From IMG/VR virus record IMGVR_UViG_3300042691_036561, positions 1 through 64,000 of that record: a stretch of 64,000 bases of DNA. One strand, written 5' to 3'. Each line of letters begins with the position of its first letter. Position 1 is the first letter of the stretch. Of the stretch, positions 1 to 64,000 are shown piece after piece. Origin of the DNA: a virus. The notes beneath the pieces are model-generated. The model did no database searches, was not told where the DNA came from, and saw only the letters and a program-made list of their open reading frames with translations. The position numbers were made by a program, and so were the translations under genes.

Positions 1-199
1 TCCCCGATCCAATAGATTCACCATTTATTTCAATGGTGGCTAGTATTTTCATTTTGTATGGATTATAAAGTTCGATTTCGAACTCATCACCGTTTTTGAG
101 GTATACGGTGTCTATGTGCTGTTTTAATCTTTGTTTACCCTTGGTAATAAAAGACTGCGGTACAGCAATACCGCTGTTGATTGAAATTTTTCTATTCAT
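1..199 (-). CDS. Unknown protein, N-terminal part only (runs off the window)
   Basis: An ATG at 199-197 opens a frame that stays open to position 1, giving 66 residues that begin MNRKISINSGIAVPQSFITK. The visible part is basic at first (KGKQRLKQH) and then has alternating hydrophobic/charged beta-type sequence (DTVYLKNGDEFEIELYNP). I do not recognise the family. The gene follows the clpP terminator, so it probably has its own promoter. The leader contains AAGGAA directly against the ATG, too close to act as a normal ribosome site. The C-terminus is missing only because the window ends. Confidence 0.7.
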   Translation of the reverse strand, partial: MNRKISINSGIAVPQSFITKGKQRLKQHIDTVYLKNGDEFEIELYNPYKMKILATIEINGESIGSG

Positions 200-330
200 T
201 TTCCTTATATTTTTTTTGTATTTGAATCCGAATTTGCTGGTATCAATTCCAACTCTAATGCCTCAAGGACACTTCCGATTCAACCACAAGGTCTAATATT
301 AAATATAAGGAAAATTTTTAAATAAAAAAA

Positions 331-350
331 GGGAAGTCAAAAAACTTCCC
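331..350 (-). terminator. Intrinsic terminator after clpP
   Basis: Read on the minus strand, GGGAAGT and ACTTCCC form a 7-bp stem with a 6-nt loop, followed by a run of seven T. It lies 23 nt beyond the clpP stop and before the partial gene at 199, so it should end the gp46-clpP transcript. Confidence 0.85.
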
Positions 351-372
351 ATTTTAAACACTAACCACTAAT

Positions 373-1038
373 TTATTTTTTCTTTTTGACTATTTCATCA
401 ATAATCCCATAAGCCAATGCATCATCAGCAGAAAGCCACAGATCTCTAGAAGCATCTTGCATTACTTGTTTTCCGTCTTTGTCACAATACCCACCTAACA
501 AATCAAAAAGCAAATTATTAAGCTTCTCCCATTCAATCATATCGATTTTCGCATCTTGAATGTTCCCATGGAATCCTCCACTAGACTGGTGTAACATTGT
601 ACGTGAAAATCTAAGTGACCCTCTTTTACCTTTTGTACCAGCACCTAAAAGGATTGATCCCATAGATGCAGCCATCCCAGTATTAATTGTTCTGATATCT
701 GAATTAATGTATTCCATAACATCAACCATAGATAAACCAGATTTTACTGAACCACCCGGACTATCAATATGCATTGTGATATCATTGTTATCTAGACTAT
801 CTAAGAACATTAATTGCGCTTGAACAATTGTTGACATATGATCATTTACTTCACCAGCGACCCAAATGATTCTTTCCATCATAAGTCTACTGAACACATC
901 CATCACAGTAACATTAAGGGACCTCTCCTCAAGAATATATGGTGTCAAACTATTTTCAATGTTTTTGTTAAAACGATGTAAATCTAATGAACCAATACCT
1001 CTGTCTTTCGCATAAAGACTAAAATCTTTTGTAATCAT
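373..1038 (-). CDS. clpP: ClpP-type serine protease
   Basis: 221 aa, about the normal length for a ClpP proteolytic subunit with a longer N-terminus. The catalytic triad is visible: Ser125 in GMAASMGS, His150 in MLHQSSGG and Asp199 in ASRDLW. The spacings of 25 and 49 residues equal those of E. coli ClpP. The IDSPGGSV loop (about 91-98) is the usual oxyanion-hole region. ClpP forms barrel-shaped peptidase rings fed by a AAA+ unfoldase; no ClpX or ClpA is encoded in this window, so it would have to use a host unfoldase or act alone. It is the last gene before a strong terminator, 43 nt after gp46. A role in capsid maturation is possible but unsupported; the active-site layout is that of a true ClpP. 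Confidence 0.93.
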   Translation of the reverse strand: MITKDFSLYAKDRGIGSLDLHRFNKNIENSLTPYILEERSLNVTVMDVFSRLMMERIIWVAGEVNDHMSTIVQAQLMFLDSLDNNDITMHIDSPGGSVKSGLSMVDVMEYINSDIRTINTGMAASMGSILLGAGTKGKRGSLRFSRTMLHQSSGGFHGNIQDAKIDMIEWEKLNNLLFDLLGGYCDKDGKQVMQDASRDLWLSADDALAYGIIDEIVKKKK

Positions 1039-1057
1039 AATTCTTTGTTGTTTAATA

Positions 1058-1069
1058 CAAATATAAATA
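1058..1069 (-). promoter_or_regulatory. Candidate clpP promoter (TATTTATATTTG)
   Basis: On the coding strand this 12-mer contains both the recurrent TATTTATA box of this phage (1062-1069) and TATATTTG, which fits the Bacteroidota -7 element TAnnTTTG. It ends about 20 nt before the clpP ATG. I see no clear -33 element upstream, so this remains a pattern match. Confidence 0.4.
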
Positions 1070-1081
1070 AAATTTGTGGTA

Positions 1082-3415
1082 TTAAGAAATTTTTGTTGTT
1101 ACATAATCAATAGACGAGACATTCTCTTCTTTTTTGATCATAATCAAATTGTCAGACCAGTTTCTGATCAATGGATTGTGCGATATTACAAAAATATGCT
1201 CGAAATAGTTTTTAATTTTCTTAAAGAATTCACCAACCATCTCCAAGTTCTCATCAGCTATTTTACCAAACACTTCATCCATAACAACAATATTTGGTTT
1301 TGGTAATGATGATACTTTTGTAAGTACACTTCTTAATGCTAAAGAAGATATTGTTCTTTCATACCCAGAACCAGCATTTAATGGCTTAACAACTCTAGTT
1401 TCAGAATCAATCATAATAAACTCTAATTCGTTCTTATCGTTTATATTTAATTCTAAAACAAAGTAGCAACTGTCAGAAAGTAATCTACTCAATTCTTGAT
1501 TAATAAGTGGTATCATGTTTTTCAAAATTGTTTTTGAAATACCATTTTTACCATAAGTCATCAAATAAACCTTAAATACACCTTGAAGTTCTTCCTCTGC
1601 TTTAATCTTTGTTATCAATTCGTTGTAGGTTTTAATTTTATCCTCCATCGTCGTGATATTGATTTTGTTTCTTTCAATTGTTGAATTCGAAACACGGATA
1701 TCAGCATTTACAGTTTCCAATCTAGTTCTTAACGAAAGAAGTTCGGCATCTATTTTTTGATTCTCATCAAGCTTCTTTTTATTATTCTCGTAATTATCTA
1801 GCTTAGTTTGTTTAACATTAATCTCCAAATCTTTTTGATCTACTTCAAGCTCGTATCTTGCTTTACGCAGTTTATTTCTTTCGTAGTTATCAAACTCAGA
1901 TTTAAGGGAATCAAATCCATCCGATTGTACTTTTAATTCATCAAGTTCTTTTTGATTTGAATCAACTTGAGAACTAATTTCTTTAATCTCTTTCTTTAAA
2001 CTTTCAATCTCATCTGTATGATCAACTTCGTCTAAGGCTCTCTTACAGGTTGGACATATCTTTCCCTCTTCAAGTTGTTTTATTAACTTTTCTTTTTCAC
2101 CTTTAGTGTGCTTACACGCAACAATAACCGAATACACATCACCCATTTTTTCTTTTAGGTCTTTGTGTTCATCTTCGCTGTAATATTTGGATGGTTCTTT
2201 CACATCTACAGCTTCTGCGTTTCTTTTGCTTGTTGCTTTTTGTGTGTTTAATTCTTCGATCTCTCGTTGAAGTGCAACGGGATTCGTTTTAATTAGTTCC
2301 TGATCAATATCATTTGATCTCAAGCCAAGAATATAGTCTCTTCTATCCTCCAATTCTTTTAACTTATTACCATAGTCGGTTAAAAGATTTGTATGCTCAA
2401 AGATTTGATCTTTAGAATTTTCAATGCTTTCATTACTAGCTTCAATATCAGCTTCTAATTGTGCGATATTATGAGTATTGCTAATTAATTTTCTAGACCA
2501 ATCATTATAGATTTCTTTACAAATCTCTTCCTTTTGCTTTAGATTTTCTAAACCCAAAAACTTAGTTAAGATTTGACCTCTCGCTGTTGGCTTAGATTCA
2601 ATTAATTCTTCTAGATTATAACCAGTAGTTAAAATTGTAGAAAGAAAATCTTCTTGCGTTCCGATCGCTGATTCAATAAACGTCTCAGTTTCTCTTCTTT
2701 GTTCTCCTGTTAAATTCTCAAGTTCACCATCTTCCTTTTCTTTATAGAATTCTAATTCGCTTTTTACAGAGTATTCGCCGGATCTACCTTTCTTTCTGGT
2801 TAATGTTCTGGAGATAACATAATTTTCTCCATCAATTGTTATATGTCCTTTTACAACAACTTCATCTTCGTCGGTAAATTTATTGAAAACCTCGCCGTTT
2901 GTTTTTGTTTTAGTTGTTGTATTAAAGAATAAAAACATTAATAGATCAACACTTGAAGTTGACTTACCACCAAAGTTTCTAGGATTTGATTCAATAACAC
3001 TAATACCATTCAATTCGGTAAAATCAATACTGTTGTTTTTACCAAAAGAAAGAAAGTTTGAGAACTCAACTTTCTTAATAAACCATTTATTGTATCTTAC
3101 TTTATTCTCATTGATTTTATCTATTTGAGAATTAACACGATTGTCTAATCTATCTAACAGCTCCCACTTAACATTAACCTTATTTTCGGTTAGAAAATCT
3201 TTCATTAACGTTTTTTGGTACTGATGGTCTAATATACTATCAGTAACCTCTAGAGTCTTCAGCTTTGTATTTTGCTTCTGACTTAAGGTTTTTGTAACAA
3301 CTTGTACATGTGTTGTGTTGTACTTATTTTGAAAGTACGTTTTAACACGTTTAATTCTTTCTGGGGTAAAGTTCTCAGCAACGTCTTCCCACTCAACTTT
3401 AATAAAAGGATTCAT
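1082..3415 (-). CDS. 46: SbcC/Rad50-like recombination nuclease subunit (T4 gp46-like)
   Basis: 777 aa SMC-type ATPase. A degenerate Walker A (NPRNFGGKSTS, Lys151) follows the typical IKKVEFSNFLSFG start. Long Lys/Glu-rich coiled coils flank a zinc hook (CPTC, near residue 453), and the C-terminal Walker B is NIVVMDEVFG. With gp47 it should form the Mre11/Rad50-type complex that processes DNA ends for recombination-dependent replication. About 110 residues precede the usual N-terminus; this extension is not part of the family core and is of unknown role. T4 gp46 is about 560 aa, so this version is long. Two small genes separate it from gp47. Confidence 0.92.
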   Translation of the reverse strand: MNPFIKVEWEDVAENFTPERIKRVKTYFQNKYNTTHVQVVTKTLSQKQNTKLKTLEVTDSILDHQYQKTLMKDFLTENKVNVKWELLDRLDNRVNSQIDKINENKVRYNKWFIKKVEFSNFLSFGKNNSIDFTELNGISVIESNPRNFGGKSTSSVDLLMFLFFNTTTKTKTNGEVFNKFTDEDEVVVKGHITIDGENYVISRTLTRKKGRSGEYSVKSELEFYKEKEDGELENLTGEQRRETETFIESAIGTQEDFLSTILTTGYNLEELIESKPTARGQILTKFLGLENLKQKEEICKEIYNDWSRKLISNTHNIAQLEADIEASNESIENSKDQIFEHTNLLTDYGNKLKELEDRRDYILGLRSNDIDQELIKTNPVALQREIEELNTQKATSKRNAEAVDVKEPSKYYSEDEHKDLKEKMGDVYSVIVACKHTKGEKEKLIKQLEEGKICPTCKRALDEVDHTDEIESLKKEIKEISSQVDSNQKELDELKVQSDGFDSLKSEFDNYERNKLRKARYELEVDQKDLEINVKQTKLDNYENNKKKLDENQKIDAELLSLRTRLETVNADIRVSNSTIERNKINITTMEDKIKTYNELITKIKAEEELQGVFKVYLMTYGKNGISKTILKNMIPLINQELSRLLSDSCYFVLELNINDKNELEFIMIDSETRVVKPLNAGSGYERTISSLALRSVLTKVSSLPKPNIVVMDEVFGKIADENLEMVGEFFKKIKNYFEHIFVISHNPLIRNWSDNLIMIKKEENVSSIDYVTTKIS

Positions 3416-3460
3416 ATCTGTTAAAGATAATGTTTTTGTTTTGAAATTAAAAATTTTCTT

Positions 3461-3775
3461 TTACTTAATTCTACTTTCTTCAAAAAATTCTATGACACCA
3501 TTAATTGCCCAAACGATTCCGCAGGTAAACATACCATCGAAGAAAACACCAAATAGCCAATTAACATCTAGAAATTTTTCAGTTAACCCACCCAAAAGAA
3601 TTGACATAAAGAAACCAACCCAAGTAGATGTACACATCATGCAGCTAATTAGATCACCAAAGAATTTAGATTTCTTTTTAATCCAAGCTCGTTGGTTTTC
3701 AAAAATTGATCCGTAAACTAAAATAGTGGTCATACCGTAACCCATAAATGCCCACAAGATTAAAACTGATACCAT
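3461..3775 (-). CDS. Small membrane protein with a CxxC motif
   Basis: 104 aa with hydrophobic segments near residues 3-22 (VSVLILWAFMGYGMTTILVY), 50-63 and 74-94, so two or three membrane helices. Between the first two is a soluble loop with KFFGDLISCMMCTSTW, a CxxC pair at the membrane edge. Short phage and bacterial inner-membrane proteins of the DUF1360 type have a similar layout, but I cannot confirm membership. It sits between gp46 and the repeat protein within the recombination operon. Function unknown. Confidence 0.75.
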   Translation of the reverse strand: MVSVLILWAFMGYGMTTILVYGSIFENQRAWIKKKSKFFGDLISCMMCTSTWVGFFMSILLGGLTEKFLDVNWLFGVFFDGMFTCGIVWAINGVIEFFEESRIK

Positions 3776-3785
3776 AATTTAAATT

Positions 3786-4286
3786 TTATTCGTCATATAG
3801 ATTATTCAAGTCGCTACCCTTTAGATATTTCGCTTTATTCATTTTTTCTAAAGCGGTTGTTATCTTGGTTAGTTCGTCTTTTAATTTATCATTTTCCAGC
3901 TTTAAAGCTTTAACTTCATCATCATTAACAACCACCTTTTCAATAGGTACTTCTTTAATTACTTCTTTGATGATTACTTGTTTTTCGCCTTTAACTTGTA
4001 CTGGAACTTCTTTAATTACCTCAACAATTTTCTCAACAGGAACCTCTTTAATTATTTCAACTGTTTTTATAACTTCAACAATCTTTTCAACAGGAACTTC
4101 CTTAATCACTTCTTTGATTACCTCTACTTCTTTTCCTTTTGCTGTTGTTGGTGTTTCACCATATTTTTCTATGGTAAATCCTCTTTGAAATATTTTTTTA
4201 GCTGTTCCTTCGATGTCTGTAATATTGTTAAGCTCACAATACCTTACAAATTCATCATCCAGCGTTAACGAGTTCTTCTTTTTCAT
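3786..4286 (-). CDS. Val/Ile-Lys-Glu repeat coiled-coil protein
   Basis: 166 aa. Residues 1-50 form a small helical head. Residues about 52-120 are tandem repeats around EVIKEVPVEKIVEVIK, and the end (about 123-155) is a classical coiled coil (VKALKLENDKLKDELTKI). The alternating Val/Ile with Lys/Glu suggests a long beta-strand or rod-like stalk. The start overlaps the end of the gp47 frame by 32 nt, showing tight translational coupling. Proteins with EVPVEK-type repeats are common in large phages, but no function is established that I can name. Placement between gp47 and gp46 hints at a link to that complex or to DNA. Confidence 0.8.
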   Translation of the reverse strand: MKKKNSLTLDDEFVRYCELNNITDIEGTAKKIFQRGFTIEKYGETPTTAKGKEVEVIKEVIKEVPVEKIVEVIKTVEIIKEVPVEKIVEVIKEVPVQVKGEKQVIIKEVIKEVPIEKVVVNDDEVKALKLENDKLKDELTKITTALEKMNKAKYLKGSDLNNLYDE

Positions 4287-5070
4287 CTTGAATATCGTTT
4301 ATATCTGAAATGGTGAAATGCATATATGGTTGATTATTTGGCAAATCAAAGAAATCATACTTTTTTGTCACCATATCAAATATCCCATAACCATGATGTT
4401 TAACTGTTTCACCAAAGTTTTGTTGAATAAGAGAACCAATCATAACCGCTAATCCACCACCAGGTAATTTAAATGTTTGTCTTTTATGAATATCACCACA
4501 TAAAAGTAAATCTAATCCAACAAAGTTTAAACGATCATACCCATCTTCAAATTTAAAGCCAAGATCTGTTGACATACCTTGTATTGGTCCGTGAAACAAA
4601 CCAATTTTATAACGACCGTCTGCTTTAAAATCTGGTCTTTCATTGTGTTGGTACAATGAATATACAACCCAATCAACATCTTCATCTTCATACACACCTT
4701 TGTCTTTTAGATAAACAATATTTTTATTGTCTATTAATTCTACAACCGGTGTTATACTATCTAATCGTTGCATATTATTTTCTAAGAAATCGTGGTTTCC
4801 CGGAATAATAACAACCTTACCATAACTAGAAAGTTTATTTAAAAACCAACTGGTTAACATTAGTTGTTCGTTTGAAATATTGATTTTCTGATGTGCAATA
4901 TCGCCAGCAATAACAATACGAATCTCATCCCATTTAACACCTTCAGATGTCCATTGTGCACTATGTTCTCTAATTTCTTCAATTAGCTTTTCAAATTGCT
5001 CTTTATACAAATCATGTAATTGAATTGTTCTGATGTGTAAATCTGCAATGTGTACAATTTTTTTAATCAT
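4255..5070 (-). CDS. 47: SbcD/Mre11-like nuclease subunit (T4 gp47-like)
   Basis: 271 aa calcineurin-type metallophosphoesterase. The metal-binding motifs appear in order: HIADLH (residues 7-12), GDIAH, GNHD, then LFHGP and CGDIHKRQ. This is the nuclease half of the gp46/gp47 complex that resects DNA ends. At 271 aa it is shorter than T4 gp47 (about 340 aa) and probably keeps only a minimal capping domain. The ATG lies 1 nt after the stop of the upstream nuclease gene at 5072, so the genes are co-transcribed. Confidence 0.93.
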   Translation of the reverse strand: MIKKIVHIADLHIRTIQLHDLYKEQFEKLIEEIREHSAQWTSEGVKWDEIRIVIAGDIAHQKINISNEQLMLTSWFLNKLSSYGKVVIIPGNHDFLENNMQRLDSITPVVELIDNKNIVYLKDKGVYEDEDVDWVVYSLYQHNERPDFKADGRYKIGLFHGPIQGMSTDLGFKFEDGYDRLNFVGLDLLLCGDIHKRQTFKLPGGGLAVMIGSLIQQNFGETVKHHGYGIFDMVTKKYDFFDLPNNQPYMHFTISDINDIQDEKEELVNAG

Positions 5071-5071
5071 T

Positions 5072-5833
5072 TTATTTTGAGTTTAACATGTCGATAATCT
5101 CTTTTCTCATGTCTGCACATTTGAAAACTTTGTAATTGTCATTACCTTCAAAAAACCAAACGAAATATAGATCCCCTATCTTTAAGTTTGTGTTCTTTTC
5201 GATAATATATTTGTATAGACTTGTTTGAAGACTATATGTATTATATTCACATTCATCTAAATGTGAGATTGGTCTTTTAAATCTATTTCCATAATCACTC
5301 TTCATGTTTATGGCTTTGTTTGTTTTCCAGTCCCAGATTTGAATCTGATTGCTTTTCTTGTTCCAGAATAGTTGGTCTACCATTCCACATATACCTAATT
5401 CAGCATCGCCAATTACAAATTCGCTTTTTAAAGGTATTAAATTTGCTTTACTATCGTTATAGAATCTATCAAATAGTTTTACACATTTGTCATATGCTGG
5501 TTTAACAATGTCTTCACCAAACCTGTTAACAGCTGGTGACGAATCGTATGGAAATATTTTATTATTCCAATGGTTTTCAGCATAATCATGCACTGCGCTT
5601 CCTTTGATGGTGCTATAATCTCTTTTGTGATCCCATTCGGCTAATACCTCTTCTTTAACAAGACCGTGTTTATTTGCATATCTTTCAGCTTGACCATCGC
5701 TGTCAAATTTGTTTTTAAACTTTCCAATAAAAGTGGTGGCAGATGTTAATAATTGATCTTCAATATAATAGTGATGTGGTTCATCATGATATTTGATGTG
5801 ATCAAACTTGTTTAATTCTAATAGTAAATCCAT
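5072..5833 (-). CDS. PD-(D/E)XK nuclease, RecB/Cas4-like
   Basis: 253 aa. The motifs fit the RecB-type PD-(D/E)XK fold: a histidine in GSAVHDYAENHW (near residue 81), an aspartate in GICGMVDQLFW (near 153) and the D-x-K pair in IWDWKTNK (near 170). I see no cysteine cluster, so no Cas4-type iron-sulphur site. It lies between primase and gp47 with 1-nt spacers, which suggests a role in DNA end processing or recombination. Substrate unknown. Confidence 0.8.
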   Translation of the reverse strand: MDLLLELNKFDHIKYHDEPHHYYIEDQLLTSATTFIGKFKNKFDSDGQAERYANKHGLVKEEVLAEWDHKRDYSTIKGSAVHDYAENHWNNKIFPYDSSPAVNRFGEDIVKPAYDKCVKLFDRFYNDSKANLIPLKSEFVIGDAELGICGMVDQLFWNKKSNQIQIWDWKTNKAINMKSDYGNRFKRPISHLDECEYNTYSLQTSLYKYIIEKNTNLKIGDLYFVWFFEGNDNYKVFKCADMRKEIIDMLNSK

Positions 5834-5834
5834 A

Positions 5835-6773
5835 TTAATCTAATTGTAGTTTTTCTAAATTTTCAAAATCACCTTTTAAGTCAGCAATATCTTTGTCTAT
5901 AGGCATTTTAACAACCCACACTTTACCAAACAATTTTCCTGTATTCAGTTTATGGTAAAGTCTTTGTGCATCTTCCCAGGCGTCACCATCTAATACAATC
6001 ACAATCTCTTTTGCGTTTGCATAAAGCTTTGAGTAAAGAAACTCACCCATAACCTTACCTAGCATTGCTATTGAGTTATCAACAAATATACTGTCAAAAA
6101 CCCCTTCAACAAGATAAATCGTTCTATTCCAATCTATTAGGTGTTCATTGAAAATAATAATTTCTTTTTGAACATCTGGGTTTTTATATTTCATTTTGGT
6201 CTTTGGTAAATAAGACCTGGCAATAAAATAATTGAGTTTTCTGTTTACATCATAAGATGGAATTATGATTCTATTTGCAAATAAACCATCATGTGCAAAC
6301 CCTATATTATGTTTATTAACCATATCATCTGTTATATTCCTACTTCTGATATAGTTGTATGCTTGCCTGTAATGATGTGTGAGTTTTAACCCCATACTTG
6401 CTCCTGAAAATGGAATAAACTCATTTGGGAGTTTAGCTATTTTAGTGATTTTCTGCGGTTGTTCAACGTCTTCTGGGCGCATTAACTCATAAAACTGTAG
6501 TTGCTTTTTTGTGCCATATTTTTTTATGAGTTTGTAAAGATTTCCGTGGGTTTCGTGAGTTTCACCACAAGACCAACATTTGTAAACCCCCATTCTATAG
6601 TTGATTTCCAGGTTCCCTTTACCATCACCTTCATCCAATCCTTTAATTTCATAGGAACAAACAGGGCAATCAAAAGATATTTGACCTTTATAGTCATTAT
6701 GCATCTTGTAGTTACCAAGAATATCCTCTAAAAGTTCAACAATTTGGTCGAAATCGGTGTCTGTTGCGGTCAT
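5835..6773 (-). CDS. 61: DNA primase (T4 gp61-like, zinc ribbon plus TOPRIM)
   Basis: 312 aa. An N-terminal zinc ribbon has cysteines 36, 39, 66 and 69 (CPVC and CWSC). A TOPRIM domain follows, with the glutamate motif YLVEGVFDS (near 215) and the aspartate motif VIVLDGDAWEDAQ (near 260). It should make RNA primers for lagging-strand synthesis together with the helicase at 40844-42235. It is the first gene after a strong terminator, so it needs its own start of transcription; the leader has TATATTT, a possible -10 element. Confidence 0.88.
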   Translation of the reverse strand: MTATDTDFDQIVELLEDILGNYKMHNDYKGQISFDCPVCSYEIKGLDEGDGKGNLEINYRMGVYKCWSCGETHETHGNLYKLIKKYGTKKQLQFYELMRPEDVEQPQKITKIAKLPNEFIPFSGASMGLKLTHHYRQAYNYIRSRNITDDMVNKHNIGFAHDGLFANRIIIPSYDVNRKLNYFIARSYLPKTKMKYKNPDVQKEIIIFNEHLIDWNRTIYLVEGVFDSIFVDNSIAMLGKVMGEFLYSKLYANAKEIVIVLDGDAWEDAQRLYHKLNTGKLFGKVWVVKMPIDKDIADLKGDFENLEKLQLD

Positions 6774-6810
6774 ATTTTAAATATAAGTAAAAAAAACCGT
6801 AAAAAAAAAT

Positions 6811-6834
6811 CCCCAGAGACACCACCCTCTGGGG
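6811..6834 (-). terminator. Intrinsic terminator
   Basis: CCCCAGAG and CTCTGGGG form an 8-bp stem with an 8-nt loop; on the minus strand it is followed by A and nine T. It separates the resolvase/68-aa gene pair from the primase operon. Confidence 0.92.
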
Positions 6835-6844
6835 AACCAACCAA

Positions 6845-6864
6845 AATGTAAATAAATTTACATT
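6845..6864. repeat. 20-bp inverted repeat beside the terminator
   Basis: AATGTAAAT and ATTTACATT are perfect 9-bp arms around AA. The element lies 10 bp upstream of the terminator stem in transcript order, so it is either a second RNA hairpin in the 3' UTR or a protein-binding operator. The GC-rich GGCGGG just before it is unusual for this AT-rich spacer. Confidence 0.6.
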
Positions 6865-6905
6865 CCCGCCTACATTATTAAATATAACACAAATAATAAC
6901 ATTTA

Positions 6906-7112
6906 TCAAACATTAGTTGCCATTTTTTCTTTAGTCTTCTTTTCTTTGATAATTCCAACAGGATAATAAGTAATTTGATCAATAGTAATTGAATTTATTT
7001 TATATCCTGTGTTTGGGTTTGTAACATTAATTCTTTTACTGATACTGGTATCATAAATAACATTTTCAAGTACTACTTTTCCGTCGACCATTCTTTTAAT
7101 TGTTTTTTCCAT
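6906..7112 (-). CDS. Small unknown protein, 68 aa
   Basis: A basic protein (MEKTIKRMVDGKVVLENVIY) with beta-rich central sequence and a Lys-rich end (KEKKTKEK). No known domain recognised. The start is 2 nt after the resolvase stop, so the two are translated from one message that ends at the terminator at 6811. Confidence 0.65.
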   Translation of the reverse strand: MEKTIKRMVDGKVVLENVIYDTSISKRINVTNPNTGYKINSITIDQITYYPVGIIKEKKTKEKMATNV

Positions 7113-7114
7113 TT

Positions 7115-7717
7115 TTAATCGTTTTCTTTTATCATGTTTATATATCCTATAACAGCTGTTGCAGCATCAGCCATATCATAGTTCTCTTTTTTTAAGTTAC
7201 CTGTTTTACCATATAACCATTTTACTTCTGTACACACAGCGTTAACATGTTCCCAGATAACGTGTTTTTTATCTATATCTTTTGGATAACCGCCGAACAA
7301 TACGTTCTTACCTTTACCATTGTCACCAACTAAATCTGGAAATGCAAACTTTCTAGCGTTGTATGTTGAAATAAATGTTGGTACAATCTCTAACACATCA
7401 TAAACCGCTTTACAGATCATGGTATTATAACGAAGTAGTGTACCTACTGTGTAGATATTATTGGAATTTAATAACGGCTCTTCAATAATAACTTTTACAA
7501 TACCTAGATTCTTATATGCTTCTAGATGCTTTTTAAAAGCGTCAGCCTTTTTTATTAATTCTTCTAATTTATCTTCAGGTTGTGGTTTTATTTTTGGGGA
7601 AAAATGTGTTAATTCTAATAACTTTTTTCCAGTAAGGTCAAATAAAGCCCACCCAATTGTCTTGGTTGAAATATCTAAACCAAGAATCTTCGATTTGTTT
7701 TTGAATTTAAGGTCCAT
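7115..7717 (-). CDS. RuvC-like Holliday junction resolvase
   Basis: 200 aa RNase H-fold nuclease. Four acidic positions typical of RuvC are visible: Asp15 in ILGLDISTKTIGWA, Glu79/80 in VIIEEPL, and Asp181 and Asp184 in YDMADAATA. It probably resolves branched replication and recombination intermediates before packaging, the role of gp49 in T4, although gp49 is endonuclease VII and unrelated. The gene follows the fibre locus after 39 nt and precedes the 68-aa gene. Confidence 0.88.
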   Translation of the reverse strand: MDLKFKNKSKILGLDISTKTIGWALFDLTGKKLLELTHFSPKIKPQPEDKLEELIKKADAFKKHLEAYKNLGIVKVIIEEPLLNSNNIYTVGTLLRYNTMICKAVYDVLEIVPTFISTYNARKFAFPDLVGDNGKGKNVLFGGYPKDIDKKHVIWEHVNAVCTEVKWLYGKTGNLKKENYDMADAATAVIGYINMIKEND

Positions 7718-7756
7718 AAAACAAATAATAAGAAAAAATAAATCTATAGTAAAGTC

Positions 7757-9865
7757 TTAGAAATCAATTCTAACGGAAAATACCTGGTTACCTGTTCTTT
7801 CTAACGGTTTAGCTAATTTAGCTGTAACTAAAGGCTCTTTATTTTCATTTAATAATGCTACCTCTGTTATTCTTTTTGGTTGCCCAGTAACATATGTTGG
7901 GTTCTGGCTTGTTAAGAATTGTGTTCCAGGTAGATTAACCATGAAATTTAAAACCTCTACGTCAGTTGCCCTTGTTAATTGAACTGCACCTGGGAAAGGT
8001 TGTGAATCTCCAAACTGTGGTAATGTTGGTTGATCGATATTTGGTAATGGGCCAAGATAATTTTCTATATCATATGTAGGTGCAGTAATGGCACTATCAT
8101 ACATATCTCCGGTGATAACAAATTGGTAACCACACATATTTGTTTTAGAAATAAGGTTACCGACAGTGTGTCCAGATATTTGTGTTGTTAAGTCAATAAT
8201 TTTCCATCCGTCTGATGATGGTGGATTACCTGTTTGTACAACTTGAACTAATGCATAAAATTTATTTGCTGTAAACCCGGTAAAATATGATGAATTACTT
8301 AAAAATTTAAAATCACCGGTTTCAAATCTAAAACCAATATTTGAATTTGTTGTTCCTGTGATCTTTCCATAATAGTTACAATGCATACCATTTCTATAGG
8401 TGTCACCAGTGTATTGGAACATATATGTAACCCAAGCGGTTTCTCCTGTAAGAACTACTGGATCTAAATCATAGAATGTCGGTAAATCTAATGGCACTGT
8501 GTTGAATCTAGGTGCTGGTAATGTATATTTTCTATTTGTTTTATATTCTAATACGGCCACCAATTCTTGGTCATCAAATACAATAATTTTTTTATCAACA
8601 AATACTTTACCAACACGAATACCTTGTTCGTCTAATAAAAATCTAAACTTAAGATTGTTTGTGTTTGGTTTAGTATTTTTTGCTGATGAAACATAATAAT
8701 CAGTTGTATCCATCACAAATTTTGCGCCGATTGTTGTTCCGGTATTTCTGTGATAAAAAATAAAAGGAATATAAACTTCAAAATGATTAACATCAGAAAC
8801 TAAATCATCTGGATCGTATGTGTAATATTCTTCATCTGTTTCGCTCCCAATATAATCATCATATTTAAAAAATCTTTCTGGATCATTAACAATGTCACCT
8901 AATTCTGAATAATGAATAACCGCAATACATCTTTGATCTTCTGGTTTTACATCTATTCTTTCTCCAAATGAGTTAGTATATGATGTTGGATTAGAAATCG
9001 TCCCACCAGTTAAATTTGTAAATGTTTGGCCGGTAGAGGTATAACCTAAGTATTCTTTTAATGATGCGAACTGTGTTCCAGTATAACCACTTAATGCTTC
9101 ATCTGATGCGTCTAATCCAGCTGGTTTTTGTGTCCATATTGTTTCTAGTGTCCATGGATCGTGTTGTGCTAGATTGTCAACTGGTAATGGTGAACAAACC
9201 GTAGAGCCTGTTGGTGCTTCTGGGTATTCTAAACTACATCTATTGCAAATAACTTGTGCATATCCGGTCTCCGCTGAAAGATTTGGCATCGGTCTGTCAA
9301 ATGTTAATTCTGTAGGACTAACATTTGTGATTTTATAAACTAAGCTTTGTGATGTCCCACTTATAACATAATTTTGACTAACAAATTGATTCTTAAATAC
9401 TAATGTTACGAATTCACACTGTGAATAACCTGTAGCATTAGGAACTGATAAAATATTAGTTCCATCAACTTCTGATAATGATATTTCTTTAACTAAGCAT
9501 TCAACAGTGGTTCCAGTACAAACATCACTATCATATGGTCTATAGTTTGTAACGAATCCAGCTGGGCCCATTGCATTTTTTAATGTGGTTGTTATTGATT
9601 GTTCAACAGCGTTACCATAGTTGATTGTATCTGTACCTGTTAATAGATAGGGATACTTCACATGTTGATCTCCATCCATAGGCGCCAATACCCTTTGTCT
9701 TGGTGTTGTGCCTGCCCCGGTAAATCCACTAAAAGTATAATCAAATTCAGAATCGCCAACCTGAAAATATTTTATAACAAAATTACCTTCAGCGATAGAT
9801 TTTCTACCCTTTCTGGTTATTCTTGCTGATAAGAATTCTGAATTACTGCTATCTAAAAAGCTCAT
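7757..9865 (-). CDS. Virion structural protein, probably tail/baseplate associated
   Basis: 702 aa, no signal peptide or membrane helix. The N-terminus (SEFLSARITRKGRKSIAEGN) is the most conserved-looking part; the rest is Gly/Thr/Tyr-rich beta sequence with scattered cysteines (CNRCSLEYPEAP near 215). It ends in a regular beta domain. It lacks the Thr/Pro linkers of its upstream neighbours, so it is more likely a fixed tail component than an exchangeable fibre. It is the last gene of the baseplate-fibre series. Family not recognised. Confidence 0.65.
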   Translation of the reverse strand: MSFLDSSNSEFLSARITRKGRKSIAEGNFVIKYFQVGDSEFDYTFSGFTGAGTTPRQRVLAPMDGDQHVKYPYLLTGTDTINYGNAVEQSITTTLKNAMGPAGFVTNYRPYDSDVCTGTTVECLVKEISLSEVDGTNILSVPNATGYSQCEFVTLVFKNQFVSQNYVISGTSQSLVYKITNVSPTELTFDRPMPNLSAETGYAQVICNRCSLEYPEAPTGSTVCSPLPVDNLAQHDPWTLETIWTQKPAGLDASDEALSGYTGTQFASLKEYLGYTSTGQTFTNLTGGTISNPTSYTNSFGERIDVKPEDQRCIAVIHYSELGDIVNDPERFFKYDDYIGSETDEEYYTYDPDDLVSDVNHFEVYIPFIFYHRNTGTTIGAKFVMDTTDYYVSSAKNTKPNTNNLKFRFLLDEQGIRVGKVFVDKKIIVFDDQELVAVLEYKTNRKYTLPAPRFNTVPLDLPTFYDLDPVVLTGETAWVTYMFQYTGDTYRNGMHCNYYGKITGTTNSNIGFRFETGDFKFLSNSSYFTGFTANKFYALVQVVQTGNPPSSDGWKIIDLTTQISGHTVGNLISKTNMCGYQFVITGDMYDSAITAPTYDIENYLGPLPNIDQPTLPQFGDSQPFPGAVQLTRATDVEVLNFMVNLPGTQFLTSQNPTYVTGQPKRITEVALLNENKEPLVTAKLAKPLERTGNQVFSVRIDF

Positions 9866-9888
9866 TTATACTTATTTATTTTAATCAT

Positions 9889-11121
9889 TTATGCTTCACT
9901 AGGCCCACCAGGTCCACCTGAACAACTATCATTACCTACTGATATAATACCACCATTTGAATCTACTCTTATAAATTTATATGTACCTCCATCATATAAT
10001 AAATCACCATTAGGATTTGTTGTTGTTGGGGTATTTTGCGCACTTTGGTTTTCTGATTCAGTTATATATGCCATTCTTGTTACATTACCTAATGACCAAG
10101 AACCCGCAACAGGTGTTGTTAAACCATAATCACTATAGATTGTTGTAGTACCTGGTGTTAAAATTGCGTCAGTTGTATAGAATGGTGAGTTAATTAGATA
10201 ACCTTGTCCACCTGAACCAAAATTATTACAATAAGTTGTTGATATATTAGTGTCCATGACTTCTTCTGCTCTGTAGTATACATAAACTGTTGTTGGTGTT
10301 ACTGTTGGTGTTAACGTCGGAACACCAAGACATTGTATACTTACCTCCCAATAGTCATTTACGTCATTTGGCGCAGCTAACATTGGTGCTGTTAATACAT
10401 CTATGTAATATGTTTGGGTGTTATCATATGTTATTGTTAATGTTATTGGGCCAGTTTGAGTTGGGTACCAATAATCATTTGAATCATAACCAGATGAATT
10501 ACCAAACCATCCTGTACTTTCAATAATTGTTAAATCTGTTCTAATTGAAATATTGTTTGGTCTATCGTTTGCTGTACACGTAAAATTAATTAGCGATCCG
10601 TTAGCCACCCCTGTAAAATCTAGTTGACGATCAGGGTAATTATAAATCGTTGGCCCAGTATATTCACCTGTTACAGTAGAACTACATCCTGGCAAGCTAG
10701 TAGGGGTTATTGTTGTTGTTGGTGTAATTGTTGGTGTAACGGTAGTAGTAGTTGTTGTTGGTGTAATTGTTGGATCAACGGTAGTTGGTGTGGTAGTTGG
10801 TGTGGTAGTTGTTGTTGGTGTTATTGTTGGGGTAACAGTGGTAGAAGTTGTTGTTGGTGTTGGTGTTACACCTGGTATTCCAGTTATTGAAATACATTGT
10901 GTTGTACCAGAACAATCTCCGCCGTCCACTTTAACAAATAAACTAACCGTTCCATCAGGTATTGATGAAATTGTTTTTGGAAAACTAGATACCGCTTGTG
11001 ATGTTACTAGACTTGTACAGCCACTTCCACAAGACGCACCTGTACATCCTGATATTGAAACGGTTTGTCCTGTGATTCCGTTTCCTACTGTTCCTAAATT
11101 TACTGAAGCGTTAAATGCCAT
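9889..11121 (-). CDS. Fibre/adhesin-like protein with Thr/Pro linker
   Basis: 410 aa in three parts: an N-terminal beta domain of about 88 residues with several cysteines (GCTGASCGSGCTS), a Thr/Pro linker (about 89-145), and a C-terminal region with a second short TPT spacer and a Gly-rich, Cys-containing end. The architecture matches its neighbours at 11151, 12120, 12734 and 17733, suggesting tail-fibre tips or decorations that share an attachment domain. Function inferred from context only. Confidence 0.65.
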   Translation of the reverse strand: MAFNASVNLGTVGNGITGQTVSISGCTGASCGSGCTSLVTSQAVSSFPKTISSIPDGTVSLFVKVDGGDCSGTTQCISITGIPGVTPTPTTTSTTVTPTITPTTTTTPTTTPTTVDPTITPTTTTTTVTPTITPTTTITPTSLPGCSSTVTGEYTGPTIYNYPDRQLDFTGVANGSLINFTCTANDRPNNISIRTDLTIIESTGWFGNSSGYDSNDYWYPTQTGPITLTITYDNTQTYYIDVLTAPMLAAPNDVNDYWEVSIQCLGVPTLTPTVTPTTVYVYYRAEEVMDTNISTTYCNNFGSGGQGYLINSPFYTTDAILTPGTTTIYSDYGLTTPVAGSWSLGNVTRMAYITESENQSAQNTPTTTNPNGDLLYDGGTYKFIRVDSNGGIISVGNDSCSGGPGGPSEA

Positions 11122-11125
11122 ATGT

Positions 11126-11133
11126 TATAAATA
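11126..11133 (-). promoter_or_regulatory. TATTTATA box before the 410-aa gene
   Basis: Exact TATTTATA on the coding strand, only 4 nt from the ATG. A promoter this close would give an almost leaderless message, so this copy is the weakest promoter case. Confidence 0.3.
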
Positions 11134-11150
11134 TTAATTCTTTTATTTTA

Positions 11151-12035
11151 TTATACTGGACACCCAATAGGTATATTGTTATTAGCTCTTAATGTCACAG
11201 ATACATGTAAAGGTGTTGGTGATGGTGTGTAATCCTCTTCTCCAAGCAGATTGTCAATCGGGCTACTTAAATGTAATTCTGATGTTCCAATAATATCACA
11301 AACTCTATATCTTATAATATTACCCGATCCACTAGCCCACATCCCTCTAATTGTATATGGTAATAAACTTTCTAAAACATATATAGTTCCACTTCTTGAT
11401 CCTCCAGCAGATGTGGTTTCATCTAATAATGTTGCACCATTTTTATCTAAGATAACTAATCGTCCACCAGAATCTGCACCTATAACCCAATCAATTCTTG
11501 CTGATGTAGTTGTTGTAGTTGTTGTTGGTGTTGTAGTTGTTGTTGGTGTTGTAGTTGTTGTTGGTGTTGGCGTTATTATAACATTATATTCAGACGATCC
11601 TCCAGTAAAAGTACAATCTGCAGGGGTTGTTGTTGGTGTTGGGCTTGGGGTAATGATTTGATCGCTAATAGCAGAACCACCGCTAAATCTACAATCAATA
11701 TAATTCGATGTACCTCCAGTAAATAAGCAACAATTTATACAATTATCATAAACCTCCTCATGATTTGTGAAAATATTTTCAATCACATAACCTCCGGTTA
11801 CTGTATCTAAAATTTTAAACCAATATTGTGTACTATAGGACGCTCCACTAAAAATAATAGGGTTTGTGTTGTAATATGATCCATCAGAACTTGCTTGATA
11901 AGTTGTACCAGAATTTGGATAATATGTATACCCGGTTGTGACCACAGATTCATTACCTGCGGTGGGCCCAGTTTTATATAATAACTTAAATGGGTTTGGT
12001 GAAACAATACCTTTTAATTTTAGATTTAATCCCAT
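11151..12035 (-). CDS. Fibre/adhesin-like protein with Thr-rich linker
   Basis: 294 aa from the ATG at 12035 (MGLNLKLKG). A longer frame exists from a TTG at 12050, but the ATG is the better start. The N-terminal domain of about 100 residues has a CINCC cluster. Three units of the pattern C-x-F-x-GG (CLFTGG, CRFSGG, CTFTGG) lead into two TPT linkers, one made of an 18-bp tandem repeat. The C-terminal domain of about 110 residues starts near ARIDWVIGADSGGRLV. Cys-x-Phe followed by Ile-Ile-Thr-Pro is also seen in the repeats of the larger adhesins. Likely a virion fibre component. Confidence 0.62.
   Translation of the reverse strand: MGLNLKLKGIVSPNPFKLLYKTGPTAGNESVVTTGYTYYPNSGTTYQASSDGSYYNTNPIIFSGASYSTQYWFKILDTVTGGYVIENIFTNHEEVYDNCINCCLFTGGTSNYIDCRFSGGSAISDQIITPSPTPTTTPADCTFTGGSSEYNVIITPTPTTTTTPTTTTTPTTTTTTTSARIDWVIGADSGGRLVILDKNGATLLDETTSAGGSRSGTIYVLESLLPYTIRGMWASGSGNIIRYRVCDIIGTSELHLSSPIDNLLGEEDYTPSPTPLHVSVTLRANNNIPIGCPV
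11512..11565. repeat. 18-bp perfect tandem repeat, 3 copies
   Basis: Three identical 18-bp units (GTTGTAGTTGTTGTTGGT on the plus strand) encode Thr/Pro hexapeptides of the linker in the 11151 gene. Because 18 is a multiple of three, gain or loss of units changes linker length without breaking the frame. Confidence 0.9.
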
Positions 12036-12061
12036 ACTACATAAATACAACTCTTATAAAA

Positions 12062-12069
12062 TATAAATA
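12062..12069 (-). promoter_or_regulatory. TATTTATA box after the terminator
   Basis: Exact TATTTATA on the coding strand directly after the T-run of the terminator at 12071-12096 and 26 nt before the ATG at 12035. A promoter placed right after a terminator would restart transcription for the last three fibre genes. Confidence 0.45.
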
Positions 12070-12070
12070 A

Positions 12071-12096
12071 AAAACCCCTCGTTTTGAAGGGGTTTT
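12071..12096 (-). terminator. Intrinsic terminator between fibre genes
   Basis: AAAACCCCT and AGGGGTTTT form a 9-bp stem with an 8-nt loop; on the minus strand a T-run continues into TTATTTATA. The A/T ends make it potentially bidirectional. It ends the message of the 12120 gene and upstream fibres. Confidence 0.88.
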
Positions 12097-12119
12097 AAAA
12101 TATAATATTAAATTAGTTT

Positions 12120-12680
12120 TTAATTACCAATTAAACATGTTCCATTAGTTGTACAAGGTGTTCCGTCATTTGACCATAACCACTCTGTTGTAATTTCTAC
12201 ACCACCTTGAACCCAAACAGGTGTACTATAAGCTCCACTAAATGAAACACATAAACCAGCTGTGATTGTACTATTACCGTTATCCATTGATTCAATGTTA
12301 CTTAATAAAACTGTTTGGACGGTACCGTCATAATCTCTATATCTTACATATAAATCACCTGGTGGTGGATTAGTTGTACTGTATGTTACAGTCCAACATT
12401 CTGCTGTTACACTTGATGTAGTTGTCGGCGTTGGTGTTGGTTGGGATGGGAAAGCTTCCCATTGCTGGGTATTTGTACAAATTCCGGTACTTGCGATTGT
12501 ACCACCAGTTGTGAGATCACTAATACCAGTAATTGTATGTCCGGTTAATAATTGTTCCTTTGTTACCCCTGTTGCTAATTCTGTGGTAACATTACCGCTG
12601 GTTGTTCCTGAAATATTAAAAGGCCCAGCAACATATGTTGCGCCAGAATATTGATTTTGTAATGTGAATGTAACTATCAT
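12120..12680 (-). CDS. Fibre-like protein sharing its C-terminal module with the 1659-aa adhesin
   Basis: 186 aa: an N-terminal beta domain (about 1-78), a very short PTPTPTTT linker (about 81-88) and a C-terminal module of about 95 residues. That module (DLYVRYRD, TVQTVLL, MDNGN, VQGGVE and an end in CLIGN) matches the last 90 residues of the neighbouring 1659-aa protein, which ends CLIGSV. The simplest reading is a minimal fibre: anchor, linker and the same tip. It is the gene directly downstream of that adhesin. Confidence 0.7.
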   Translation of the reverse strand: MIVTFTLQNQYSGATYVAGPFNISGTTSGNVTTELATGVTKEQLLTGHTITGISDLTTGGTIASTGICTNTQQWEAFPSQPTPTPTTTSSVTAECWTVTYSTTNPPPGDLYVRYRDYDGTVQTVLLSNIESMDNGNSTITAGLCVSFSGAYSTPVWVQGGVEITTEWLWSNDGTPCTTNGTCLIGN

Positions 12681-12695
12681 TGTTTTTTCTTTTTG

Positions 12696-12703
12696 TATAA
12701 ATA
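12696..12703 (-). promoter_or_regulatory. TATTTATA box before the 186-aa gene
   Basis: Exact TATTTATA on the coding strand, 15 nt before the ATG at 12680, in the spacer between the two genes that share a C-terminal module. Confidence 0.45.
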
Positions 12704-12733
12704 TTTGTTTATTTGAAATTGTTTATAATTTTT

Positions 12734-15700
12734 TTATACGCTACCTATTAGACATACACCATCAGATTCACAAATTCCACCTTGGGTCCAACTATCAAAA
12801 CAAGTAACTTCAACACCACCTTGTACACAAACTGGTGTAGAATATGATGATCCAGGTTTAACACAAATACCTACAGTATATGTACCATTACCATTATCCA
12901 TGGTCGCTAAATTCTGAATTAATACTGTTTGTACCGTATCTGTAACGTCTCTATATCTTACATATAAATCATTTGGTATTGTTACGTAAGTCATTGTATA
13001 ACAATATCCTGGAGCATCCCCATCAGTTAAAACTGTTAAACCACTTGTTGTTATACAACCATTTGTATCAGTAACTTCAAGACAATATCCACCAGATGTT
13101 AAACCTGTTATTGATCTTGTTGGGTTACTAGACGCAACACTATAATATTCTGCCACTATATCTCCACCGCAAGTTGTATATGGTGAGCTAGTGTCCTTAT
13201 ATAATCTATATGTCTTAGGCCACACACCACCACTAGAACTAATATCAAGGCTTCCAGCTGATGGGGAATAAAATCCAGGATTAACTGCATTATTAATTGT
13301 TGCATATTGTTGTGATGGTTCTGATATGTATACACCATATGTCGCCTCACACTGATTATAGTCTTTAAGGTACACCGTATAACTTCCAGAAGTTAAATTA
13401 TTAAATGTTGCTGTTGGAACACCATTAACCAAATTGAATAAGTAATAGTCTGAGAAATCACCAGTCAATGAAACTGTTAATTGTCCACTATTACCACTAG
13501 TTGGGTTTGTTATTGTTATTGAACCATTAGAACCACCGTAACAAGATATATTAGAATGCGTTATTGTTGCGCTTGGTGCCGCCTTACTTAAATTAGTGTT
13601 TTGATTAGACGATTCACATCCGTTTCCGTCTTTAACTCTAACAGTATATGTTGCTGAGTATAAGCCAGTAAAGCTATTACTTGATTGCCATGTTGATCCT
13701 CCATTAATAGAATATTGATATGAGCCAGCACCACCACTTGCAATTACTGTTATTGAACCATTTGTACTATCATAACAAGTTGGATATACCACATTTGTAT
13801 AGAATGATACTGCACTTGGAACCGTAATTGAAGTTGTGTATGTTTGAACACAATTTGAACCGTCCTTAACATAAATAGTATATGAACCATCACCCAAACT
13901 AGCGTACGCCTGTGGTAAATTTCCATATGTGCCACCAGCGTTTAATTTAGATTGATAAGTACCACCGTTACCACCTGTTCCAGAATTAACTGAAATACTA
14001 CCTGTTCCTCCAACACAAGTTGGATTAAAAATTGATATTGTTGCGTTTGGTGCAGATTTAGATAAAGTTTGTGTTGTTGCAGCAACACAATTATTAGCGT
14101 CTTTAGCATATAATACATATGTTCCAGTACCTAAACTACTAAATGTTGCACTTGCCTGATAGTTTGTACCATCTTTTGAATATGTTTTTGTTCCAGTACC
14201 ACCAGACGCGGATAATGTTATAGAACCATCAGCACCATCCCAACACGTTGGATTTGTTGCTGAATTAACACTTACTGTTAATGCAGATGGCTCAGTAATT
14301 ACATAGGTATATGATGCTTTACAATTTGTTGCATCTTTTATATATAACGTATAGTTTCCTGGTGATAAATCACTGAAAATCTTTTGTACTGTGTAGTAAG
14401 TAATATCATTAAGAGATACTGTATATGGTCCATTATTACCACCACTTGCGCCAACAACATTTAATGAGCCGGTACCGCCATTACAATAAGCATTTGTTTG
14501 ATTTACAACTGGTGTTGGAGCGGATTTTGTTACACTTACAGTCGCACTAGAAGATTGACATCCATTACCATCTTTTGATTTAACGGTATAAACACCAGAA
14601 CTTAAATTGGTAAACACACCACTACTTTGCCACGTTGACCCATTATCTTTAGAATATTCATAACCGCCTCCAGATCCGCCTGAAGCACTTAGTGTGAACC
14701 CTGCATTAGTGCTATTCCAACAAGTTGGATATTGTAATCCAGATGAACTAACAGTAACTTGAGTTGGTTGTGTTATTGTTACAGCATATGTATTTTCACA
14801 ACCAGCGCTATCTTTTACATAAATAGTATATGAACCAGCCGATAAAGAAGAATAGGTTCTAGAGGTAGTTAATACTTGATAAGTTCCGCCCGAATTTAAT
14901 TTTGTTGAGTATGGACCACCTTGGCCTCCTGATAAATCAGAAACAACTATTGATCCATCGCTACCGCCATTACATGTTACATTTGTTTGTGATACTGTTG
15001 CGGTTACTTGTGTTCTATCTAAACCTATTGTGTTTGTTCTTACACAACCGGCACTATCTTTTACATAAATTGTATATGTCCCATTACCTAAATTGCTGAA
15101 GGTTGTACCGGTTTGATATGTGGAACCATCTTTAGAATAGGTATATCCAGAGCCTGTACCTCCAGAAGCTGATGTTACGGTAATCGAACCATCTGTACTT
15201 CCTATACAAGTTGGATTTGTTCTAGATAATGTTGAACTAACTATAGTTGGCTCAGTCACTGTTACTACACTACTATTACCAACTTCACCATATGAATCTT
15301 TAGCATATAAAATATATGAACCAGCGGTTAACCCACTGAAAACATTTGACGCTTGATAATTTGTACCATCTTTTGAATATGTATAACTTGCAGTACCTCC
15401 AGTAACCCCAGAAACAGTAATAACACCGTTTGAGCCACCATTACATGTTACATTAGTTGTGGTTGATACACCAACCGTTAAAGTTACGTTAGTAATTGAA
15501 ATTACAATCGATTTATCATATGTTAATCCTCCAGCATCTGTTGCTCTAACTCTAATTGTATAACTTGATTGTGTTTCAAAATCAAATACCGCGGCACTTC
15601 TTAATGTTGTTCCTGAAATTGAAAAACTTGAATTTCCTGGATATGATGATGTGTCAACTAAGGCATAGGTAAAGGTGTCGCCAGCATCTGGATCAGATGA

Positions 15701-17713
15701 ACTAAATGTCCCTATTGTTGTACCAGTTGGTACATTTTCTGAAATTGAAACTGAACTTAGAGAAATATTTGTTGGTGCTTCGTTAACATTGGTTACTGAG
15801 ATTGCAAATACTTGATCAAATGTTAAACCACCGGCATCTGTTGATCTAATCTTTATTGAATATGAAGATTTTGTTTCTAAATCAAATATTGCCGCAGATT
15901 TTAAAGATGCTCCAGTAATAGTAAAACTAGAGTTATCTGGATAATTTGCTAAATCAACTAAAGTGTATGTAAATGTGTCACCAGCATCTGGATCTGTTGT
16001 TGATAGTGTTCCAATTGTTGTACCGGTTGCAGAATTTTCTGCTATTGTATTTGATGATAATGAAATAGCTGTTGGTGTTTCATTAGCATTTGTTATCGAT
16101 ATTGTTAATGTTTTATCAAATGTTAATCCACCTGAATCGGTTGATCGGACTCTTATTGTATAAGAACTTTTTGTTTCAAAATTAAATACTGCTGCAGATT
16201 TTAGTGTTATACCACTAATACTAAAACTAGAGTTATCTGGATAATTTGCTAAATCAACTAAACTGTATGTAAATGTACCGCCGTCTGGGTCAGTTGTTGA
16301 AAATGTTCCAATGGTTGTTCCTGTTGCCACATTTTCCTCAATTGATAATGAACTTAAACCAATATTTGTTGGTGCTTCATTAACATTACTAACATAGATA
16401 TATAATGTACCATCATAAGTTAACCCACCTTGATCTGTTACTCTAATTTTAATTAAATATTCATTTTTTACCTCATAATTAAAGACAGCAGCTGATCTGA
16501 GTGTTGATCCACTTATGATAAAGCTGTTGTTGTCAGGATAAGTTATAGTATCTCTAAGTGCATAAGTAAATGTATTTCCAGAATCATTGTCTAATCCACT
16601 TAAAATACCAACAGTTGTTCCTGTTGCTGAATTTTCTGGGATAGTATCATTAGAAATACTAAAACCATATGGTGCTTCATTAACATTTGTTACATAAGCT
16701 GTTAACACACCTTCAAATGTTAAAGAATTAGAATCTGTTGCTCGAACTTTAATTGGATATGAATTTTGGATTTCATAATCAAAAATTTCAGCAGACTTTA
16801 AAACCCCTCCACTAGTTAATGTGAATTTATTATTATTTGGATAAGATAATGAATCTATAAATTCGTATGTAAATGTATCACCACTATCAGGATCAAGCGC
16901 TGTTATTGTACCAACAGTTGTTCCTGTGGGTGAATTTTCCGGAATACTTCCGTTTAAATTTAAACCATATGGCGCTTCATTAATATTTGTTACATTAATT
17001 GTAAACGCTTTATCATAAAATAATCCACCGGCATCGGTTGATTTTATGATTATACTGTATGATGATTTATTCTCGTAATCAAAAATTGCGGATGTTCTTA
17101 AATCAGAACCATCTATGTTAAAAGATGCCGCATCCCCAGTTGATTGTATGGAATAAGTATGTGTGTCGCCTAAATCAACATCATTAGTACTTAAAGTTCC
17201 AACAATTGTGTTTATTGGGCTGTTTTCATTTACTGTATTATTGCTTAAATTAATATCTACTGGTGCAGAATTTGTTGGGGTCGGGGTTGATGTAGATGTT
17301 GGCGTTGGTGTCGCTATAACCGCAATAGTGTCTATTAAAAATTCACAATTAGGGGTATAGGTTGATGTTGGTGTAAGAGTAATAGTTGGAGTGTTGGTTG
17401 GTGTTTCGGTTGGTGTTGCTGTAAGTGTTGGTGTTGAAGTTGGTGTGGCAGTTGGTGTTGGTGTTGGTAAAATTAAATCGTCACCAATTAAACAATATGG
17501 ATCTGTGTTATATAAGATTATTTTATATGCATTATCAGGTACAGAAACTAACACACCGTTTATATCTGTTAAATCTGAATATGTTATTCCTGTTGCGGGT
17601 AATGACGTTGAAACCACCGTAGCAATATTCAACGGATCAACAACATCATAATAAATGTTGTATGGCCCTGGTGCCGTTCCTGAAGATATTGTTACTGTGA
17701 ATTGTTTTGCCAT
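12734..17713 (-). CDS. Giant phage adhesin with cadherin-like and SprB-like repeats
   Basis: 1659 aa. In order: an N-terminal anchor-like domain (1-80); a Thr/Pro linker with one NCEFLIDTIAVIATPTP unit (about 80-150); six cadherin-like repeats of about 98 residues (about 150-745), each with an xENS/xENV start, TDPDAGDTFTY-type calcium motifs and an NVNEAP linker; ten SprB-type repeats of about 78 residues (about 746-1565) with the pattern TNVTCNGGSDGSI, then YSKDGTxYQ and LxxGxYTxYVKDxxGC; and a C-terminal module of about 90 residues shared with the 186-aa neighbour. Cadherin-like repeats usually bind calcium and form rods; SprB repeats occur in Bacteroidota gliding adhesins. No signal peptide, so it is a virion fibre and not a secreted protein. 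It probably reaches out from the baseplate to host surface structures. Confidence 0.85.
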   Translation of the reverse strand: MAKQFTVTISSGTAPGPYNIYYDVVDPLNIATVVSTSLPATGITYSDLTDINGVLVSVPDNAYKIILYNTDPYCLIGDDLILPTPTPTATPTSTPTLTATPTETPTNTPTITLTPTSTYTPNCEFLIDTIAVIATPTPTSTSTPTPTNSAPVDINLSNNTVNENSPINTIVGTLSTNDVDLGDTHTYSIQSTGDAASFNIDGSDLRTSAIFDYENKSSYSIIIKSTDAGGLFYDKAFTINVTNINEAPYGLNLNGSIPENSPTGTTVGTITALDPDSGDTFTYEFIDSLSYPNNNKFTLTSGGVLKSAEIFDYEIQNSYPIKVRATDSNSLTFEGVLTAYVTNVNEAPYGFSISNDTIPENSATGTTVGILSGLDNDSGNTFTYALRDTITYPDNNSFIISGSTLRSAAVFNYEVKNEYLIKIRVTDQGGLTYDGTLYIYVSNVNEAPTNIGLSSLSIEENVATGTTIGTFSTTDPDGGTFTYSLVDLANYPDNSSFSISGITLKSAAVFNFETKSSYTIRVRSTDSGGLTFDKTLTISITNANETPTAISLSSNTIAENSATGTTIGTLSTTDPDAGDTFTYTLVDLANYPDNSSFTITGASLKSAAIFDLETKSSYSIKIRSTDAGGLTFDQVFAISVTNVNEAPTNISLSSVSISENVPTGTTIGTFSSSDPDAGDTFTYALVDTSSYPGNSSFSISGTTLRSAAVFDFETQSSYTIRVRATDAGGLTYDKSIVISITNVTLTVGVSTTTNVTCNGGSNGVITVSGVTGGTASYTYSKDGTNYQASNVFSGLTAGSYILYAKDSYGEVGNSSVVTVTEPTIVSSTLSRTNPTCIGSTDGSITVTSASGGTGSGYTYSKDGSTYQTGTTFSNLGNGTYTIYVKDSAGCVRTNTIGLDRTQVTATVSQTNVTCNGGSDGSIVVSDLSGGQGGPYSTKLNSGGTYQVLTTSRTYSSLSAGSYTIYVKDSAGCENTYAVTITQPTQVTVSSSGLQYPTCWNSTNAGFTLSASGGSGGGYEYSKDNGSTWQSSGVFTNLSSGVYTVKSKDGNGCQSSSATVSVTKSAPTPVVNQTNAYCNGGTGSLNVVGASGGNNGPYTVSLNDITYYTVQKIFSDLSPGNYTLYIKDATNCKASYTYVITEPSALTVSVNSATNPTCWDGADGSITLSASGGTGTKTYSKDGTNYQASATFSSLGTGTYVLYAKDANNCVAATTQTLSKSAPNATISIFNPTCVGGTGSISVNSGTGGNGGTYQSKLNAGGTYGNLPQAYASLGDGSYTIYVKDGSNCVQTYTTSITVPSAVSFYTNVVYPTCYDSTNGSITVIASGGAGSYQYSINGGSTWQSSNSFTGLYSATYTVRVKDGNGCESSNQNTNLSKAAPSATITHSNISCYGGSNGSITITNPTSGNSGQLTVSLTGDFSDYYLFNLVNGVPTATFNNLTSGSYTVYLKDYNQCEATYGVYISEPSQQYATINNAVNPGFYSPSAGSLDISSSGGVWPKTYRLYKDTSSPYTTCGGDIVAEYYSVASSNPTRSITGLTSGGYCLEVTDTNGCITTSGLTVLTDGDAPGYCYTMTYVTIPNDLYVRYRDVTDTVQTVLIQNLATMDNGNGTYTVGICVKPGSSYSTPVCVQGGVEVTCFDSWTQGGICESDGVCLIGSV

Positions 17714-17732
17714 TATTTTATATAATTATTCA

Positions 17733-20099
17733 TTAACTTTGATTACACGGGTTTAAATTATATCCCAATGTGTTTAGTGCTGTTATTATTTGATCCGCAT
17801 AATATTGAGCGGTTGAACCCGCTGTGACATTTGAAATGTAGGTTATTTCACTCTTATCAGATAGACCGTTTGTTCCTGAGTATGCACCGGTTCCATCTTT
17901 AACCGCCACCAAGAATTGTCTAAATCCATCATATGAATTTGGACCCGTATTAACTCTAAACACAATACCTCTATAATAACTGCTATTAGGAACATTGTCA
18001 AGCGTTGATCTTAAGCCGCTTATATCAGTATCATACGTTCCTGTTCTGACACTGGTATTAAATGAGCTACCATCAGCAGCGTATGGAGAAGATTCGTCTT
18101 GGAATACTAAGTTTATAACTTTGGTTATACCAGCTGTTGTTCCTGTTGTGTTCAATACGTACATTGTTCTTTCAGTACCACCAGATTTACTTGAGAAGTT
18201 GCTTACCGTTACGTTTTGATCATATGTGTTATAATCATTATTGTAGAATTGAACGAGACAATCTCTTAAAATAGTATCTCTCATACTTTGTAATGGTGAT
18301 AGTGTTGAGTTCATTGAGCCGCTATCGTCAAACCAAATATTAATTTCAGTGTTTTCATCAACAACTAATGGGGTACCTAATGCAGCCTCAAACACACAAT
18401 CAGGTGTGTATGTTGATGTTGGTGTTGCGGTTGGTGTTTCAGTTACAGTTGGTGTTGGTGTTTCAGTTGATGTAGATGTTGGTGTCTCAGTCAACGTTGG
18501 TGTTGGTGTCGATGTAGGTGTGGGTGTAGTAATTAAAGCCACTGTGTCAATTACAAACTCACAATTTGGTGTATAAGTAATTGTAGGTGTTTCTGTTACT
18601 GTAGGTGTTTCAGTAGATGTTACGGTTGGTGTTACTGTTGGTGTTGATGTTGGGGTAGGCGTACTAATTACTGCCACTGTATCAATTATAAATTCACAGT
18701 TTGGTGTATATGTTTCAGTTGGTGTAATTGTAATTGTTGGGGTATCTGTTGCTGTTGGTGTCTCAGTTGCTGTTGGGGTTGGGGTTACTGTTGGTGTTGC
18801 AGTTGATGTTGGTGTTGGGGTATATATTGTACCACAATCTACGTACTCAATCTTTTTACATACAGGATTTTCTGGATCAGTGGTGTCTAAAGTATAACCA
18901 GCTGGACAGCTATAGTTTGTGCAGAATCCCTCACCCGCCAAAGGTCCACCAGGTAAGTAATCACCTGTTGAGAACATTATATTTAATTCACTTGCATTGG
19001 TTACCCCAGTCAATGTTGCTAGTGTATCGTCATATACCTCAGCAGCAAACGATCCCACACTACTTCTATTCCAGTTTTCAATTTCAACAATATTTGGACC
19101 TGCTTCTAGTGTTACTGGATATATGTGGTAGAATCTAAAATTATCTACTGGTGAGTTATCTGCTTGATTTATTAATGTTACAGAATTTATTTTAACTGTA
19201 ATATCATTATCACCAGCCACGCCGATATAATATGTTTTTGTTGTAGTTAAATTGAATGTTGCACAGAAACTAACGTAATCAGGATAATTTGGATTTGGCC
19301 ATGTCGTGTTACCATCAACCCAAACGTTAATTTGATTCATTCTACCAGCCCAGAATGATTCGTTAGGTGTTGTATCTGGGCTACCATATGCCGTTGTATA
19401 ACCAGAATATGCTAAGTTACCACTTATCGAATTTCCAACAGTATTGTAGTCATTTTCATTGTATATCTTAACACCATACATTCCGTATGCTGAGTTACTA
19501 CCACCATCACCAACTAACAAGTTTTCAATTGATGTTGGGGTTGATGTTAATACTCTATAACATGCACCCCCATCATTTGTGGCTGTAAATCCTTCAGGAC
19601 AATCACATGTTGGTGTTATAGTAGGTGTTTCGGTTACTGTTGAAGTAGAGGTAGGTGTTGGTGTTGCAACAATAGCATCAATATTAATAATAAACTCACA
19701 ACTATCTGATGATGTTGTTGTTGGTGTTTCAGTAGATGTTACAGTTGGCGTTAAAGTTGGTGTTGGTGTTGCTATAACCGCGTTGATATCTATTACAAAC
19801 TCGCAACTATCCGATGATGTTGTTGTTGGTGTTTCAGTTGGTGTAATTGTTATCGTCGGGGTTGAGGTTGGTGTTGGGGTTACTCCTGGAACTATTTCTA
19901 GGTTACAGACAAACCCTTCAAGTTCATTTTTAAAATTAAAATCGTATGTACCGTAGTAATAATCTGAGGTCCAAAAATAAGGTATAAGTACGTTGGTTCC
20001 GATGGTAACAGCTGTTCCTCCGCTATATGGATGAAAAACAACATCAGCATAATAACCGTTGTATAAACCAGATGCACTATATAATCTTATTGTTGCCAT
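17733..20099 (-). CDS. Fibre protein with Thr/Pro-Cys repeats and a VWA-like tip
   Basis: 788 aa: an N-terminal anchor-like domain (about 1-75), a Thr/Pro linker with two SDSCEF units, a middle beta domain with a Cys-rich edge (CDCPEG to CKKIEYVDC, about 165-425), a second linker with NCEFIIDTVAVI-type units, and a C-terminal domain of about 200 residues. This last domain begins INIWFDDSGSMNS, a D-x-S-x-S metal-ion-dependent adhesion site near residue 588, and continues with helices and strands expected of a von Willebrand factor A fold. VWA domains bind protein ligands through a Mg ion. It is coupled to its neighbours by 3-20 nt spacers. The VWA call rests on the MIDAS motif and length only. 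Confidence 0.75.
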   Translation of the reverse strand: MATIRLYSASGLYNGYYADVVFHPYSGGTAVTIGTNVLIPYFWTSDYYYGTYDFNFKNELEGFVCNLEIVPGVTPTPTSTPTITITPTETPTTTSSDSCEFVIDINAVIATPTPTLTPTVTSTETPTTTSSDSCEFIINIDAIVATPTPTSTSTVTETPTITPTCDCPEGFTATNDGGACYRVLTSTPTSIENLLVGDGGSNSAYGMYGVKIYNENDYNTVGNSISGNLAYSGYTTAYGSPDTTPNESFWAGRMNQINVWVDGNTTWPNPNYPDYVSFCATFNLTTTKTYYIGVAGDNDITVKINSVTLINQADNSPVDNFRFYHIYPVTLEAGPNIVEIENWNRSSVGSFAAEVYDDTLATLTGVTNASELNIMFSTGDYLPGGPLAGEGFCTNYSCPAGYTLDTTDPENPVCKKIEYVDCGTIYTPTPTSTATPTVTPTPTATETPTATDTPTITITPTETYTPNCEFIIDTVAVISTPTPTSTPTVTPTVTSTETPTVTETPTITYTPNCEFVIDTVALITTPTPTSTPTPTLTETPTSTSTETPTPTVTETPTATPTSTYTPDCVFEAALGTPLVVDENTEINIWFDDSGSMNSTLSPLQSMRDTILRDCLVQFYNNDYNTYDQNVTVSNFSSKSGGTERTMYVLNTTGTTAGITKVINLVFQDESSPYAADGSSFNTSVRTGTYDTDISGLRSTLDNVPNSSYYRGIVFRVNTGPNSYDGFRQFLVAVKDGTGAYSGTNGLSDKSEITYISNVTAGSTAQYYADQIITALNTLGYNLNPCNQS

Positions 20100-20102
20100 T
20101 TA

Positions 20103-20693
20103 TTATATTTGAGTTAATGTTGCTATTACTGATGGCACTGACGGACCAATAGTTGGGGTCAGTGATGTTATTTGTATATTACTATCTGTTGTTGCCCAAG
20201 CAATTTCAACATAATCACCGCTATTTAAGTTGGGGTATATTATGTTCCAAGCAGCAACAACATATTCACCGTTATTGGCGAAAGTTATTACTGTATTAGA
20301 GCTTGTAATAGATGTACCATTTTTCTTAAACCATATATAGAAATTTTCCGTTGTTCCACCTTGTACTCTATATAATTGAGCAGAGAATTGTAAATTATAC
20401 GATCCTGGGTTACTAACAATCATTTGTGATCCATTAGCCCATGTACACCCATTTGTTGCATCAAGACTATTAAATGTCATTAAATGCTCAGTATTTGTAG
20501 TTCCTGTTTGAATCACGGAACTACTATATGAACCAAAAAATCTTGTTGTGCCACTTGTTATAACACCAGAAAATAAATCTTCATGTGTTATAGCAGCAGA
20601 ATCATATGGACCATTTCCTTGAGCCATATAAAATAACGATCCGCTTGTTGGGGTTGTTAATCGTTGTAATTCTGAAATTCTAGTTATACTCAT
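20103..20693 (-). CDS. Small fibre/decoration protein with a likely jelly-roll (C1q-like) C-terminus
   Basis: 196 aa. The start MSITRISELQRLTTPTSGS is typical of virion proteins that attach through a short N-terminal strand. From about residue 60 there is a TNF/C1q-like pattern: WANGSQMIVSNPGSYNLQFS, FYIWFKKNGTSI, YVVAAWNIIYPNLNSGDYVEI, then the final IQITSL and ATLTQI strands. Such domains trimerise in phage fibres. Position between the 1684-aa and 788-aa genes supports a fibre or collar role. Confidence 0.68.
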   Translation of the reverse strand: MSITRISELQRLTTPTSGSLFYMAQGNGPYDSAAITHEDLFSGVITSGTTRFFGSYSSSVIQTGTTNTEHLMTFNSLDATNGCTWANGSQMIVSNPGSYNLQFSAQLYRVQGGTTENFYIWFKKNGTSITSSNTVITFANNGEYVVAAWNIIYPNLNSGDYVEIAWATTDSNIQITSLTPTIGPSVPSVIATLTQI

Positions 20694-20716
20694 TTTATTT
20701 AAATATTTTTTTTTAT

Positions 20717-23700
20717 TTATTCTTCTATTAATATGTCAGTATTATTTTCATCCACAATAAAACTTGCACCACTTTCAAGAATTATCCCTTGAGAACTTTC
20801 AACAATTTCATAAGTCATATCACAAGATCCCTCTGTAAATGTAATTGTTGGTGTCGAAGTTATTGTTGGCGTTGTGGTAGAGGTTGGTGTAGGTGTTGAT
20901 ATAACTGAATTAATATCTATTACAAATTCACAACTATCTGATGATGTTGTTGTTGGTGTTTCAGTTATAGTTGGTGTAGCTGTTTCTGTTGGTGTTGGTG
21001 TTGCAATAATTGCAATTGTATCAATTATAAAATCACAATTAGATGTAAAAGTTGATGTTGGCGTTATAGTAACACTTGGTGTCGGTGTTGCAATTGTTGC
21101 GACTGTATCAATAACAAATTCACAATTTGGTGTGTATGTCGATGTCGGCGTTATAGTGACGCTCGGTGTTGGGGTTGCAATTGTTGCAACTGTATCAATA
21201 ACAAATTCACAATTTGGTGTTGATGTTGATGTCGGTGTTATAGTGATACTTGGTGTCGGAGTGGGAATTACAGCAACTGTATCAATTACAAATTCACAAT
21301 TTGGTGTTGATGTTGAAGTTGTTGTTGGTGTAGGTGTTAGCGTCACAACATTTGTATCAATTACAAATTCACAATTTGGTGTTGTTGTTACTGTTGGTGT
21401 ACTAGTTGGCGTCTCTGTTACAGTAGGCGTACCAGTGTTTGTTGATGTATTTGTAGGTGTACTAGTTGGTGTCTCAGTCAACGTTGGTGTTGGTGTCGAT
21501 GTAGGTGTATTTGTAGCGGTTGGTGTGCTAGTTATGGTAGGTGTACTGGTAGATGTATTTGTTGGTGTAGGTGTAGATGTTGGACTTGGGGTTACTATTG
21601 GATATGTGCTACCACAAGGTACGGCCGGGGTTATAACACCACATTCAGTTGTATAATTTCTTACAGGATCTTCAATTTCAGTTTTACAACATTGATTATC
21701 AATATAATATTGACTTAAGCTCATATTAAGTCTATTAAACTTAGTATATGAGTGTTGTATTAATACTTGTGTTCCATCATTACCATTAAACAATATTAGG
21801 TTTTGAGGTTGTGTTCCTGTTATATTAATGTTATAATAAAGATTATTTTCACAGTAATTTAAATTAACTGAAATAACCTCTAATAATTCACCTTTTTCTG
21901 TAATTAAAAAATCACCAGTATCATAATAATCTGATGGATAATAACAACAAGGCTCCTCCGGTGTTTCTGGTTTTAATTGCAAAAACTCTGGAGATCTAGA
22001 ATCAAAAAAGTAACCATCTCGTTTAGATACCCTATATGTTGCTTCATCAACCTCTTTATTTGTGTAAACACGTAGTTTTGTTGTTGGTAAAACTTCAATA
22101 ACAACCTGTTGACCGTTTGAGGTCATACCTATTATTTCACTTTTCTTTACAGATCCTAAACAATCAATATCGCTAATTGTATGCGTTGAATAATCATATG
22201 AAAAAGAATAATCATTGTTTTCACTAGCATATTCAAACATGCTTGATGAAAGTGTGGTGCATGATAAGTATGTTGCACCTAATATGACATTTCCATTAAC
22301 TAAATCTTTAACATCTTTCTTAACAAGAGTTCCAGCAGCTAAATAACTAGTAATATTTGCTGGTGTTGTAGATGAATTAATTGTAGCACCACTAACAACA
22401 ATAACTTTAGTATTGTGTTTTAAACCATAATTGTATGTGTTTCTATATTGTACTTTTGGTACTAATGTATAGCCAGTGTTAACAACTAACGGTAAATCAG
22501 GCACTTCAGATGGGTATTCTACATATCTTAATGCTAGTCCTTCTATTTTTACTTTTTTATCACAGTTTGCTGCATCAGTAAAAATTAAATCAATAACCTC
22601 ATCTTCTCTTACATTACTAAGTTTGAACTTACAATTTTCTCCAACAATTTGGAAGAAACTTGTATCTGTATAAGTTGGGTGGTATCCTGTACTGATGTTA
22701 TTTCCTGGTGTACAATTTCTTTGAACATATACACCCCATCCACTATCGTTACCAGATTGAACAGTAACACCTGTTAAGCTAACAATAACATCTGTTGCAA
22801 CTTTACAAGTTGGATAACCAGAATAAACATCACAAGACGCATCAAATGATAAATCTAAATGACATTTTGGCTCAGTATATTTGTAATCAACATCAAAATA
22901 AAAATCTAAATTATCTTTTACTAAACATTCTCCAGAAGAGTTTGTGTGTGCAATAAATTTAACTTTTTCAACACCATTATTATCTGTGAAAAATTCATAA
23001 GATATTAATTGTGTTTTTCCTGACAATATAGCATTTCCAGGAACATATGAAGGGGTATTGAATGCACTATATTGTGTTTCTGTTTGATTAATTTGTTCAA
23101 CAAGAGATGCTATGGCGTTTTTCCAAGCGGCTTTTATTGTTGTTAAATTTAAATTAATCCAATTTTTATATTCACAAATAAGTGGTATTTTAGATGTTGA
23201 GGAAGTTAGTACACTACAACTTTCCACAGCAGTAAAACCAGTACCAAATAAGGTACTGCCGGTTAAAACTACTTGTGTCGTTCCACTATAATCAGTACCG
23301 TCAATATCAATATGTAAAGTAAATGTTACACCACTAAATTCAATTAAACCTCTTAGATTATCTGGATCTCCAATTATTGTTTCAAGATCTTCTTCAATTA
23401 CTGTTTCAAATTCTGGATATAAATTTTCTACAATCTCTAATGGTTTACATGGTTTTCTATATGAAAACTTGGGTCTACCAAAAACATTGTTTTCAATTAA
23501 ATTACCCCCCATCCATAATGTTGTTGATGGTATAATTTGTTCTAAAACATTTGACCAATATGGGCTCATCTGATTAACAAAATCAGATGTTGATATTATA
23601 TCATAAGTTGTATAACCAGATGCTACTAATTGATTTATATAATCCTGATAAACATCCTCTAAAGCAATATAATTCTTCTTATATCTTATTATATTTGAAT

Positions 23701-25771
23701 TAGTTATTTGATTTGAGAAGGTATTTTCTAAATATTGTGCAAAAGTTACACCAGTTTGTGGTGGTAGACTATTTGTGCCAAAAGTTACTTCAAGTTCTCT
23801 AGATTTTCTCCAAATATCATAGTTAACAGCATTTGCTGCAGATACGAATACGTTTATGTTTTTTCTATTAAGAATTAAATTTGAAAGAGCTTCGTCTTCT
23901 AAGATTTGTCCTTGCTGATTATCAATTTCACTTTTTATTGTGAAACCATAATCTAAGCCAGGTAATGTTCTGTAATTATCAAAAAACTCTTCACCATAAG
24001 AATATGGTTTTGCTGTTGTTAATAGCGTTTTAGTTCTTCCGGTTAATACTGAATTTTCAGTATCAAGGACATCGGAAGATCTATGATCTAAGCTAACATT
24101 TGCCCAGCCAGACCCCATTTGGAAGAAAACATTTTCTTGATTTGTTGTTGGAGCTTTAGGTAATAATGTTGTTTCGTCGATGGGGTAATCGGTTAGTTGA
24201 TTATTTGTTGTTAACCCTGTTAAAGAAGAAACGGTATAAGTGTATGTATCACTATTAAATGTTACACTATTACTAACATTAATATTATTTAATGTGTTAT
24301 TTAGATCATCTAAAGTAGATGGAGGTAACGCACTGGTTACTTTATAAACATATTCGTTTATTTTCACCATTGGATCTGGCGCACCGATAAACTTTAAGAA
24401 AAATTCAATACTACTTCTAGTGCCTTTTGATTTATATATAAATGCTAGATTAACTAATAACCTTCTATAGAATTCAAGTTCGGCTTCTACTAAATTTTTA
24501 CCAATAGCTTGTCCATTGTAAACAGTGGAAGAAGCTTTATATATTTGTTCTTCTAAACTTTTTTGATCAAATAAATTAATGGTATTAAGACCTAGTGTAT
24601 TTGCTAAGTTTTTAAGAAAAACATCTGGGATATTATCAATTGCGTCATAAGAAACATTTCTCATGTTCGCGATATTGTCAATATAAGATTTTACTTTATC
24701 GAAGCTCTGACCATATAATTGAAATATCTTATCAATTTTTTGATCCTCTGTGTCAAATTCAAATAATTGCGGCGCAACAAGAAATCTTGTAACTAAATTG
24801 GATTTATAGTTATCAATTTCAGTTGCTAAGTCACTTAAACGTGTTAGATATTCCTCGAACTTAAGACCGGTAATTTGAATGTTGTACCCATCTTTTGATG
24901 TTGGCCAGTTAACTAATATGGAAATCAGTTCTGTTTTTGTTTCGTCTAAACTAGTTCTAGGAACCGTAAACCCAGCTTGATATATTGGGTATGTTTCTCG
25001 ATTTAATAATGTTTGTTCTAAATCGTCTAAACCTAAATAAAATTCTTCAACAACACTGTCATTTGGTCTTAAAATAAAACTATCTGAATATGTTGCACCA
25101 GTAAATGGTTTACCATCAACAACAAGTGTTATTTGGTTAAACTGATCTGGCTGTACGTAACTTGTTACAGCATAAGTTTTATCCTCTATTACAATACAAT
25201 ATTTTGTATATGAAGAAAATAAATTTCTTATTTTATTTTCAACTTCAATTAATTGACTTGCTGTTGGTTCTTTTAATACAATATCAAAAGGATTAAAAAA
25301 TCTACCAACTTGAGTTTTAAATGTGGTTGTATTAGTTGTTGGATTATGTGTTATATTTTCAGCAGTGTAACTGTTAATAGACGCTAAAGCATCTTTGTCA
25401 ATAAAAATACCGCCGGGAAAATTTTTAGCAATTCTAGCAATAGAGACTCTTATTCTTTCTCTTAATGATCCAAAAAGAGACTTAGATGCATCTCTTTTAT
25501 TTGTATTAAATCTTACTGGTCTTTTTTTACCATCAGATTGTACAACTGTTGTTGGAACATCTTCCTCAACCTTAAGATTTTCTAATGTAATAAAATCTGA
25601 AAATGGCGCAGTTTGGAATTTTTTTGAGTCTTTCTCTGGGACAATCGTATCAAGAGCGAAGTTCGTATTAGTCAATTGACTAGTACCGTCGGTAATTTGT
25701 CTACCAACGAGACTATCGTTAAACGTATCAAAACCACTAGCCGCCTGACTCGGAACTTTTCTTTTTGCCAT
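20717..25771 (-). CDS. Very large baseplate/fibre protein with Thr/Pro-Cys repeat tail
   Basis: 1684 aa. The first 500 or so residues look like a baseplate component; the segment with [30 protein letters not shown] and [15 protein letters not shown] (about 350-470) recalls phage tail-protein-I-like baseplate proteins. A long beta-rich middle follows, with many cysteines in [20 protein letters not shown] (about 965-985). The end (about 1375-1684) is a Thr/Pro linker with six units of the pattern CEFVIDT-x5-TPTPT at about 31-residue spacing. The repeat units are shared with the 788-aa and 1659-aa proteins, so this protein may be the platform on which they assemble. No homologous function can be assigned with confidence. 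Confidence 0.68.
20840..21590. repeat. Coding repeat region, about 93-bp units with TPT linkers
   Basis: Within the 3' end of the 1684-aa gene the DNA repeats at about 93 bp, each unit holding ACAAATTCACAATTTGGTGT (plus strand) or a close variant, and the 21390-21590 part is a run of GTTGGTGTT-like 9-mers. Similar DNA occurs at 10690-10870, 17265-17465, 18400-18830 and 19600-19900, giving substrate for in-frame recombination between the fibre genes. Confidence 0.8.
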
Positions 25772-25773
25772 TA

Positions 25774-26691
25774 TTATTCAGTAATATCGTCAAAGTTTAA
25801 CGTTTGGTCTATATCAGTCCTTCCCTCACGAATCTCATATAATGTCTCATTAAATTCGTCCTTAACTTCGTATAGGTTAAACTGTTTATAAATGTTGTTT
25901 GAGCCATCATAGATCGTGTAGATACCTGAAGATACCGCCTTACTTTGATTACCATAAAGAGCAAGTGCAAGCGTAGATGCGTCATGTTCAACCATTTCTA
26001 CCTCAATCGTAGTTGGATTAAAATAGCTGTTTGTTAGTATAATTTTTTGTAGTGGTTGGCCAATAAATGGGACAGTATTTGGTTTATTAGTAGGTGCAGA
26101 AGATGGGGTGACAGTCAAAAACACTAAGTTTGTTGGTGAGTCTGAATATCTATATCTAACTGATTTTTGTGTGGTATTTGTTAAGTTTGTTGTTACTGGC
26201 TCACAATAAAATGAAGATGTTACAATTTTATAAAAATTTTGGACTTTTTTATTATCAGTAACACTTATATATTCTACTCTATATCCAACCAAACCCTGTG
26301 GGGCGAATTTAGATCTATCCTCTTGTTCAACGTTTCCAAGATCAATTACAATACCCCTAACTGAAGATAATGATGCTAAAACACCACAATCTGTTATTTG
26401 TGTTCTTATTTGTTTTGGTCTTACGTGAAGTGTGTATATCCCTAACTCGGAGAATGTGGTACTTTCTAATCTTAATGTATACATACCACCCAAAACCTCC
26501 ACATTTGGAGCGTTTGTATCATCAGTTGTATTTGCATTGTGATATAATGGTGATAAGATAGCTGCCGAATCCAACTTTGTTAGTGTTGAATCGGTAGTTG
26601 CACCTCTGTCCGCAGCATAGTGAAGTAGTATTTCTACATCTTCTGGTGATACATCCGCTGGTCTTATTGTTCCGTAACTTCCTACTGCCAT
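25774..26691 (-). CDS. Unknown virion protein, 305 aa
   Basis: The N-terminus (PADVSPEDVEILLHYAADRG) is helical; the rest is beta-rich (MYTLRLESTTFSELGIYTLHVRP) with a few cysteines and an acidic end (DIDQTLNFDDITE). No Thr/Pro linker. The stop lies 3 nt before the ATG of the 1684-aa gene, so the two are made together. A structural role in the baseplate is inferred from position between gp6 and the fibre genes. Confidence 0.6.
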   Translation of the reverse strand: MAVGSYGTIRPADVSPEDVEILLHYAADRGATTDSTLTKLDSAAILSPLYHNANTTDDTNAPNVEVLGGMYTLRLESTTFSELGIYTLHVRPKQIRTQITDCGVLASLSSVRGIVIDLGNVEQEDRSKFAPQGLVGYRVEYISVTDNKKVQNFYKIVTSSFYCEPVTTNLTNTTQKSVRYRYSDSPTNLVFLTVTPSSAPTNKPNTVPFIGQPLQKIILTNSYFNPTTIEVEMVEHDASTLALALYGNQSKAVSSGIYTIYDGSNNIYKQFNLYEVKDEFNETLYEIREGRTDIDQTLNFDDITE

Positions 26692-26715
26692 AGCATTTTA
26701 ATAATAAATATAATT

Positions 26716-27978
26716 TTATTGTTTTTTCACAACGAAAAATCCATTTCCATATATGTCTAATTCGCCAATATTGTCAATTTCCCCTAATCTTAAATTAAAT
26801 TCAGATACCCCCATCTTACCTCTTTCAACAAATATGTCAGAATAAACCGATGGATCTGAAACAAACCCCAAAAAATGCTCATTTCTGGTTAACATTTTAT
26901 TTACCACATACTCTGTAGCAAAATCTGTACTGTTACCTGTTGTAAATCCAGAAGTTCCATTTATAATGTGGTTTGGCACTTTTCCTGTAACATAGGTTAC
27001 CCCGTCTGAGCAATCATAATAATCTAAGCCATCAACTGTATATTTTGAACAGCTTAAGGTTGTACCAGGTAGTGAAGTTGATGTTACACCCGTATAAGCC
27101 GTTTGGCCGTATAATTTTTTTTCTATAATTCTACTTTTACCAACAGCAACAAATGTTAAACTTGTTGACGATAGTGTTTTTGTTGATCCTGAAGCCGCCA
27201 CACCATAATCTGTGTATGGGAAGGTAAAAGTAAGGGTACCCAAACTAGTTGGATCACCGATAACTAAAGGTAGCTTTATTGTCCTTGATAATGTTTGTAC
27301 TTTCCAAGGGCTATTCATTGTAATTGAAATTACTTTACTACCTGCAGTTGAATATGTTTTGGTTGCGTTACCTAAAATTGAAATAGAAGAGGCTGTAGAA
27401 TCTCCCCAATTAATTTGGAAGGTTGCGTCAACGACTCTTTTTAAAGTATTTGTATTGGTTGTGTTATAAACAGTTACGGTGTTTCCAGAAGCTTTATATG
27501 TAAAATTACAAAGTTGTTCTACTTGATCGATATCACCATCAAAACCAACCATAACACCTAATTCATCTACTTTTGAATCTAGAAGTATTGGTAATTCATA
27601 ATCTGGATATGCAGCTGATTTATTTTTTCCAATGTTAACCCAAGATGTTCCATTCCATCTATAATAATAACCTTTGTCTGTCCACGTTAACGCTTCTGGT
27701 TGCTCAACCCAAAACGATGTTTGTGTTGACGGTATTTTATTTAAATTTGAAACAACTAATGATTTATATATTTTACCATTATAATAAATGGTATCTCCAG
27801 AGGTGTAAGTGATATCGCTATACCATTTAACATCCATGACTGTTGTTCCACTAGTTGGTACAGTTGTTGCTGACCATGGAACTAACTGTAGGTTATTATC
27901 ATACCAATACTGCCCAGCGTTATATAAAACAACCGATAATATATTTTTTTGCAATATTTCGTACTTATATTTTCTCAT
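26716..27978 (-). CDS. Unknown virion protein with a carbohydrate-binding-like segment, 420 aa
   Basis: A segment near residues 70-115 (DTIYYNGKIYKSL, SFWVEQPEALTWTDKGYYYRW) looks like a small aromatic-rich carbohydrate-binding or tail-spike module, with spaced Trp and Tyr. A PKD/Ig-like stretch follows (FQINWGDSTASSISIL). The C-terminus is KxxGVSEFNLRLGEIDNIGEL. The family is not recognised; a fibre or baseplate protein that touches glycans is possible. Confidence 0.55.
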   Translation of the reverse strand: MRKYKYEILQKNILSVVLYNAGQYWYDNNLQLVPWSATTVPTSGTTVMDVKWYSDITYTSGDTIYYNGKIYKSLVVSNLNKIPSTQTSFWVEQPEALTWTDKGYYYRWNGTSWVNIGKNKSAAYPDYELPILLDSKVDELGVMVGFDGDIDQVEQLCNFTYKASGNTVTVYNTTNTNTLKRVVDATFQINWGDSTASSISILGNATKTYSTAGSKVISITMNSPWKVQTLSRTIKLPLVIGDPTSLGTLTFTFPYTDYGVAASGSTKTLSSTSLTFVAVGKSRIIEKKLYGQTAYTGVTSTSLPGTTLSCSKYTVDGLDYYDCSDGVTYVTGKVPNHIINGTSGFTTGNSTDFATEYVVNKMLTRNEHFLGFVSDPSVYSDIFVERGKMGVSEFNLRLGEIDNIGELDIYGNGFFVVKKQ

Positions 27979-27980
27979 TT

Positions 27981-28814
27981 TTATAATTTAGCCGCAGTAC
28001 CACTGCCAAAATCACAATCACTTGTAATTCCTCTAGTTATTTTATAGCTATGGTCCGATCTTTTGAATCTTACTTGATAGTAAACATCATTAATTTCGTC
28101 CACAGTATTACTATAATTCATCTCATAAAACTTAACAGGATTTGCTGTTGTACCCACTCTTTCACCATTTACTAAGCTAGAATTATTTGCTGTTAAATCT
28201 TTATTTAAAAATCTCGTAATTGTGCCGTCTTCAGCATTAAAAAATCTAGCAGTCATGTAAAAGGTTAGACCGCTAAACACACTATCATCACCAAACCAAA
28301 ACAAATACATATTTTCGGTGTTTCTGTAGTTGTTACCATTAAATACCGGTACAAAAATGTCTTCTCTTAAATTTAAGTCGAAAACTTTTTGTCCAAGAGG
28401 TATTGATAGGTTTTTAGCAAAAACAAGTTTTTGTGTTTCTCTTTCTCTTGTTGTATAAAATTCTAATCTAAAGAAACTATTAACGGTGTGTTTTAATAAC
28501 TTAGCATTTTCTTTTGGGCTTATACCAATTAAATCGTAGTCAAAGCCATTATCATAATCTCTAGGATTTTGATTATTTAAAAAATAAAACTGATACCAAA
28601 TGTCACATTGTTTAGTCGATACCCCAGATATTGTCACATCGTAAGGTTCATGAATATATCTAACAGTTTCATAGTTTTCAACCGGATTAATAATTGATCT
28701 AAGAACTTCTTCCTGATAATCTAGGAAATTTTCTTCCCAACCAGCATTTATTCTAAAATCTGTTTCCGGATTAAAAACCAAAGATTTACTATCTCTATTA
28801 TACAATATATTCAT
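27981..28814 (-). CDS. Unknown virion protein, 277 aa
   Basis: Starts MNILYNRDSKSLVFNPETDF and is rich in aromatic residues (YQFYFLNNQNPRDYDNGFDY, MYLFWFGDD). It looks like an all-beta structural protein with no linker or signal. It is separated from the genes on either side by 1-2 nt. Baseplate-associated by context; nothing more can be said. Confidence 0.58.
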   Translation of the reverse strand: MNILYNRDSKSLVFNPETDFRINAGWEENFLDYQEEVLRSIINPVENYETVRYIHEPYDVTISGVSTKQCDIWYQFYFLNNQNPRDYDNGFDYDLIGISPKENAKLLKHTVNSFFRLEFYTTRERETQKLVFAKNLSIPLGQKVFDLNLREDIFVPVFNGNNYRNTENMYLFWFGDDSVFSGLTFYMTARFFNAEDGTITRFLNKDLTANNSSLVNGERVGTTANPVKFYEMNYSNTVDEINDVYYQVRFKRSDHSYKITRGITSDCDFGSGTAAKL

Positions 28815-28815
28815 T

Positions 28816-30582
28816 TTAACAATTTATGTTTGTATTTCCGAACCCTTTAAATCCATCTGATTTATTATTAAATTCTTTTTCGTTTATAAAATAAAAATTA
28901 AAATCTGTTTTAACATAATGCTGTCCATTTACAAATGGAAAGTCGGTGCCATTACCTTCATCATCAACAAACCCATGATCATATAAATCCCTCCACTTCC
29001 ATAATCTTTCATCTGGAAAGTATCTGGCATTATCTGGAAGATCTAATATATTGTTAGTATTAAATGTTTCAATATATGATGAAAGCTGTCTTAGCTTTAC
29101 TCTATAGTGTGGTTGATATAATAACCCCATTTTATTGTTTGCTGTAGCTCCGCTAAAGCCTGTAACATTTTCATCTTGACTATGATCAAAAATTGTTGTT
29201 GGGTGAACAATTTTATGAAGCGCTTCAGATATGATTCTTTCTTTTAATTCATAAGGATTGTATTCGACAAATGCACCAGTTAAAATTGTTCCAGTTGGTA
29301 TTGTGCTACCAGATGTAAAAGTTATTCCACTAATAGTAACAGATGTACCACTAAGTGATGTTTCTTGTGTTGTTGTTCCACTAAAATGATCATCTATCCA
29401 ACTATCGTGTAAATGAAATCTATAACCAACCTTTGGTGGATATTCAAAATAACCTGAGCCATTTTTAAATAAAACTGTTACATAAACCTCTGTTGGTGTA
29501 TAACCAAGATTATTTGTTAGGCCAGTTAAAATAAAACTATTTCTAAAATCATATAATAAAGACTCTGGTCGATTTCTTTCAACTAAAACATCATTATTAC
29601 CAACACTATCTTCAAATAAAATCTTTTTTTCTTCCTCAAATATTGGTACCTCAAATCCGGCTTTATCTAAAATATAATCGGTATGTGGGGTTAATATTTT
29701 ATGTTTATGTACGTAATATGTTGATGTTGTTCCTGATATATTTTTATCATTAATACATCTTTTAATTGTGATTAATGTTGGTAGGGTTATACCACTAAAT
29801 TGTTGTCTATTTAAATTTATTACATACTTTGATGAATTGTATTTATCATCCCCTAGGCTTGAAACAGAATATGTTTTTCCGCTTACAGCCGAAACAGAAG
29901 ATATTATAACAAACTCATCTTCACCAATTCCATGTGGGACTGGTGTTATTAATTTATAATTTGTTGCTGTTGTTTCTACTCTACATGGTATTCCTTTTCC
30001 ACTAGTAAATGTAATAATATTTGTACCTTCTACTTTGGTTGCCCCACTTAGTGTATACTTCATTGGGTAATTAGTATCACCACTGTATACGTAACTCATA
30101 TAAAGATTCCAGTTATGGTATGGGGCATCCATATTGGATATATTCTGATGTTTATTTCTTGGTTTTGTTGGTAATGAAAATGTTGGTGTATAAGTGCCGT
30201 ATGTTGATCCACTAACAGATGGAATGCTAATATCTTGTCTATATGTGTCTCTTCTTATAAATGCAAATTCATCATATGGAATATATCCTGTATTATCTCC
30301 AATATCACCCGCACCGCTTAAATAAAGATATTCAGTTAAATTTTGATAATTACTATCACCCTCATACATGTTTCTGAATATCATTCTTAGTTTACCATAT
30401 ATTTTATATTTGTTGCTTTGTGCCCTTTCGTAGCTAAAGTGTTCTTCAAGATCTAAAACAATTGAACGGTCACCTTCCCTTAACAATTCTTCACTTGTTT
30501 CTAAACCAATTCTTGTTGATAGATCAACAGCTGGGGCCTTATGATACCTTAACTCTGGTAATATGATTGTTTTCTTTTCCAT
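28816..30582 (-). CDS. Unknown virion/baseplate protein, 588 aa
   Basis: The N-terminal part (LELRYHKAP-like start, then SYERAQSNKYKIYGKLRMIF) and the middle are beta-rich with repeated SGxT and VTISG strings. The final 120 residues are Asp/Asn/Phe-rich (FPFVNGQHYVKTDFNFYFIN). The start codon overlaps the stop of the 1435-aa gene (TAATG), indicating strict co-translation. By order after gp6 it could occupy a T4 gp8-like place, but I see no sequence support. Confidence 0.6.
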   Translation of the reverse strand: MEKKTIILPELRYHKAPAVDLSTRIGLETSEELLREGDRSIVLDLEEHFSYERAQSNKYKIYGKLRMIFRNMYEGDSNYQNLTEYLYLSGAGDIGDNTGYIPYDEFAFIRRDTYRQDISIPSVSGSTYGTYTPTFSLPTKPRNKHQNISNMDAPYHNWNLYMSYVYSGDTNYPMKYTLSGATKVEGTNIITFTSGKGIPCRVETTATNYKLITPVPHGIGEDEFVIISSVSAVSGKTYSVSSLGDDKYNSSKYVINLNRQQFSGITLPTLITIKRCINDKNISGTTSTYYVHKHKILTPHTDYILDKAGFEVPIFEEEKKILFEDSVGNNDVLVERNRPESLLYDFRNSFILTGLTNNLGYTPTEVYVTVLFKNGSGYFEYPPKVGYRFHLHDSWIDDHFSGTTTQETSLSGTSVTISGITFTSGSTIPTGTILTGAFVEYNPYELKERIISEALHKIVHPTTIFDHSQDENVTGFSGATANNKMGLLYQPHYRVKLRQLSSYIETFNTNNILDLPDNARYFPDERLWKWRDLYDHGFVDDEGNGTDFPFVNGQHYVKTDFNFYFINEKEFNNKSDGFKGFGNTNINC

Positions 30583-33500
30583 TATTCAGTTGATGGGAAT
30601 GCACCTTTTGGTCCATAATATTTTATAAATTTATCATAAGCCGTGCTGCCAGGTCTTAATCCGAAATAGAATTGGAATGGTGTTGATAATACTTGTTTGT
30701 TTCCAGAATAGTTTAATGCTGTTTGATAAATAAATGTTTCATTATTGTCTTTTACATATGGTATTGGTGCAGACCATGCCCCATTAACTACAACATAGAT
30801 ATTTCCAGTTAATGGATTTTTCTGGGTTCCAGTTAAAACATGTAGCCAAAGGTCTCCTTCAACAAATTCTGTTGCACTTGTTGGTGTTGTTAATCTTATT
30901 GCCTCAAATCTTTCTAATGAATCAGGATAGTTACCAACAAGAGAAAACGTATCATGTGTTTTTGTCATTGGTTTAATTAAATATTCCTCTTCACCATCAG
31001 CCATTAAATAATTTGTTGTTGTACTAGTTGTTCCTGATATTGAAACCATTCTTTGTAATTTTTGAACACCGATAGCATTTCTGTCCCAAAATTGGTCATC
31101 GTTTAAACCAAATCCAGTTGCACCTTTATTCCATAAATAAAAAGGAACTTTTTGTGTAAAATCACCCAATCTATTATTTAAACAATATCTAACAAAACTT
31201 CCATTTACATCTAATTTAAAATCAATTGGTGTTGGCCCCCATGACGATCCATTTTTAAAATATGTCATAAACGTTGTATCTTCTGGATCTAAGAATTCAC
31301 CATTAAACATAAAATAATGTGAACTATCTAAATCAAAAGCTTCAATGCCAGCTTCACAATTTATTGATATTAATTGTAAAACATCACCATCCATTACGTA
31401 ACCATTAAAAGTGTAACCACTATTAGTGAAGAAATCATCAATATTTGTTCTTGCCGCTGAAACATCCATTCTATAGTTAATAACATGTTCTATGACATTA
31501 CCAGGGTCTTGATATGATGACGCAGTTAAGTCTCTTATTACTGAGCATGTTGGATCCACCGCCGGATCAAAACATATCTCATCAAAAAATTCATCTCTAA
31601 CACCAACATCATAGAAAGTTGTTGGGTGTAAAAGCTCAACGTACGGTTTTTGTTCATTTGGTTTTTGGCCAATAAATAATTTTGTTGTTGGATTATAAGG
31701 TGTGCTTCTATAATAGAATTTCCCATCTAAAACATTAAAGAAAACTAATTCTCTAGGGTACTTACTACCTCTTTGATTTAAATCTCTTATTGTTTTATCA
31801 TCCCATTTTATTCTATAGTCAAATTTAAAGAAGTATAATAATCCGTGAAGCCAATTCTCTATGAATGAATAATTTGTTACACCACCACAGAAGAACAATC
31901 CTATCCTTTTTCTTCTATACCATTCTTGTATCATCGATGCATTTTTAGAGCCACCTTCAACAACCGGTATAACAGTAAACACACCGTCCCTTATTTCTGA
32001 ATACCCAGATTTTGTTTTTCTATCATAATATGTATTTCCAAGTTTTGACCAAATCACTAGTCTAGGCAAACGACCTGCACCACTAGAACCAATGATATCA
32101 GCCATAATGGTATAACTTGAATTTGGTTTTGTTGCTGATTCAACATAACCAGATGGGTACGCTGGTGGATATACTGGTGTATATCTATCACCATATGTTG
32201 ATCCTGTTGACCAAAGATATGCTTGAGATATAGATTCATCATATGCCTTATCATATTTAAAGCAACCCTCTTCAATATTAAACACTGCCGCAGGGCTATC
32301 TGGATTTATCTTGGGTTTACTTCTATCATAAATTCTAAGTGTAACGTATGTACCTCTATCTGCGTAATTACCTGAACCATTATTACCTCCACTATATCCT
32401 TCGTAGTTAAAACCAGAAAGCTCAGCCCAACTTCCGTGATTGAAAAATAAACCATTAACAGTTCTACTTGAATACTCTCCAACAACATTTACTAAATATG
32501 TAACATATGCTGTTCCATAGTTACCTTCACCAGTTGCCCAAGAATCTAAAATACCTTGATTTATAGTATTTGTTGCAAATTTAATTCTATCCCCAGCCGC
32601 AGCATTTGTACTAAATGAAACAGTGAAATCACTTAATGAAACAGATTTTGTTAATGTATCACCACTTGCTGGCGAATATGGTAGTATATTATCTTTAACT
32701 GCCGATACTGCTTCCGCAACAAATCTAGAATTATTTGGGTCATTTGGTATCGGTGTGATAGTATATGTATGTAAACTATTTAAAATTGTTCTTGTAGCAG
32801 AGTTAGTACTACCTGTGATTGCGAAGGTGTTTCCACTCATAAATGAATCGTTCGGATCATAGTCTCTTGCTCTACCACCAGGAAAAACTGCTGATGTGTT
32901 TTCATTTGTATCTGTGTTAAATGAATAAGGTATCACAAATACATTACCTCCCGTAGCACCAATCCCTATAACCTTAAATGTAATTTCACCAACAGAACAA
33001 TAAGTACTAGATAATGATGCACCTAATGTTGCATATTCATCATCAGTAGAACATTCTTCACAATCTGGATACGTTGTTAATGATAATGTTTGAGTTCCAT
33101 TAACTTGTAATCTATGTGCGATATCTTGAAATTGTTCCCCGATTTTAGCGAAAGGTCTCCAGTTAAACGGCCACCCAAAATATATTGCATACAATGCCTT
33201 ACCAATAGTCATAAAAAATCTACCTAGTAATTCAAAAACAAAATTTAATATGATGGCAAATATAAATTGTAAGAATAATAGAACTTGTGATAGTAATAGA
33301 CCAAATTTAGTTCTATTTTTAAATGCAAAGTTTGTTGGTATGTAATTTGCTGTACCTGTACAATCATCTTCAGAGTTCGGTCTAATTTCTTTTATACCTA
33401 AAAATGCGTCTCTTCTGGTTAAACCAAATAAATTTTCTACAGCAGATACTTCATAATGTGATCCTTGAAAGGATGTTGGTGTGTATACTTTTCCGTAAAT

Positions 33501-34889
33501 AAATTTATAAAAATAATCTTCAGGTATGTCATTATTGTTTGTGCCTAATATCAATTCTTTTTTATGTAATTTTTCTGCCGATGTTAGTGGCTCAAGTGTT
33601 ACACCAGTTGGTACTGGTACATTTATGTAATCTTCAAATACATCTGAAAAAACATATGATGAAATAATAGCTTCACTATATTCGCTAGCACCGCCAGTAC
33701 TATACTTATTAAATTCTCTAATATTTGGAACTAAATAAGTTGCAGATGATGTGCCTCTTGCTGAGCCTTCTCCTGATGACCCGCTTAATTCTAATTTAAG
33801 TCTTGCTATTGTTGATGTGGCAACCCCTTTGTTAGGGTCATTTGTTGTTTCTTGTTCACCAAACTCATTTGTATAAACATAATCAAGATTCATTGGCATC
33901 GTTGCCATTGCTGTTCCATCTTCGTCAATAACCCCTGGATTAAAATATTCTAATTCTGGATATAATGTTACACCATCTGATCCTATAACTTTCCTACCAG
34001 TAAATCTAACCCCCTGTATTTTACCGTCACTTGTTTGTAAATTACATTTATATCCACTTTTTCTTCTAATAACACCACTTCTTTTAACTGCGTCACCATC
34101 TGAATCTGTAACCGCTGAAACCAACATTAAGGATACTGGATCAACTTTAATTCCTAAGTTAGATAAGTCGAAATCTGCCCTGGTTATTCCTATTTGACAC
34201 AAATCCATATTTCCCCAAAAAGGAGAAACATCAATAGTTTTATCGAAAGCAACTATTTGTGGTAACCCATCTAAATCGGTATCGGATCTGAATTTGAAAA
34301 ATCTATCAAATTTATTAGCGTCTTCACCTTGTCTTATAAAGTCATATGGTCTAAGTGAAAAACAACCCATATCTGATAAATCAACATCAATATGTAATTG
34401 CTGTTCGCCTAAAGGTATGCCCCAAATCATATAGTCACCAGCATAGTTTGTTTTAGCTGTGAACTTGTAATATTTTTCAAAAACTTCTAATTGTTCTTCT
34501 CTACTAAGAATATCGTTTTGGTCTGGGAATGTACCTGTTGGTGTATGCCCAGCATGTTGTTGTCTAGCTGGTAATAGGTTATATCTATAACCATCATCAT
34601 TTTTATCACTACTAAGTTTGAATGGGTAAAGTGTGGAAATTACTGGATCTTGCTCGTCTTGGTCTGATATTGGTACTAAAATGGAAACTCTTGCGTTTGG
34701 TATACCTAATCCATTATTTGCTGTTACCCTACCGCAAACAACACCATAGTCAGCACATAATGACGTATAAGCGTCTTGTTGTGTGAATTTTAAGGATAAA
34801 ATTTCTAAAAGATCATAATCCTGTTTTAATTCAACAGTTACTTTCTTATCCCCGTTTAAAGTGGTGTTAATTCTGTGCTTTTGTACCAT
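30582..34889 (-). CDS. Large baseplate-region protein with an internal membrane-like segment
   Basis: 1435 aa. An N-terminal carboxypeptidase-regulatory-like beta sandwich is suggested by VVCGRVTANNGLGIPNARVS (about 49-68), followed by a repeat of that style near YAGDYMIWGIPLGEQQLHID. Residues about 533-571 are strongly hydrophobic (LLLSQVLLFLQFIFAIILNF, then ELLGRFFMTIGKALYAIYFG), which is unusual for a soluble virion protein. A CEEC pair follows. The gene comes directly after gp6, where T4 has gp7 (1032 aa); this is a positional guess. The leader has an exact TATTTATA box. Confidence 0.65.
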   Translation of the reverse strand: MVQKHRINTTLNGDKKVTVELKQDYDLLEILSLKFTQQDAYTSLCADYGVVCGRVTANNGLGIPNARVSILVPISDQDEQDPVISTLYPFKLSSDKNDDGYRYNLLPARQQHAGHTPTGTFPDQNDILSREEQLEVFEKYYKFTAKTNYAGDYMIWGIPLGEQQLHIDVDLSDMGCFSLRPYDFIRQGEDANKFDRFFKFRSDTDLDGLPQIVAFDKTIDVSPFWGNMDLCQIGITRADFDLSNLGIKVDPVSLMLVSAVTDSDGDAVKRSGVIRRKSGYKCNLQTSDGKIQGVRFTGRKVIGSDGVTLYPELEYFNPGVIDEDGTAMATMPMNLDYVYTNEFGEQETTNDPNKGVATSTIARLKLELSGSSGEGSARGTSSATYLVPNIREFNKYSTGGASEYSEAIISSYVFSDVFEDYINVPVPTGVTLEPLTSAEKLHKKELILGTNNNDIPEDYFYKFIYGKVYTPTSFQGSHYEVSAVENLFGLTRRDAFLGIKEIRPNSEDDCTGTANYIPTNFAFKNRTKFGLLLSQVLLFLQFIFAIILNFVFELLGRFFMTIGKALYAIYFGWPFNWRPFAKIGEQFQDIAHRLQVNGTQTLSLTTYPDCEECSTDDEYATLGASLSSTYCSVGEITFKVIGIGATGGNVFVIPYSFNTDTNENTSAVFPGGRARDYDPNDSFMSGNTFAITGSTNSATRTILNSLHTYTITPIPNDPNNSRFVAEAVSAVKDNILPYSPASGDTLTKSVSLSDFTVSFSTNAAAGDRIKFATNTINQGILDSWATGEGNYGTAYVTYLVNVVGEYSSRTVNGLFFNHGSWAELSGFNYEGYSGGNNGSGNYADRGTYVTLRIYDRSKPKINPDSPAAVFNIEEGCFKYDKAYDESISQAYLWSTGSTYGDRYTPVYPPAYPSGYVESATKPNSSYTIMADIIGSSGAGRLPRLVIWSKLGNTYYDRKTKSGYSEIRDGVFTVIPVVEGGSKNASMIQEWYRRKRIGLFFCGGVTNYSFIENWLHGLLYFFKFDYRIKWDDKTIRDLNQRGSKYPRELVFFNVLDGKFYYRSTPYNPTTKLFIGQKPNEQKPYVELLHPTTFYDVGVRDEFFDEICFDPAVDPTCSVIRDLTASSYQDPGNVIEHVINYRMDVSAARTNIDDFFTNSGYTFNGYVMDGDVLQLISINCEAGIEAFDLDSSHYFMFNGEFLDPEDTTFMTYFKNGSSWGPTPIDFKLDVNGSFVRYCLNNRLGDFTQKVPFYLWNKGATGFGLNDDQFWDRNAIGVQKLQRMVSISGTTSTTTNYLMADGEEEYLIKPMTKTHDTFSLVGNYPDSLERFEAIRLTTPTSATEFVEGDLWLHVLTGTQKNPLTGNIYVVVNGAWSAPIPYVKDNNETFIYQTALNYSGNKQVLSTPFQFYFGLRPGSTAYDKFIKYYGPKGAFPSTE

Positions 34890-34895
34890 ATTAAC

Positions 34896-34903
34896 TATAA
34901 ATA
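34896..34903 (-). promoter_or_regulatory. TATTTATA box before the 1435-aa gene
   Basis: Exact TATTTATA on the coding strand, 6 nt before the ATG at 34889, in a 60-nt spacer that holds no terminator. Confidence 0.42.
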
Positions 34904-34949
34904 GAAACTCATCAATTTTCCTATAGAAAAAAGATAAGTAAAAAAGACG

Positions 34950-36782
34950 TTAATATGTAGTCGTGCCTAATGTTTTTACCCTGATTTTTATATCTTTTTG
35001 AGGAAATCTAATCTGGAATATTTGATTAGCTTTCATAAAAATCGTCATATCATTTTGTAAAATTTCTTTTGTAGCTGAATCTTTGTATGACTGTGAAACC
35101 TGTGACGAAGAATATTCGCCACCGATTTTATTGAAAACTCTGACATCAATAACGTTTACAACACCTGGAACATTGTTTACTTCTTTCATTAATTCACCAA
35201 CAAATAGTGGGTCTCCCATTTTTCTTTTATCAATAGAAAAATACTCTGTTGTTGATGAGATTACATCTCTTATAACTTCTCCTTGGTTTTGGTTTTTATC
35301 CAATAAAAGGTCAATTTCTAACCCCATATCAATGACTTCACCGCTAACAATATCAATGTAGTCATTTATCATTCTAAACTGAGAAAGATAGTTTAATATG
35401 TTTTGTTTTAGTGTATTAGAAACTACGCTCGTTAAATTACCACTCTCATCATATGACAATAGTTTAACTCTCACTTTGTTGTCTTCTTCCATAACATTAA
35501 CCTTTGCTGGAGCCCCATATGTTGATGGCATAGTTTCAATCATTGATTTATAGTCATTTAGTGTGACCGCTCTATTCTGTGCAGCAAAGTTATATGCAAC
35601 CATGGCTCTAAGTTCTTCAACAGTTGGTTGATCAGCTCCGCCAACAGCTGGTGTTACGTTAGTTACACTTAAAGATTGTGAAACTTGACTATTTGTGTCA
35701 GAATTGGGGCCTGTAATAATAAAGTCTGAATTTTCCACATTATTGATGACACCAACCCCAATATTGCTTTCTTTACCTCCACCTATTCTGTATTTTATGA
35801 ATAGTGTTGTTTCTTGTTTTGGAATTGAACCTAGTGAAAGGTTATTTAGATATGATGATAAATTTACTTTTAATTTATCAGTAATATAATTATCTAGATT
35901 ATCAAGTGGATCAATATTTCCCGAACCAAATGTTAAAAAGAAATATCCTTCTGGGGTGTATTCTGTAATAAATTTATTTTGTACTGTAACATATTCACCA
36001 GCTTTAAAATTTGGTCTGTCAGAAACACCAGTTGTACTTGGAACAAACACTTTGTCTTGAACTAGGGATTGAACTTCGTACCATTTATTTGGATCACTTA
36101 TAAACTCACTATAAGCGGGATTACCCGCAAATGTGGTTCCTTCCTTATGAATTACAGCAGAAACACCAAGTACGTTTCTTTCTGGTAAAAATATCTTTAA
36201 AAACGGTTTTTGATCTTGCTGAGTGATAACTTTTCTGAAAATCTTAGTTACACCGTTAACAACAGGTTCTCTTTTTACGATCGTATAAGAAATTAATCTG
36301 TTGTTATTATCAAAGTTTGGTAGTTTTAATCTATTCGGTTCTCCTTTACTATTAAAAGGATTTGAAAAATCAATATCTTCAATTGTTTCAAATATTTGAC
36401 CACCTCCAGAAATTTGTGCGCCAGCTCTTAAAATTCCTTCGTATCTATCATCATCTTTATCACCTCTAACTGGTACATTGATACTAAAATCACACAAAGC
36501 CACTGAAGGTCTTAAGCCGGGTATTCTGATACCATATGTTTTTGCAATATGAAATAAAGATTGTCTTTTTTGAGCAAAATCTAACATTGTTTCTTGCCAA
36601 ACTCTATCGATATGAAAGTGTAAGTTATCAGAAACCGCCGCGTTCAAATCCAGTAAAACAGAATAAATCGACGCGTCGTTTGTATTTTGAATAATATCCG
36701 GGTAATATTCTTTGGTTAAGTTTACTAGGTCTTGTCTCAAACCAGCAAAATCCCTGTTAGTATATGCTATCTTTTTGCTCAT
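34950..36782 (-). CDS. 6: Baseplate wedge protein (T4 gp6-like, baseplate J family)
   Basis: 610 aa, close to T4 gp6 (660 aa). The start KKIAYTNRDFAGLRQDLVNL is characteristic, followed by NDASIYSVLLDLNAAVSDNLHFHIDR-type helices; the central KYRIGGGKESNIGVG and the helix PTVEELRAMVAYNFAAQNRA with VTLNDYKSMIETMPSTYG are hallmarks of the gp6/gpJ fold. The protein dimerises to link wedges in the baseplate. The ATG overlaps the end region of gp25 (1-nt gap), matching the gp25-gp6 pairing seen in many contractile systems. Confidence 0.9.
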   Translation of the reverse strand: MSKKIAYTNRDFAGLRQDLVNLTKEYYPDIIQNTNDASIYSVLLDLNAAVSDNLHFHIDRVWQETMLDFAQKRQSLFHIAKTYGIRIPGLRPSVALCDFSINVPVRGDKDDDRYEGILRAGAQISGGGQIFETIEDIDFSNPFNSKGEPNRLKLPNFDNNNRLISYTIVKREPVVNGVTKIFRKVITQQDQKPFLKIFLPERNVLGVSAVIHKEGTTFAGNPAYSEFISDPNKWYEVQSLVQDKVFVPSTTGVSDRPNFKAGEYVTVQNKFITEYTPEGYFFLTFGSGNIDPLDNLDNYITDKLKVNLSSYLNNLSLGSIPKQETTLFIKYRIGGGKESNIGVGVINNVENSDFIITGPNSDTNSQVSQSLSVTNVTPAVGGADQPTVEELRAMVAYNFAAQNRAVTLNDYKSMIETMPSTYGAPAKVNVMEEDNKVRVKLLSYDESGNLTSVVSNTLKQNILNYLSQFRMINDYIDIVSGEVIDMGLEIDLLLDKNQNQGEVIRDVISSTTEYFSIDKRKMGDPLFVGELMKEVNNVPGVVNVIDVRVFNKIGGEYSSSQVSQSYKDSATKEILQNDMTIFMKANQIFQIRFPQKDIKIRVKTLGTTTY

Positions 36783-36783
36783 A

Positions 36784-37239
36784 TTATATGTTAATAATTA
36801 CAAAGTCGGAACTAGAAAAAGTTCCATTATTTGTTGTATAATCAATTCTTATTTTGGCAGTATATGGTTTAGTAGAACCGTCACCAACTCTAAATAATCT
36901 AGTATCCTCATCTTCACTAATACTTGAAGCGCCGTCTTCTGGATCTATATCAGGATTTGTAATTTTTATTGCGTTTATCTCTAGATTTGGTATATAAATT
37001 TTAACAGTTTCTCTAATTTCATCTTCTATACTGCTGTAGGTTATACTATCATTTAAATCAAATATGAATTCATATAACCTTGTACCGAAGTCAGGTAAAA
37101 AATATCTACTTCCTTTTCTAGTTAATAATAAATGAATAAGGTTTGCTCTAACCTCCTCATCTACATTCAATGTCATTCTAGTATAGTCACCTAACGTGCT
37201 ATTTCTAAAAGGAAAATCTATACCATACTTTGTAGCCAT
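36784..37239 (-). CDS. 25: Baseplate wedge protein (T4 gp25-like)
   Basis: 151 aa from the ATG at 37239 (MATKYGIDFPF). A longer frame from a GTG at 37326 would read through the terminator hairpin at 37281-37300, so the ATG is the better start. Family signs are the N-terminal KYGIDFPFRNSTLGDYTRMT, then NLIHLLLTRKGSRYFLPDFGTRLYEFIFD, the conserved gp25/GpW segment. In T4 gp25 holds the wedge core and contacts the sheath. It starts the baseplate operon just after a terminator and TATTTATA box. Confidence 0.9.
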   Translation of the reverse strand: MATKYGIDFPFRNSTLGDYTRMTLNVDEEVRANLIHLLLTRKGSRYFLPDFGTRLYEFIFDLNDSITYSSIEDEIRETVKIYIPNLEINAIKITNPDIDPEDGASSISEDEDTRLFRVGDGSTKPYTAKIRIDYTTNNGTFSSSDFVIINI

Positions 37240-37269
37240 ATCAATAAATATAAACAATACTAAAATGGA

Positions 37270-37277
37270 TATAAATA
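37270..37277 (-). promoter_or_regulatory. TATTTATA box before gp25
   Basis: Exact TATTTATA on the coding strand, next to the T-run of the terminator at 37281-37300 and 30 nt before the gp25 ATG. Same terminator-then-box order as at 12062-12096. Confidence 0.48.
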
Positions 37278-37280
37278 AAA

Positions 37281-37300
37281 AACCCAACCGAAGTTGGGTT
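37281..37300 (-). terminator. Intrinsic terminator with UUCG tetraloop
   Basis: AACCCAAC and GTTGGGTT form an 8-bp stem; on the minus strand the loop is C(UUCG)G, the very stable tetraloop common in T4 terminators, followed by a T-run. It ends the gp32-to-nrdA region or the structured RNA just upstream. Confidence 0.95.
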
Positions 37301-37400
37301 TTAGTATTGTGACTTGATATTCGCACCCTGTATTGTCAAGTCCTGGATGCTCAAGGTACGCCTTGACGACAGCTAAACTTTGAGGGCGCCACCCATTATC
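37301..37400 (-). ncRNA. Candidate structured RNA between nrdA and the terminator
   Basis: The 100 nt after the nrdA stop have no ORF and more G/C than other spacers. On the minus strand I can draw: P2, GCGCCCT (37389-37383) with AGGGTGC (37329-37323), one G-U; a hairpin TCAAGG-CGTA-CCTTGA (37366-37351); TGTC with GACA (37371-37368 and 37337-37334); and a weak closing GATA/TATC (37400-37397 and 37319-37316). TGGGTG (37395-37390) can also pair with CATCCA (37349-37344), which would make a pseudoknot with P2. It may be a 3'-UTR element, a small RNA, or a regulator coupled to the terminator. It matches no family I know. Confidence 0.5.
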
Positions 37401-39836
37401 TTACGATCCACATCCTTCACATTCAAATGGTGAATCATCTGGCCTACTAGCCATCATTACAACTTCAGGCGTTTCTTCACTTATAATAGTATTTTGAGGT
37501 GTAGCGTATGCTGTTTGTTGCTTTGGTTGTACTTCAGCAACTGGCTTTACTGTTGAGGTATCTAAACCTAATCCTTTAATTGGGTCAACAGCAGATCTTG
37601 TTCTCAAATAATACATTCCGGTTTTAAGACCTAGCTTCCAACCAAACAAATGAGCCGCGAGTACTTTTGCTTTTGTTGCGTTATCGATAAATAAATTCAT
37701 TGACTGTGATTGATCGATAAAAATACTTCTATTGGCCGCCATTTGTAAAATTCTCTTTTGAGACATTTCCCAAACAGTTTTATAAACTTCTTTGATTGGT
37801 GTAGGAATTTCTGGAATATTTTGAATAGATCCATTCTCAAGAATTAGTTTCTTTTTCAAATCTTCATTCCATAATCCAATATTCATTAAATCTTTAACCA
37901 AGTGTTTATTGACAACAATAAATTCTCCACCTAATGTTCTTCTTGAATAAAGATTCGTTGTAAATGGTTCAAATGCTTCGTTGTTACCTAAAATTTGTGC
38001 GGTTGATGCCGTTGGCATTGGTGCAACAAGTAATGAGTTTCTAACACCATACTTTACAACTTCTTTTCTCAAAGATTTCCAATCCCATCTTCCTGACATA
38101 TCTTTATCTGTCTTACCCCACATTTCATATTGAAAAATTCCCTTTTCTATCGGTGAACCAGAAATTGATTCATATGCCCCAACTTCTTTTGCAATATCTT
38201 TTGATGATGTTACTGCAGCAAAATAAATTGTTTCAAAAATTTCTGTTTGTAGTTTATCCGCCTCTTCACTTTCAAAAGGTAATGACAATATACAAAATAC
38301 ATCTGCTAATCCTTGTACACCTAAACCAACTGGTCTATGTTTAAAGTTAGATCTTTTTGTTTCTTCTGTTGGGTAAAAATTCAAATCAATAACATTATTT
38401 AAATTCTTAACAACTTGGTAAGTGTATTCAAATAATAGCTGATGATTAAATTCACCATCTAAAATATATTTTGGTAATGCTATTGATGCTAAGTTACAAA
38501 CAGCTTGTTCAGTTGGTGAACTATATTCAATAATTTCAGTACACAAATTTGAAGATTTAATTGTACCTAAATTCTTTTGATTTGACTTATAGTTAGCAGC
38601 ATCTTTGTATAACATATAAGGTGTTCCAGTTTCAATCTGTGCGGTTAATATCGCATCCATTAGTTTTCTAGCTTTGATTGTTTTTCTGGCTAAACCCTGT
38701 TGTTCATATGATTCATACAAACGAGTAAAAGCTTTATCTTCTGGTGTATCATACATGTCAGATAGCCCTGGTGCCTCATCTGGTGAAAATAAAGACCAAT
38801 CACCGTCAGATTCAACACGTTGCATAAATAAGTCTGGTGTCCACATTGCTAAAAATAAATCTCTAGCTCTCATCTCTTCTTTTCCATGATTCTTTCTTAG
38901 ATCAATAAACTCTAATACATCTGAATGCCATGGCTCAAGATAAATTGCAAATGAACCTTTTCTTTTACCTCCTTGATTAATCCAACGAGCAACTTCATTG
39001 TAAGTTTTCATCATTGGTAGTAAACCATCTGACATTCCGCCGGTGCCTTTAATGTATGCCCCTTTAGCACGAACATCATGAACATGTAAGCCAATACCAC
39101 CAGCCCATTTAGAAATTTTTGCAACATCTTTGATTGTGTCAAATAATCCATCAATATCGTCACCTTTATTTCCAATTAAGAAACAAGATGACATTTGTGG
39201 TCTGCGTGTTCCAGCATTGAATAATGTTGGTGTCGCGTGCGTATAAAAGTGTTGTGACAAATCATCATAAATTCTTAAAGCCATCTGAACATCACCATTA
39301 CAAATACCAACAGCAACCCTCATGTACATATACTGTGGTCTTTCAACGGTTCTTTCACCAATTTTTAAAAGATATGATCTTTCTAAGGTTTTGAAGCCAA
39401 AATAATCAAAATCAAAATCTCTCGTAATATTGATTGCACCATCAATAATTTCTTTATTATCCATCACGAACTCATATACATCATCTGAAATCAGTGTTGA
39501 TTCCTTTCCAGTCTTTGGTTCAATAAAAGAATGTAATTCTTTAATGGCCTGAGAAAACTTCTTTGGTGTTGTCTTGTGTAAATTTGTTACAGCCAATCTC
39601 CCCGCTAATTTTGCATAATCAGGATGCGTTGTTGTCATAGATGCCGCAGTTTCTGCCGCTAGTACATCCAACTCTTTAGTTGTAATCCCATCATAAATTC
39701 CTTGCGTAACTTTTAGTGTAATAAATGTAGGATCAACATAATCCATATTAAGGTCATCACAAAGAGCACTAATTCTTTTAGTGATCTTATCATATCTCAT
39801 CTCTTCTAACGTTCCGTCTCTTTTTAGTACTTTCAT
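37401..39836 (-). CDS. nrdA: Ribonucleoside-diphosphate reductase, alpha subunit (class Ia)
   Basis: 811 aa. An ATP-cone (about 1-90: MKVLKRDGTLEEMRYDKITK) is followed by the ten-stranded catalytic barrel. The three active-site cysteines are visible in MSSCFLIG (near 216), SSNLCTEI (near 431) and AVCNLASIAL (near 450), and the tail has the redox pair CEGCGS. It reduces ribonucleotides to deoxyribonucleotides with NrdB, feeding phage DNA synthesis. Downstream of nrdB by 15 nt. Unlike T4, I see no intron in either nrd gene. Confidence 0.96.
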   Translation of the reverse strand: MKVLKRDGTLEEMRYDKITKRISALCDDLNMDYVDPTFITLKVTQGIYDGITTKELDVLAAETAASMTTTHPDYAKLAGRLAVTNLHKTTPKKFSQAIKELHSFIEPKTGKESTLISDDVYEFVMDNKEIIDGAINITRDFDFDYFGFKTLERSYLLKIGERTVERPQYMYMRVAVGICNGDVQMALRIYDDLSQHFYTHATPTLFNAGTRRPQMSSCFLIGNKGDDIDGLFDTIKDVAKISKWAGGIGLHVHDVRAKGAYIKGTGGMSDGLLPMMKTYNEVARWINQGGKRKGSFAIYLEPWHSDVLEFIDLRKNHGKEEMRARDLFLAMWTPDLFMQRVESDGDWSLFSPDEAPGLSDMYDTPEDKAFTRLYESYEQQGLARKTIKARKLMDAILTAQIETGTPYMLYKDAANYKSNQKNLGTIKSSNLCTEIIEYSSPTEQAVCNLASIALPKYILDGEFNHQLLFEYTYQVVKNLNNVIDLNFYPTEETKRSNFKHRPVGLGVQGLADVFCILSLPFESEEADKLQTEIFETIYFAAVTSSKDIAKEVGAYESISGSPIEKGIFQYEMWGKTDKDMSGRWDWKSLRKEVVKYGVRNSLLVAPMPTASTAQILGNNEAFEPFTTNLYSRRTLGGEFIVVNKHLVKDLMNIGLWNEDLKKKLILENGSIQNIPEIPTPIKEVYKTVWEMSQKRILQMAANRSIFIDQSQSMNLFIDNATKAKVLAAHLFGWKLGLKTGMYYLRTRSAVDPIKGLGLDTSTVKPVAEVQPKQQTAYATPQNTIISEETPEVVMMASRPDDSPFECEGCGS

Positions 39837-39851
39837 CTCAAATTATATTTT

Positions 39852-40829
39852 TTAAAATTCTAAATCACCAAATGCTGATTCTAGATCCTCCGCTTCCGCA
39901 GTTTTATTAACACCTGCTTTTTGATACTCAGCAACTCTCTTTTCAAAGAAATTTGTTTTCCCTTGTAGAGCAATATTTTGCATAAAATCAAATGGGTTTT
40001 CTGAATTGTAAACTTTAGGAACCCCCAAAGCAACCAATAATCTATCTGTAACAAATTCAAGATATTGAGCCATTAAATCTGAGTTCATACCAATAAGTCT
40101 AACTGGTAAGGCTTCAAGAATAAACTCTTTCTCAATTTCTAATGCGCCACAAATAATATCTTTAATTTGCTTTTGTGATAACTTGTTTTCAATATGGTGA
40201 TTAAATAAGTGACATGCAAAATCGCAATGCATACCTTCATCACGAGAAATCAATTCATTAGAAAAGGTTAAACCCGGCATTAAACCTCTTTTCTTCAACC
40301 AGAAAATTGCGCAGAAAGATCCAGAGAAAAAGATACCCTCAACTGCTGCAAAAGCGATAAGTCTTTCGACAAATGTTCCTTTTTCAATATATCTTAGTGC
40401 CCATTCAGCTTTTCTTTTAATAGCTGGAACAGTTTCGATGGCATTAAATAATTTATTTTGTTCTTCCTTATCTTTGATGTATGTGTCAATTAACAATGAA
40501 TAAGTTTCACTATGAATATTTTCCATCATAATCTGAAAACCATAAAACATTTTAGCTTCAGTGTATTGAACAGCATTAACAAAATTCATTGCTATGTTCT
40601 CATTAACAATACCATCAGATGCCGCAAAAAATGCTAATACATGTTTAACAAAGTGTTGTTCGTCTGCGTTTAATTTATTTTCCCAATCATAAATGTCTTG
40701 TCCTAAATCAATCTCTTCAGCAGTCCAAAAACATGCTTCTTGCTGTTTATAAAGCTTCCATAAATCATGGTGCTCGATTGGGAAAAGGACAAAGCGTCCG
40801 GGATTGTCAACTAGAATCTTCTCGGTCAT
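39852..40829 (-). CDS. nrdB: Ribonucleoside-diphosphate reductase, beta subunit
   Basis: 325 aa ferritin-like radical subunit. Metal ligands are seen in [21 protein letters not shown] (Glu-x2-His), EGIFFSGSF and [15 protein letters not shown] (Glu-x2-His). The tyrosine four residues after the first His (HSETY) aligns with the radical Tyr122 of E. coli NrdB, so this is a tyrosyl-radical enzyme. The C-terminal tail (ESAFGDLEF) is the usual NrdA-binding peptide. Together with NrdA it supplies deoxynucleotides. Confidence 0.95.
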
Positions 40830-40843
40830 AGTGTTTGTTTTTT

Positions 40844-42235
40844 TTACTTGTTTAATAATTCTTTTTGTGCTAAATATTCGTTGTAGATTTTGTTCTTGCG
40901 CTGCTTTGCTTCTTCTTCCTTATCGGTTTTGAAACCAAGCAAAGTATTTTGATGGTCAACATCAATTTCAAGAAACTCATTATTGAATTTGCAGTTATTG
41001 AATACAACACCATCTTTACCGATTCTGGATTTCAATAATGTTAATGTTGCAAGATTCATTTCTTTTTGTTCAATTGTTTTACCAATAGACAATACAACGT
41101 GTCCAATTTGGGCTTTTTTAATAGATCCACCCATTTGATCTGTGGTTACTACTTCACTCTTAATAGATTCTCTATTACCTTGGGTAGCAGTCCATATTGC
41201 GATATCAAATTCAGATGTCATAGCTTCTAATTGTCTCATAATTGCACCATCTCCCTTCCACTCTTCATTATAATTTGTCTTCTCAGGGGTGATACAATCA
41301 ACATAGTCCAAAGTTAGTAAATCTACTCTAAAACCATCAGCTTGCATCTTTCTTAATTTTGATTTAATTTCAGAAATTGTAACAGAATCACTAGGTAACT
41401 TCAGTAATCTAAGCTCGCCAGTTGATATACTTTTTCTTTCTGTTACAATTTTCTCAACCTCTTCAGCATGTAATGGTTGTTCTTTTGGAGAAATACCGGT
41501 CCAAATGGTAAAATGTTTTCGTTTAATGTTATTAACGTTATCTTCAAAGAAAACTTGAACAACATTGTAACCCTGATTAAAGGCCTCGTTAGAGAATTTA
41601 GTCAATAAAGTTGTTTTACCTGTTCCGGTTGGGGCTAAGACTACCCCAAGTTCGCCTCTTCCCAAACCACCATCCAATAGGTTGTCAATACCCACAACGC
41701 CTGTTGGTATTGGTCTTCTATTATCAGCTTGTAAAGCTAAGCTAATACTATCAAAGATGTCTACTACATCATTATCACTAACACCAACTTGTAGAGCGTC
41801 TTGAATTAGTTTCTCAATTTTGTGGTACTCTTCAAATTCACCCTTAGCTGTTATCTCCTCTATTTTCTTGATGGTTTTCTTAAGAACTTGCTGCTTACAG
41901 AAGTTCATAGCTTTGTCCTTAATTAAAGGAATTCCACCCTGATCAATAACGTGGTCTTGTATATTCTTAATGGTATCAATAAAAGCAGTCCTGGCTGTGT
42001 CTGAAACGCTTTCTGATAATATTTTTTGTTCTAATGCGGTATATGAAGGTAGTGTTTCGTATTTTTCATAACACTCCTTAATATTTTGCATAATGAACTT
42101 AAACCCATTATTGTCAAAATAGTTTTGATCTATGACCTCAACAATAGTTTCACCGAATTTTCGGTCTTCTATAATAGTTTTTAATAGTGATATTTGATAC
42201 GTTTGCCCTAAATGGCCAAAATTTTTCTCGGTCAT
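40844..42235 (-). CDS. 41: Replicative DNA helicase (DnaB family, T4 gp41-like)
   Basis: 463 aa, near the size of T4 gp41 (475 aa). An N-terminal helical domain (about 1-150) precedes a RecA-type core starting [20 protein letters not shown]. Walker A is APTGTGKTT (Lys207), Walker B is LLTLDYVD, and the sensor-like strand is [13 protein letters not shown]. The hexamer unwinds DNA at the fork and works with the primase at 5835-6773. Genes are spaced 14-29 nt from neighbours. Confidence 0.9.
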
Positions 42236-42264
42236 AAAATATATAAGTTATAAAATAAAATAAA

Positions 42265-42708
42265 TTAAAGTTCGTACTGAAGATATGTCGTCTCTGGATC
42301 GCTTACTGACAAAACTTCAGTTAAATCTGCCAAAATTCTTCTTAATTTTGGTCGAATGTCTACCGCGTATCTAACCTTTGGGTGGTAATAGTGCGCAGCA
42401 AATATTCTTGAAATAAATACATCGTCACCTTGCTTAATTTGCAGTAAAAAATACTGTTCTTCCATCTCTTTAGGATCTTCCACAACTTCATTATTCATAA
42501 AAAATCCTTGATTTTCGATTAAGTATTCGGAACTTTTTATTTTCAAATCTTCCGAAATTTCTTCACAAATATTTTTTACTTCATAATGCAGATTCATAGA
42601 CTTCCTGGTATAAGGATTATAGTCTTTAACGTTAAAAAATCGCTGGCAGATGATATTGCCGTCTAGTGTAAGTAAAAATTCAAACTTGTTTTGTTCTTGA
42701 ATGTTCAT
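42265..42708 (-). CDS. Unknown protein in the replication operon, 147 aa
   Basis: A soluble, slightly acidic protein: EQNKFEFLLTLDGNIICQRF, RKSMNLHYEVKNICEEISED and RYAVDIRPKLRRILADLTEV. It shows a regular alpha/beta pattern and no known motif. It lies between the exonuclease and helicase genes with 12-29 nt spacers, so it is likely an accessory replication or recombination factor. In T4 the helicase loader gp59 and other small mediators map to such operons, but I see no gp59 similarity. Confidence 0.65.
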   Translation of the reverse strand: MNIQEQNKFEFLLTLDGNIICQRFFNVKDYNPYTRKSMNLHYEVKNICEEISEDLKIKSSEYLIENQGFFMNNEVVEDPKEMEEQYFLLQIKQGDDVFISRIFAAHYYHPKVRYAVDIRPKLRRILADLTEVLSVSDPETTYLQYEL

Positions 42709-42720
42709 AAGTCTTAGTTT

Positions 42721-43740
42721 TTATTTAATTTTAAATTTAATTGTATGTTTATTTTTTTCTTTAGTAGTTAGTCTTAGAAAAGGATTTAGGAATTTTATCC
42801 ATGCATCATCACTCTTTGGTAAAACAGTGAAAATACCGTCCTCCATCATCATTTTCATAGTATTTTTATAAGAACGCCCTTCGGTATCAAGATTTTCTTT
42901 TATTAAAGAATTAACACCATTTTTGGCTTCTTCGGTTAAAATTGGCTCATCCAAGCAAACCATTTTATTATTTATATCAAAAAATTCATCACCGAAAACA
43001 CCGAGCTTAGTAACACCAGTTAAAAAGTTCTGTACCAATTTATTTTCCTTGTCTTCCGAAAATAAAAGATTACCTCTCTCTCTTGCTTCACTTAAAGTAA
43101 TTTGCTTTTCTTTTATATCGGGGAAAAGTGAGATTAATCTTTTAATACCCATATTTTTAATACCGAAGATGTTATCAGAAGGATCACCACATAAAATTTT
43201 AACCAGTTTGACATTTTCAATCAAGATAGTTTCATGATCATAATCAATTATGTCATTCTTCTTATATACTTTTCTGTGTGATGGGTTATAGAGCGTTACA
43301 TTCTCATTTACGAGCTGTGCTAAGTCCCTATCAGATGAGTAGATTATCTTTTTCTCTTTAGGAGAATTTTGTGTGTAGTAGGCGATGCAATCATCAGATT
43401 CACAATACTCGAATTCACCTTGCCTAACATAAAGTTCTTCCAAGTATTGTTTAATCCTAGATCTTTGCCTTTGGTATGAGAAAACTTCCTCTTCAGTCCT
43501 TGTTCTGGACTTTCTGTTCTCTTTGTAATGATGATATATTTTCTTTCTAGATATATGACCATCTTTACCATCCCAGAATACGCAGATTTTATCAAGTTGA
43601 TAATTTTCAAACGATCTTCTGAGTGTGTCGATAAAGTGAAATAATCCACCTATATGCTGACCTTTATAAAAATGGTTTTTTAAACCGTAGAAACCAATGG
43701 TTAATAGATTATCTCCATCAACCAACAATGTATTAGACAT
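42721..43740 (-). CDS. 5'-3' exonuclease, FEN/T4 RNase H-like
   Basis: 339 aa. Metal-binding acidic residues of the FEN family are visible: LLVDGDNLL (Asp8, Asp10), IKVFWDGKDGH-like segment at CVFWDGKDG (Asp near 57), ESDDCIAYY (Glu/Asp near 114-117), YSSDRDLAQLV (Asp near 136 and 138) and GDPSDNIFGI (Asp near 186 and 190). The last is followed by a helix-hairpin-helix. The enzyme removes RNA primers and 5' flaps from Okazaki fragments, as T4 RNase H does. It lies directly after uvsX. Confidence 0.88.
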   Translation of the reverse strand: MSNTLLVDGDNLLTIGFYGLKNHFYKGQHIGGLFHFIDTLRRSFENYQLDKICVFWDGKDGHISRKKIYHHYKENRKSRTRTEEEVFSYQRQRSRIKQYLEELYVRQGEFEYCESDDCIAYYTQNSPKEKKIIYSSDRDLAQLVNENVTLYNPSHRKVYKKNDIIDYDHETILIENVKLVKILCGDPSDNIFGIKNMGIKRLISLFPDIKEKQITLSEARERGNLLFSEDKENKLVQNFLTGVTKLGVFGDEFFDINNKMVCLDEPILTEEAKNGVNSLIKENLDTEGRSYKNTMKMMMEDGIFTVLPKSDDAWIKFLNPFLRLTTKEKNKHTIKFKIK

Positions 43741-43767
43741 TTAGTCTAGTCTTTAATAGTTAAACAA

Positions 43768-44799
43768 TCAATCTTCGTTCTCTTCTTCTGGTATCGGCTC
43801 AAACTTTAGTTCTTCAAGATTATCGACTTTTTCATCGAATAATGAGCTAATATAGTCTAAGTTATCCTTTACATAATCCTCTCTAGATTTTTTCTCTTCT
43901 GCAGCTTCTTTTGCTCTCATAAATCCATGAGGTGTAACCATAATTTTACCATCACCAAACTGAATACCGTTTACGTGGTTTTTCATAACTGTAATTTTAC
44001 TTCTTGTTGCAACAGTTACAGTTCGCTTATTCTTAGTGATTGAAATTTTTGTTGTACCAGCATTTTTCTCGTTACCAAATCTGAATACTAATGTTGAATT
44101 CAACCAAATAGATTCACCACCCTTAGCTTTGATTTTAGGTTGACCAAATGGATTATCAGGAAGTTCAACCCAAGGTTGGTTAACGATAATCAAAGTGTTT
44201 GTATGAGCCTTATCTGCTCTTCTAGAGCCAGATATTCTTTGGTTGATACCCATACCAATCTTATCAGATAAAACAGACGCATTATGTTGCTTTCCGCCTT
44301 TACCTTCCCATGTCATCTTACATGGTACAGAACCAACAGAATCCCATAGGAATAACAAGTCATATGGTAATTCACCTTTTTCTTGTAAATCAAGCATCTC
44401 ATTAATAAAATCTGTGATTTGCTCAATATATTCAAAATCGTTTCTAAAAATGAAATCACCAGAATATGTTACTTCTCCAGTTCCTTGATCAACATCTTTT
44501 GTTACAGGAATACCCATAATTGAAGCATGATCAAAATCAAACTTTTGTTCAGTGATTATAAAAATTGGTAACATACCTTTTTTAATACCATCTGCAGCTG
44601 CTCCAAGTAGTGCTGTGGTTTTACCTGTATCTGAGTGACCTAAAAACATATTAATATGACCTAATGCTGGCCCAGGTAAACCAGTTGCATCCAAAAATGC
44701 ATCACCAAGGTCCAAAAAACGATCTGGTTTATATGTTGTTTTGCTTGAATATTTCGAAGCAAGTTGTGAAATCGAGAAGTTTTGTTTTTTTATAGCCAT
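43768..44799 (-). CDS. uvsX: RecA-like recombinase (T4 UvsX-like)
   Basis: 343 aa, with a Walker A of GHSDTGKTT (Lys60), a Walker B in DLLFLWDSVGS, and DNA-binding L1/L2 regions around QRISGSRRADKAHTNTLIIVNQ. It should form filaments on single-stranded DNA and drive strand exchange for recombination-dependent replication together with gp32 and gp46/47. The C-terminus is acidic (EPIPEEENED), like other RecA proteins. Between it and gp32 is a GC-rich hairpin that may tune expression. Confidence 0.92.
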   Translation of the reverse strand: MAIKKQNFSISQLASKYSSKTTYKPDRFLDLGDAFLDATGLPGPALGHINMFLGHSDTGKTTALLGAAADGIKKGMLPIFIITEQKFDFDHASIMGIPVTKDVDQGTGEVTYSGDFIFRNDFEYIEQITDFINEMLDLQEKGELPYDLLFLWDSVGSVPCKMTWEGKGGKQHNASVLSDKIGMGINQRISGSRRADKAHTNTLIIVNQPWVELPDNPFGQPKIKAKGGESIWLNSTLVFRFGNEKNAGTTKISITKNKRTVTVATRSKITVMKNHVNGIQFGDGKIMVTPHGFMRAKEAAEEKKSREDYVKDNLDYISSLFDEKVDNLEELKFEPIPEEENED

Positions 44800-44819
44800 A
44801 ATAATAATTTTTTAAAAAT

Positions 44820-44844
44820 GGGCCATTGACGTTATCTCCGGCCC
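44820..44844 (-). terminator. Hairpin between gp32 and uvsX (attenuator or weak terminator)
   Basis: On the minus strand GGGCC (44844-44840) and GGCCC (44824-44820) form a 5-bp stem with a 15-nt loop, followed by ATTTTT. It lies 7 nt beyond the gp32 stop and 20 nt before the uvsX start. The short stem suggests partial termination, which would let gp32 be made in larger amounts than UvsX. Confidence 0.5.
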
Positions 44845-44850
44845 GTTGGG

Positions 44851-45699
44851 TTAGAATGGCAGATTTTCATCTGCATCTTCATCTTCTTGTGGATCTTCAA
44901 TTGGTGTAGAAACTGTTTGTTTTTTACCAACAATAACATCTTCTCCACTAGCACCTGAAACCCATTTTTTACCTTCTGAGTCCCAAGTAGGTGTTTCACC
45001 TTTTGCTACCATTTCCAAATATTCTTCTGGTTTTTTAGAATAAACATCAGACCAACTTAATTCATCGTTAACCCAACCTTTTGCCACTGTTTCATCTGAG
45101 TGAAGTGGTGATGGGTCTTCCGGAATGATAGAGTTAATTGTTGTGTATTCTTTACCATTACCAGATTTTGTTAATGTTAAGAATAACGTTAAGTCTCTAC
45201 CTGTTTGTAGATCTGTAATATCTCCCTTCTTTTGGAATAATGGGAAAATCTTATCTAGAATACCGTCTTGTTTTGAATTGTGTTTAAATCTCCAAAACTT
45301 TGGTCCGTCTTGCTCATTATCGCGATCGATAACTTTTACAATATAGAACTTCTTAGAACGATATTGACGAGCGTATTCTTTATCTGATTCTACACCTGTA
45401 TTCATTAAACTTTGATACACCTCATTTAATGGAGAGCGCTTACCATCTTGCTTTGGATCGTATAATTTAACCCACTTTCCATCCACTTGGATTTCATGGA
45501 AATAAGCCTCTTTAAATGGTGATGTTCCATCTGCTGTAGGTAGAATTCTGATTCTGCGTTCTTCCCCTTTAGAGCCTTTAGGTAATACTGTTGTAAAATA
45601 CCTTTTAAGTCTCTCTTCGCTAGATACTCTGTTGTTGTTTCCGCTTGCGGATTGCTTGCTTTTTTCGTACTGTGCTAGTACTGCATCTACTGTACTCAT
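44851..45699 (-). CDS. 32: Single-stranded DNA-binding protein (T4 gp32-like)
   Basis: 282 aa, similar to T4 gp32 (301 aa). An N-terminal cooperativity region with SEERLKRYFTTVLPKG leads to an OB-fold core (RRIRILPTADGTSPFKEAYF, FYIVKVIDRDNEQDGPKFWR), and the end is the acidic DPQEDEDADENLPF, the usual partner-binding tail. The whole protein has no cysteine, so the zinc site of T4 gp32 (one His, three Cys) is absent. It coats single-stranded DNA and recruits UvsX and replication enzymes. It starts just after a strong terminator. Confidence 0.88.
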   Translation of the reverse strand: MSTVDAVLAQYEKSKQSASGNNNRVSSEERLKRYFTTVLPKGSKGEERRIRILPTADGTSPFKEAYFHEIQVDGKWVKLYDPKQDGKRSPLNEVYQSLMNTGVESDKEYARQYRSKKFYIVKVIDRDNEQDGPKFWRFKHNSKQDGILDKIFPLFQKKGDITDLQTGRDLTLFLTLTKSGNGKEYTTINSIIPEDPSPLHSDETVAKGWVNDELSWSDVYSKKPEEYLEMVAKGETPTWDSEGKKWVSGASGEDVIVGKKQTVSTPIEDPQEDEDADENLPF

Positions 45700-45744
45700 A
45701 TTATTTGTTTTTAAATTGACAATAGTAAAATATAAACAAAAAAA

Positions 45745-45764
45745 CCCAGATTACAAAATCTGGG
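45745..45764 (-). terminator. Intrinsic terminator ahead of gp32
   Basis: CCCAGATT and AATCTGGG form an 8-bp stem with a 4-nt loop; on the minus strand seven T follow. It ends the tail-module message after the Dps-like gene and separates it from the replication genes. Confidence 0.93.
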
Positions 45765-45794
45765 CTAAAAATATTTTAAAAAATATATAAAAAA

Positions 45795-46175
45795 TTATTC
45801 TAGGGTAAGTAAATATGCTAATTTGTTCAACGAACCCAACATTTCGTCTCTAAGGTTTAAAAGATCGGTATCTCTTTCTTGTGATAATTCACCACTAAAA
45901 CCTATAAGTCTATTTTTTGCGGTTTGTAAAAATTCCACAATATTAAGTTCGGATAGGTTATTCATTTGGATGGTATTTGTAGAATTATCTAAAGCAAATC
46001 TACCATGTTTACCCATACAAATTTCAACATATTCGTCAATAAGACCGTCTAAAGTCTCATAAATTTCACCAAAAGCTTTATGTCTAGCATAACCTTTAGT
46101 TTGCCAGTGTAATATTTTAAACTGATTCTGTAGTCCTAAAAAGAAATTTACATTAGAACTTAGGTTGTTGTTCAT
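45795..46175 (-). CDS. Dps/ferritin-like protein
   Basis: 126 aa, all helical. His23 (LHWQTKG), His32, Asp47 and Glu51 (DEYVE) reproduce the inter-subunit ferroxidase ligands of Dps: the His32-Asp47-Glu51 spacings of 15 and 4 are identical to E. coli Dps (His63, Asp78, Glu82), while the first loop is 3 residues shorter. The protein is shorter than Dps (about 167 aa) and may lack a helix. It could bind iron or protect phage DNA or a virion part from oxidation. The frame overlaps the 213-aa gene by 23 nt, and it ends the tail operon. Confidence 0.62.
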   Translation of the reverse strand: MNNNLSSNVNFFLGLQNQFKILHWQTKGYARHKAFGEIYETLDGLIDEYVEICMGKHGRFALDNSTNTIQMNNLSELNIVEFLQTAKNRLIGFSGELSQERDTDLLNLRDEMLGSLNKLAYLLTLE

Positions 46176-46794
46176 CTTGGTAAGGGTTAAAGCTTCCAGC
46201 TAGCTCTTCTTTTGAATAGTTCTCAATTTCGTTTTTTGTTAAAACATATTCGTTTTTACCGCTAGCTCTCATTTCGTCTTGTTTATGAGCAAAAAACTCT
46301 TGTGGTTTTTCGTTAAATGGATATGAATCCAGTGAACGCATCTCTAGCTTCTCTTGTGGGGTTTGTGGTTTCATTTCTTCAACTCTAGCACCCAGTTGAT
46401 CAATTTTAGATATTATAGCGTCCATATTACTTAACTTAGACTCTAAATCGTCTAGTTTACTGAATACTGTATCCATTTTCTGGATAACACTATCATTTTC
46501 CATTTTTGAGGTTTCCAGTTCGTTTTTAATGTTTTTGGTCATATTAACCAAGTCGGTAACATCCACCTCTTCTGTTTCACCCATAGCTGGGCTATCAGGT
46601 AATCCTGGTGCTGCTGGAATTCCCGCATCTGGTGCTGGCATTTCTGGCGCAGCTGATGCGTCTGGCGCAGCTGGGGCGCCTGCTGGAGGTAAAGCGGCAG
46701 GCTCAGCCTGTTCTTTTATAATATAATGCTTAGTTGCATTTCTATTGATTTCTCTAAATCTATTAACCTCTTGTAAAAGCTTTTGTTCTAACAT
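46153..46794 (-). CDS. Unknown protein with Pro/Ala linker and coiled coil, 213 aa
   Basis: A short helical N-terminus (MLEQKLLQEVNRFREINRNA) is followed by a Pro/Ala-rich low-complexity stretch (about 30-75), a coiled coil (about 85-145: KNIKNELETSKMENDSVIQK, SKLDDLESKLSNMDAIISKI) and a polar tail. The Pro/Ala DNA is much richer in G/C than the rest of the window. The end overlaps the Dps-like gene. Perhaps an elongated virion or assembly factor; no family recognised. Confidence 0.65.
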   Translation of the reverse strand: MLEQKLLQEVNRFREINRNATKHYIIKEQAEPAALPPAGAPAAPDASAAPEMPAPDAGIPAAPGLPDSPAMGETEEVDVTDLVNMTKNIKNELETSKMENDSVIQKMDTVFSKLDDLESKLSNMDAIISKIDQLGARVEEMKPQTPQEKLEMRSLDSYPFNEKPQEFFAHKQDEMRASGKNEYVLTKNEIENYSKEELAGSFNPYQDEQQPKF

Positions 46795-46798
46795 AGTT

Positions 46799-46996
46799 TT
46801 AGTCTTGTAATAATTGTCTACCGTCTTCGGTAATGTATTTTTTATTTATTCTTTCAACAATACCATCTTTAGATCTGATGACATAACATTCACCAGTCTG
46901 CAAATCGCATTCTTCTCTTTCCATTTGGTCATTAGAAACAGCTTTTGTAACCTTTGGGTTTAAAAACTGATTGACCGCGTTATTTAACTTTTCCAT
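46799..46996 (-). CDS. Unknown protein, 65 aa
   Basis: MEKLNNAVNQFLNPKVTKAV, then REECDLQTGECYVIRSKDGI and a final KKYITEDGRQLLQD. Two cysteines bracket a short loop. No known domain. It follows the 1940-aa gene after 52 nt, has its own TATTTATA box and precedes the 213-aa gene by 4 nt. Confidence 0.6.
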   Translation of the reverse strand: MEKLNNAVNQFLNPKVTKAVSNDQMEREECDLQTGECYVIRSKDGIVERINKKYITEDGRQLLQD

Positions 46997-47014
46997 AGTG
47001 TTAAAATGTATACA

Positions 47015-47022
47015 TATAAATA
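47015..47022 (-). promoter_or_regulatory. TATTTATA box before the 65-aa gene
   Basis: Exact TATTTATA on the coding strand, 18 nt before the ATG at 46996. Confidence 0.45.
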
Positions 47023-47048
47023 CTACAATCTTTATGTTTTTTCTGGTT

Positions 47049-50000
47049 TTATTTCCTTACGTACCTTAAATATAAAACATCCCCCTCAACTAACCTTAGT
47101 TTTCTCATTAAACTAGGACTAATAGCAAAGCCATATTGTGCATAAGTGGGATCATCTATACTAGGCCCACTATGAACTGGGCCATCAAATTTACCGTCAT
47201 TAGGATTGACGTTGGTCTCAAGTGTGTATGTTGCGTTTGATTTAGGTACATAAAAAATAGTATCCCAACCAAAAAGGGTTTCTTTATTTGTGTTTGTTAC
47301 ATTCGCTCTTATAGAATAATATTCATATAACGGTCCAATGTCTGATAATTTAACAAGTTTATTAGGATATGCTTTCCATCCACTAACCATGGATAATTCT
47401 GCTGGTGACCCATTTTTAATTGGTATGTATTTTCCTGAGCCTAGAACACATACTCTAGATCTAAGCCAATTCTCGTTGTTGTAGTTAATTGATTGAATAT
47501 ATTGTTCTGGTTTACCATTTATCTGTTGACCATTATATGGAAGTAGATCGCCAAATAAAAATCCGGATGTTTTATTAATATTATTTAAATCTTCTCCTCT
47601 TGCTGGAGCTCCAGGATCAATTGTAAAAGTTTTATTATCTGTCGTTGTAATTGATTTAGCTGTTGTTTGAGCTTGATCCGATTGTTGTTTTTTCTTAACT
47701 GCAGCTGAAAGTATTCTACTAAATAGCGGCCTATAACTAGACATAAATGTACTTTCTAATGATGGTAACGAACTATTAGAAATTCTAACACCAGTAAATG
47801 TTGTTTCAAATGTTCCTTGCTTAATTGCGTGATTAACGTCAAAAACAAGATATGTTCCAGCAAACATAGGAACATTAGCCAAATAAAAATACATGGTTGG
47901 CTGTATCATTGCATTACCCATACAAGTAACACTACATTGATACGAAGCTGTTTTATAAATGTCAAATAAACCTATATCAACAGCATGGCTACCGCCGCCA
48001 CCTTGTGATCTTGCTAATCTTTCTTGTGCTAAAGCACTTTCTGTTGTATTCTTATATGTGCTTTGATCAAGAGAAATGTTTTTAAATATATTTTGTGCTT
48101 GATCACCAAAGTTTATTTCAAATGAAACTACTCTGTTTGATTTCGATAAATCAGCATCCATGAATATTTTTGGTTCAATCAATAACGGATTGTTGTTTGG
48201 ATTTTTGATATCAAAACCATCGTTTTTAAATTTATACTCTTTACTAACTTTAGACATATCTAGATATTGAGATGTCTTGTTAATGTACTGAAGTATAATT
48301 TTAGGTGACGATTCTTGATAATCTACATCTAGGTGTGTGCCAAATAATGTACGCGCAATACTTTTAGAAGGTAGTATTTTTTTCTTATTAGTAGAATTAG
48401 TGCCATAGAAATTTACATAAGCCGGTAGCGGTCTCAAATCAAAGTTTGTTCCTTGAATCAATAATGAAACTGCGCTATATAAATCTATTTTAATATTTTT
48501 TTCATCCGCTAATGAAATTAAACGTTCAAGACTTATGTATGCCTCATCTCCAATGTCTCTATTAGATCTATCTAAAAATAAAAATTCATCCATTAGACTT
48601 CTTTGGCCAATTGCGTTTCCAGAAATCCATTTATCATTAAAAGATTTAAAATATTGATATAAATCTAATAATGTTGATTTTGCCTCATTAAATCCATGAT
48701 AAATGGTGACCTTTCCTTCTAATGTTTCTTCTTTTAAAACTGAAAATTTTCTAGTAAGGTTATTTAAAAAGTCATTTAATCTATTTACCTGAGGACGGAA
48801 TATATTAGCCTCTATATAAGTTTTAAAGTTAGTATAATTTGGTGAAAATCCAGGAGTATTAACAATTTGATCTTTGACCCATCCGGCATAAATTCTTGCT
48901 AATTCTCTATGTGCATATATATTTTCAGAGTTAACCTGAATATCGCTTATTTGAAAAAAGTGATGATAAAGGTTACTACTAATTCCGCTATATGTTGCAC
49001 CAGTAATATTTTGACCAATGTATAATTCAATTAGTTTTTGATTTTGTGCTGTTAATTGAGAAACATTATATTCATTTACACCATAAGTTTTTGATCTTCC
49101 GATATATCCACGAATAACATAATCATCAATTTGTCTAGGGTTACCAATTGTTAAAATATCTAAAGCTTTATTGTTTAAAAGTTGATTAGTTAAATCTTCT
49201 AGCTTTTTTGTTTGATTTTCCTTTATTTTTGTTTGGTATCCACTAGAATTAAAATCAATACCGTCTTTAGATATACTAGTAATTTCTTTCAAAAGACTTT
49301 GAAAAGAACTATAATCAATTCCCTCTTTTACTGTATCTAGATCGAGATCTAATGACGCAAAATTAATAAACATTTTTTCAAACTCATCTAATATGTCTGG
49401 GCTAAAAACGGCAATTAAATCCATCACGCGTTTTTTATTACCATTTAAAGTATATTCTCCAGAAATATTTTCAAATCTTTCTCCATATGTTGGAAAGTAC
49501 ACTGTACTATATGATGGGTTGTTATTTAAATTATTTGAATCATAAATAAGTCTGAATGAATCTTGTGTTAGTGTATTGAAATTATTAATCAAGTCGGTTA
49601 TTTGACCCCCGTTAAATGAAGGTAAAACAGTATAACGAGTATCCTTAGGTGAAAATATTGAATTATCAACCAAACACGTAAAAGTATATCCGGATGTTGA
49701 TGTTGGTTTGGATATAACAAACTTGGTCATTCCTGATGCTACTGCAGCAGAATATTGGTTTGCGGCATTAGCAGCATTTGCACTTGTTTTTGTAAATCCA
49801 GATGGGTTATAAAAACTATACCCATTAACAATTTGTGAATAGATACCATGGTAGAATGGATACAACCCCACATAACTATTACTATTATATGTTGCGCCGG
49901 TTATTGTACTAGTCATTCCAGTTTGATCTGGTGTTGTATTTCCAGTTAAACTAAATGAAGCATTAGTTGCGTTATCAAAAAATGTAGCTCCGCTAATAGG

Positions 50001-52871
50001 AATTGTAATTCCGCTTATAATATCAATACCGTCAGTAAGATATTTTTTATATCTGTGATATTGTGCCCCCCATTTTAAAATTAAATGATGTGGTATATAA
50101 TGTGTCGCACCAACTTCTTTAAATAACGAAAACATAAATGTCTTTTTACCATCAAAGTCTAAAACGTCGTCTAAATCTTTATATGGTAAAGAATTTAATA
50201 AAATATATGCCGATCCAACATATCTACCCTCAACCCCGCCTTTCATAAAATCATCATATAGTTGCTTGTGAAAATATGGCGTGTTTAATAGATTTCTTGT
50301 AAAATTATCATACTTTATTTGACTCGAAAACATATTTTTATGGTAACTTGAATTAACCCAAGCTTTCGGATTAATTGGTGAGCTAATAAAATTAGAATTT
50401 TCATTAACCTTAAAAATACCTTTATAACCAATAGATGAGCCGGAACCGAAAGTGTTACTCAATAAATTAGTTGAAACATATGAACTGTATAGATCAGAAT
50501 TAAAAGGAAACTCTTTTGTTCTATATTCTGGAATAACAAATGAATCTAAAGCAGATTGTAATTTCTCAAATTCATTACTTTTGGTACCATTATTTTGAAC
50601 AGAATTAGTATAATGTTCAATTTTAAAATCATCATCAAGTAACCCTCTAATATATTCTACTGTTGTTAGACCATCTTGAAAATATGGGTATCTCTCTTTT
50701 TCTGCGTATTTTTGAAGTGAATCTGTTAAATCTGTTATACTTTTAATTCTTGTACTAAGTAATGCTCTTATATCAACATCACTTTGTGTTGCTCCACTAA
50801 TATTTTTAAATTCATTTTCAACAATTTCGTCTAAACCTTTTCCATAATCAAAACTCTCTAACGATGTAATTAACTGTGCTCTCTCATAAATCTCGTAAAG
50901 AATATTTGATAAAGATTTGTTTATATATGGTGCGGGGTCTGCAATTTTTAATAATGAACTTACATTAAAAGTTTCTCTTGTTTCTTTATCATCATCAAAA
51001 ACAAACGTAATTTCTCCGGGACTAACTTCTTTACCAGTTCCAGTATCCACTCTTTTAACAGCTACGCTATTATATGTTTCAACAAACTCAACCTCTGGCC
51101 AAATATTATAGTTATTACCTTTTGTTAATCCTATTATTTCTGGATCTGCGGGATAAAAGAATGTTGGTTTATCATCTCTACCATTCTTTTTAACTTCTGG
51201 CCAAGGATAAATTATTTCTCTTTGATCATCTGCGGTTTTAGCGGCATACGCTATTTCTTTTTTTCTTAAATCAGATTTTTGAATTGACTTGTTGTGTACG
51301 TCTTTCATTAGTCTAATGTACGTATCTGCATTTGCTAAAATAACAGCAAAAATATTTCTAATTGTAGGTTTAAAACCAAAACCAACCTCTTTGTTTTGTA
51401 TCACCACATTCATTTTATTTTCAACTTCATTTTCTACCGCGTCTCTTTGCTTTATGAATGTGGCTTGTATTGATTTTATATAATTTATTAATTTTTCATT
51501 TGATACAACTATTTGGCTATCTTTTATTTCATAAAAGTTTTTAATATTTTTTACTGTATCTAACGATACTGTCTGTGTTTCTATACCGTTTTTTAGTTTG
51601 GCCTTTGGTTTAGCACCAAATGCTTTATTTTTTTCAAGATCATCTACATAATACTTTATAATAGATGCTAATGAGTTACTTGTTGTTGCTCCTGTAACTA
51701 TTTCAAAATTAAGCGGGCCACTTGTAACTTTACTGCTATCGTTTGTTGGCTTATTTAATCTATAATAATTTACAGTTGTATCAGTGGTTGATCCGGGAAA
51801 TCTAACGGTCTCAGAATATGGTGGATTATCTGCTGAAAGGTATCTACTACCCCAAGAGATAATAGCCTTTTCAAATTTATCGAGAGTCTTATCATATTGT
51901 GCCACATCACTTAAAACATCTGGTTCAATTGTTTCAGAAAAAAGTGCTTTTTCTATAATTGTATCCAAAGCGGTTGCAGTCATTAATAAATCTCTAAGAG
52001 TTTTAACTGGAAAATTTTTATCTATATAACCCTTTGCTTTATATTCGTTATAAACAGATTTTAATATTGCGTATCCTTTTGTTGTTTTAGAAATAGTTTT
52101 TTCAATAAACCCTGTTTTTTCATTCACCTTAAGTGGTTCTGGTTTTTCAACCATATACATGAATGGCGCATTAATAATGTTTTGTAAAAGTATATCGTTT
52201 AAAAATGCGTAGCTTGAGCCAACAAATTTTGTTGCAATTTCAAAATTACCGGTACTGCCATTGAATTTAGATTTAAAATCAACTAACTGAAGTCTGTATC
52301 TTATCGCTTTACCATAAAATCCTTTAATTGTTAAATAAAATATTGGCCATGGTTGATGAAAAAAAGCTTTATATGGTGAATTGTCCGGGGCGTCAAATAA
52401 AGTTTTACCTCTAACATCAATAAAATTTATACCAACTTGAGGGATGTTGTTTGCCCCTTTAACTGTAACATTTATTGAATCAATACCGAATGTTTGTGCA
52501 GTTGGGTCGTAATGTACACCTTCTCCGGTTGTTCTACTAGACGCTATATTATTATTTGAAACAAATGTTTCTGTCCAATTTGTATCAAAATTGTTTTCAA
52601 ACTCATTTTTTGGGTCTGAGTTTCTAAGTAAATTAAATTTTCCTTGTGCAACAGATGTTAATGTATTTGTTTGAGATTCAGAATATAAAACACTTCTTGG
52701 TACCAGATCGGCCTCAAGGTTAACATACATTACTAAATTTTCGTGATCAACAAATCTTGGTTGCAAATCGCCAGATGAGGAAACAACGGTATTAGGATCA
52801 ATGTGTACTATGTTTTGTTGATCTACTAATACTAATATGTTTTCATTCTGATTTAATTGATTATTCGCCAT
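47049..52871 (-). CDS. Giant baseplate hub-region protein, 1940 aa
   Basis: No signal or membrane helix. The first 250 residues are the most regular part (YLTIKGFYGKAIRYRLQLVD, FNGSTGNFEIATKFVGSSYA), recalling tail hub beta domains. The middle is long and mixed helical/beta; the Gly/Ser/His-rich SQGGGGSHAVDIG (about 1620) looks like a flexible hinge. The C-terminus (YAQYGFAISPSLMRKLRLVE, then GDVLYLRYV) is a compact beta domain. It overlaps the gp53-like gene by 11 nt, and the order tape measure, 1601-aa protein, gp53-like and this gene fits the hub/initiator part of a contractile tail. The specific T4 counterpart is not clear from sequence. Confidence 0.7.
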   Translation of the reverse strand: MANNQLNQNENILVLVDQQNIVHIDPNTVVSSSGDLQPRFVDHENLVMYVNLEADLVPRSVLYSESQTNTLTSVAQGKFNLLRNSDPKNEFENNFDTNWTETFVSNNNIASSRTTGEGVHYDPTAQTFGIDSINVTVKGANNIPQVGINFIDVRGKTLFDAPDNSPYKAFFHQPWPIFYLTIKGFYGKAIRYRLQLVDFKSKFNGSTGNFEIATKFVGSSYAFLNDILLQNIINAPFMYMVEKPEPLKVNEKTGFIEKTISKTTKGYAILKSVYNEYKAKGYIDKNFPVKTLRDLLMTATALDTIIEKALFSETIEPDVLSDVAQYDKTLDKFEKAIISWGSRYLSADNPPYSETVRFPGSTTDTTVNYYRLNKPTNDSSKVTSGPLNFEIVTGATTSNSLASIIKYYVDDLEKNKAFGAKPKAKLKNGIETQTVSLDTVKNIKNFYEIKDSQIVVSNEKLINYIKSIQATFIKQRDAVENEVENKMNVVIQNKEVGFGFKPTIRNIFAVILANADTYIRLMKDVHNKSIQKSDLRKKEIAYAAKTADDQREIIYPWPEVKKNGRDDKPTFFYPADPEIIGLTKGNNYNIWPEVEFVETYNSVAVKRVDTGTGKEVSPGEITFVFDDDKETRETFNVSSLLKIADPAPYINKSLSNILYEIYERAQLITSLESFDYGKGLDEIVENEFKNISGATQSDVDIRALLSTRIKSITDLTDSLQKYAEKERYPYFQDGLTTVEYIRGLLDDDFKIEHYTNSVQNNGTKSNEFEKLQSALDSFVIPEYRTKEFPFNSDLYSSYVSTNLLSNTFGSGSSIGYKGIFKVNENSNFISSPINPKAWVNSSYHKNMFSSQIKYDNFTRNLLNTPYFHKQLYDDFMKGGVEGRYVGSAYILLNSLPYKDLDDVLDFDGKKTFMFSLFKEVGATHYIPHHLILKWGAQYHRYKKYLTDGIDIISGITIPISGATFFDNATNASFSLTGNTTPDQTGMTSTITGATYNSNSYVGLYPFYHGIYSQIVNGYSFYNPSGFTKTSANAANAANQYSAAVASGMTKFVISKPTSTSGYTFTCLVDNSIFSPKDTRYTVLPSFNGGQITDLINNFNTLTQDSFRLIYDSNNLNNNPSYSTVYFPTYGERFENISGEYTLNGNKKRVMDLIAVFSPDILDEFEKMFINFASLDLDLDTVKEGIDYSSFQSLLKEITSISKDGIDFNSSGYQTKIKENQTKKLEDLTNQLLNNKALDILTIGNPRQIDDYVIRGYIGRSKTYGVNEYNVSQLTAQNQKLIELYIGQNITGATYSGISSNLYHHFFQISDIQVNSENIYAHRELARIYAGWVKDQIVNTPGFSPNYTNFKTYIEANIFRPQVNRLNDFLNNLTRKFSVLKEETLEGKVTIYHGFNEAKSTLLDLYQYFKSFNDKWISGNAIGQRSLMDEFLFLDRSNRDIGDEAYISLERLISLADEKNIKIDLYSAVSLLIQGTNFDLRPLPAYVNFYGTNSTNKKKILPSKSIARTLFGTHLDVDYQESSPKIILQYINKTSQYLDMSKVSKEYKFKNDGFDIKNPNNNPLLIEPKIFMDADLSKSNRVVSFEINFGDQAQNIFKNISLDQSTYKNTTESALAQERLARSQGGGGSHAVDIGLFDIYKTASYQCSVTCMGNAMIQPTMYFYLANVPMFAGTYLVFDVNHAIKQGTFETTFTGVRISNSSLPSLESTFMSSYRPLFSRILSAAVKKKQQSDQAQTTAKSITTTDNKTFTIDPGAPARGEDLNNINKTSGFLFGDLLPYNGQQINGKPEQYIQSINYNNENWLRSRVCVLGSGKYIPIKNGSPAELSMVSGWKAYPNKLVKLSDIGPLYEYYSIRANVTNTNKETLFGWDTIFYVPKSNATYTLETNVNPNDGKFDGPVHSGPSIDDPTYAQYGFAISPSLMRKLRLVEGDVLYLRYVRK

Positions 52872-53181
52872 AATATAGTCTATACAATTCTACGCCCTTT
52901 TTATAATCTTGTAAAGAATTAATCAAAGGAAAAGGAATCCTAATAATTGCGTTATCTGGTATCTCAAACTCTACGGAACCTAATTTGGGATTAGCCATTA
53001 AAATTAACCAACTAAACAATGGGGTTCCATAATATTCTTGTGATATTTTATCTAAACGGTCTTTACCCTTTTTATAGTTAAAAAACTTATCAGTAGACTT
53101 TTGGGGTATTTCAATACCTGGAACAATTTTATGTTCCCCGTCTTCTAAAAAGTAATCATATCTATTGAAATACTGATTCAT
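52861..53181 (-). CDS. 53: gp53-like baseplate wedge protein with LysM-like fold
   Basis: 106 aa. The core DRLDKISQEYYGTPLFSWLI is the LysM-like pattern found in T4 gp53 and P2 gpX/gpU-type proteins, followed by MANPKLGSVEFEIPDNAIIR and a terminal helix. Shorter than T4 gp53 (196 aa). Such proteins clamp the tail tube start to the baseplate wedge. Start and end both overlap or abut neighbours (1 nt and 11 nt), so it is translated with the two giant proteins. Confidence 0.78.
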   Translation of the reverse strand: MNQYFNRYDYFLEDGEHKIVPGIEIPQKSTDKFFNYKKGKDRLDKISQEYYGTPLFSWLILMANPKLGSVEFEIPDNAIIRIPFPLINSLQDYKKGVELYRLYYGE

Positions 53182-56100
53182 TATTTACTAGGTTTTAAAA
53201 AATTTAATTTGGTTGCTCCTGCAGCACCTTTTATTGCGTGTACTTTTTCAAGTATTTCAATTTCTTGGCCACTTAATGTTCCAGTATAGCTGAAATCAAA
53301 TGGTTTTATTTCTTTTTTAAGCTTAGCCTCTTTGTATTTAAATTTCTTAATATCCGAATCAGATTTATTGTTCTTAATAAATTTCTCAACTCTCTTTTCT
53401 ATTCTGTTTAATGCATTTTGATCAAAATACTTTGTGTCTTTTGAATCGTCATATAGTTTTCTAATAACAGAAACTTTGTCTTTTATTATAAATGCTAATA
53501 TCTTTTTATAAGCAGTATCATCAAAAGATGGTAAGTTAAAATTAATTGTATTATCTAAATCAGTTGTGAAGATTGAGTGCTTGTCTTTTATAAGGTTTAT
53601 CGCTTCATCATATTGTGTATAAAACTTAGTATAATCAAAATTTGCTAATGTTGCAACAGTGGTTTCTTTTTTATCAAATCTGCCGTCTTTACCATTGGTT
53701 TTCATTATAAAATTAACCCTATCAATTAAATCAATAAGTTTGTTTCTATTTTCTTCTAAATCTTTAGTTGCTTTTTCGTCTCTTATTTTATTTAAAAACT
53801 CGGTTATTGTTGTTTTGATATATGCATCAATTATTTCTCTAGATCTATCATACTTTGATGTTCCGGAATCAAATCCTAAATCTAAAACAACATTATGATC
53901 TGATGAACTAACTTTAGCAAGTAATTCTTTTTCTACTCTTCCATAAAGATTGGCAAAATCAACAAATTGTTTGTATTCGCCCAATAAATTAACCTGTATT
54001 GTTGATGACAATGTATTTTGAACATCAATTTGATTAATTGTTCTATATGTTTGTGATATAAACATAGGTAAAAATTCTTTACCATATGATTCTGTTAGTT
54101 TTGTATATGTGTTTTTGAAAGCACTAAAATAATCATTGGTTGATTTAAATAAATTTTGAATGACTTCTTTATAGGTCATTTTAGTTCCATTTTGTGATCC
54201 AATCCAAGTACCGTCTTTTTTAGTTTTATCTTCAGTTGGTAAACCAGCAACACCTGGTGTTTTAACGCCTCCGGTTAATTTTTCTAAGAAATCAACATTG
54301 AATCTCTGTAGTTTGTCTTGGTCAACAGTAGAATCGGCTCTATAATCATAAACCTCAGTATTTGCATAAAAGTTTGAACTTAAAGCATTTTGTAACTTGG
54401 CTACTGGCTCTTTAATACCTTGACCACCAATAAAGTTAACTTGTAATGTCACATCAGCAACCATTGGTTGTACACCAATACCTTCTGGGTTTAAATCCCA
54501 TGTGCTATTTTCATATGTAATGTTCATAGCCGTTATCACAATCTTTGAATGGTAAAAATCACCAATTCTTAAAACACAAACAGGTGGCGGGCCAAATGTT
54601 GTATTTCTAGCATCGACAACGGTTCCATTTATGTCTGTTCCTAATTGTTTAACTGGTATCGTGTCACCAGGTCTAATACATTGATGTAAGAATGTTAATC
54701 TAGCGTTTAGTCCTTCTGGTGTCATTGAATGGAAAGCTGGATGAAAATATCTCAACTTTTCTTTTAGACTACCAAATACAACAGGATCTGTTTCTTCTAA
54801 TTTCTTAAAATAGAAACATTCAGAAAGAGCCTTCATTATAAGTTTCTTTACAACATCTAATGGTGGTTTTCTTTTTTTAGTTGTTGTAATTTCTGAAATA
54901 TCTGTTTTGCCTGGGGTTATTGTTGTTTCTCCGGGGATAAATCTAGTTTTCTTTTCTGGTTCTGTTTTATTAACTTGTTCATAAGTTATTTTAACACTCG
55001 CAGATCTACAATAAAAAGTAATTGGAGCGTATTTTTTTAAACCAGTTTTATTTTTAATTTCTTTACCAGTGCAATCATATGTTTCTGGTCCACTTGCTGT
55101 TGCTTTTTCACCCTTGTTAACAAAGTCAACAACCATTGATCCTTCAATATCCTCACCATATCCTAACTTTTTAAGATCAATTGTTACCGTTTGATTGGTC
55201 TGTGCTGGATTAGCATTTAATTCATCAATTGTTTTATCCCATTTATATTCAGGTATTGTATTTGAATCTTTTGAAATCGACTTTAATACATATTTTATCA
55301 AACTATCAGATCTTCTATGTGAAAGTTTAATATTGTATGAATCATCCGCAACAAATGATGTTGATGACTCAATAGTTAGTTTTATTTGTTTTATATTTTT
55401 CTTTTCTAATTCTGATTTAAGTGTTGCTGTTGCCCCACTTATTATACCAAAATTTGTTTGTAGTTGTGTAAAAGCTGTATCAATTAAACCCTTTTTCTCA
55501 TTTATTAATGTTTGAATTGAAATCGTACCTCCACTTGTTGGATCTTCTGTTCCAAATATTACAAATCTATCTGCTTTGTTATCTTTTGTATCAACGGTTA
55601 AAATAGTATTAAGACCACTAGCTAATTGATTTTTAAAATTTTCTTTATCTTTAATATAATCACTATATACTGAATCATATGATTGACTTTTAGCATCAAT
55701 GTATATGTTGCTTTTAGGGCCTGGAATATCATTTGGAAAATAAATTATATTATCAGCTAATACTTGGCCAAGGGTATTTCTACCATCCGCAGCTGGACTT
55801 TCAATAGGTTCTTCTCTTCCTGGTTTTACAGTCACTTCACCAGCAACGCTATTAAATTCAAGTGATGTTGTTGTGTCTTCTCTTCTAAAATTTTCATCTT
55901 TTCTATAATACTCAAGATAAGACATAATCAATTGAAGATCGGATGGATCTAATGTAATATATTTTCTAACTAAAGTATAAAAATCAACATCATAACATCC
56001 AGCAAAGAATGAATTTAAAAAGTTCTCAGCTTCTTCATCAGAAATTTCTTTAATTAATAAATTAAGAATACTCGGGTGGTCAACAACAACTTTAAAAGAT

Positions 56101-57986
56101 ATTGTACCTGTTCTTTCTGTATTCTGATATGTGTATATCGGTTCTGGTCTACCTAGAAAATTATTTTTATCCCAGTTAGCTGTATTAGTTTCGTTTACCT
56201 TTAAATCATATGGAGGAAACCACATAACACGGCCACCAGTAGCACCTCTTTCACATATAGGCAAATCATTAACAGTATATCCAAATTTGTTTGAAGTTTT
56301 CCATGCTAAATTCTCAATAGAAAACATATATTTTTTAGCTTTACCCTCTATACCGTCTATGTTAGTAGACCCAACAAAAGATCTATTACCATTTGACATG
56401 GGGGCTATATTTAAATTCCATGGTGTACTCATAACACTGTCTTCGATTTTTCTAATCGTTCCAGTTTTTTTCATGGTATCTGTATAGTTCATATAAGCCC
56501 TATCCTTTGTCCAAACTCTACAATATTCTGTACCATCTTGTACCCCCGTTGCTTTATCAACATATGCAATTGCTGAACCTCTTGATATAAATTTTGTACC
56601 CTCTTTAAAAACTCTTGAAGTTTGATCAATAACATTTGCAACATGTGATCTTGATTCACCACCATTCTTTGGTAATGAATTTAATAATTGTTGTGTTTTA
56701 CCAAGTATTGAATCGTCTCTAAATTCCTGCTTTGTTGATAAGCTATCCTCAAGGATACCTCTCTCTGAAGAATATTCCGTATTGTTGGCACCTAATCTAT
56801 TTTTTGAATTAATACTAAACCATGTTAATTTTCCCGGAATTGAACCTCTTTCTGAAATATTTTTCTCATTAGAAAATAACTCTGCAGCTTTTGAATCAAA
56901 TTTATATGAAAGATAGTATGGGCTTAATACTTTATTTTGATTAAAATCTTCTAAAACATTTTTAATATCATCTCCTCTATCATCTCCGATATATGCTTTA
57001 CCTTCTGGAGCTTCTCTACCTAATACTTTATTTATACCAGTAGCAACACTATCAACAAAATTGAATAGTTTACTTGTATTTTGTGATCTAGCTCTGGTTG
57101 TATAATTTGGTGCATAAGTTGAAAAAGATAAATTATCAAATAAAACATCTTTTTGACCATCACTCAAATATTCAATCATTAAGTCTGATGGTTTTCTACT
57201 TGCCGCCGGTCTTCTTTGTATTCCTAATAATGAACCTAATACACCTGTAGCATCTTGAAATATTTTTCCTAATTCAGTTTTAGGTACTGGTCTGTTTACA
57301 ACAGGGTTTGCTGGATTTGTTAAATAATCACCAGGTATTTCTGACCATGGAAATTCTATACCAGAAACTGTTTGTAAAAAATCTATTGCTTTGCCAGGTA
57401 TAGTTTTTGCAACAGTAATCTTATAATTTTTTTCAATTAATCTTTCTCTACCTCTTATAATATTAATTGCAGATGAAAGATTACCATTAACGGCGTCTAA
57501 TATTCTTGCTCTACCTTCTGTAGCTGTTTTTAAATTTTGCCTAATTCTAGATTGAACTGGACCGTCTGGTGATTCGGTTAAATGATAGTTGGCAAATTTT
57601 GCTAATGTCGATTCAAATTCGTAATTACCAGAATTTAAAGCCCCAATAAGACTTCTACCTAATATACCGTCAGCTATTGGAAAATATGGATACAACCCTA
57701 TATTACCTGCTGGGTCAATTAAAATTCTTGTATTTTCTAAAACCTCATATTGACTATTTTCAGGTCCAAATCTATTACTACCATCTGTTGAAACTAATTG
57801 AGCAGCTCTAGATGTATCATCGTTTAATGTTACATCCCCTAAATCCCTATTGGCAATATTTCTGGTAGTTTGAATAGAGTAGTTAGATGTGTTAAAAGTT
57901 TGTGGACCATTTGGCTTTTGTAGGGTCTTAGCTAATAACTCATCTCTAAGTTTTTTTGTAGAATTAAAATCTAAATAACTTGGCAT
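53181..57986 (-). CDS. Large baseplate/hub protein with an OmpA-like segment, 1601 aa
   Basis: The N-terminal 350 residues are Arg/Asn-rich; the middle contains beta domains (GATGGRVMWFPPYDLKVNET). Near residues 860-905 is IKQIKLTIESSTSFVADDSY followed by NIKLSHRRSDSLIKYVLKSI, which has the OmpA-C pattern (strand, loop, NxxLSxRR helix); the Asp of the usual peptidoglycan contact is replaced. The C-terminal third is helical (EEIDRVNFIMKTNG-like coils). Placed right after the tape measure, it may be a tail-tip or initiator protein that meets the cell wall. No full-length homologue recognised. Confidence 0.65.
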   Translation of the reverse strand: MPSYLDFNSTKKLRDELLAKTLQKPNGPQTFNTSNYSIQTTRNIANRDLGDVTLNDDTSRAAQLVSTDGSNRFGPENSQYEVLENTRILIDPAGNIGLYPYFPIADGILGRSLIGALNSGNYEFESTLAKFANYHLTESPDGPVQSRIRQNLKTATEGRARILDAVNGNLSSAINIIRGRERLIEKNYKITVAKTIPGKAIDFLQTVSGIEFPWSEIPGDYLTNPANPVVNRPVPKTELGKIFQDATGVLGSLLGIQRRPAASRKPSDLMIEYLSDGQKDVLFDNLSFSTYAPNYTTRARSQNTSKLFNFVDSVATGINKVLGREAPEGKAYIGDDRGDDIKNVLEDFNQNKVLSPYYLSYKFDSKAAELFSNEKNISERGSIPGKLTWFSINSKNRLGANNTEYSSERGILEDSLSTKQEFRDDSILGKTQQLLNSLPKNGGESRSHVANVIDQTSRVFKEGTKFISRGSAIAYVDKATGVQDGTEYCRVWTKDRAYMNYTDTMKKTGTIRKIEDSVMSTPWNLNIAPMSNGNRSFVGSTNIDGIEGKAKKYMFSIENLAWKTSNKFGYTVNDLPICERGATGGRVMWFPPYDLKVNETNTANWDKNNFLGRPEPIYTYQNTERTGTISFKVVVDHPSILNLLIKEISDEEAENFLNSFFAGCYDVDFYTLVRKYITLDPSDLQLIMSYLEYYRKDENFRREDTTTSLEFNSVAGEVTVKPGREEPIESPAADGRNTLGQVLADNIIYFPNDIPGPKSNIYIDAKSQSYDSVYSDYIKDKENFKNQLASGLNTILTVDTKDNKADRFVIFGTEDPTSGGTISIQTLINEKKGLIDTAFTQLQTNFGIISGATATLKSELEKKNIKQIKLTIESSTSFVADDSYNIKLSHRRSDSLIKYVLKSISKDSNTIPEYKWDKTIDELNANPAQTNQTVTIDLKKLGYGEDIEGSMVVDFVNKGEKATASGPETYDCTGKEIKNKTGLKKYAPITFYCRSASVKITYEQVNKTEPEKKTRFIPGETTITPGKTDISEITTTKKRKPPLDVVKKLIMKALSECFYFKKLEETDPVVFGSLKEKLRYFHPAFHSMTPEGLNARLTFLHQCIRPGDTIPVKQLGTDINGTVVDARNTTFGPPPVCVLRIGDFYHSKIVITAMNITYENSTWDLNPEGIGVQPMVADVTLQVNFIGGQGIKEPVAKLQNALSSNFYANTEVYDYRADSTVDQDKLQRFNVDFLEKLTGGVKTPGVAGLPTEDKTKKDGTWIGSQNGTKMTYKEVIQNLFKSTNDYFSAFKNTYTKLTESYGKEFLPMFISQTYRTINQIDVQNTLSSTIQVNLLGEYKQFVDFANLYGRVEKELLAKVSSSDHNVVLDLGFDSGTSKYDRSREIIDAYIKTTITEFLNKIRDEKATKDLEENRNKLIDLIDRVNFIMKTNGKDGRFDKKETTVATLANFDYTKFYTQYDEAINLIKDKHSIFTTDLDNTINFNLPSFDDTAYKKILAFIIKDKVSVIRKLYDDSKDTKYFDQNALNRIEKRVEKFIKNNKSDSDIKKFKYKEAKLKKEIKPFDFSYTGTLSGQEIEILEKVHAIKGAAGATKLNFLKPSK

Positions 57987-58025
57987 CTATTCTTTTATCT
58001 AATAAATAGATAATTTATTATTTTA

Positions 58026-59981
58026 CTATGCGTATGTTTTGGTGCTTTTAACAATATTAGAAACAAATTCAGCCCTCATTTGTGGATTTTTAGATAGTTC
58101 ATCAACCACAATACCCGCTAATTGTGTGCTATTACTGTTTATATCCACTTTAATATCTACAGAGCCTGTAAAACCTTTTAATCCCTCATAAGCATCTTTA
58201 CCCTTCTCTATACCTCTTTCAATTAATTCTTTTGCTTTTTCTAGGACCTCAGTTGCTTTTTCTTGAATATTCAAATCTTTAGTTATGTCACTTAGTTTTG
58301 TTTCTAAATACTTAATTGTCTCTTGTACCTCTTTTGGCATTCCCCCTTTTACTTTATCGATTATTTTGTCTAAAGCTTCGCCAGCGGCTCCTGTAGCCTC
58401 GCCATATACTTGTTTCATTGTTTGTGCACTGTTATTTTGAGTAGGGTTAATTTTTTCAGTAAAATCAACTGCCTTCTTCATTAAATTAGCGGCAGCATCT
58501 CCAGCTGGTCCACTTCTAACATCTTCCATTAATCTTAGATAAATGGCTGTCGCTACATTTAGTATTTTGGTTGTTTCGTTAAATTGATTTCTAGCAATAT
58601 CTATTGGTTTTTCGTCTGCTGCTTTTTTCTGTAAATCCTGTAATTCTGCTAATTGTTTATCTGTTAAATCACTTAAACTAACAAAACCATCTTTAACATT
58701 GGTTAACCCCATTTGTTGAACCATATTTTTAGGTATATCAAAACCAACTTTTCCATCTTTTATTGTTGCAATATTTGAAACAAATTCTCTTTGATCATCT
58801 GTTAATGATGGGAACATATTCAACTCGCTCATTGCTTCAAATTTAGCAGCACCTTTAACCGCCATATTTGTCAATTCACCCATTGAAATACCTAAAGCAT
58901 CAGACATTGCTTTTGCTCTTCTTAAATTGGCGCCACTTACTTCAAATCTTCCTTGTTCTGCATTGTATGTTGCTAAACTTCTTGCTGCCCCAATAATGCT
59001 TGTTTGTAACGATTCAACATTATTTGTTGCGTCGTACATTAATTTAATTGGGTCTGCTAAATCACCGACAGCACCACCAACAACTTGCAAATTAGCAGCT
59101 AAATTTATTGCACTTTCTGGATCATATAATTTATCAGCAACAGTAAAAATACTTTCCATATTTATTTTTAAAGCTTGAGCCTCTTGAACCATTTTACCTA
59201 AACCAGCTATTCCGTTTTGGAATCCAAATGCATTTAATTTACCAAGTTGACTTATTAAAGTTTCTGATGTGGCTTTTGCACTAAGGCCTAGTTTTATTGA
59301 TCTTAAACCAATTTGTTCAATAGATTTTGCCGCCCCATCAAGACCAATTCCAACATTTCTAAAATTTTCAGCATTCTCTAATAATGTTTTTGAATTTTTT
59401 GTAAACGCTAATGATGCAACCATCCCATTTGATATGGTTTTATCACTGTAGGCCGCCATCCTTTCAGAATTAACCATTAAAGACTCAACGGCGCTTACTG
59501 TTTCATTTGTTGTAACACCAAATCGTTGAGCTTCAATCATAGCAAATCTGGTTGAATCCATCATTTCGGTAGCTATTCTACCAACATACCCACCAGATCC
59601 CCTTGTCTTTTCTAATAATTCAACATTTAATTTAGCAATATCACCTAGCAAGGCTTCACTTGTTGCAAGTCCAGCATCGAACATCCCAGATAATAACTCT
59701 AAAGGATTAAATGTTGCCATTCCCTTTACGGTATCAATTATTTTTTTACCTGTTTCTGTATTAATCCTAGCTAAAGTCTGTGCTTGTTGATCTATAAAAG
59801 CAGCACCTAGTGCACTTGCAATAGTATTACCACCGCTTGTGGTTTTTGATGTTGATTTAGAGGCTTTAGCTGCTGTATCAGCAATTGCACTAGCGTGTTT
59901 TTCTGATGCTTTTTTTGCATCATCATCATCAATACCTAAACTTCTTAAAAAGTCGTAAAAATCTTTTTTTATGTCTGCCAT
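58026..59981 (-). CDS. Tail tape-measure-like protein
   Basis: 651 aa, mostly helical. Ala/Gly-rich segments (TASALGAAFIDQQAQTLARI-like N-terminus; LSGMFDAGLATSEALLGDI) and long amphipathic helices in the centre (YLETKLSDITKDLNIQEKAT) are typical of tape-measure proteins. It follows the tail tube and the gp26-like chaperone-type gene, as tape measures do in most tailed phages. 651 aa would match a tail near 100 nm by the usual 1.5 angstrom per residue rule (estimate), comparable to T4 gp29 (590 aa). Confidence 0.75.
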   Translation of the reverse strand: MADIKKDFYDFLRSLGIDDDDAKKASEKHASAIADTAAKASKSTSKTTSGGNTIASALGAAFIDQQAQTLARINTETGKKIIDTVKGMATFNPLELLSGMFDAGLATSEALLGDIAKLNVELLEKTRGSGGYVGRIATEMMDSTRFAMIEAQRFGVTTNETVSAVESLMVNSERMAAYSDKTISNGMVASLAFTKNSKTLLENAENFRNVGIGLDGAAKSIEQIGLRSIKLGLSAKATSETLISQLGKLNAFGFQNGIAGLGKMVQEAQALKINMESIFTVADKLYDPESAINLAANLQVVGGAVGDLADPIKLMYDATNNVESLQTSIIGAARSLATYNAEQGRFEVSGANLRRAKAMSDALGISMGELTNMAVKGAAKFEAMSELNMFPSLTDDQREFVSNIATIKDGKVGFDIPKNMVQQMGLTNVKDGFVSLSDLTDKQLAELQDLQKKAADEKPIDIARNQFNETTKILNVATAIYLRLMEDVRSGPAGDAAANLMKKAVDFTEKINPTQNNSAQTMKQVYGEATGAAGEALDKIIDKVKGGMPKEVQETIKYLETKLSDITKDLNIQEKATEVLEKAKELIERGIEKGKDAYEGLKGFTGSVDIKVDINSNSTQLAGIVVDELSKNPQMRAEFVSNIVKSTKTYA

Positions 59982-60000
59982 ATTACTAGTGCTATAATAT

Positions 60001-60008
60001 TATAAATA
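60001..60008 (-). promoter_or_regulatory. TATTTATA box before the tape-measure gene
   Basis: Exact TATTTATA on the coding strand, 4 nt after the frameshift-ORF stop and 19 nt before the ATG at 59981. Confidence 0.42.
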
Positions 60009-60011
60009 GTT

Positions 60012-60155
60012 TTATTCAGTTTTTTGTAATATAGCATTAATCATACTTGTTCTTTCGTGAATTGGTAGAATTAAGATATCTTGATAACTAAATCCTCTTG
60101 ATACAAGAAATAGTATTGTTTCTATTTGACTTTTTTTATATTCCGTAGAAGGGAC
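60012..60155 (-). CDS. Frameshift extension of the gp26-like protein (gp51/gpT-like)
   Basis: A 47-codon frame without an ATG starts inside the end of the gp26-like gene in the +1 (or -2) frame and stops 30 nt before the tape-measure gene. Its product starts VPSTEYKKSQIETILFLVSR and goes on with GFSYQDILILPIHERTSM, ending in ILQKTE, which is well-formed helical protein and not random sequence. Fused after residue 240 it would give a protein of about 287 aa. The arrangement tube, chaperone, frameshifted extension, tape measure is that of the G/GT tail assembly chaperones of lambda and many myophages. Expression is inferred from coding quality and the T6 slip site; a separate TTG start cannot be excluded. 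Confidence 0.68.
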   Translation of the reverse strand, partial: VPSTEYKKSQIETILFLVSRGFSYQDILILPIHERTSMINAILQKTE

Positions 60156-60876
60156 GAAAAAATTCCACCCCAAAGTCAACCAAAACTGGGACCTTTTCTC
60201 CTGACGGGGCGATTACATCTACTATTAAGTCTAAACCTGGTTTATTTTCTGATACAAATTTTTTAAATTCTAACGAATCTTTAATTGGTAGATTTTGAAT
60301 AAATTGATAAATAGCCATTTGATCTCTTTGACCTTCTACCGATTTTATCATCATTTCCAATCTTTTTGTATTAACAGGAGCAACGTTTGTGCCACTTGAT
60401 TCTTTAATTAATTGTAATTCTTTTTCTTGTGTATTTGATAAAAACTTAAAAGTTACATTCTTTTTGGATACTGGAAGACTAAAAGTATATTCACCGTTAG
60501 CATCTGGTGTCAATTTAAAGTCTTTTACCTTTAAAACAGATAAATCTATTACAGTTTCAAATTGCTTTTTTGTTGCTGGGTCTGTAATTGTTACTGTATA
60601 CTCAGTTCCAAATGCGGTATTTCTTAAAAATATTAATATTGCTTGTCTATCTTCTTCTACAATCTCATCAAAAGAAACATCTTTATCTAAAATTTTTCTT
60701 TTTAATAATTCATCCACAACTGTTTCGGATTGAATCAGGTTTGGTGACATTAAAATATTTTCATCTGATGCAGTTAAGTATGCAACTCTTAATGATTTTC
60801 TTCCGTTGGAATAATGTACACCTTGAGAAGGTAATTGAACAACATCATACGCAACCATTGGGTTAATATTTTCCAT
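60136..60876 (-). CDS. 26: gp26-like tail/baseplate assembly protein
   Basis: 246 aa. The signature of T4-type gp26 proteins is clear: VVQLPSQGVHYSNGRKSLRV followed by AYLTASDENILMSPNLIQSE and TVVDELLKRKI. The middle is beta (FKLTPDANGEYTFSLPVSKK) and the end is helical (QMAIYQFIQNLPIKDSLEFK). In T4 gp26 acts with gp51 in hub assembly; such proteins are probably counterparts of lambda gpG chaperones. The zero-frame ends FFRPFYGI-stop, while a slip at TTTTTT leads to the extension at 60012-60155. The gene follows the terminator and parS-like element by about 60 nt. Confidence 0.82.
   Translation of the reverse strand: MENINPMVAYDVVQLPSQGVHYSNGRKSLRVAYLTASDENILMSPNLIQSETVVDELLKRKILDKDVSFDEIVEEDRQAILIFLRNTAFGTEYTVTITDPATKKQFETVIDLSVLKVKDFKLTPDANGEYTFSLPVSKKNVTFKFLSNTQEKELQLIKESSGTNVAPVNTKRLEMMIKSVEGQRDQMAIYQFIQNLPIKDSLEFKKFVSENKPGLDLIVDVIAPSGEKVPVLVDFGVEFFRPFYGI
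60157..60162 (-). other. Candidate frameshift slip site (TTT TTT CGT)
   Basis: Six T on the coding strand, in codons 239-240 (Phe-Phe), 18 nt before the zero-frame stop. A +1 slip lets the Phe tRNA move from TTT to the cognate TTC; a -2 slip re-pairs fully with TTT. Both give the same extension frame at 60012-60155. Confidence 0.55.
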
Positions 60877-60937
60877 AATAGTATTGAATTCTTTTCTTTT
60901 AATATAACTATAAAATAATTAAAAATCAACAGTGTAA

Positions 60938-60953
60938 GGTTTCACGTGGAACA
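60938..60953. promoter_or_regulatory. parS-like 16-mer
   Basis: The minus strand reads TGTTCCACGTGAAACC, which fits the bacterial ParB-binding consensus TGTTNCACGTGNAACA at every position of its 12-base core; only the final base differs. It lies in non-coding DNA between the tail-tube terminator and the gp26-like gene, and abuts another palindrome at 60953-60965. No ParB gene is in the window. Confidence 0.7.
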
Positions 60954-60965
60954 CTTGTTACAAGT
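60953..60965. repeat. Palindrome next to the parS-like site
   Basis: ACTTGT-T-ACAAGT, a perfect 13-bp inverted repeat that shares its first base with the parS-like site. Likely a second protein-binding half of the same element, or coincidence. Confidence 0.55.
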
Positions 60966-60987
60966 AATTGATAATCAGTTAAATAAA

Positions 60988-61020
60988 AATCCCACATCCG
61001 TTTTTCACGAATATGGGATT
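60988..61020 (-). terminator. Intrinsic terminator after the tail tube gene
   Basis: A 14-bp stem (AATCCCATATTCGT with ACGGATGTGGGATT, two G-U pairs) and a GAAAA loop on the minus strand, followed by TTTTATTT. It lies 21 nt after the tail-tube stop. Confidence 0.93.
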
Positions 61021-61041
61021 ATAAATAAAACTATTTGAATA

Positions 61042-61530
61042 TTAGTAAACTTGGATACATCTATCCATTCTTAGTTCAGCATCGATTGAAGCTAAAGCAT
61101 CTTCTGAATAGCTAAGATCACCAAAATTTAAACTTGTTAAGAAACAGCCTTCTAAAATCCACTTCTCAACAACAACCCCTGTTGGATCTAACATTTCAAG
61201 TTCTACGTTCTTTTTATATCCTGCAGCATAGCCCATTCTACCGGTTACGGATTCAGCATGAAGACGGAACCATTCCATCAATGCTTGGGATGCAGATGGA
61301 CCAATTGGATCTTTAAAAGTAACCTTAATTGGGTCCCAGGTAAATCTACCTGCTACATATGTTGAAGTATTTAAAAACGGAATTTCAGTTGAATTAATTT
61401 TAGCACTAGGACGGGATGTAGATGTTACATACCACTCGTTGATACCCAAAGATGATGGAAATCTTAGGATAAACCTATTTTTACGTTTCGGCTCATATGG
61501 AACCGGCATTTTCATTAATAAATCTGCCAT
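61042..61530 (-). CDS. 19: Tail tube protein (T4 gp19-like)
   Basis: 162 aa, the size of T4 gp19 (163 aa). Family features: the N-terminal KRKNRFILRFP, the ISSRP-like segment STSRPSAKINSTEIPFLNTS, TFKDPIGPSASQALMEWFRL, and the C-terminal EKWILEGCFLTSLNFGDLSY plus RMDRCIQVY. It stacks in hexameric rings to form the inner tube. A long leader with an octamer array separates it from the sheath, and a strong terminator follows, so the tube is probably made from its own abundant message. Confidence 0.93.
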   Translation of the reverse strand: MADLLMKMPVPYEPKRKNRFILRFPSSLGINEWYVTSTSRPSAKINSTEIPFLNTSTYVAGRFTWDPIKVTFKDPIGPSASQALMEWFRLHAESVTGRMGYAAGYKKNVELEMLDPTGVVVEKWILEGCFLTSLNFGDLSYSEDALASIDAELRMDRCIQVY

Positions 61531-61567
61531 TGTGTTTGTGTTATATTGTTTTGTTTATTTCTTTCCT

Positions 61568-61575
61568 TATAAATA
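61568..61575 (-). promoter_or_regulatory. TATTTATA box before the tail tube gene
   Basis: Exact TATTTATA on the coding strand, 37 nt before the ATG at 61530 and just downstream (in transcript sense) of the octamer array. An AAATAAATTTATTT palindrome lies at 61588-61601. Confidence 0.45.
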
Positions 61576-61644
61576 TATCAATATTAGAAATAAATTTATT
61601 TTTCAAAATACTTGACTTTTTGGAAAAAAATCGTTAGCTTTTTG

Positions 61645-61775
61645 CTACTACGTTACTAAAATACTAATGTTCTAATATTACTATTTTACTTTATTCTAAT
61701 ATTTCTATGTTCTATTATTTCTAATGTACTGATTTTCAATGTACTAATATTCTTTAATTACTACTTTATACTAAT
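61645..61775. repeat. Degenerate tandem array, period about 8 bp
   Basis: The non-coding spacer between sheath and tube carries about 16 iterations of a degenerate octamer, plus-strand consensus near TACTAATR or TTCTAATR. The C of each CTA-like core falls at 61648, 56, 64, 72, 81, 89, 96, 705, 712, 721, 729, 737, 744, 752, 761 and 771, mean spacing close to 8. No ORF or stable hairpin accounts for it. Iterons, a phased protein-binding array or an RNA leader repeat are possible. Confidence 0.7.
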
Positions 61776-61780
61776 AAAAA

Positions 61781-61803
61781 AGGGATGGTTAAAAACCACC
61801 CCT
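61781..61803 (-). terminator. Intrinsic terminator after the tail sheath gene
   Basis: On the minus strand AGGGGTGGTT and AACCATCCCT form a 10-position stem with one mismatch and a 3-nt loop, followed by six T. It lies 21 nt beyond the sheath stop. Confidence 0.88.
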
Positions 61804-61808
61804 TGTTC

Positions 61809-61823
61809 AGTCAGATTCTGACT
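61809..61823 (-). repeat. Inverted repeat after the sheath stop codon
   Basis: AGTCAGA-T-TCTGACT, a perfect 15-bp palindrome 1 nt after the sheath stop and 5 nt before the terminator stem. In RNA it would be a short hairpin in series with the terminator. Confidence 0.55.
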
Positions 61824-61824
61824 A

Positions 61825-64000
61825 TTAGATATTCTCAAAAGAAGCTCCTGTTGGTGTAATAATAAACTCAACATCAATAAATTCTAACGCTCTTGTAGGT
61901 TTGATGTAAATCTTACCTCTCAATGTGTTAGCATCAATATCTTCTGGATCGTTTGATACGCTTACACGGAAATCATAAAGACCTCTTTCTTTCTTAATTG
62001 ATTCAAGAATTGGGTTAACCAATCTTAAGAACTCTTGTCTAACTTGATCATCGTTTTGTTCAAACAATAATCTTACAGCTACTGCAGATATTAACTTTCT
62101 TGCTCTTAATAATAATCTTCTTACGTTGATTCTATCAAGTGCTGATTCTCTAACTTGTAACGTTTTGTTACCCCAGATAATAGTACCTGTATCAGAGAAT
62201 GTTGCAATTGGGTTAATTCTAGCTTTGTAAAGTTCATCTCTTTCATCAAGAGTTAACTTCTTAGTTGCTTTGATTGAGTTAACAAGACCTCTTGAATAAC
62301 CAGCGACCGCAAACCATGGGTAAGATACATTATCAGTTAATGCAATATTCTTCAATACTTCACCTGTTGGCGGAATATAAAGTTGTGTAGCGTTATCTGT
62401 ATCTCTTACTTGAATCCAAGGCCAGTAAGTTGCTGAGTAGTTAGAATCGAATCCTAAATCATCTAAAGCACCAATTACTTCGTCAGCACCTGTTGTACCA
62501 CTAAAGTTAGGAGCGTTGATGATATAAAGCGAGTCTGCTCTATCATTCTCAATAATATCAACCGCCTGATTTACAAGTGAGCTATGGTCATTCCAGTTAA
62601 TACCTGGTGTAGCAAAAATATTAATATCAACAGCTTCAGGATTTTTGAATGTTTCAATACCTTGTAAAAATGCATAGTAATCTGAGTTACCAACTAAACT
62701 ATTGAATACACCGCCATTAGTTGTGTGCCCACTTATGTAAGTTGTCTTTCCGAAAATGAAACCATCTCCGTTTGATCTAACATTTCTATAGATATCCCAA
62801 CCATCAAATCCACCAAATACTGGTAATGTAAATTTACGGAAATTAACACCATCTAATTTACCTTTATCAGTACCTTCTAAATCGTATGAAGTTGTTTTAA
62901 ATAATTTTTCACCAGTAGTTCCTGTAATATTTGCTGCGTTAACAGACAAGTGGAAACCAAAAGACGAATCAGTTGCATCGGTACCTTTAAATTTGAACAT
63001 ATCTCTATCGAAAATGAAGTGTTCATCTGTAGATAAACCTAATGTAACCTTCTTAACCTTATCACCATTTGTTGTTACAGGGGTTCCGTCTATATTGTAG
63101 TATAGAACATCACCAGCATCGTAGTATTTTGTTTTAAAACGAATACCACCAACATTAGCTTTTGTTGTTACGCCCTTGAAACCAGCTGGGATTGCATCTG
63201 TTGGAGCATCATCTGCCATAACCAACATAATGTACTTAGATCTTAATTCATATTCACCATCAGAAGTACCGATCTTTCTACCAACATAACCTGGAAGATC
63301 TGGATTCATAGTACATCTACTATATTTTTCTAATACAACTTGATTTGCATCAGTATCGTTGAAATCACGAACAAGAACATCAAATTCACCTGTGTCTAAA
63401 TCAATATTTTGAACAGTTACTTTAACTTCGTAATTAGATGCATCACCATCAGATATTGTTAAGAAACTGAATAGGTCAAATACCTTACCGCCCCTAACTT
63501 CAGAAACGATGGTTGAAGATCCAGCCATATCCCACTGGGTCATGAAGTTATCACCTTCAGTTGCGTTTACAACTGTTGTACTTAAACCTCTAATTAAACC
63601 TTGTTCAAAAAGATTTGAAACTAAGTTTGGATATGCTTCGTGTACATATAATGGATATTCAATTTTATCTTTATCAAATACATCAGCACCAATTACCTTT
63701 GTAAGGTATTTTGTGGAAGTTTGATCTAAAGAACAATTAAATGTTCTAACATCACTATCGATATCAGTTACTTGAATTGTAAAGTCAGCTAAAGGATTGG
63801 TTGATAATCCAGAGCCACTAACACTAACAGTTGTGCCGGTTACTCTATGTGTTAATACGTTTTGAATATAGTTACCTCTAGATCTTAATAAGCAAACTTG
63901 CATATCATGATAATCAGTATTCAAAGACGCGTTATACTTAAATCTTGTAACGGTAAATTCTGAAGTACCAGTTGAGTAAACAAAAAGGTATGAATATACA
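61825..64000 (-). CDS. 18: Tail sheath protein (T4 gp18-like), start outside the window
   Basis: At least 725 codons; the frame is open to the end of the window (residues such as GTSEFTVTRFKYNASLNTDY precede the first internal start-like codon, a TTG at 63924), so the true start lies beyond 64000. The C-terminal half has the sheath signature: YIINAPNF, YSATYWPWIQVRD, YIPPTGEVLKNIALTDNVSY, PWFAVAGYSRGLVNS, the helix LTLDERDELYKARINPIATF and NKTLQVRESALDRINVRRLL. The contractile sheath surrounds the tail tube and links to the baseplate through gp25. Complete except for the missing N-terminus. Confidence 0.93.
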   Translation of the reverse strand, partial: VYSYLFVYSTGTSEFTVTRFKYNASLNTDYHDMQVCLLRSRGNYIQNVLTHRVTGTTVSVSGSGLSTNPLADFTIQVTDIDSDVRTFNCSLDQTSTKYLTKVIGADVFDKDKIEYPLYVHEAYPNLVSNLFEQGLIRGLSTTVVNATEGDNFMTQWDMAGSSTIVSEVRGGKVFDLFSFLTISDGDASNYEVKVTVQNIDLDTGEFDVLVRDFNDTDANQVVLEKYSRCTMNPDLPGYVGRKIGTSDGEYELRSKYIMLVMADDAPTDAIPAGFKGVTTKANVGGIRFKTKYYDAGDVLYYNIDGTPVTTNGDKVKKVTLGLSTDEHFIFDRDMFKFKGTDATDSSFGFHLSVNAANITGTTGEKLFKTTSYDLEGTDKGKLDGVNFRKFTLPVFGGFDGWDIYRNVRSNGDGFIFGKTTYISGHTTNGGVFNSLVGNSDYYAFLQGIETFKNPEAVDINIFATPGINWNDHSSLVNQAVDIIENDRADSLYIINAPNFSGTTGADEVIGALDDLGFDSNYSATYWPWIQVRDTDNATQLYIPPTGEVLKNIALTDNVSYPWFAVAGYSRGLVNSIKATKKLTLDERDELYKARINPIATFSDTGTIIWGNKTLQVRESALDRINVRRLLLRARKLISAVAVRLLFEQNDDQVRQEFLRLVNPILESIKKERGLYDFRVSVSNDPEDIDANTLRGKIYIKPTRALEFIDVEFIITPTGASFENI

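Follow-up and report, generated by a model that had tools for sequence, protein, structure and literature searches.

The locus analyzed here raises the question why a phage with T4-like tail genes keeps, in a spacer between two of these genes, a palindrome with the sequence of a bacterial partition site (parS), and which protein reads it. We analyzed a stretch of 64,000 nt, here referred to as the window, which belongs to a virus record of 88,775 bases, together with related phages, genomes of the presumed host phylum and viral sequences at large. The best explanation, to which we assign a probability of about 0.58, is that the palindrome is a parS mimic and a candidate loading site for the chromosomal ParB of the host. 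The phages carrying it form a T4-like family, and among the records searched a single relative yielded a ParB-like gene.

A parS-like site in a tail gene spacer

The parS-like core comprises 14 bp (60939–60952). It reads GTTCCACGTGAAAC on the minus strand and GTTTCACGTGGAAC on the plus strand, and both GTTYCAC half-sites are intact. The core GTTNCACGTGNAAC that characterizes chromosome-type parS is matched exactly, which confirmed the agreement at all defined positions on the minus strand reported by the sequence-only reading. This was the single match to GTTNCACGTGNAAC in the window; none of 100 dinucleotide shuffles contained one, and at the GC content of the window (32.65%) 0.0018 matches are expected per 64 kb, in agreement with the earlier estimate of about 0.002. 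Bases 64001–88775 of the record were covered as well by the searches for the core motif, for PF02195 and for the ParB-like protein of the relative G016 described below. The further sites and the ParB gene for which a search had been proposed did not appear: the whole record of 88,775 bases carried just this one GTTNCACGTGNAAC site and no PF02195 match.

Within the 16-bp frame TGTTCCACGTGAAACC (60938–60953, minus strand) the outermost pair varies among relatives. Scored as a 16-mer against TGTTTCACGTGAAACA with up to three mismatches, the site was not significant by itself, since 40 of 100 shuffles reached the same score. The case for the site rests on the fixed core bases and on conservation, not on the mismatch-tolerant 16-mer score. 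As a separate observation, GTTCCANNTGGAAC with up to two mismatches occurred 11 times in the window compared to 2.2 times expected from shuffles (largest shuffle 6). These near-matches, the site aside, appear to be located within genes, and codon use may explain the excess. DnaA-box-like words in the window showed no excess over chance (20 versus 28 expected).

The site is located in a spacer of 165 bp (60877–61041) between the tail tube gene and the baseplate hub gene, so the earlier claim that it lies in a real spacer was borne out. Profile matches identified three neighbouring minus-strand genes as T4-type tail genes, as had been proposed: the baseplate hub gene (60136–60876; PF12322 T4_baseplate, phrog_150), the tail tube gene (61042–61530; phrog_4542, with PF06841 gp19 under its cut-off) and the tail sheath gene (61825–63999; PF04984, phrog_23), which is open at the end of the window. 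Read along the minus strand, the order is tube gene, terminator-like hairpin, 13-bp palindrome, site, promoter-like stretch and hub gene. The hairpin resembles an intrinsic terminator (60988–61020, minus strand) and consists of 14 pairs followed by a T-rich stretch 3' of the tube gene. The promoter-like stretch TTGATT...TATATT (60901–60929, minus strand) between site and hub gene shares 9 of 12 positions with the consensus. Such stretches were no more numerous in the window than expected by chance; the blocks TTGATTT and TATA(G/C)TTAT were found again in the spacers of relatives.

The perfect 13-bp palindrome ACTTGTTACAAGT that had been described as abutting the site is indeed present (60953–60965). 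It is not conserved: in the nearest relatives (L005–L008) it is broken, and the parS-like core there is identical to that of the window. We therefore judged the adjoining palindrome to be incidental and rejected it as a part of the site.

Conservation of the site in related phages

A search of IMG/VR with the hub protein yielded 80 relatives. Omitting L042, whose contig begins inside the gene, 79 loci and the window gave 80 tube-hub spacers, 38 of which were distinct. In 22 of the 38 distinct spacers (51 of all 80) GTTCCANNTGGAAC was present with at most one mismatch in the arms, and the remaining 16 distinct spacers differed from it by at least four mismatches. Among the 22 spacers the identity of the arm columns was at least 0.83 in 11 of 12 columns and 0.68 in the last one. 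The flank columns ranged from 0.23 to 0.49 in 21 of 24 cases, the other three showing 0.67, 0.68 and 1.00. The comparison with related phages that the sequence-only reading had asked for thus came out in favour of the site. That reading had named as counting against it a site neither conserved in related phages nor bound by host or phage ParB; since the site is conserved, the first half of this objection falls away.

The site also occurs at a second position. Four relatives (L036, L037, L047 and L051) have no tube-hub site and carry one with no or one mismatch in the spacer between sheath and tube gene, approximately 850 bp upstream. A second copy with at most one mismatch in the sheath-tube region was absent from all 15 tube-hub carriers tested (L056 was too short and was omitted); three of these showed a match with two mismatches where the tube gene begins. 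In 13 other loci the site was found in neither spacer. The second position uncouples the site from individual promoters and is among the strongest points for host ParB as the reader.

A tree of the hub proteins with 30 rows (29 loci and the window) contained a branch with a support of 100/100 that separates 24 rows from six. The larger side consists of 19 tube-hub carriers, the four sheath-tube carriers and L076, which has the site in neither spacer and four sites elsewhere on its contig. The six rows of the other side carry the site in neither spacer. Absence of the site from the two spacers of the sister group was accompanied by its absence elsewhere, as a search of 20 further contigs over their whole length matched GTTNCANNTGNAAC in no sister-group contig. 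Taken together, the footprint and the second position show that the site is maintained by selection in the phage family.

Two further relatives, L140 and L232, came from the motif-only scans of viral sequences described below. In both, an exact TGTTCCACGTGGAACA precedes the tube gene; in L232 it lies in the sheath-tube spacer. In L140 (5245–6771) an HNH homing endonuclease gene is located beside the tail tube gene, with the perfect parS-like 16-mer between them. Apart from the site, the stretches before the tube gene in L037 (2133–2330), L047 (2090–2290), L140 (4960–5260) and L232 (560–920) resemble each other; by eye they share, over approximately 200 nt, ACTGGAAC/CTAG-like repeats and a TAAAAAACTACG(A/G)AAAA block.

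Among named phages a DNA-level search with positions 60000–61600 of the window gave no match, and the site is absent from the whole genome of Flavobacterium phage immuto, which has the same gene order. Like the lack of the site in the sister-group spacers, this counts against host ParB as the reader. A second GTTCCACATGGAAC was noticed in the 251-kb record G003 (41403–41416; L099 1904–1917), at a place which by eye looks like coding sequence.

Comparison with chromosomal parS of Bacteroidota

The host of the phage is presumably a member of the Bacteroidota. A Shine-Dalgarno-like stretch was found for only one of the 37 genes examined on the minus strand of the window, and scarce Shine-Dalgarno stretches are expected for Bacteroidota. 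Furthermore, Flavobacterium phage immuto shows the order sheath, a 162-aa protein annotated as 'tail completion' in place of the tube, and hub. We only infer this host, since the named sheath match with the best coverage came from a Microcystis phage (31% identity over 89%, compared to 36% over 45% for immuto).

The sample of the phylum was centred on a metagenome-assembled genome (MAG) titled Bacteroidaceae bacterium. A Bacteroidaceae MAG from goat reticulum encoded one distant relative of the hub protein (32% identity), which was used just to reach the genomes of the phylum. GTTNCACGTGNAAC was present in 111 of the 118 genomes of this sample and the reversed control pattern in 15 of 118. Most genomes carried two copies among the matches listed. 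The one genome examined in detail had its parS site at the end of mnmG, and 26 of 28 genome stretches examined around such sites contained mnmG. Of 60 genomes sampled from one family, 53 carried GTTCCANNTGGAAC, nearly always with a CG centre among the matches listed.

The 69 core-intact host sites from 28 genomes were distributed over GTTTCACGTGAAAC (19), GTTCCACGTGGAAC (19), GTTTCACGTGGAAC (18) and GTTCCACGTGAAAC (13). The last two are the site of the window on either strand, i.e. the asymmetric form. Rare variants of the phages were found in host clusters as well, namely GTTCCATGTGGAAC (G080 and G139), GTTCCACAAGGAAC (G139) and a form ending in GGAAT (G150). The assignment of the site to the host parS type was supported, Bacteroidota chromosomes carrying the same core and often the same asymmetric form. 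We favour host ParB as the reader on account of this correspondence with host parS, which extends to rare variants, together with the footprint and the second position.

The phage sites depart from host parS in the centre. Across 26 distinct phage spacers the central dinucleotide was CG in 12 (including the window), TG in seven and CA in seven. Non-CG centres were thus present in 14 of 26 phage spacers in contrast to five of 74 host-cluster sites, a count made by eye with two doubtful matches (L362 and L363) left out, and from host loci that had been picked by a canonical site and are therefore biased toward a CG centre. A CACGTG centre was present in 69 of 74 host sites compared to 12 of 26 spacers of the phage family, which does not share the constraint on the centre seen in hosts. 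On the tree, the centre must have switched between CG and non-CG seven times, with three of the switches forced by well supported branches. A TA centre was found in none of the 26 phage spacers, which is only a hint.

All 26 phage spacers had at least one intact GTTYCAC half, which is nearly forced because most of the remaining spacers carry a single mismatch. Both halves were intact in six, the window included, and the full GTTYCACGTGRAAC was likewise matched in six of the 26. The outer T/A pair was not preferred in the 22 phage spacers, compared to 36 of 69 sites in hosts. Additionally, the TG-centre form GTTCCATGTGGAAC was present in seven of 296 genomes of the phylum, which is no clear excess over the five hits of the reversed control; two of the seven genomic occurrences were located in a parS cluster and five inside long open frames.

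A study on P. aeruginosa (PMC4368675) ranks parS sites by their mismatches and describes an intact CACGTG core as important for ParB binding. In view of this the relaxed phage forms would probably bind ParB less well, or would be read by another protein. Half-parS of P. aeruginosa, as tabulated in a review (PMC7022226), include both GTTCCAC and GTTTCAC. The relaxed centre in many relatives speaks against a strict parS function, to judge from the aligned sites, and this free centre is the strongest point against host ParB as the reader.

Candidate readers of the site

If host ParB reads the site, the following course of events may be proposed. After injection, and above all once replication has multiplied the phage genomes, host ParB-CTP dimers would recognize both GTTYCAC half-sites, form closed clamps and spread by sliding into the late genes on either side. 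The clamps could recruit ParA or Smc-ScpAB functions that position, compact or disentangle the phage DNA; they could also, or instead, deplete ParB at the chromosome, where parS copies are few. That host ParB binds the site, that it loads there as a clamp and that the phage benefits are inferred.

The closest precedent for a parS mimic is the SGI1 family, whose parS-like sites hijack the ParABS system of IncC plasmids (PMC10954446). Both cases would involve a mobile element with parS mimics that exploits the ParB of another replicon. A mimic of the SGI1 type should equal the parS of a co-resident replicon, and the phage site equals parS of the Bacteroidota, the presumed host. However, for SGI1 it is a plasmid ParB that is exploited, and binding, stability and incompatibility are reported as demonstrated; the phage is T4-like and the exploited ParB is presumed to be the chromosomal one of the host.

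Compared to chromosomal ParABS, with which it shares the core GTTYCACGTGRAAC and an asymmetric form common in the Bacteroidota sample, the phage has a single site between late tail genes and no ParB_N match in its record, and centre and outer pair are relaxed in its relatives. Plasmid-prophages of the P1 type resemble it in that phage DNA carries a centromere-like site. P1-type elements, however, bring genes for ParA and ParB with them and use different centromere sequences, whereas no ParB_N was found in 14 phage records.

In the open-licence literature on parS with phages or Bacteroidota we found, among the matches listed, no parS of a lytic phage lacking ParB and no report of phages using host ParB on their own DNA. 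The term 'parS-like' in PMC11849849 is the name of a toxin-antitoxin protein and not a relevant site. Should host ParB load at the site, phages would apply to themselves the machinery with which bacteria segregate their chromosomes. ParB-CTP clamps or Smc would then be linked, in a direct and testable manner, to the replication of the phage or its takeover of the host, and one simple site would allow ParB to be followed in infected cells by ChIP or imaging.

The main rival is an operator for another protein, of phage or host origin, which reads GTTCCA-NN-TGGAAC at the junctions between terminators and promoters of tail genes. We consider it clearly less probable than loading of host ParB, but a serious competitor. 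Such a protein could stop read-through as a roadblock, or it could activate or repress the promoter of the hub (or tube) gene, and the likeness to parS would be due to convergence or to a past origin from parS. Fixed arms around a free 2-bp centre, unlike host parS, are what an operator of this kind would predict. Furthermore, in each of the 22 spacers a distance of 71–81 bp separates the start of the site from the start codon of the hub gene, and the site lies between the terminator and the promoter-like stretch. In some other phages similar sites are located just 3' of terminator-like hairpins, but as only five of 41 intergenic TGTTCCACGTGGAACA sites had such a hairpin within 60 bp, the link to terminators is not general. 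Spacing between the site and the -10 of the promoter-like stretch amounted to 24, 25, 26, 32 or 47 bp with no helical phase, so that a fixed-distance activator site is unsupported; this spacing does not count against a roadblock. The sheath-tube position in four lineages argues against an operator, which would also leave the match to all fixed parS bases and the rare host variants unexplained. If another protein does read the site, a conserved regulator with parS-like specificity awaits discovery.

A ParB-type protein of the phages themselves, encoded beyond the available part of the genome or overlooked by our searches, with the site as its centromere or operator, would be in line with the own ParB elsewhere that the sequence-only reading had considered. 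We regard it as unlikely. The record of the window phage is probably incomplete, which leaves room for such a gene, but PF02195 (ParB_N) gave no match in any of the 14 phage records searched. These were 14 of the 19 records G000–G018, up to 251 kb in size and most of them fragments, and the sensitivity of the profile was limited, as it overlooked a ParB-like ORF in G016, the record of L076. This ORF (634–1398; phrog_12305, E 1.8e-20; in Pfam only a weak match to GmrSD_N) is located between two of the four parS-like sites of G016 (485, 1615, 3098 and 4209), an arrangement that favours a reader encoded by the phage. Against it, phrog_12305 was not found in G001, G003, G004 and G007, and the G016 protein was found in G016 alone among 17 records. 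Proteins with a ParB-CTPase fold are reported to occur in phages (PMC12704722). The ORF beside the sites in G016 resembles these cases, from which the window phage differs in that its record and 13 relatives had no ParB_N match and the feature is a DNA site.

Each of the four sites in G016 is nested within an outer inverted repeat TTTTGGCAGT...ACTGCCAAAA. The word TTATCCACA, which we take to be a DnaA box, occurs 14 times in G016, and six of these copies directly precede the four parS-like sites. A second contig with an identical ORF (G423) carries five such units. The arrays of four to five units of TTATCCACA and TTTTGGCAGT...ACTGCCAAAA extend over 380–4330 of L098 (G016 1–9000) and 1177–5800 of L426. 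From its composition the array looks like a possible module of one T4-like relative that combines origin and partition functions. Although seen in that relative and not in the window phage, it would support a role of the motif in replication or partition.

An RNA hairpin GUUCC-ACGU-GGAAC in the transcript, serving for example as an additional stop signal or to stabilize the RNA, appears even more improbable. The conserved arms around a free loop would suit it, and by eye the site of L048–L050 and L054 lies inside a longer hairpin before a T run. Also by eye, the window form has a C·A mismatch in the sense-strand stem, the outer pair is broken in L023 and L040, and no two-sided compensatory change occurred among the 26 spacers, all of which argue against pairing in RNA; moreover, being located 3' of the terminator, the site should be little transcribed from upstream. 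A chance match or neutral remnant, in line with the single site of most records and with a mismatch-tolerant 16-mer that is not rare, is contradicted by the footprint in 22 of 38 distinct spacers and by the sheath-tube position, and was rejected as highly improbable.

For the preferred reader, host ParB, a wider distribution of sites may be considered. Tentatively, and as a less likely proposal than the one for the window family, many phages without ParB might keep one or a few parS sites in spacers next to strongly expressed late genes (capsid, sheath, tube and terminase) as a common way to hijack host ParB, whose clamps would organise, insulate or segregate the numerous phage genomes and at the same time strip ParB from the origin of the host. 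Scans of IMG/VR with the 14-mer and the 16-mer yielded at least 120 stretches each. The 14-mer GTTCCACGTGGAAC had T before and A after it in 60 of 121 sites, compared to 10 of 91 other 14-bp palindromes from the same loci. The 16-mer TGTTCCACGTGGAACA was located outside ORFs of at least 70 codons in 41 of 122 distinct sites from at least 120 stretches, compared to one of 45 distinct sites for the control TGTTCCAGCTGGAACA (54 in the full scan), the two sets differing in median GC (0.48 and 0.38). As further baselines, none of 18 14-mers lacking both flank bases was free of ORFs, and of 1840 random positions 116 were. With looser ORF rules and repeats kept, 47 sites of the 16-mer were intergenic.

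PF02195 was found in one of 31 contigs carrying the 14-mer, which were picked by hand and include many fragments. An origin of the viral sites from host flanks of prophages was rejected, as a MnmG query matched none of the viral loci compared to 26 of 28 host loci. Several sites adjoin genes for head proteins and DNA packaging. In L206 (310–380) TGTTCCACGTGGAACA and TGTTTCACGTGAAACA, with starts 24 bp apart, are located just upstream of the gene for the terminase large subunit; L237, L265, L274 and L275 have sequences similar to L206, in which the terminase was identified. Directly 3' of the major head protein gene, TGTTCCACGTGGAACA was found in L200 (8770), L172 (1509) and L176 (4628).
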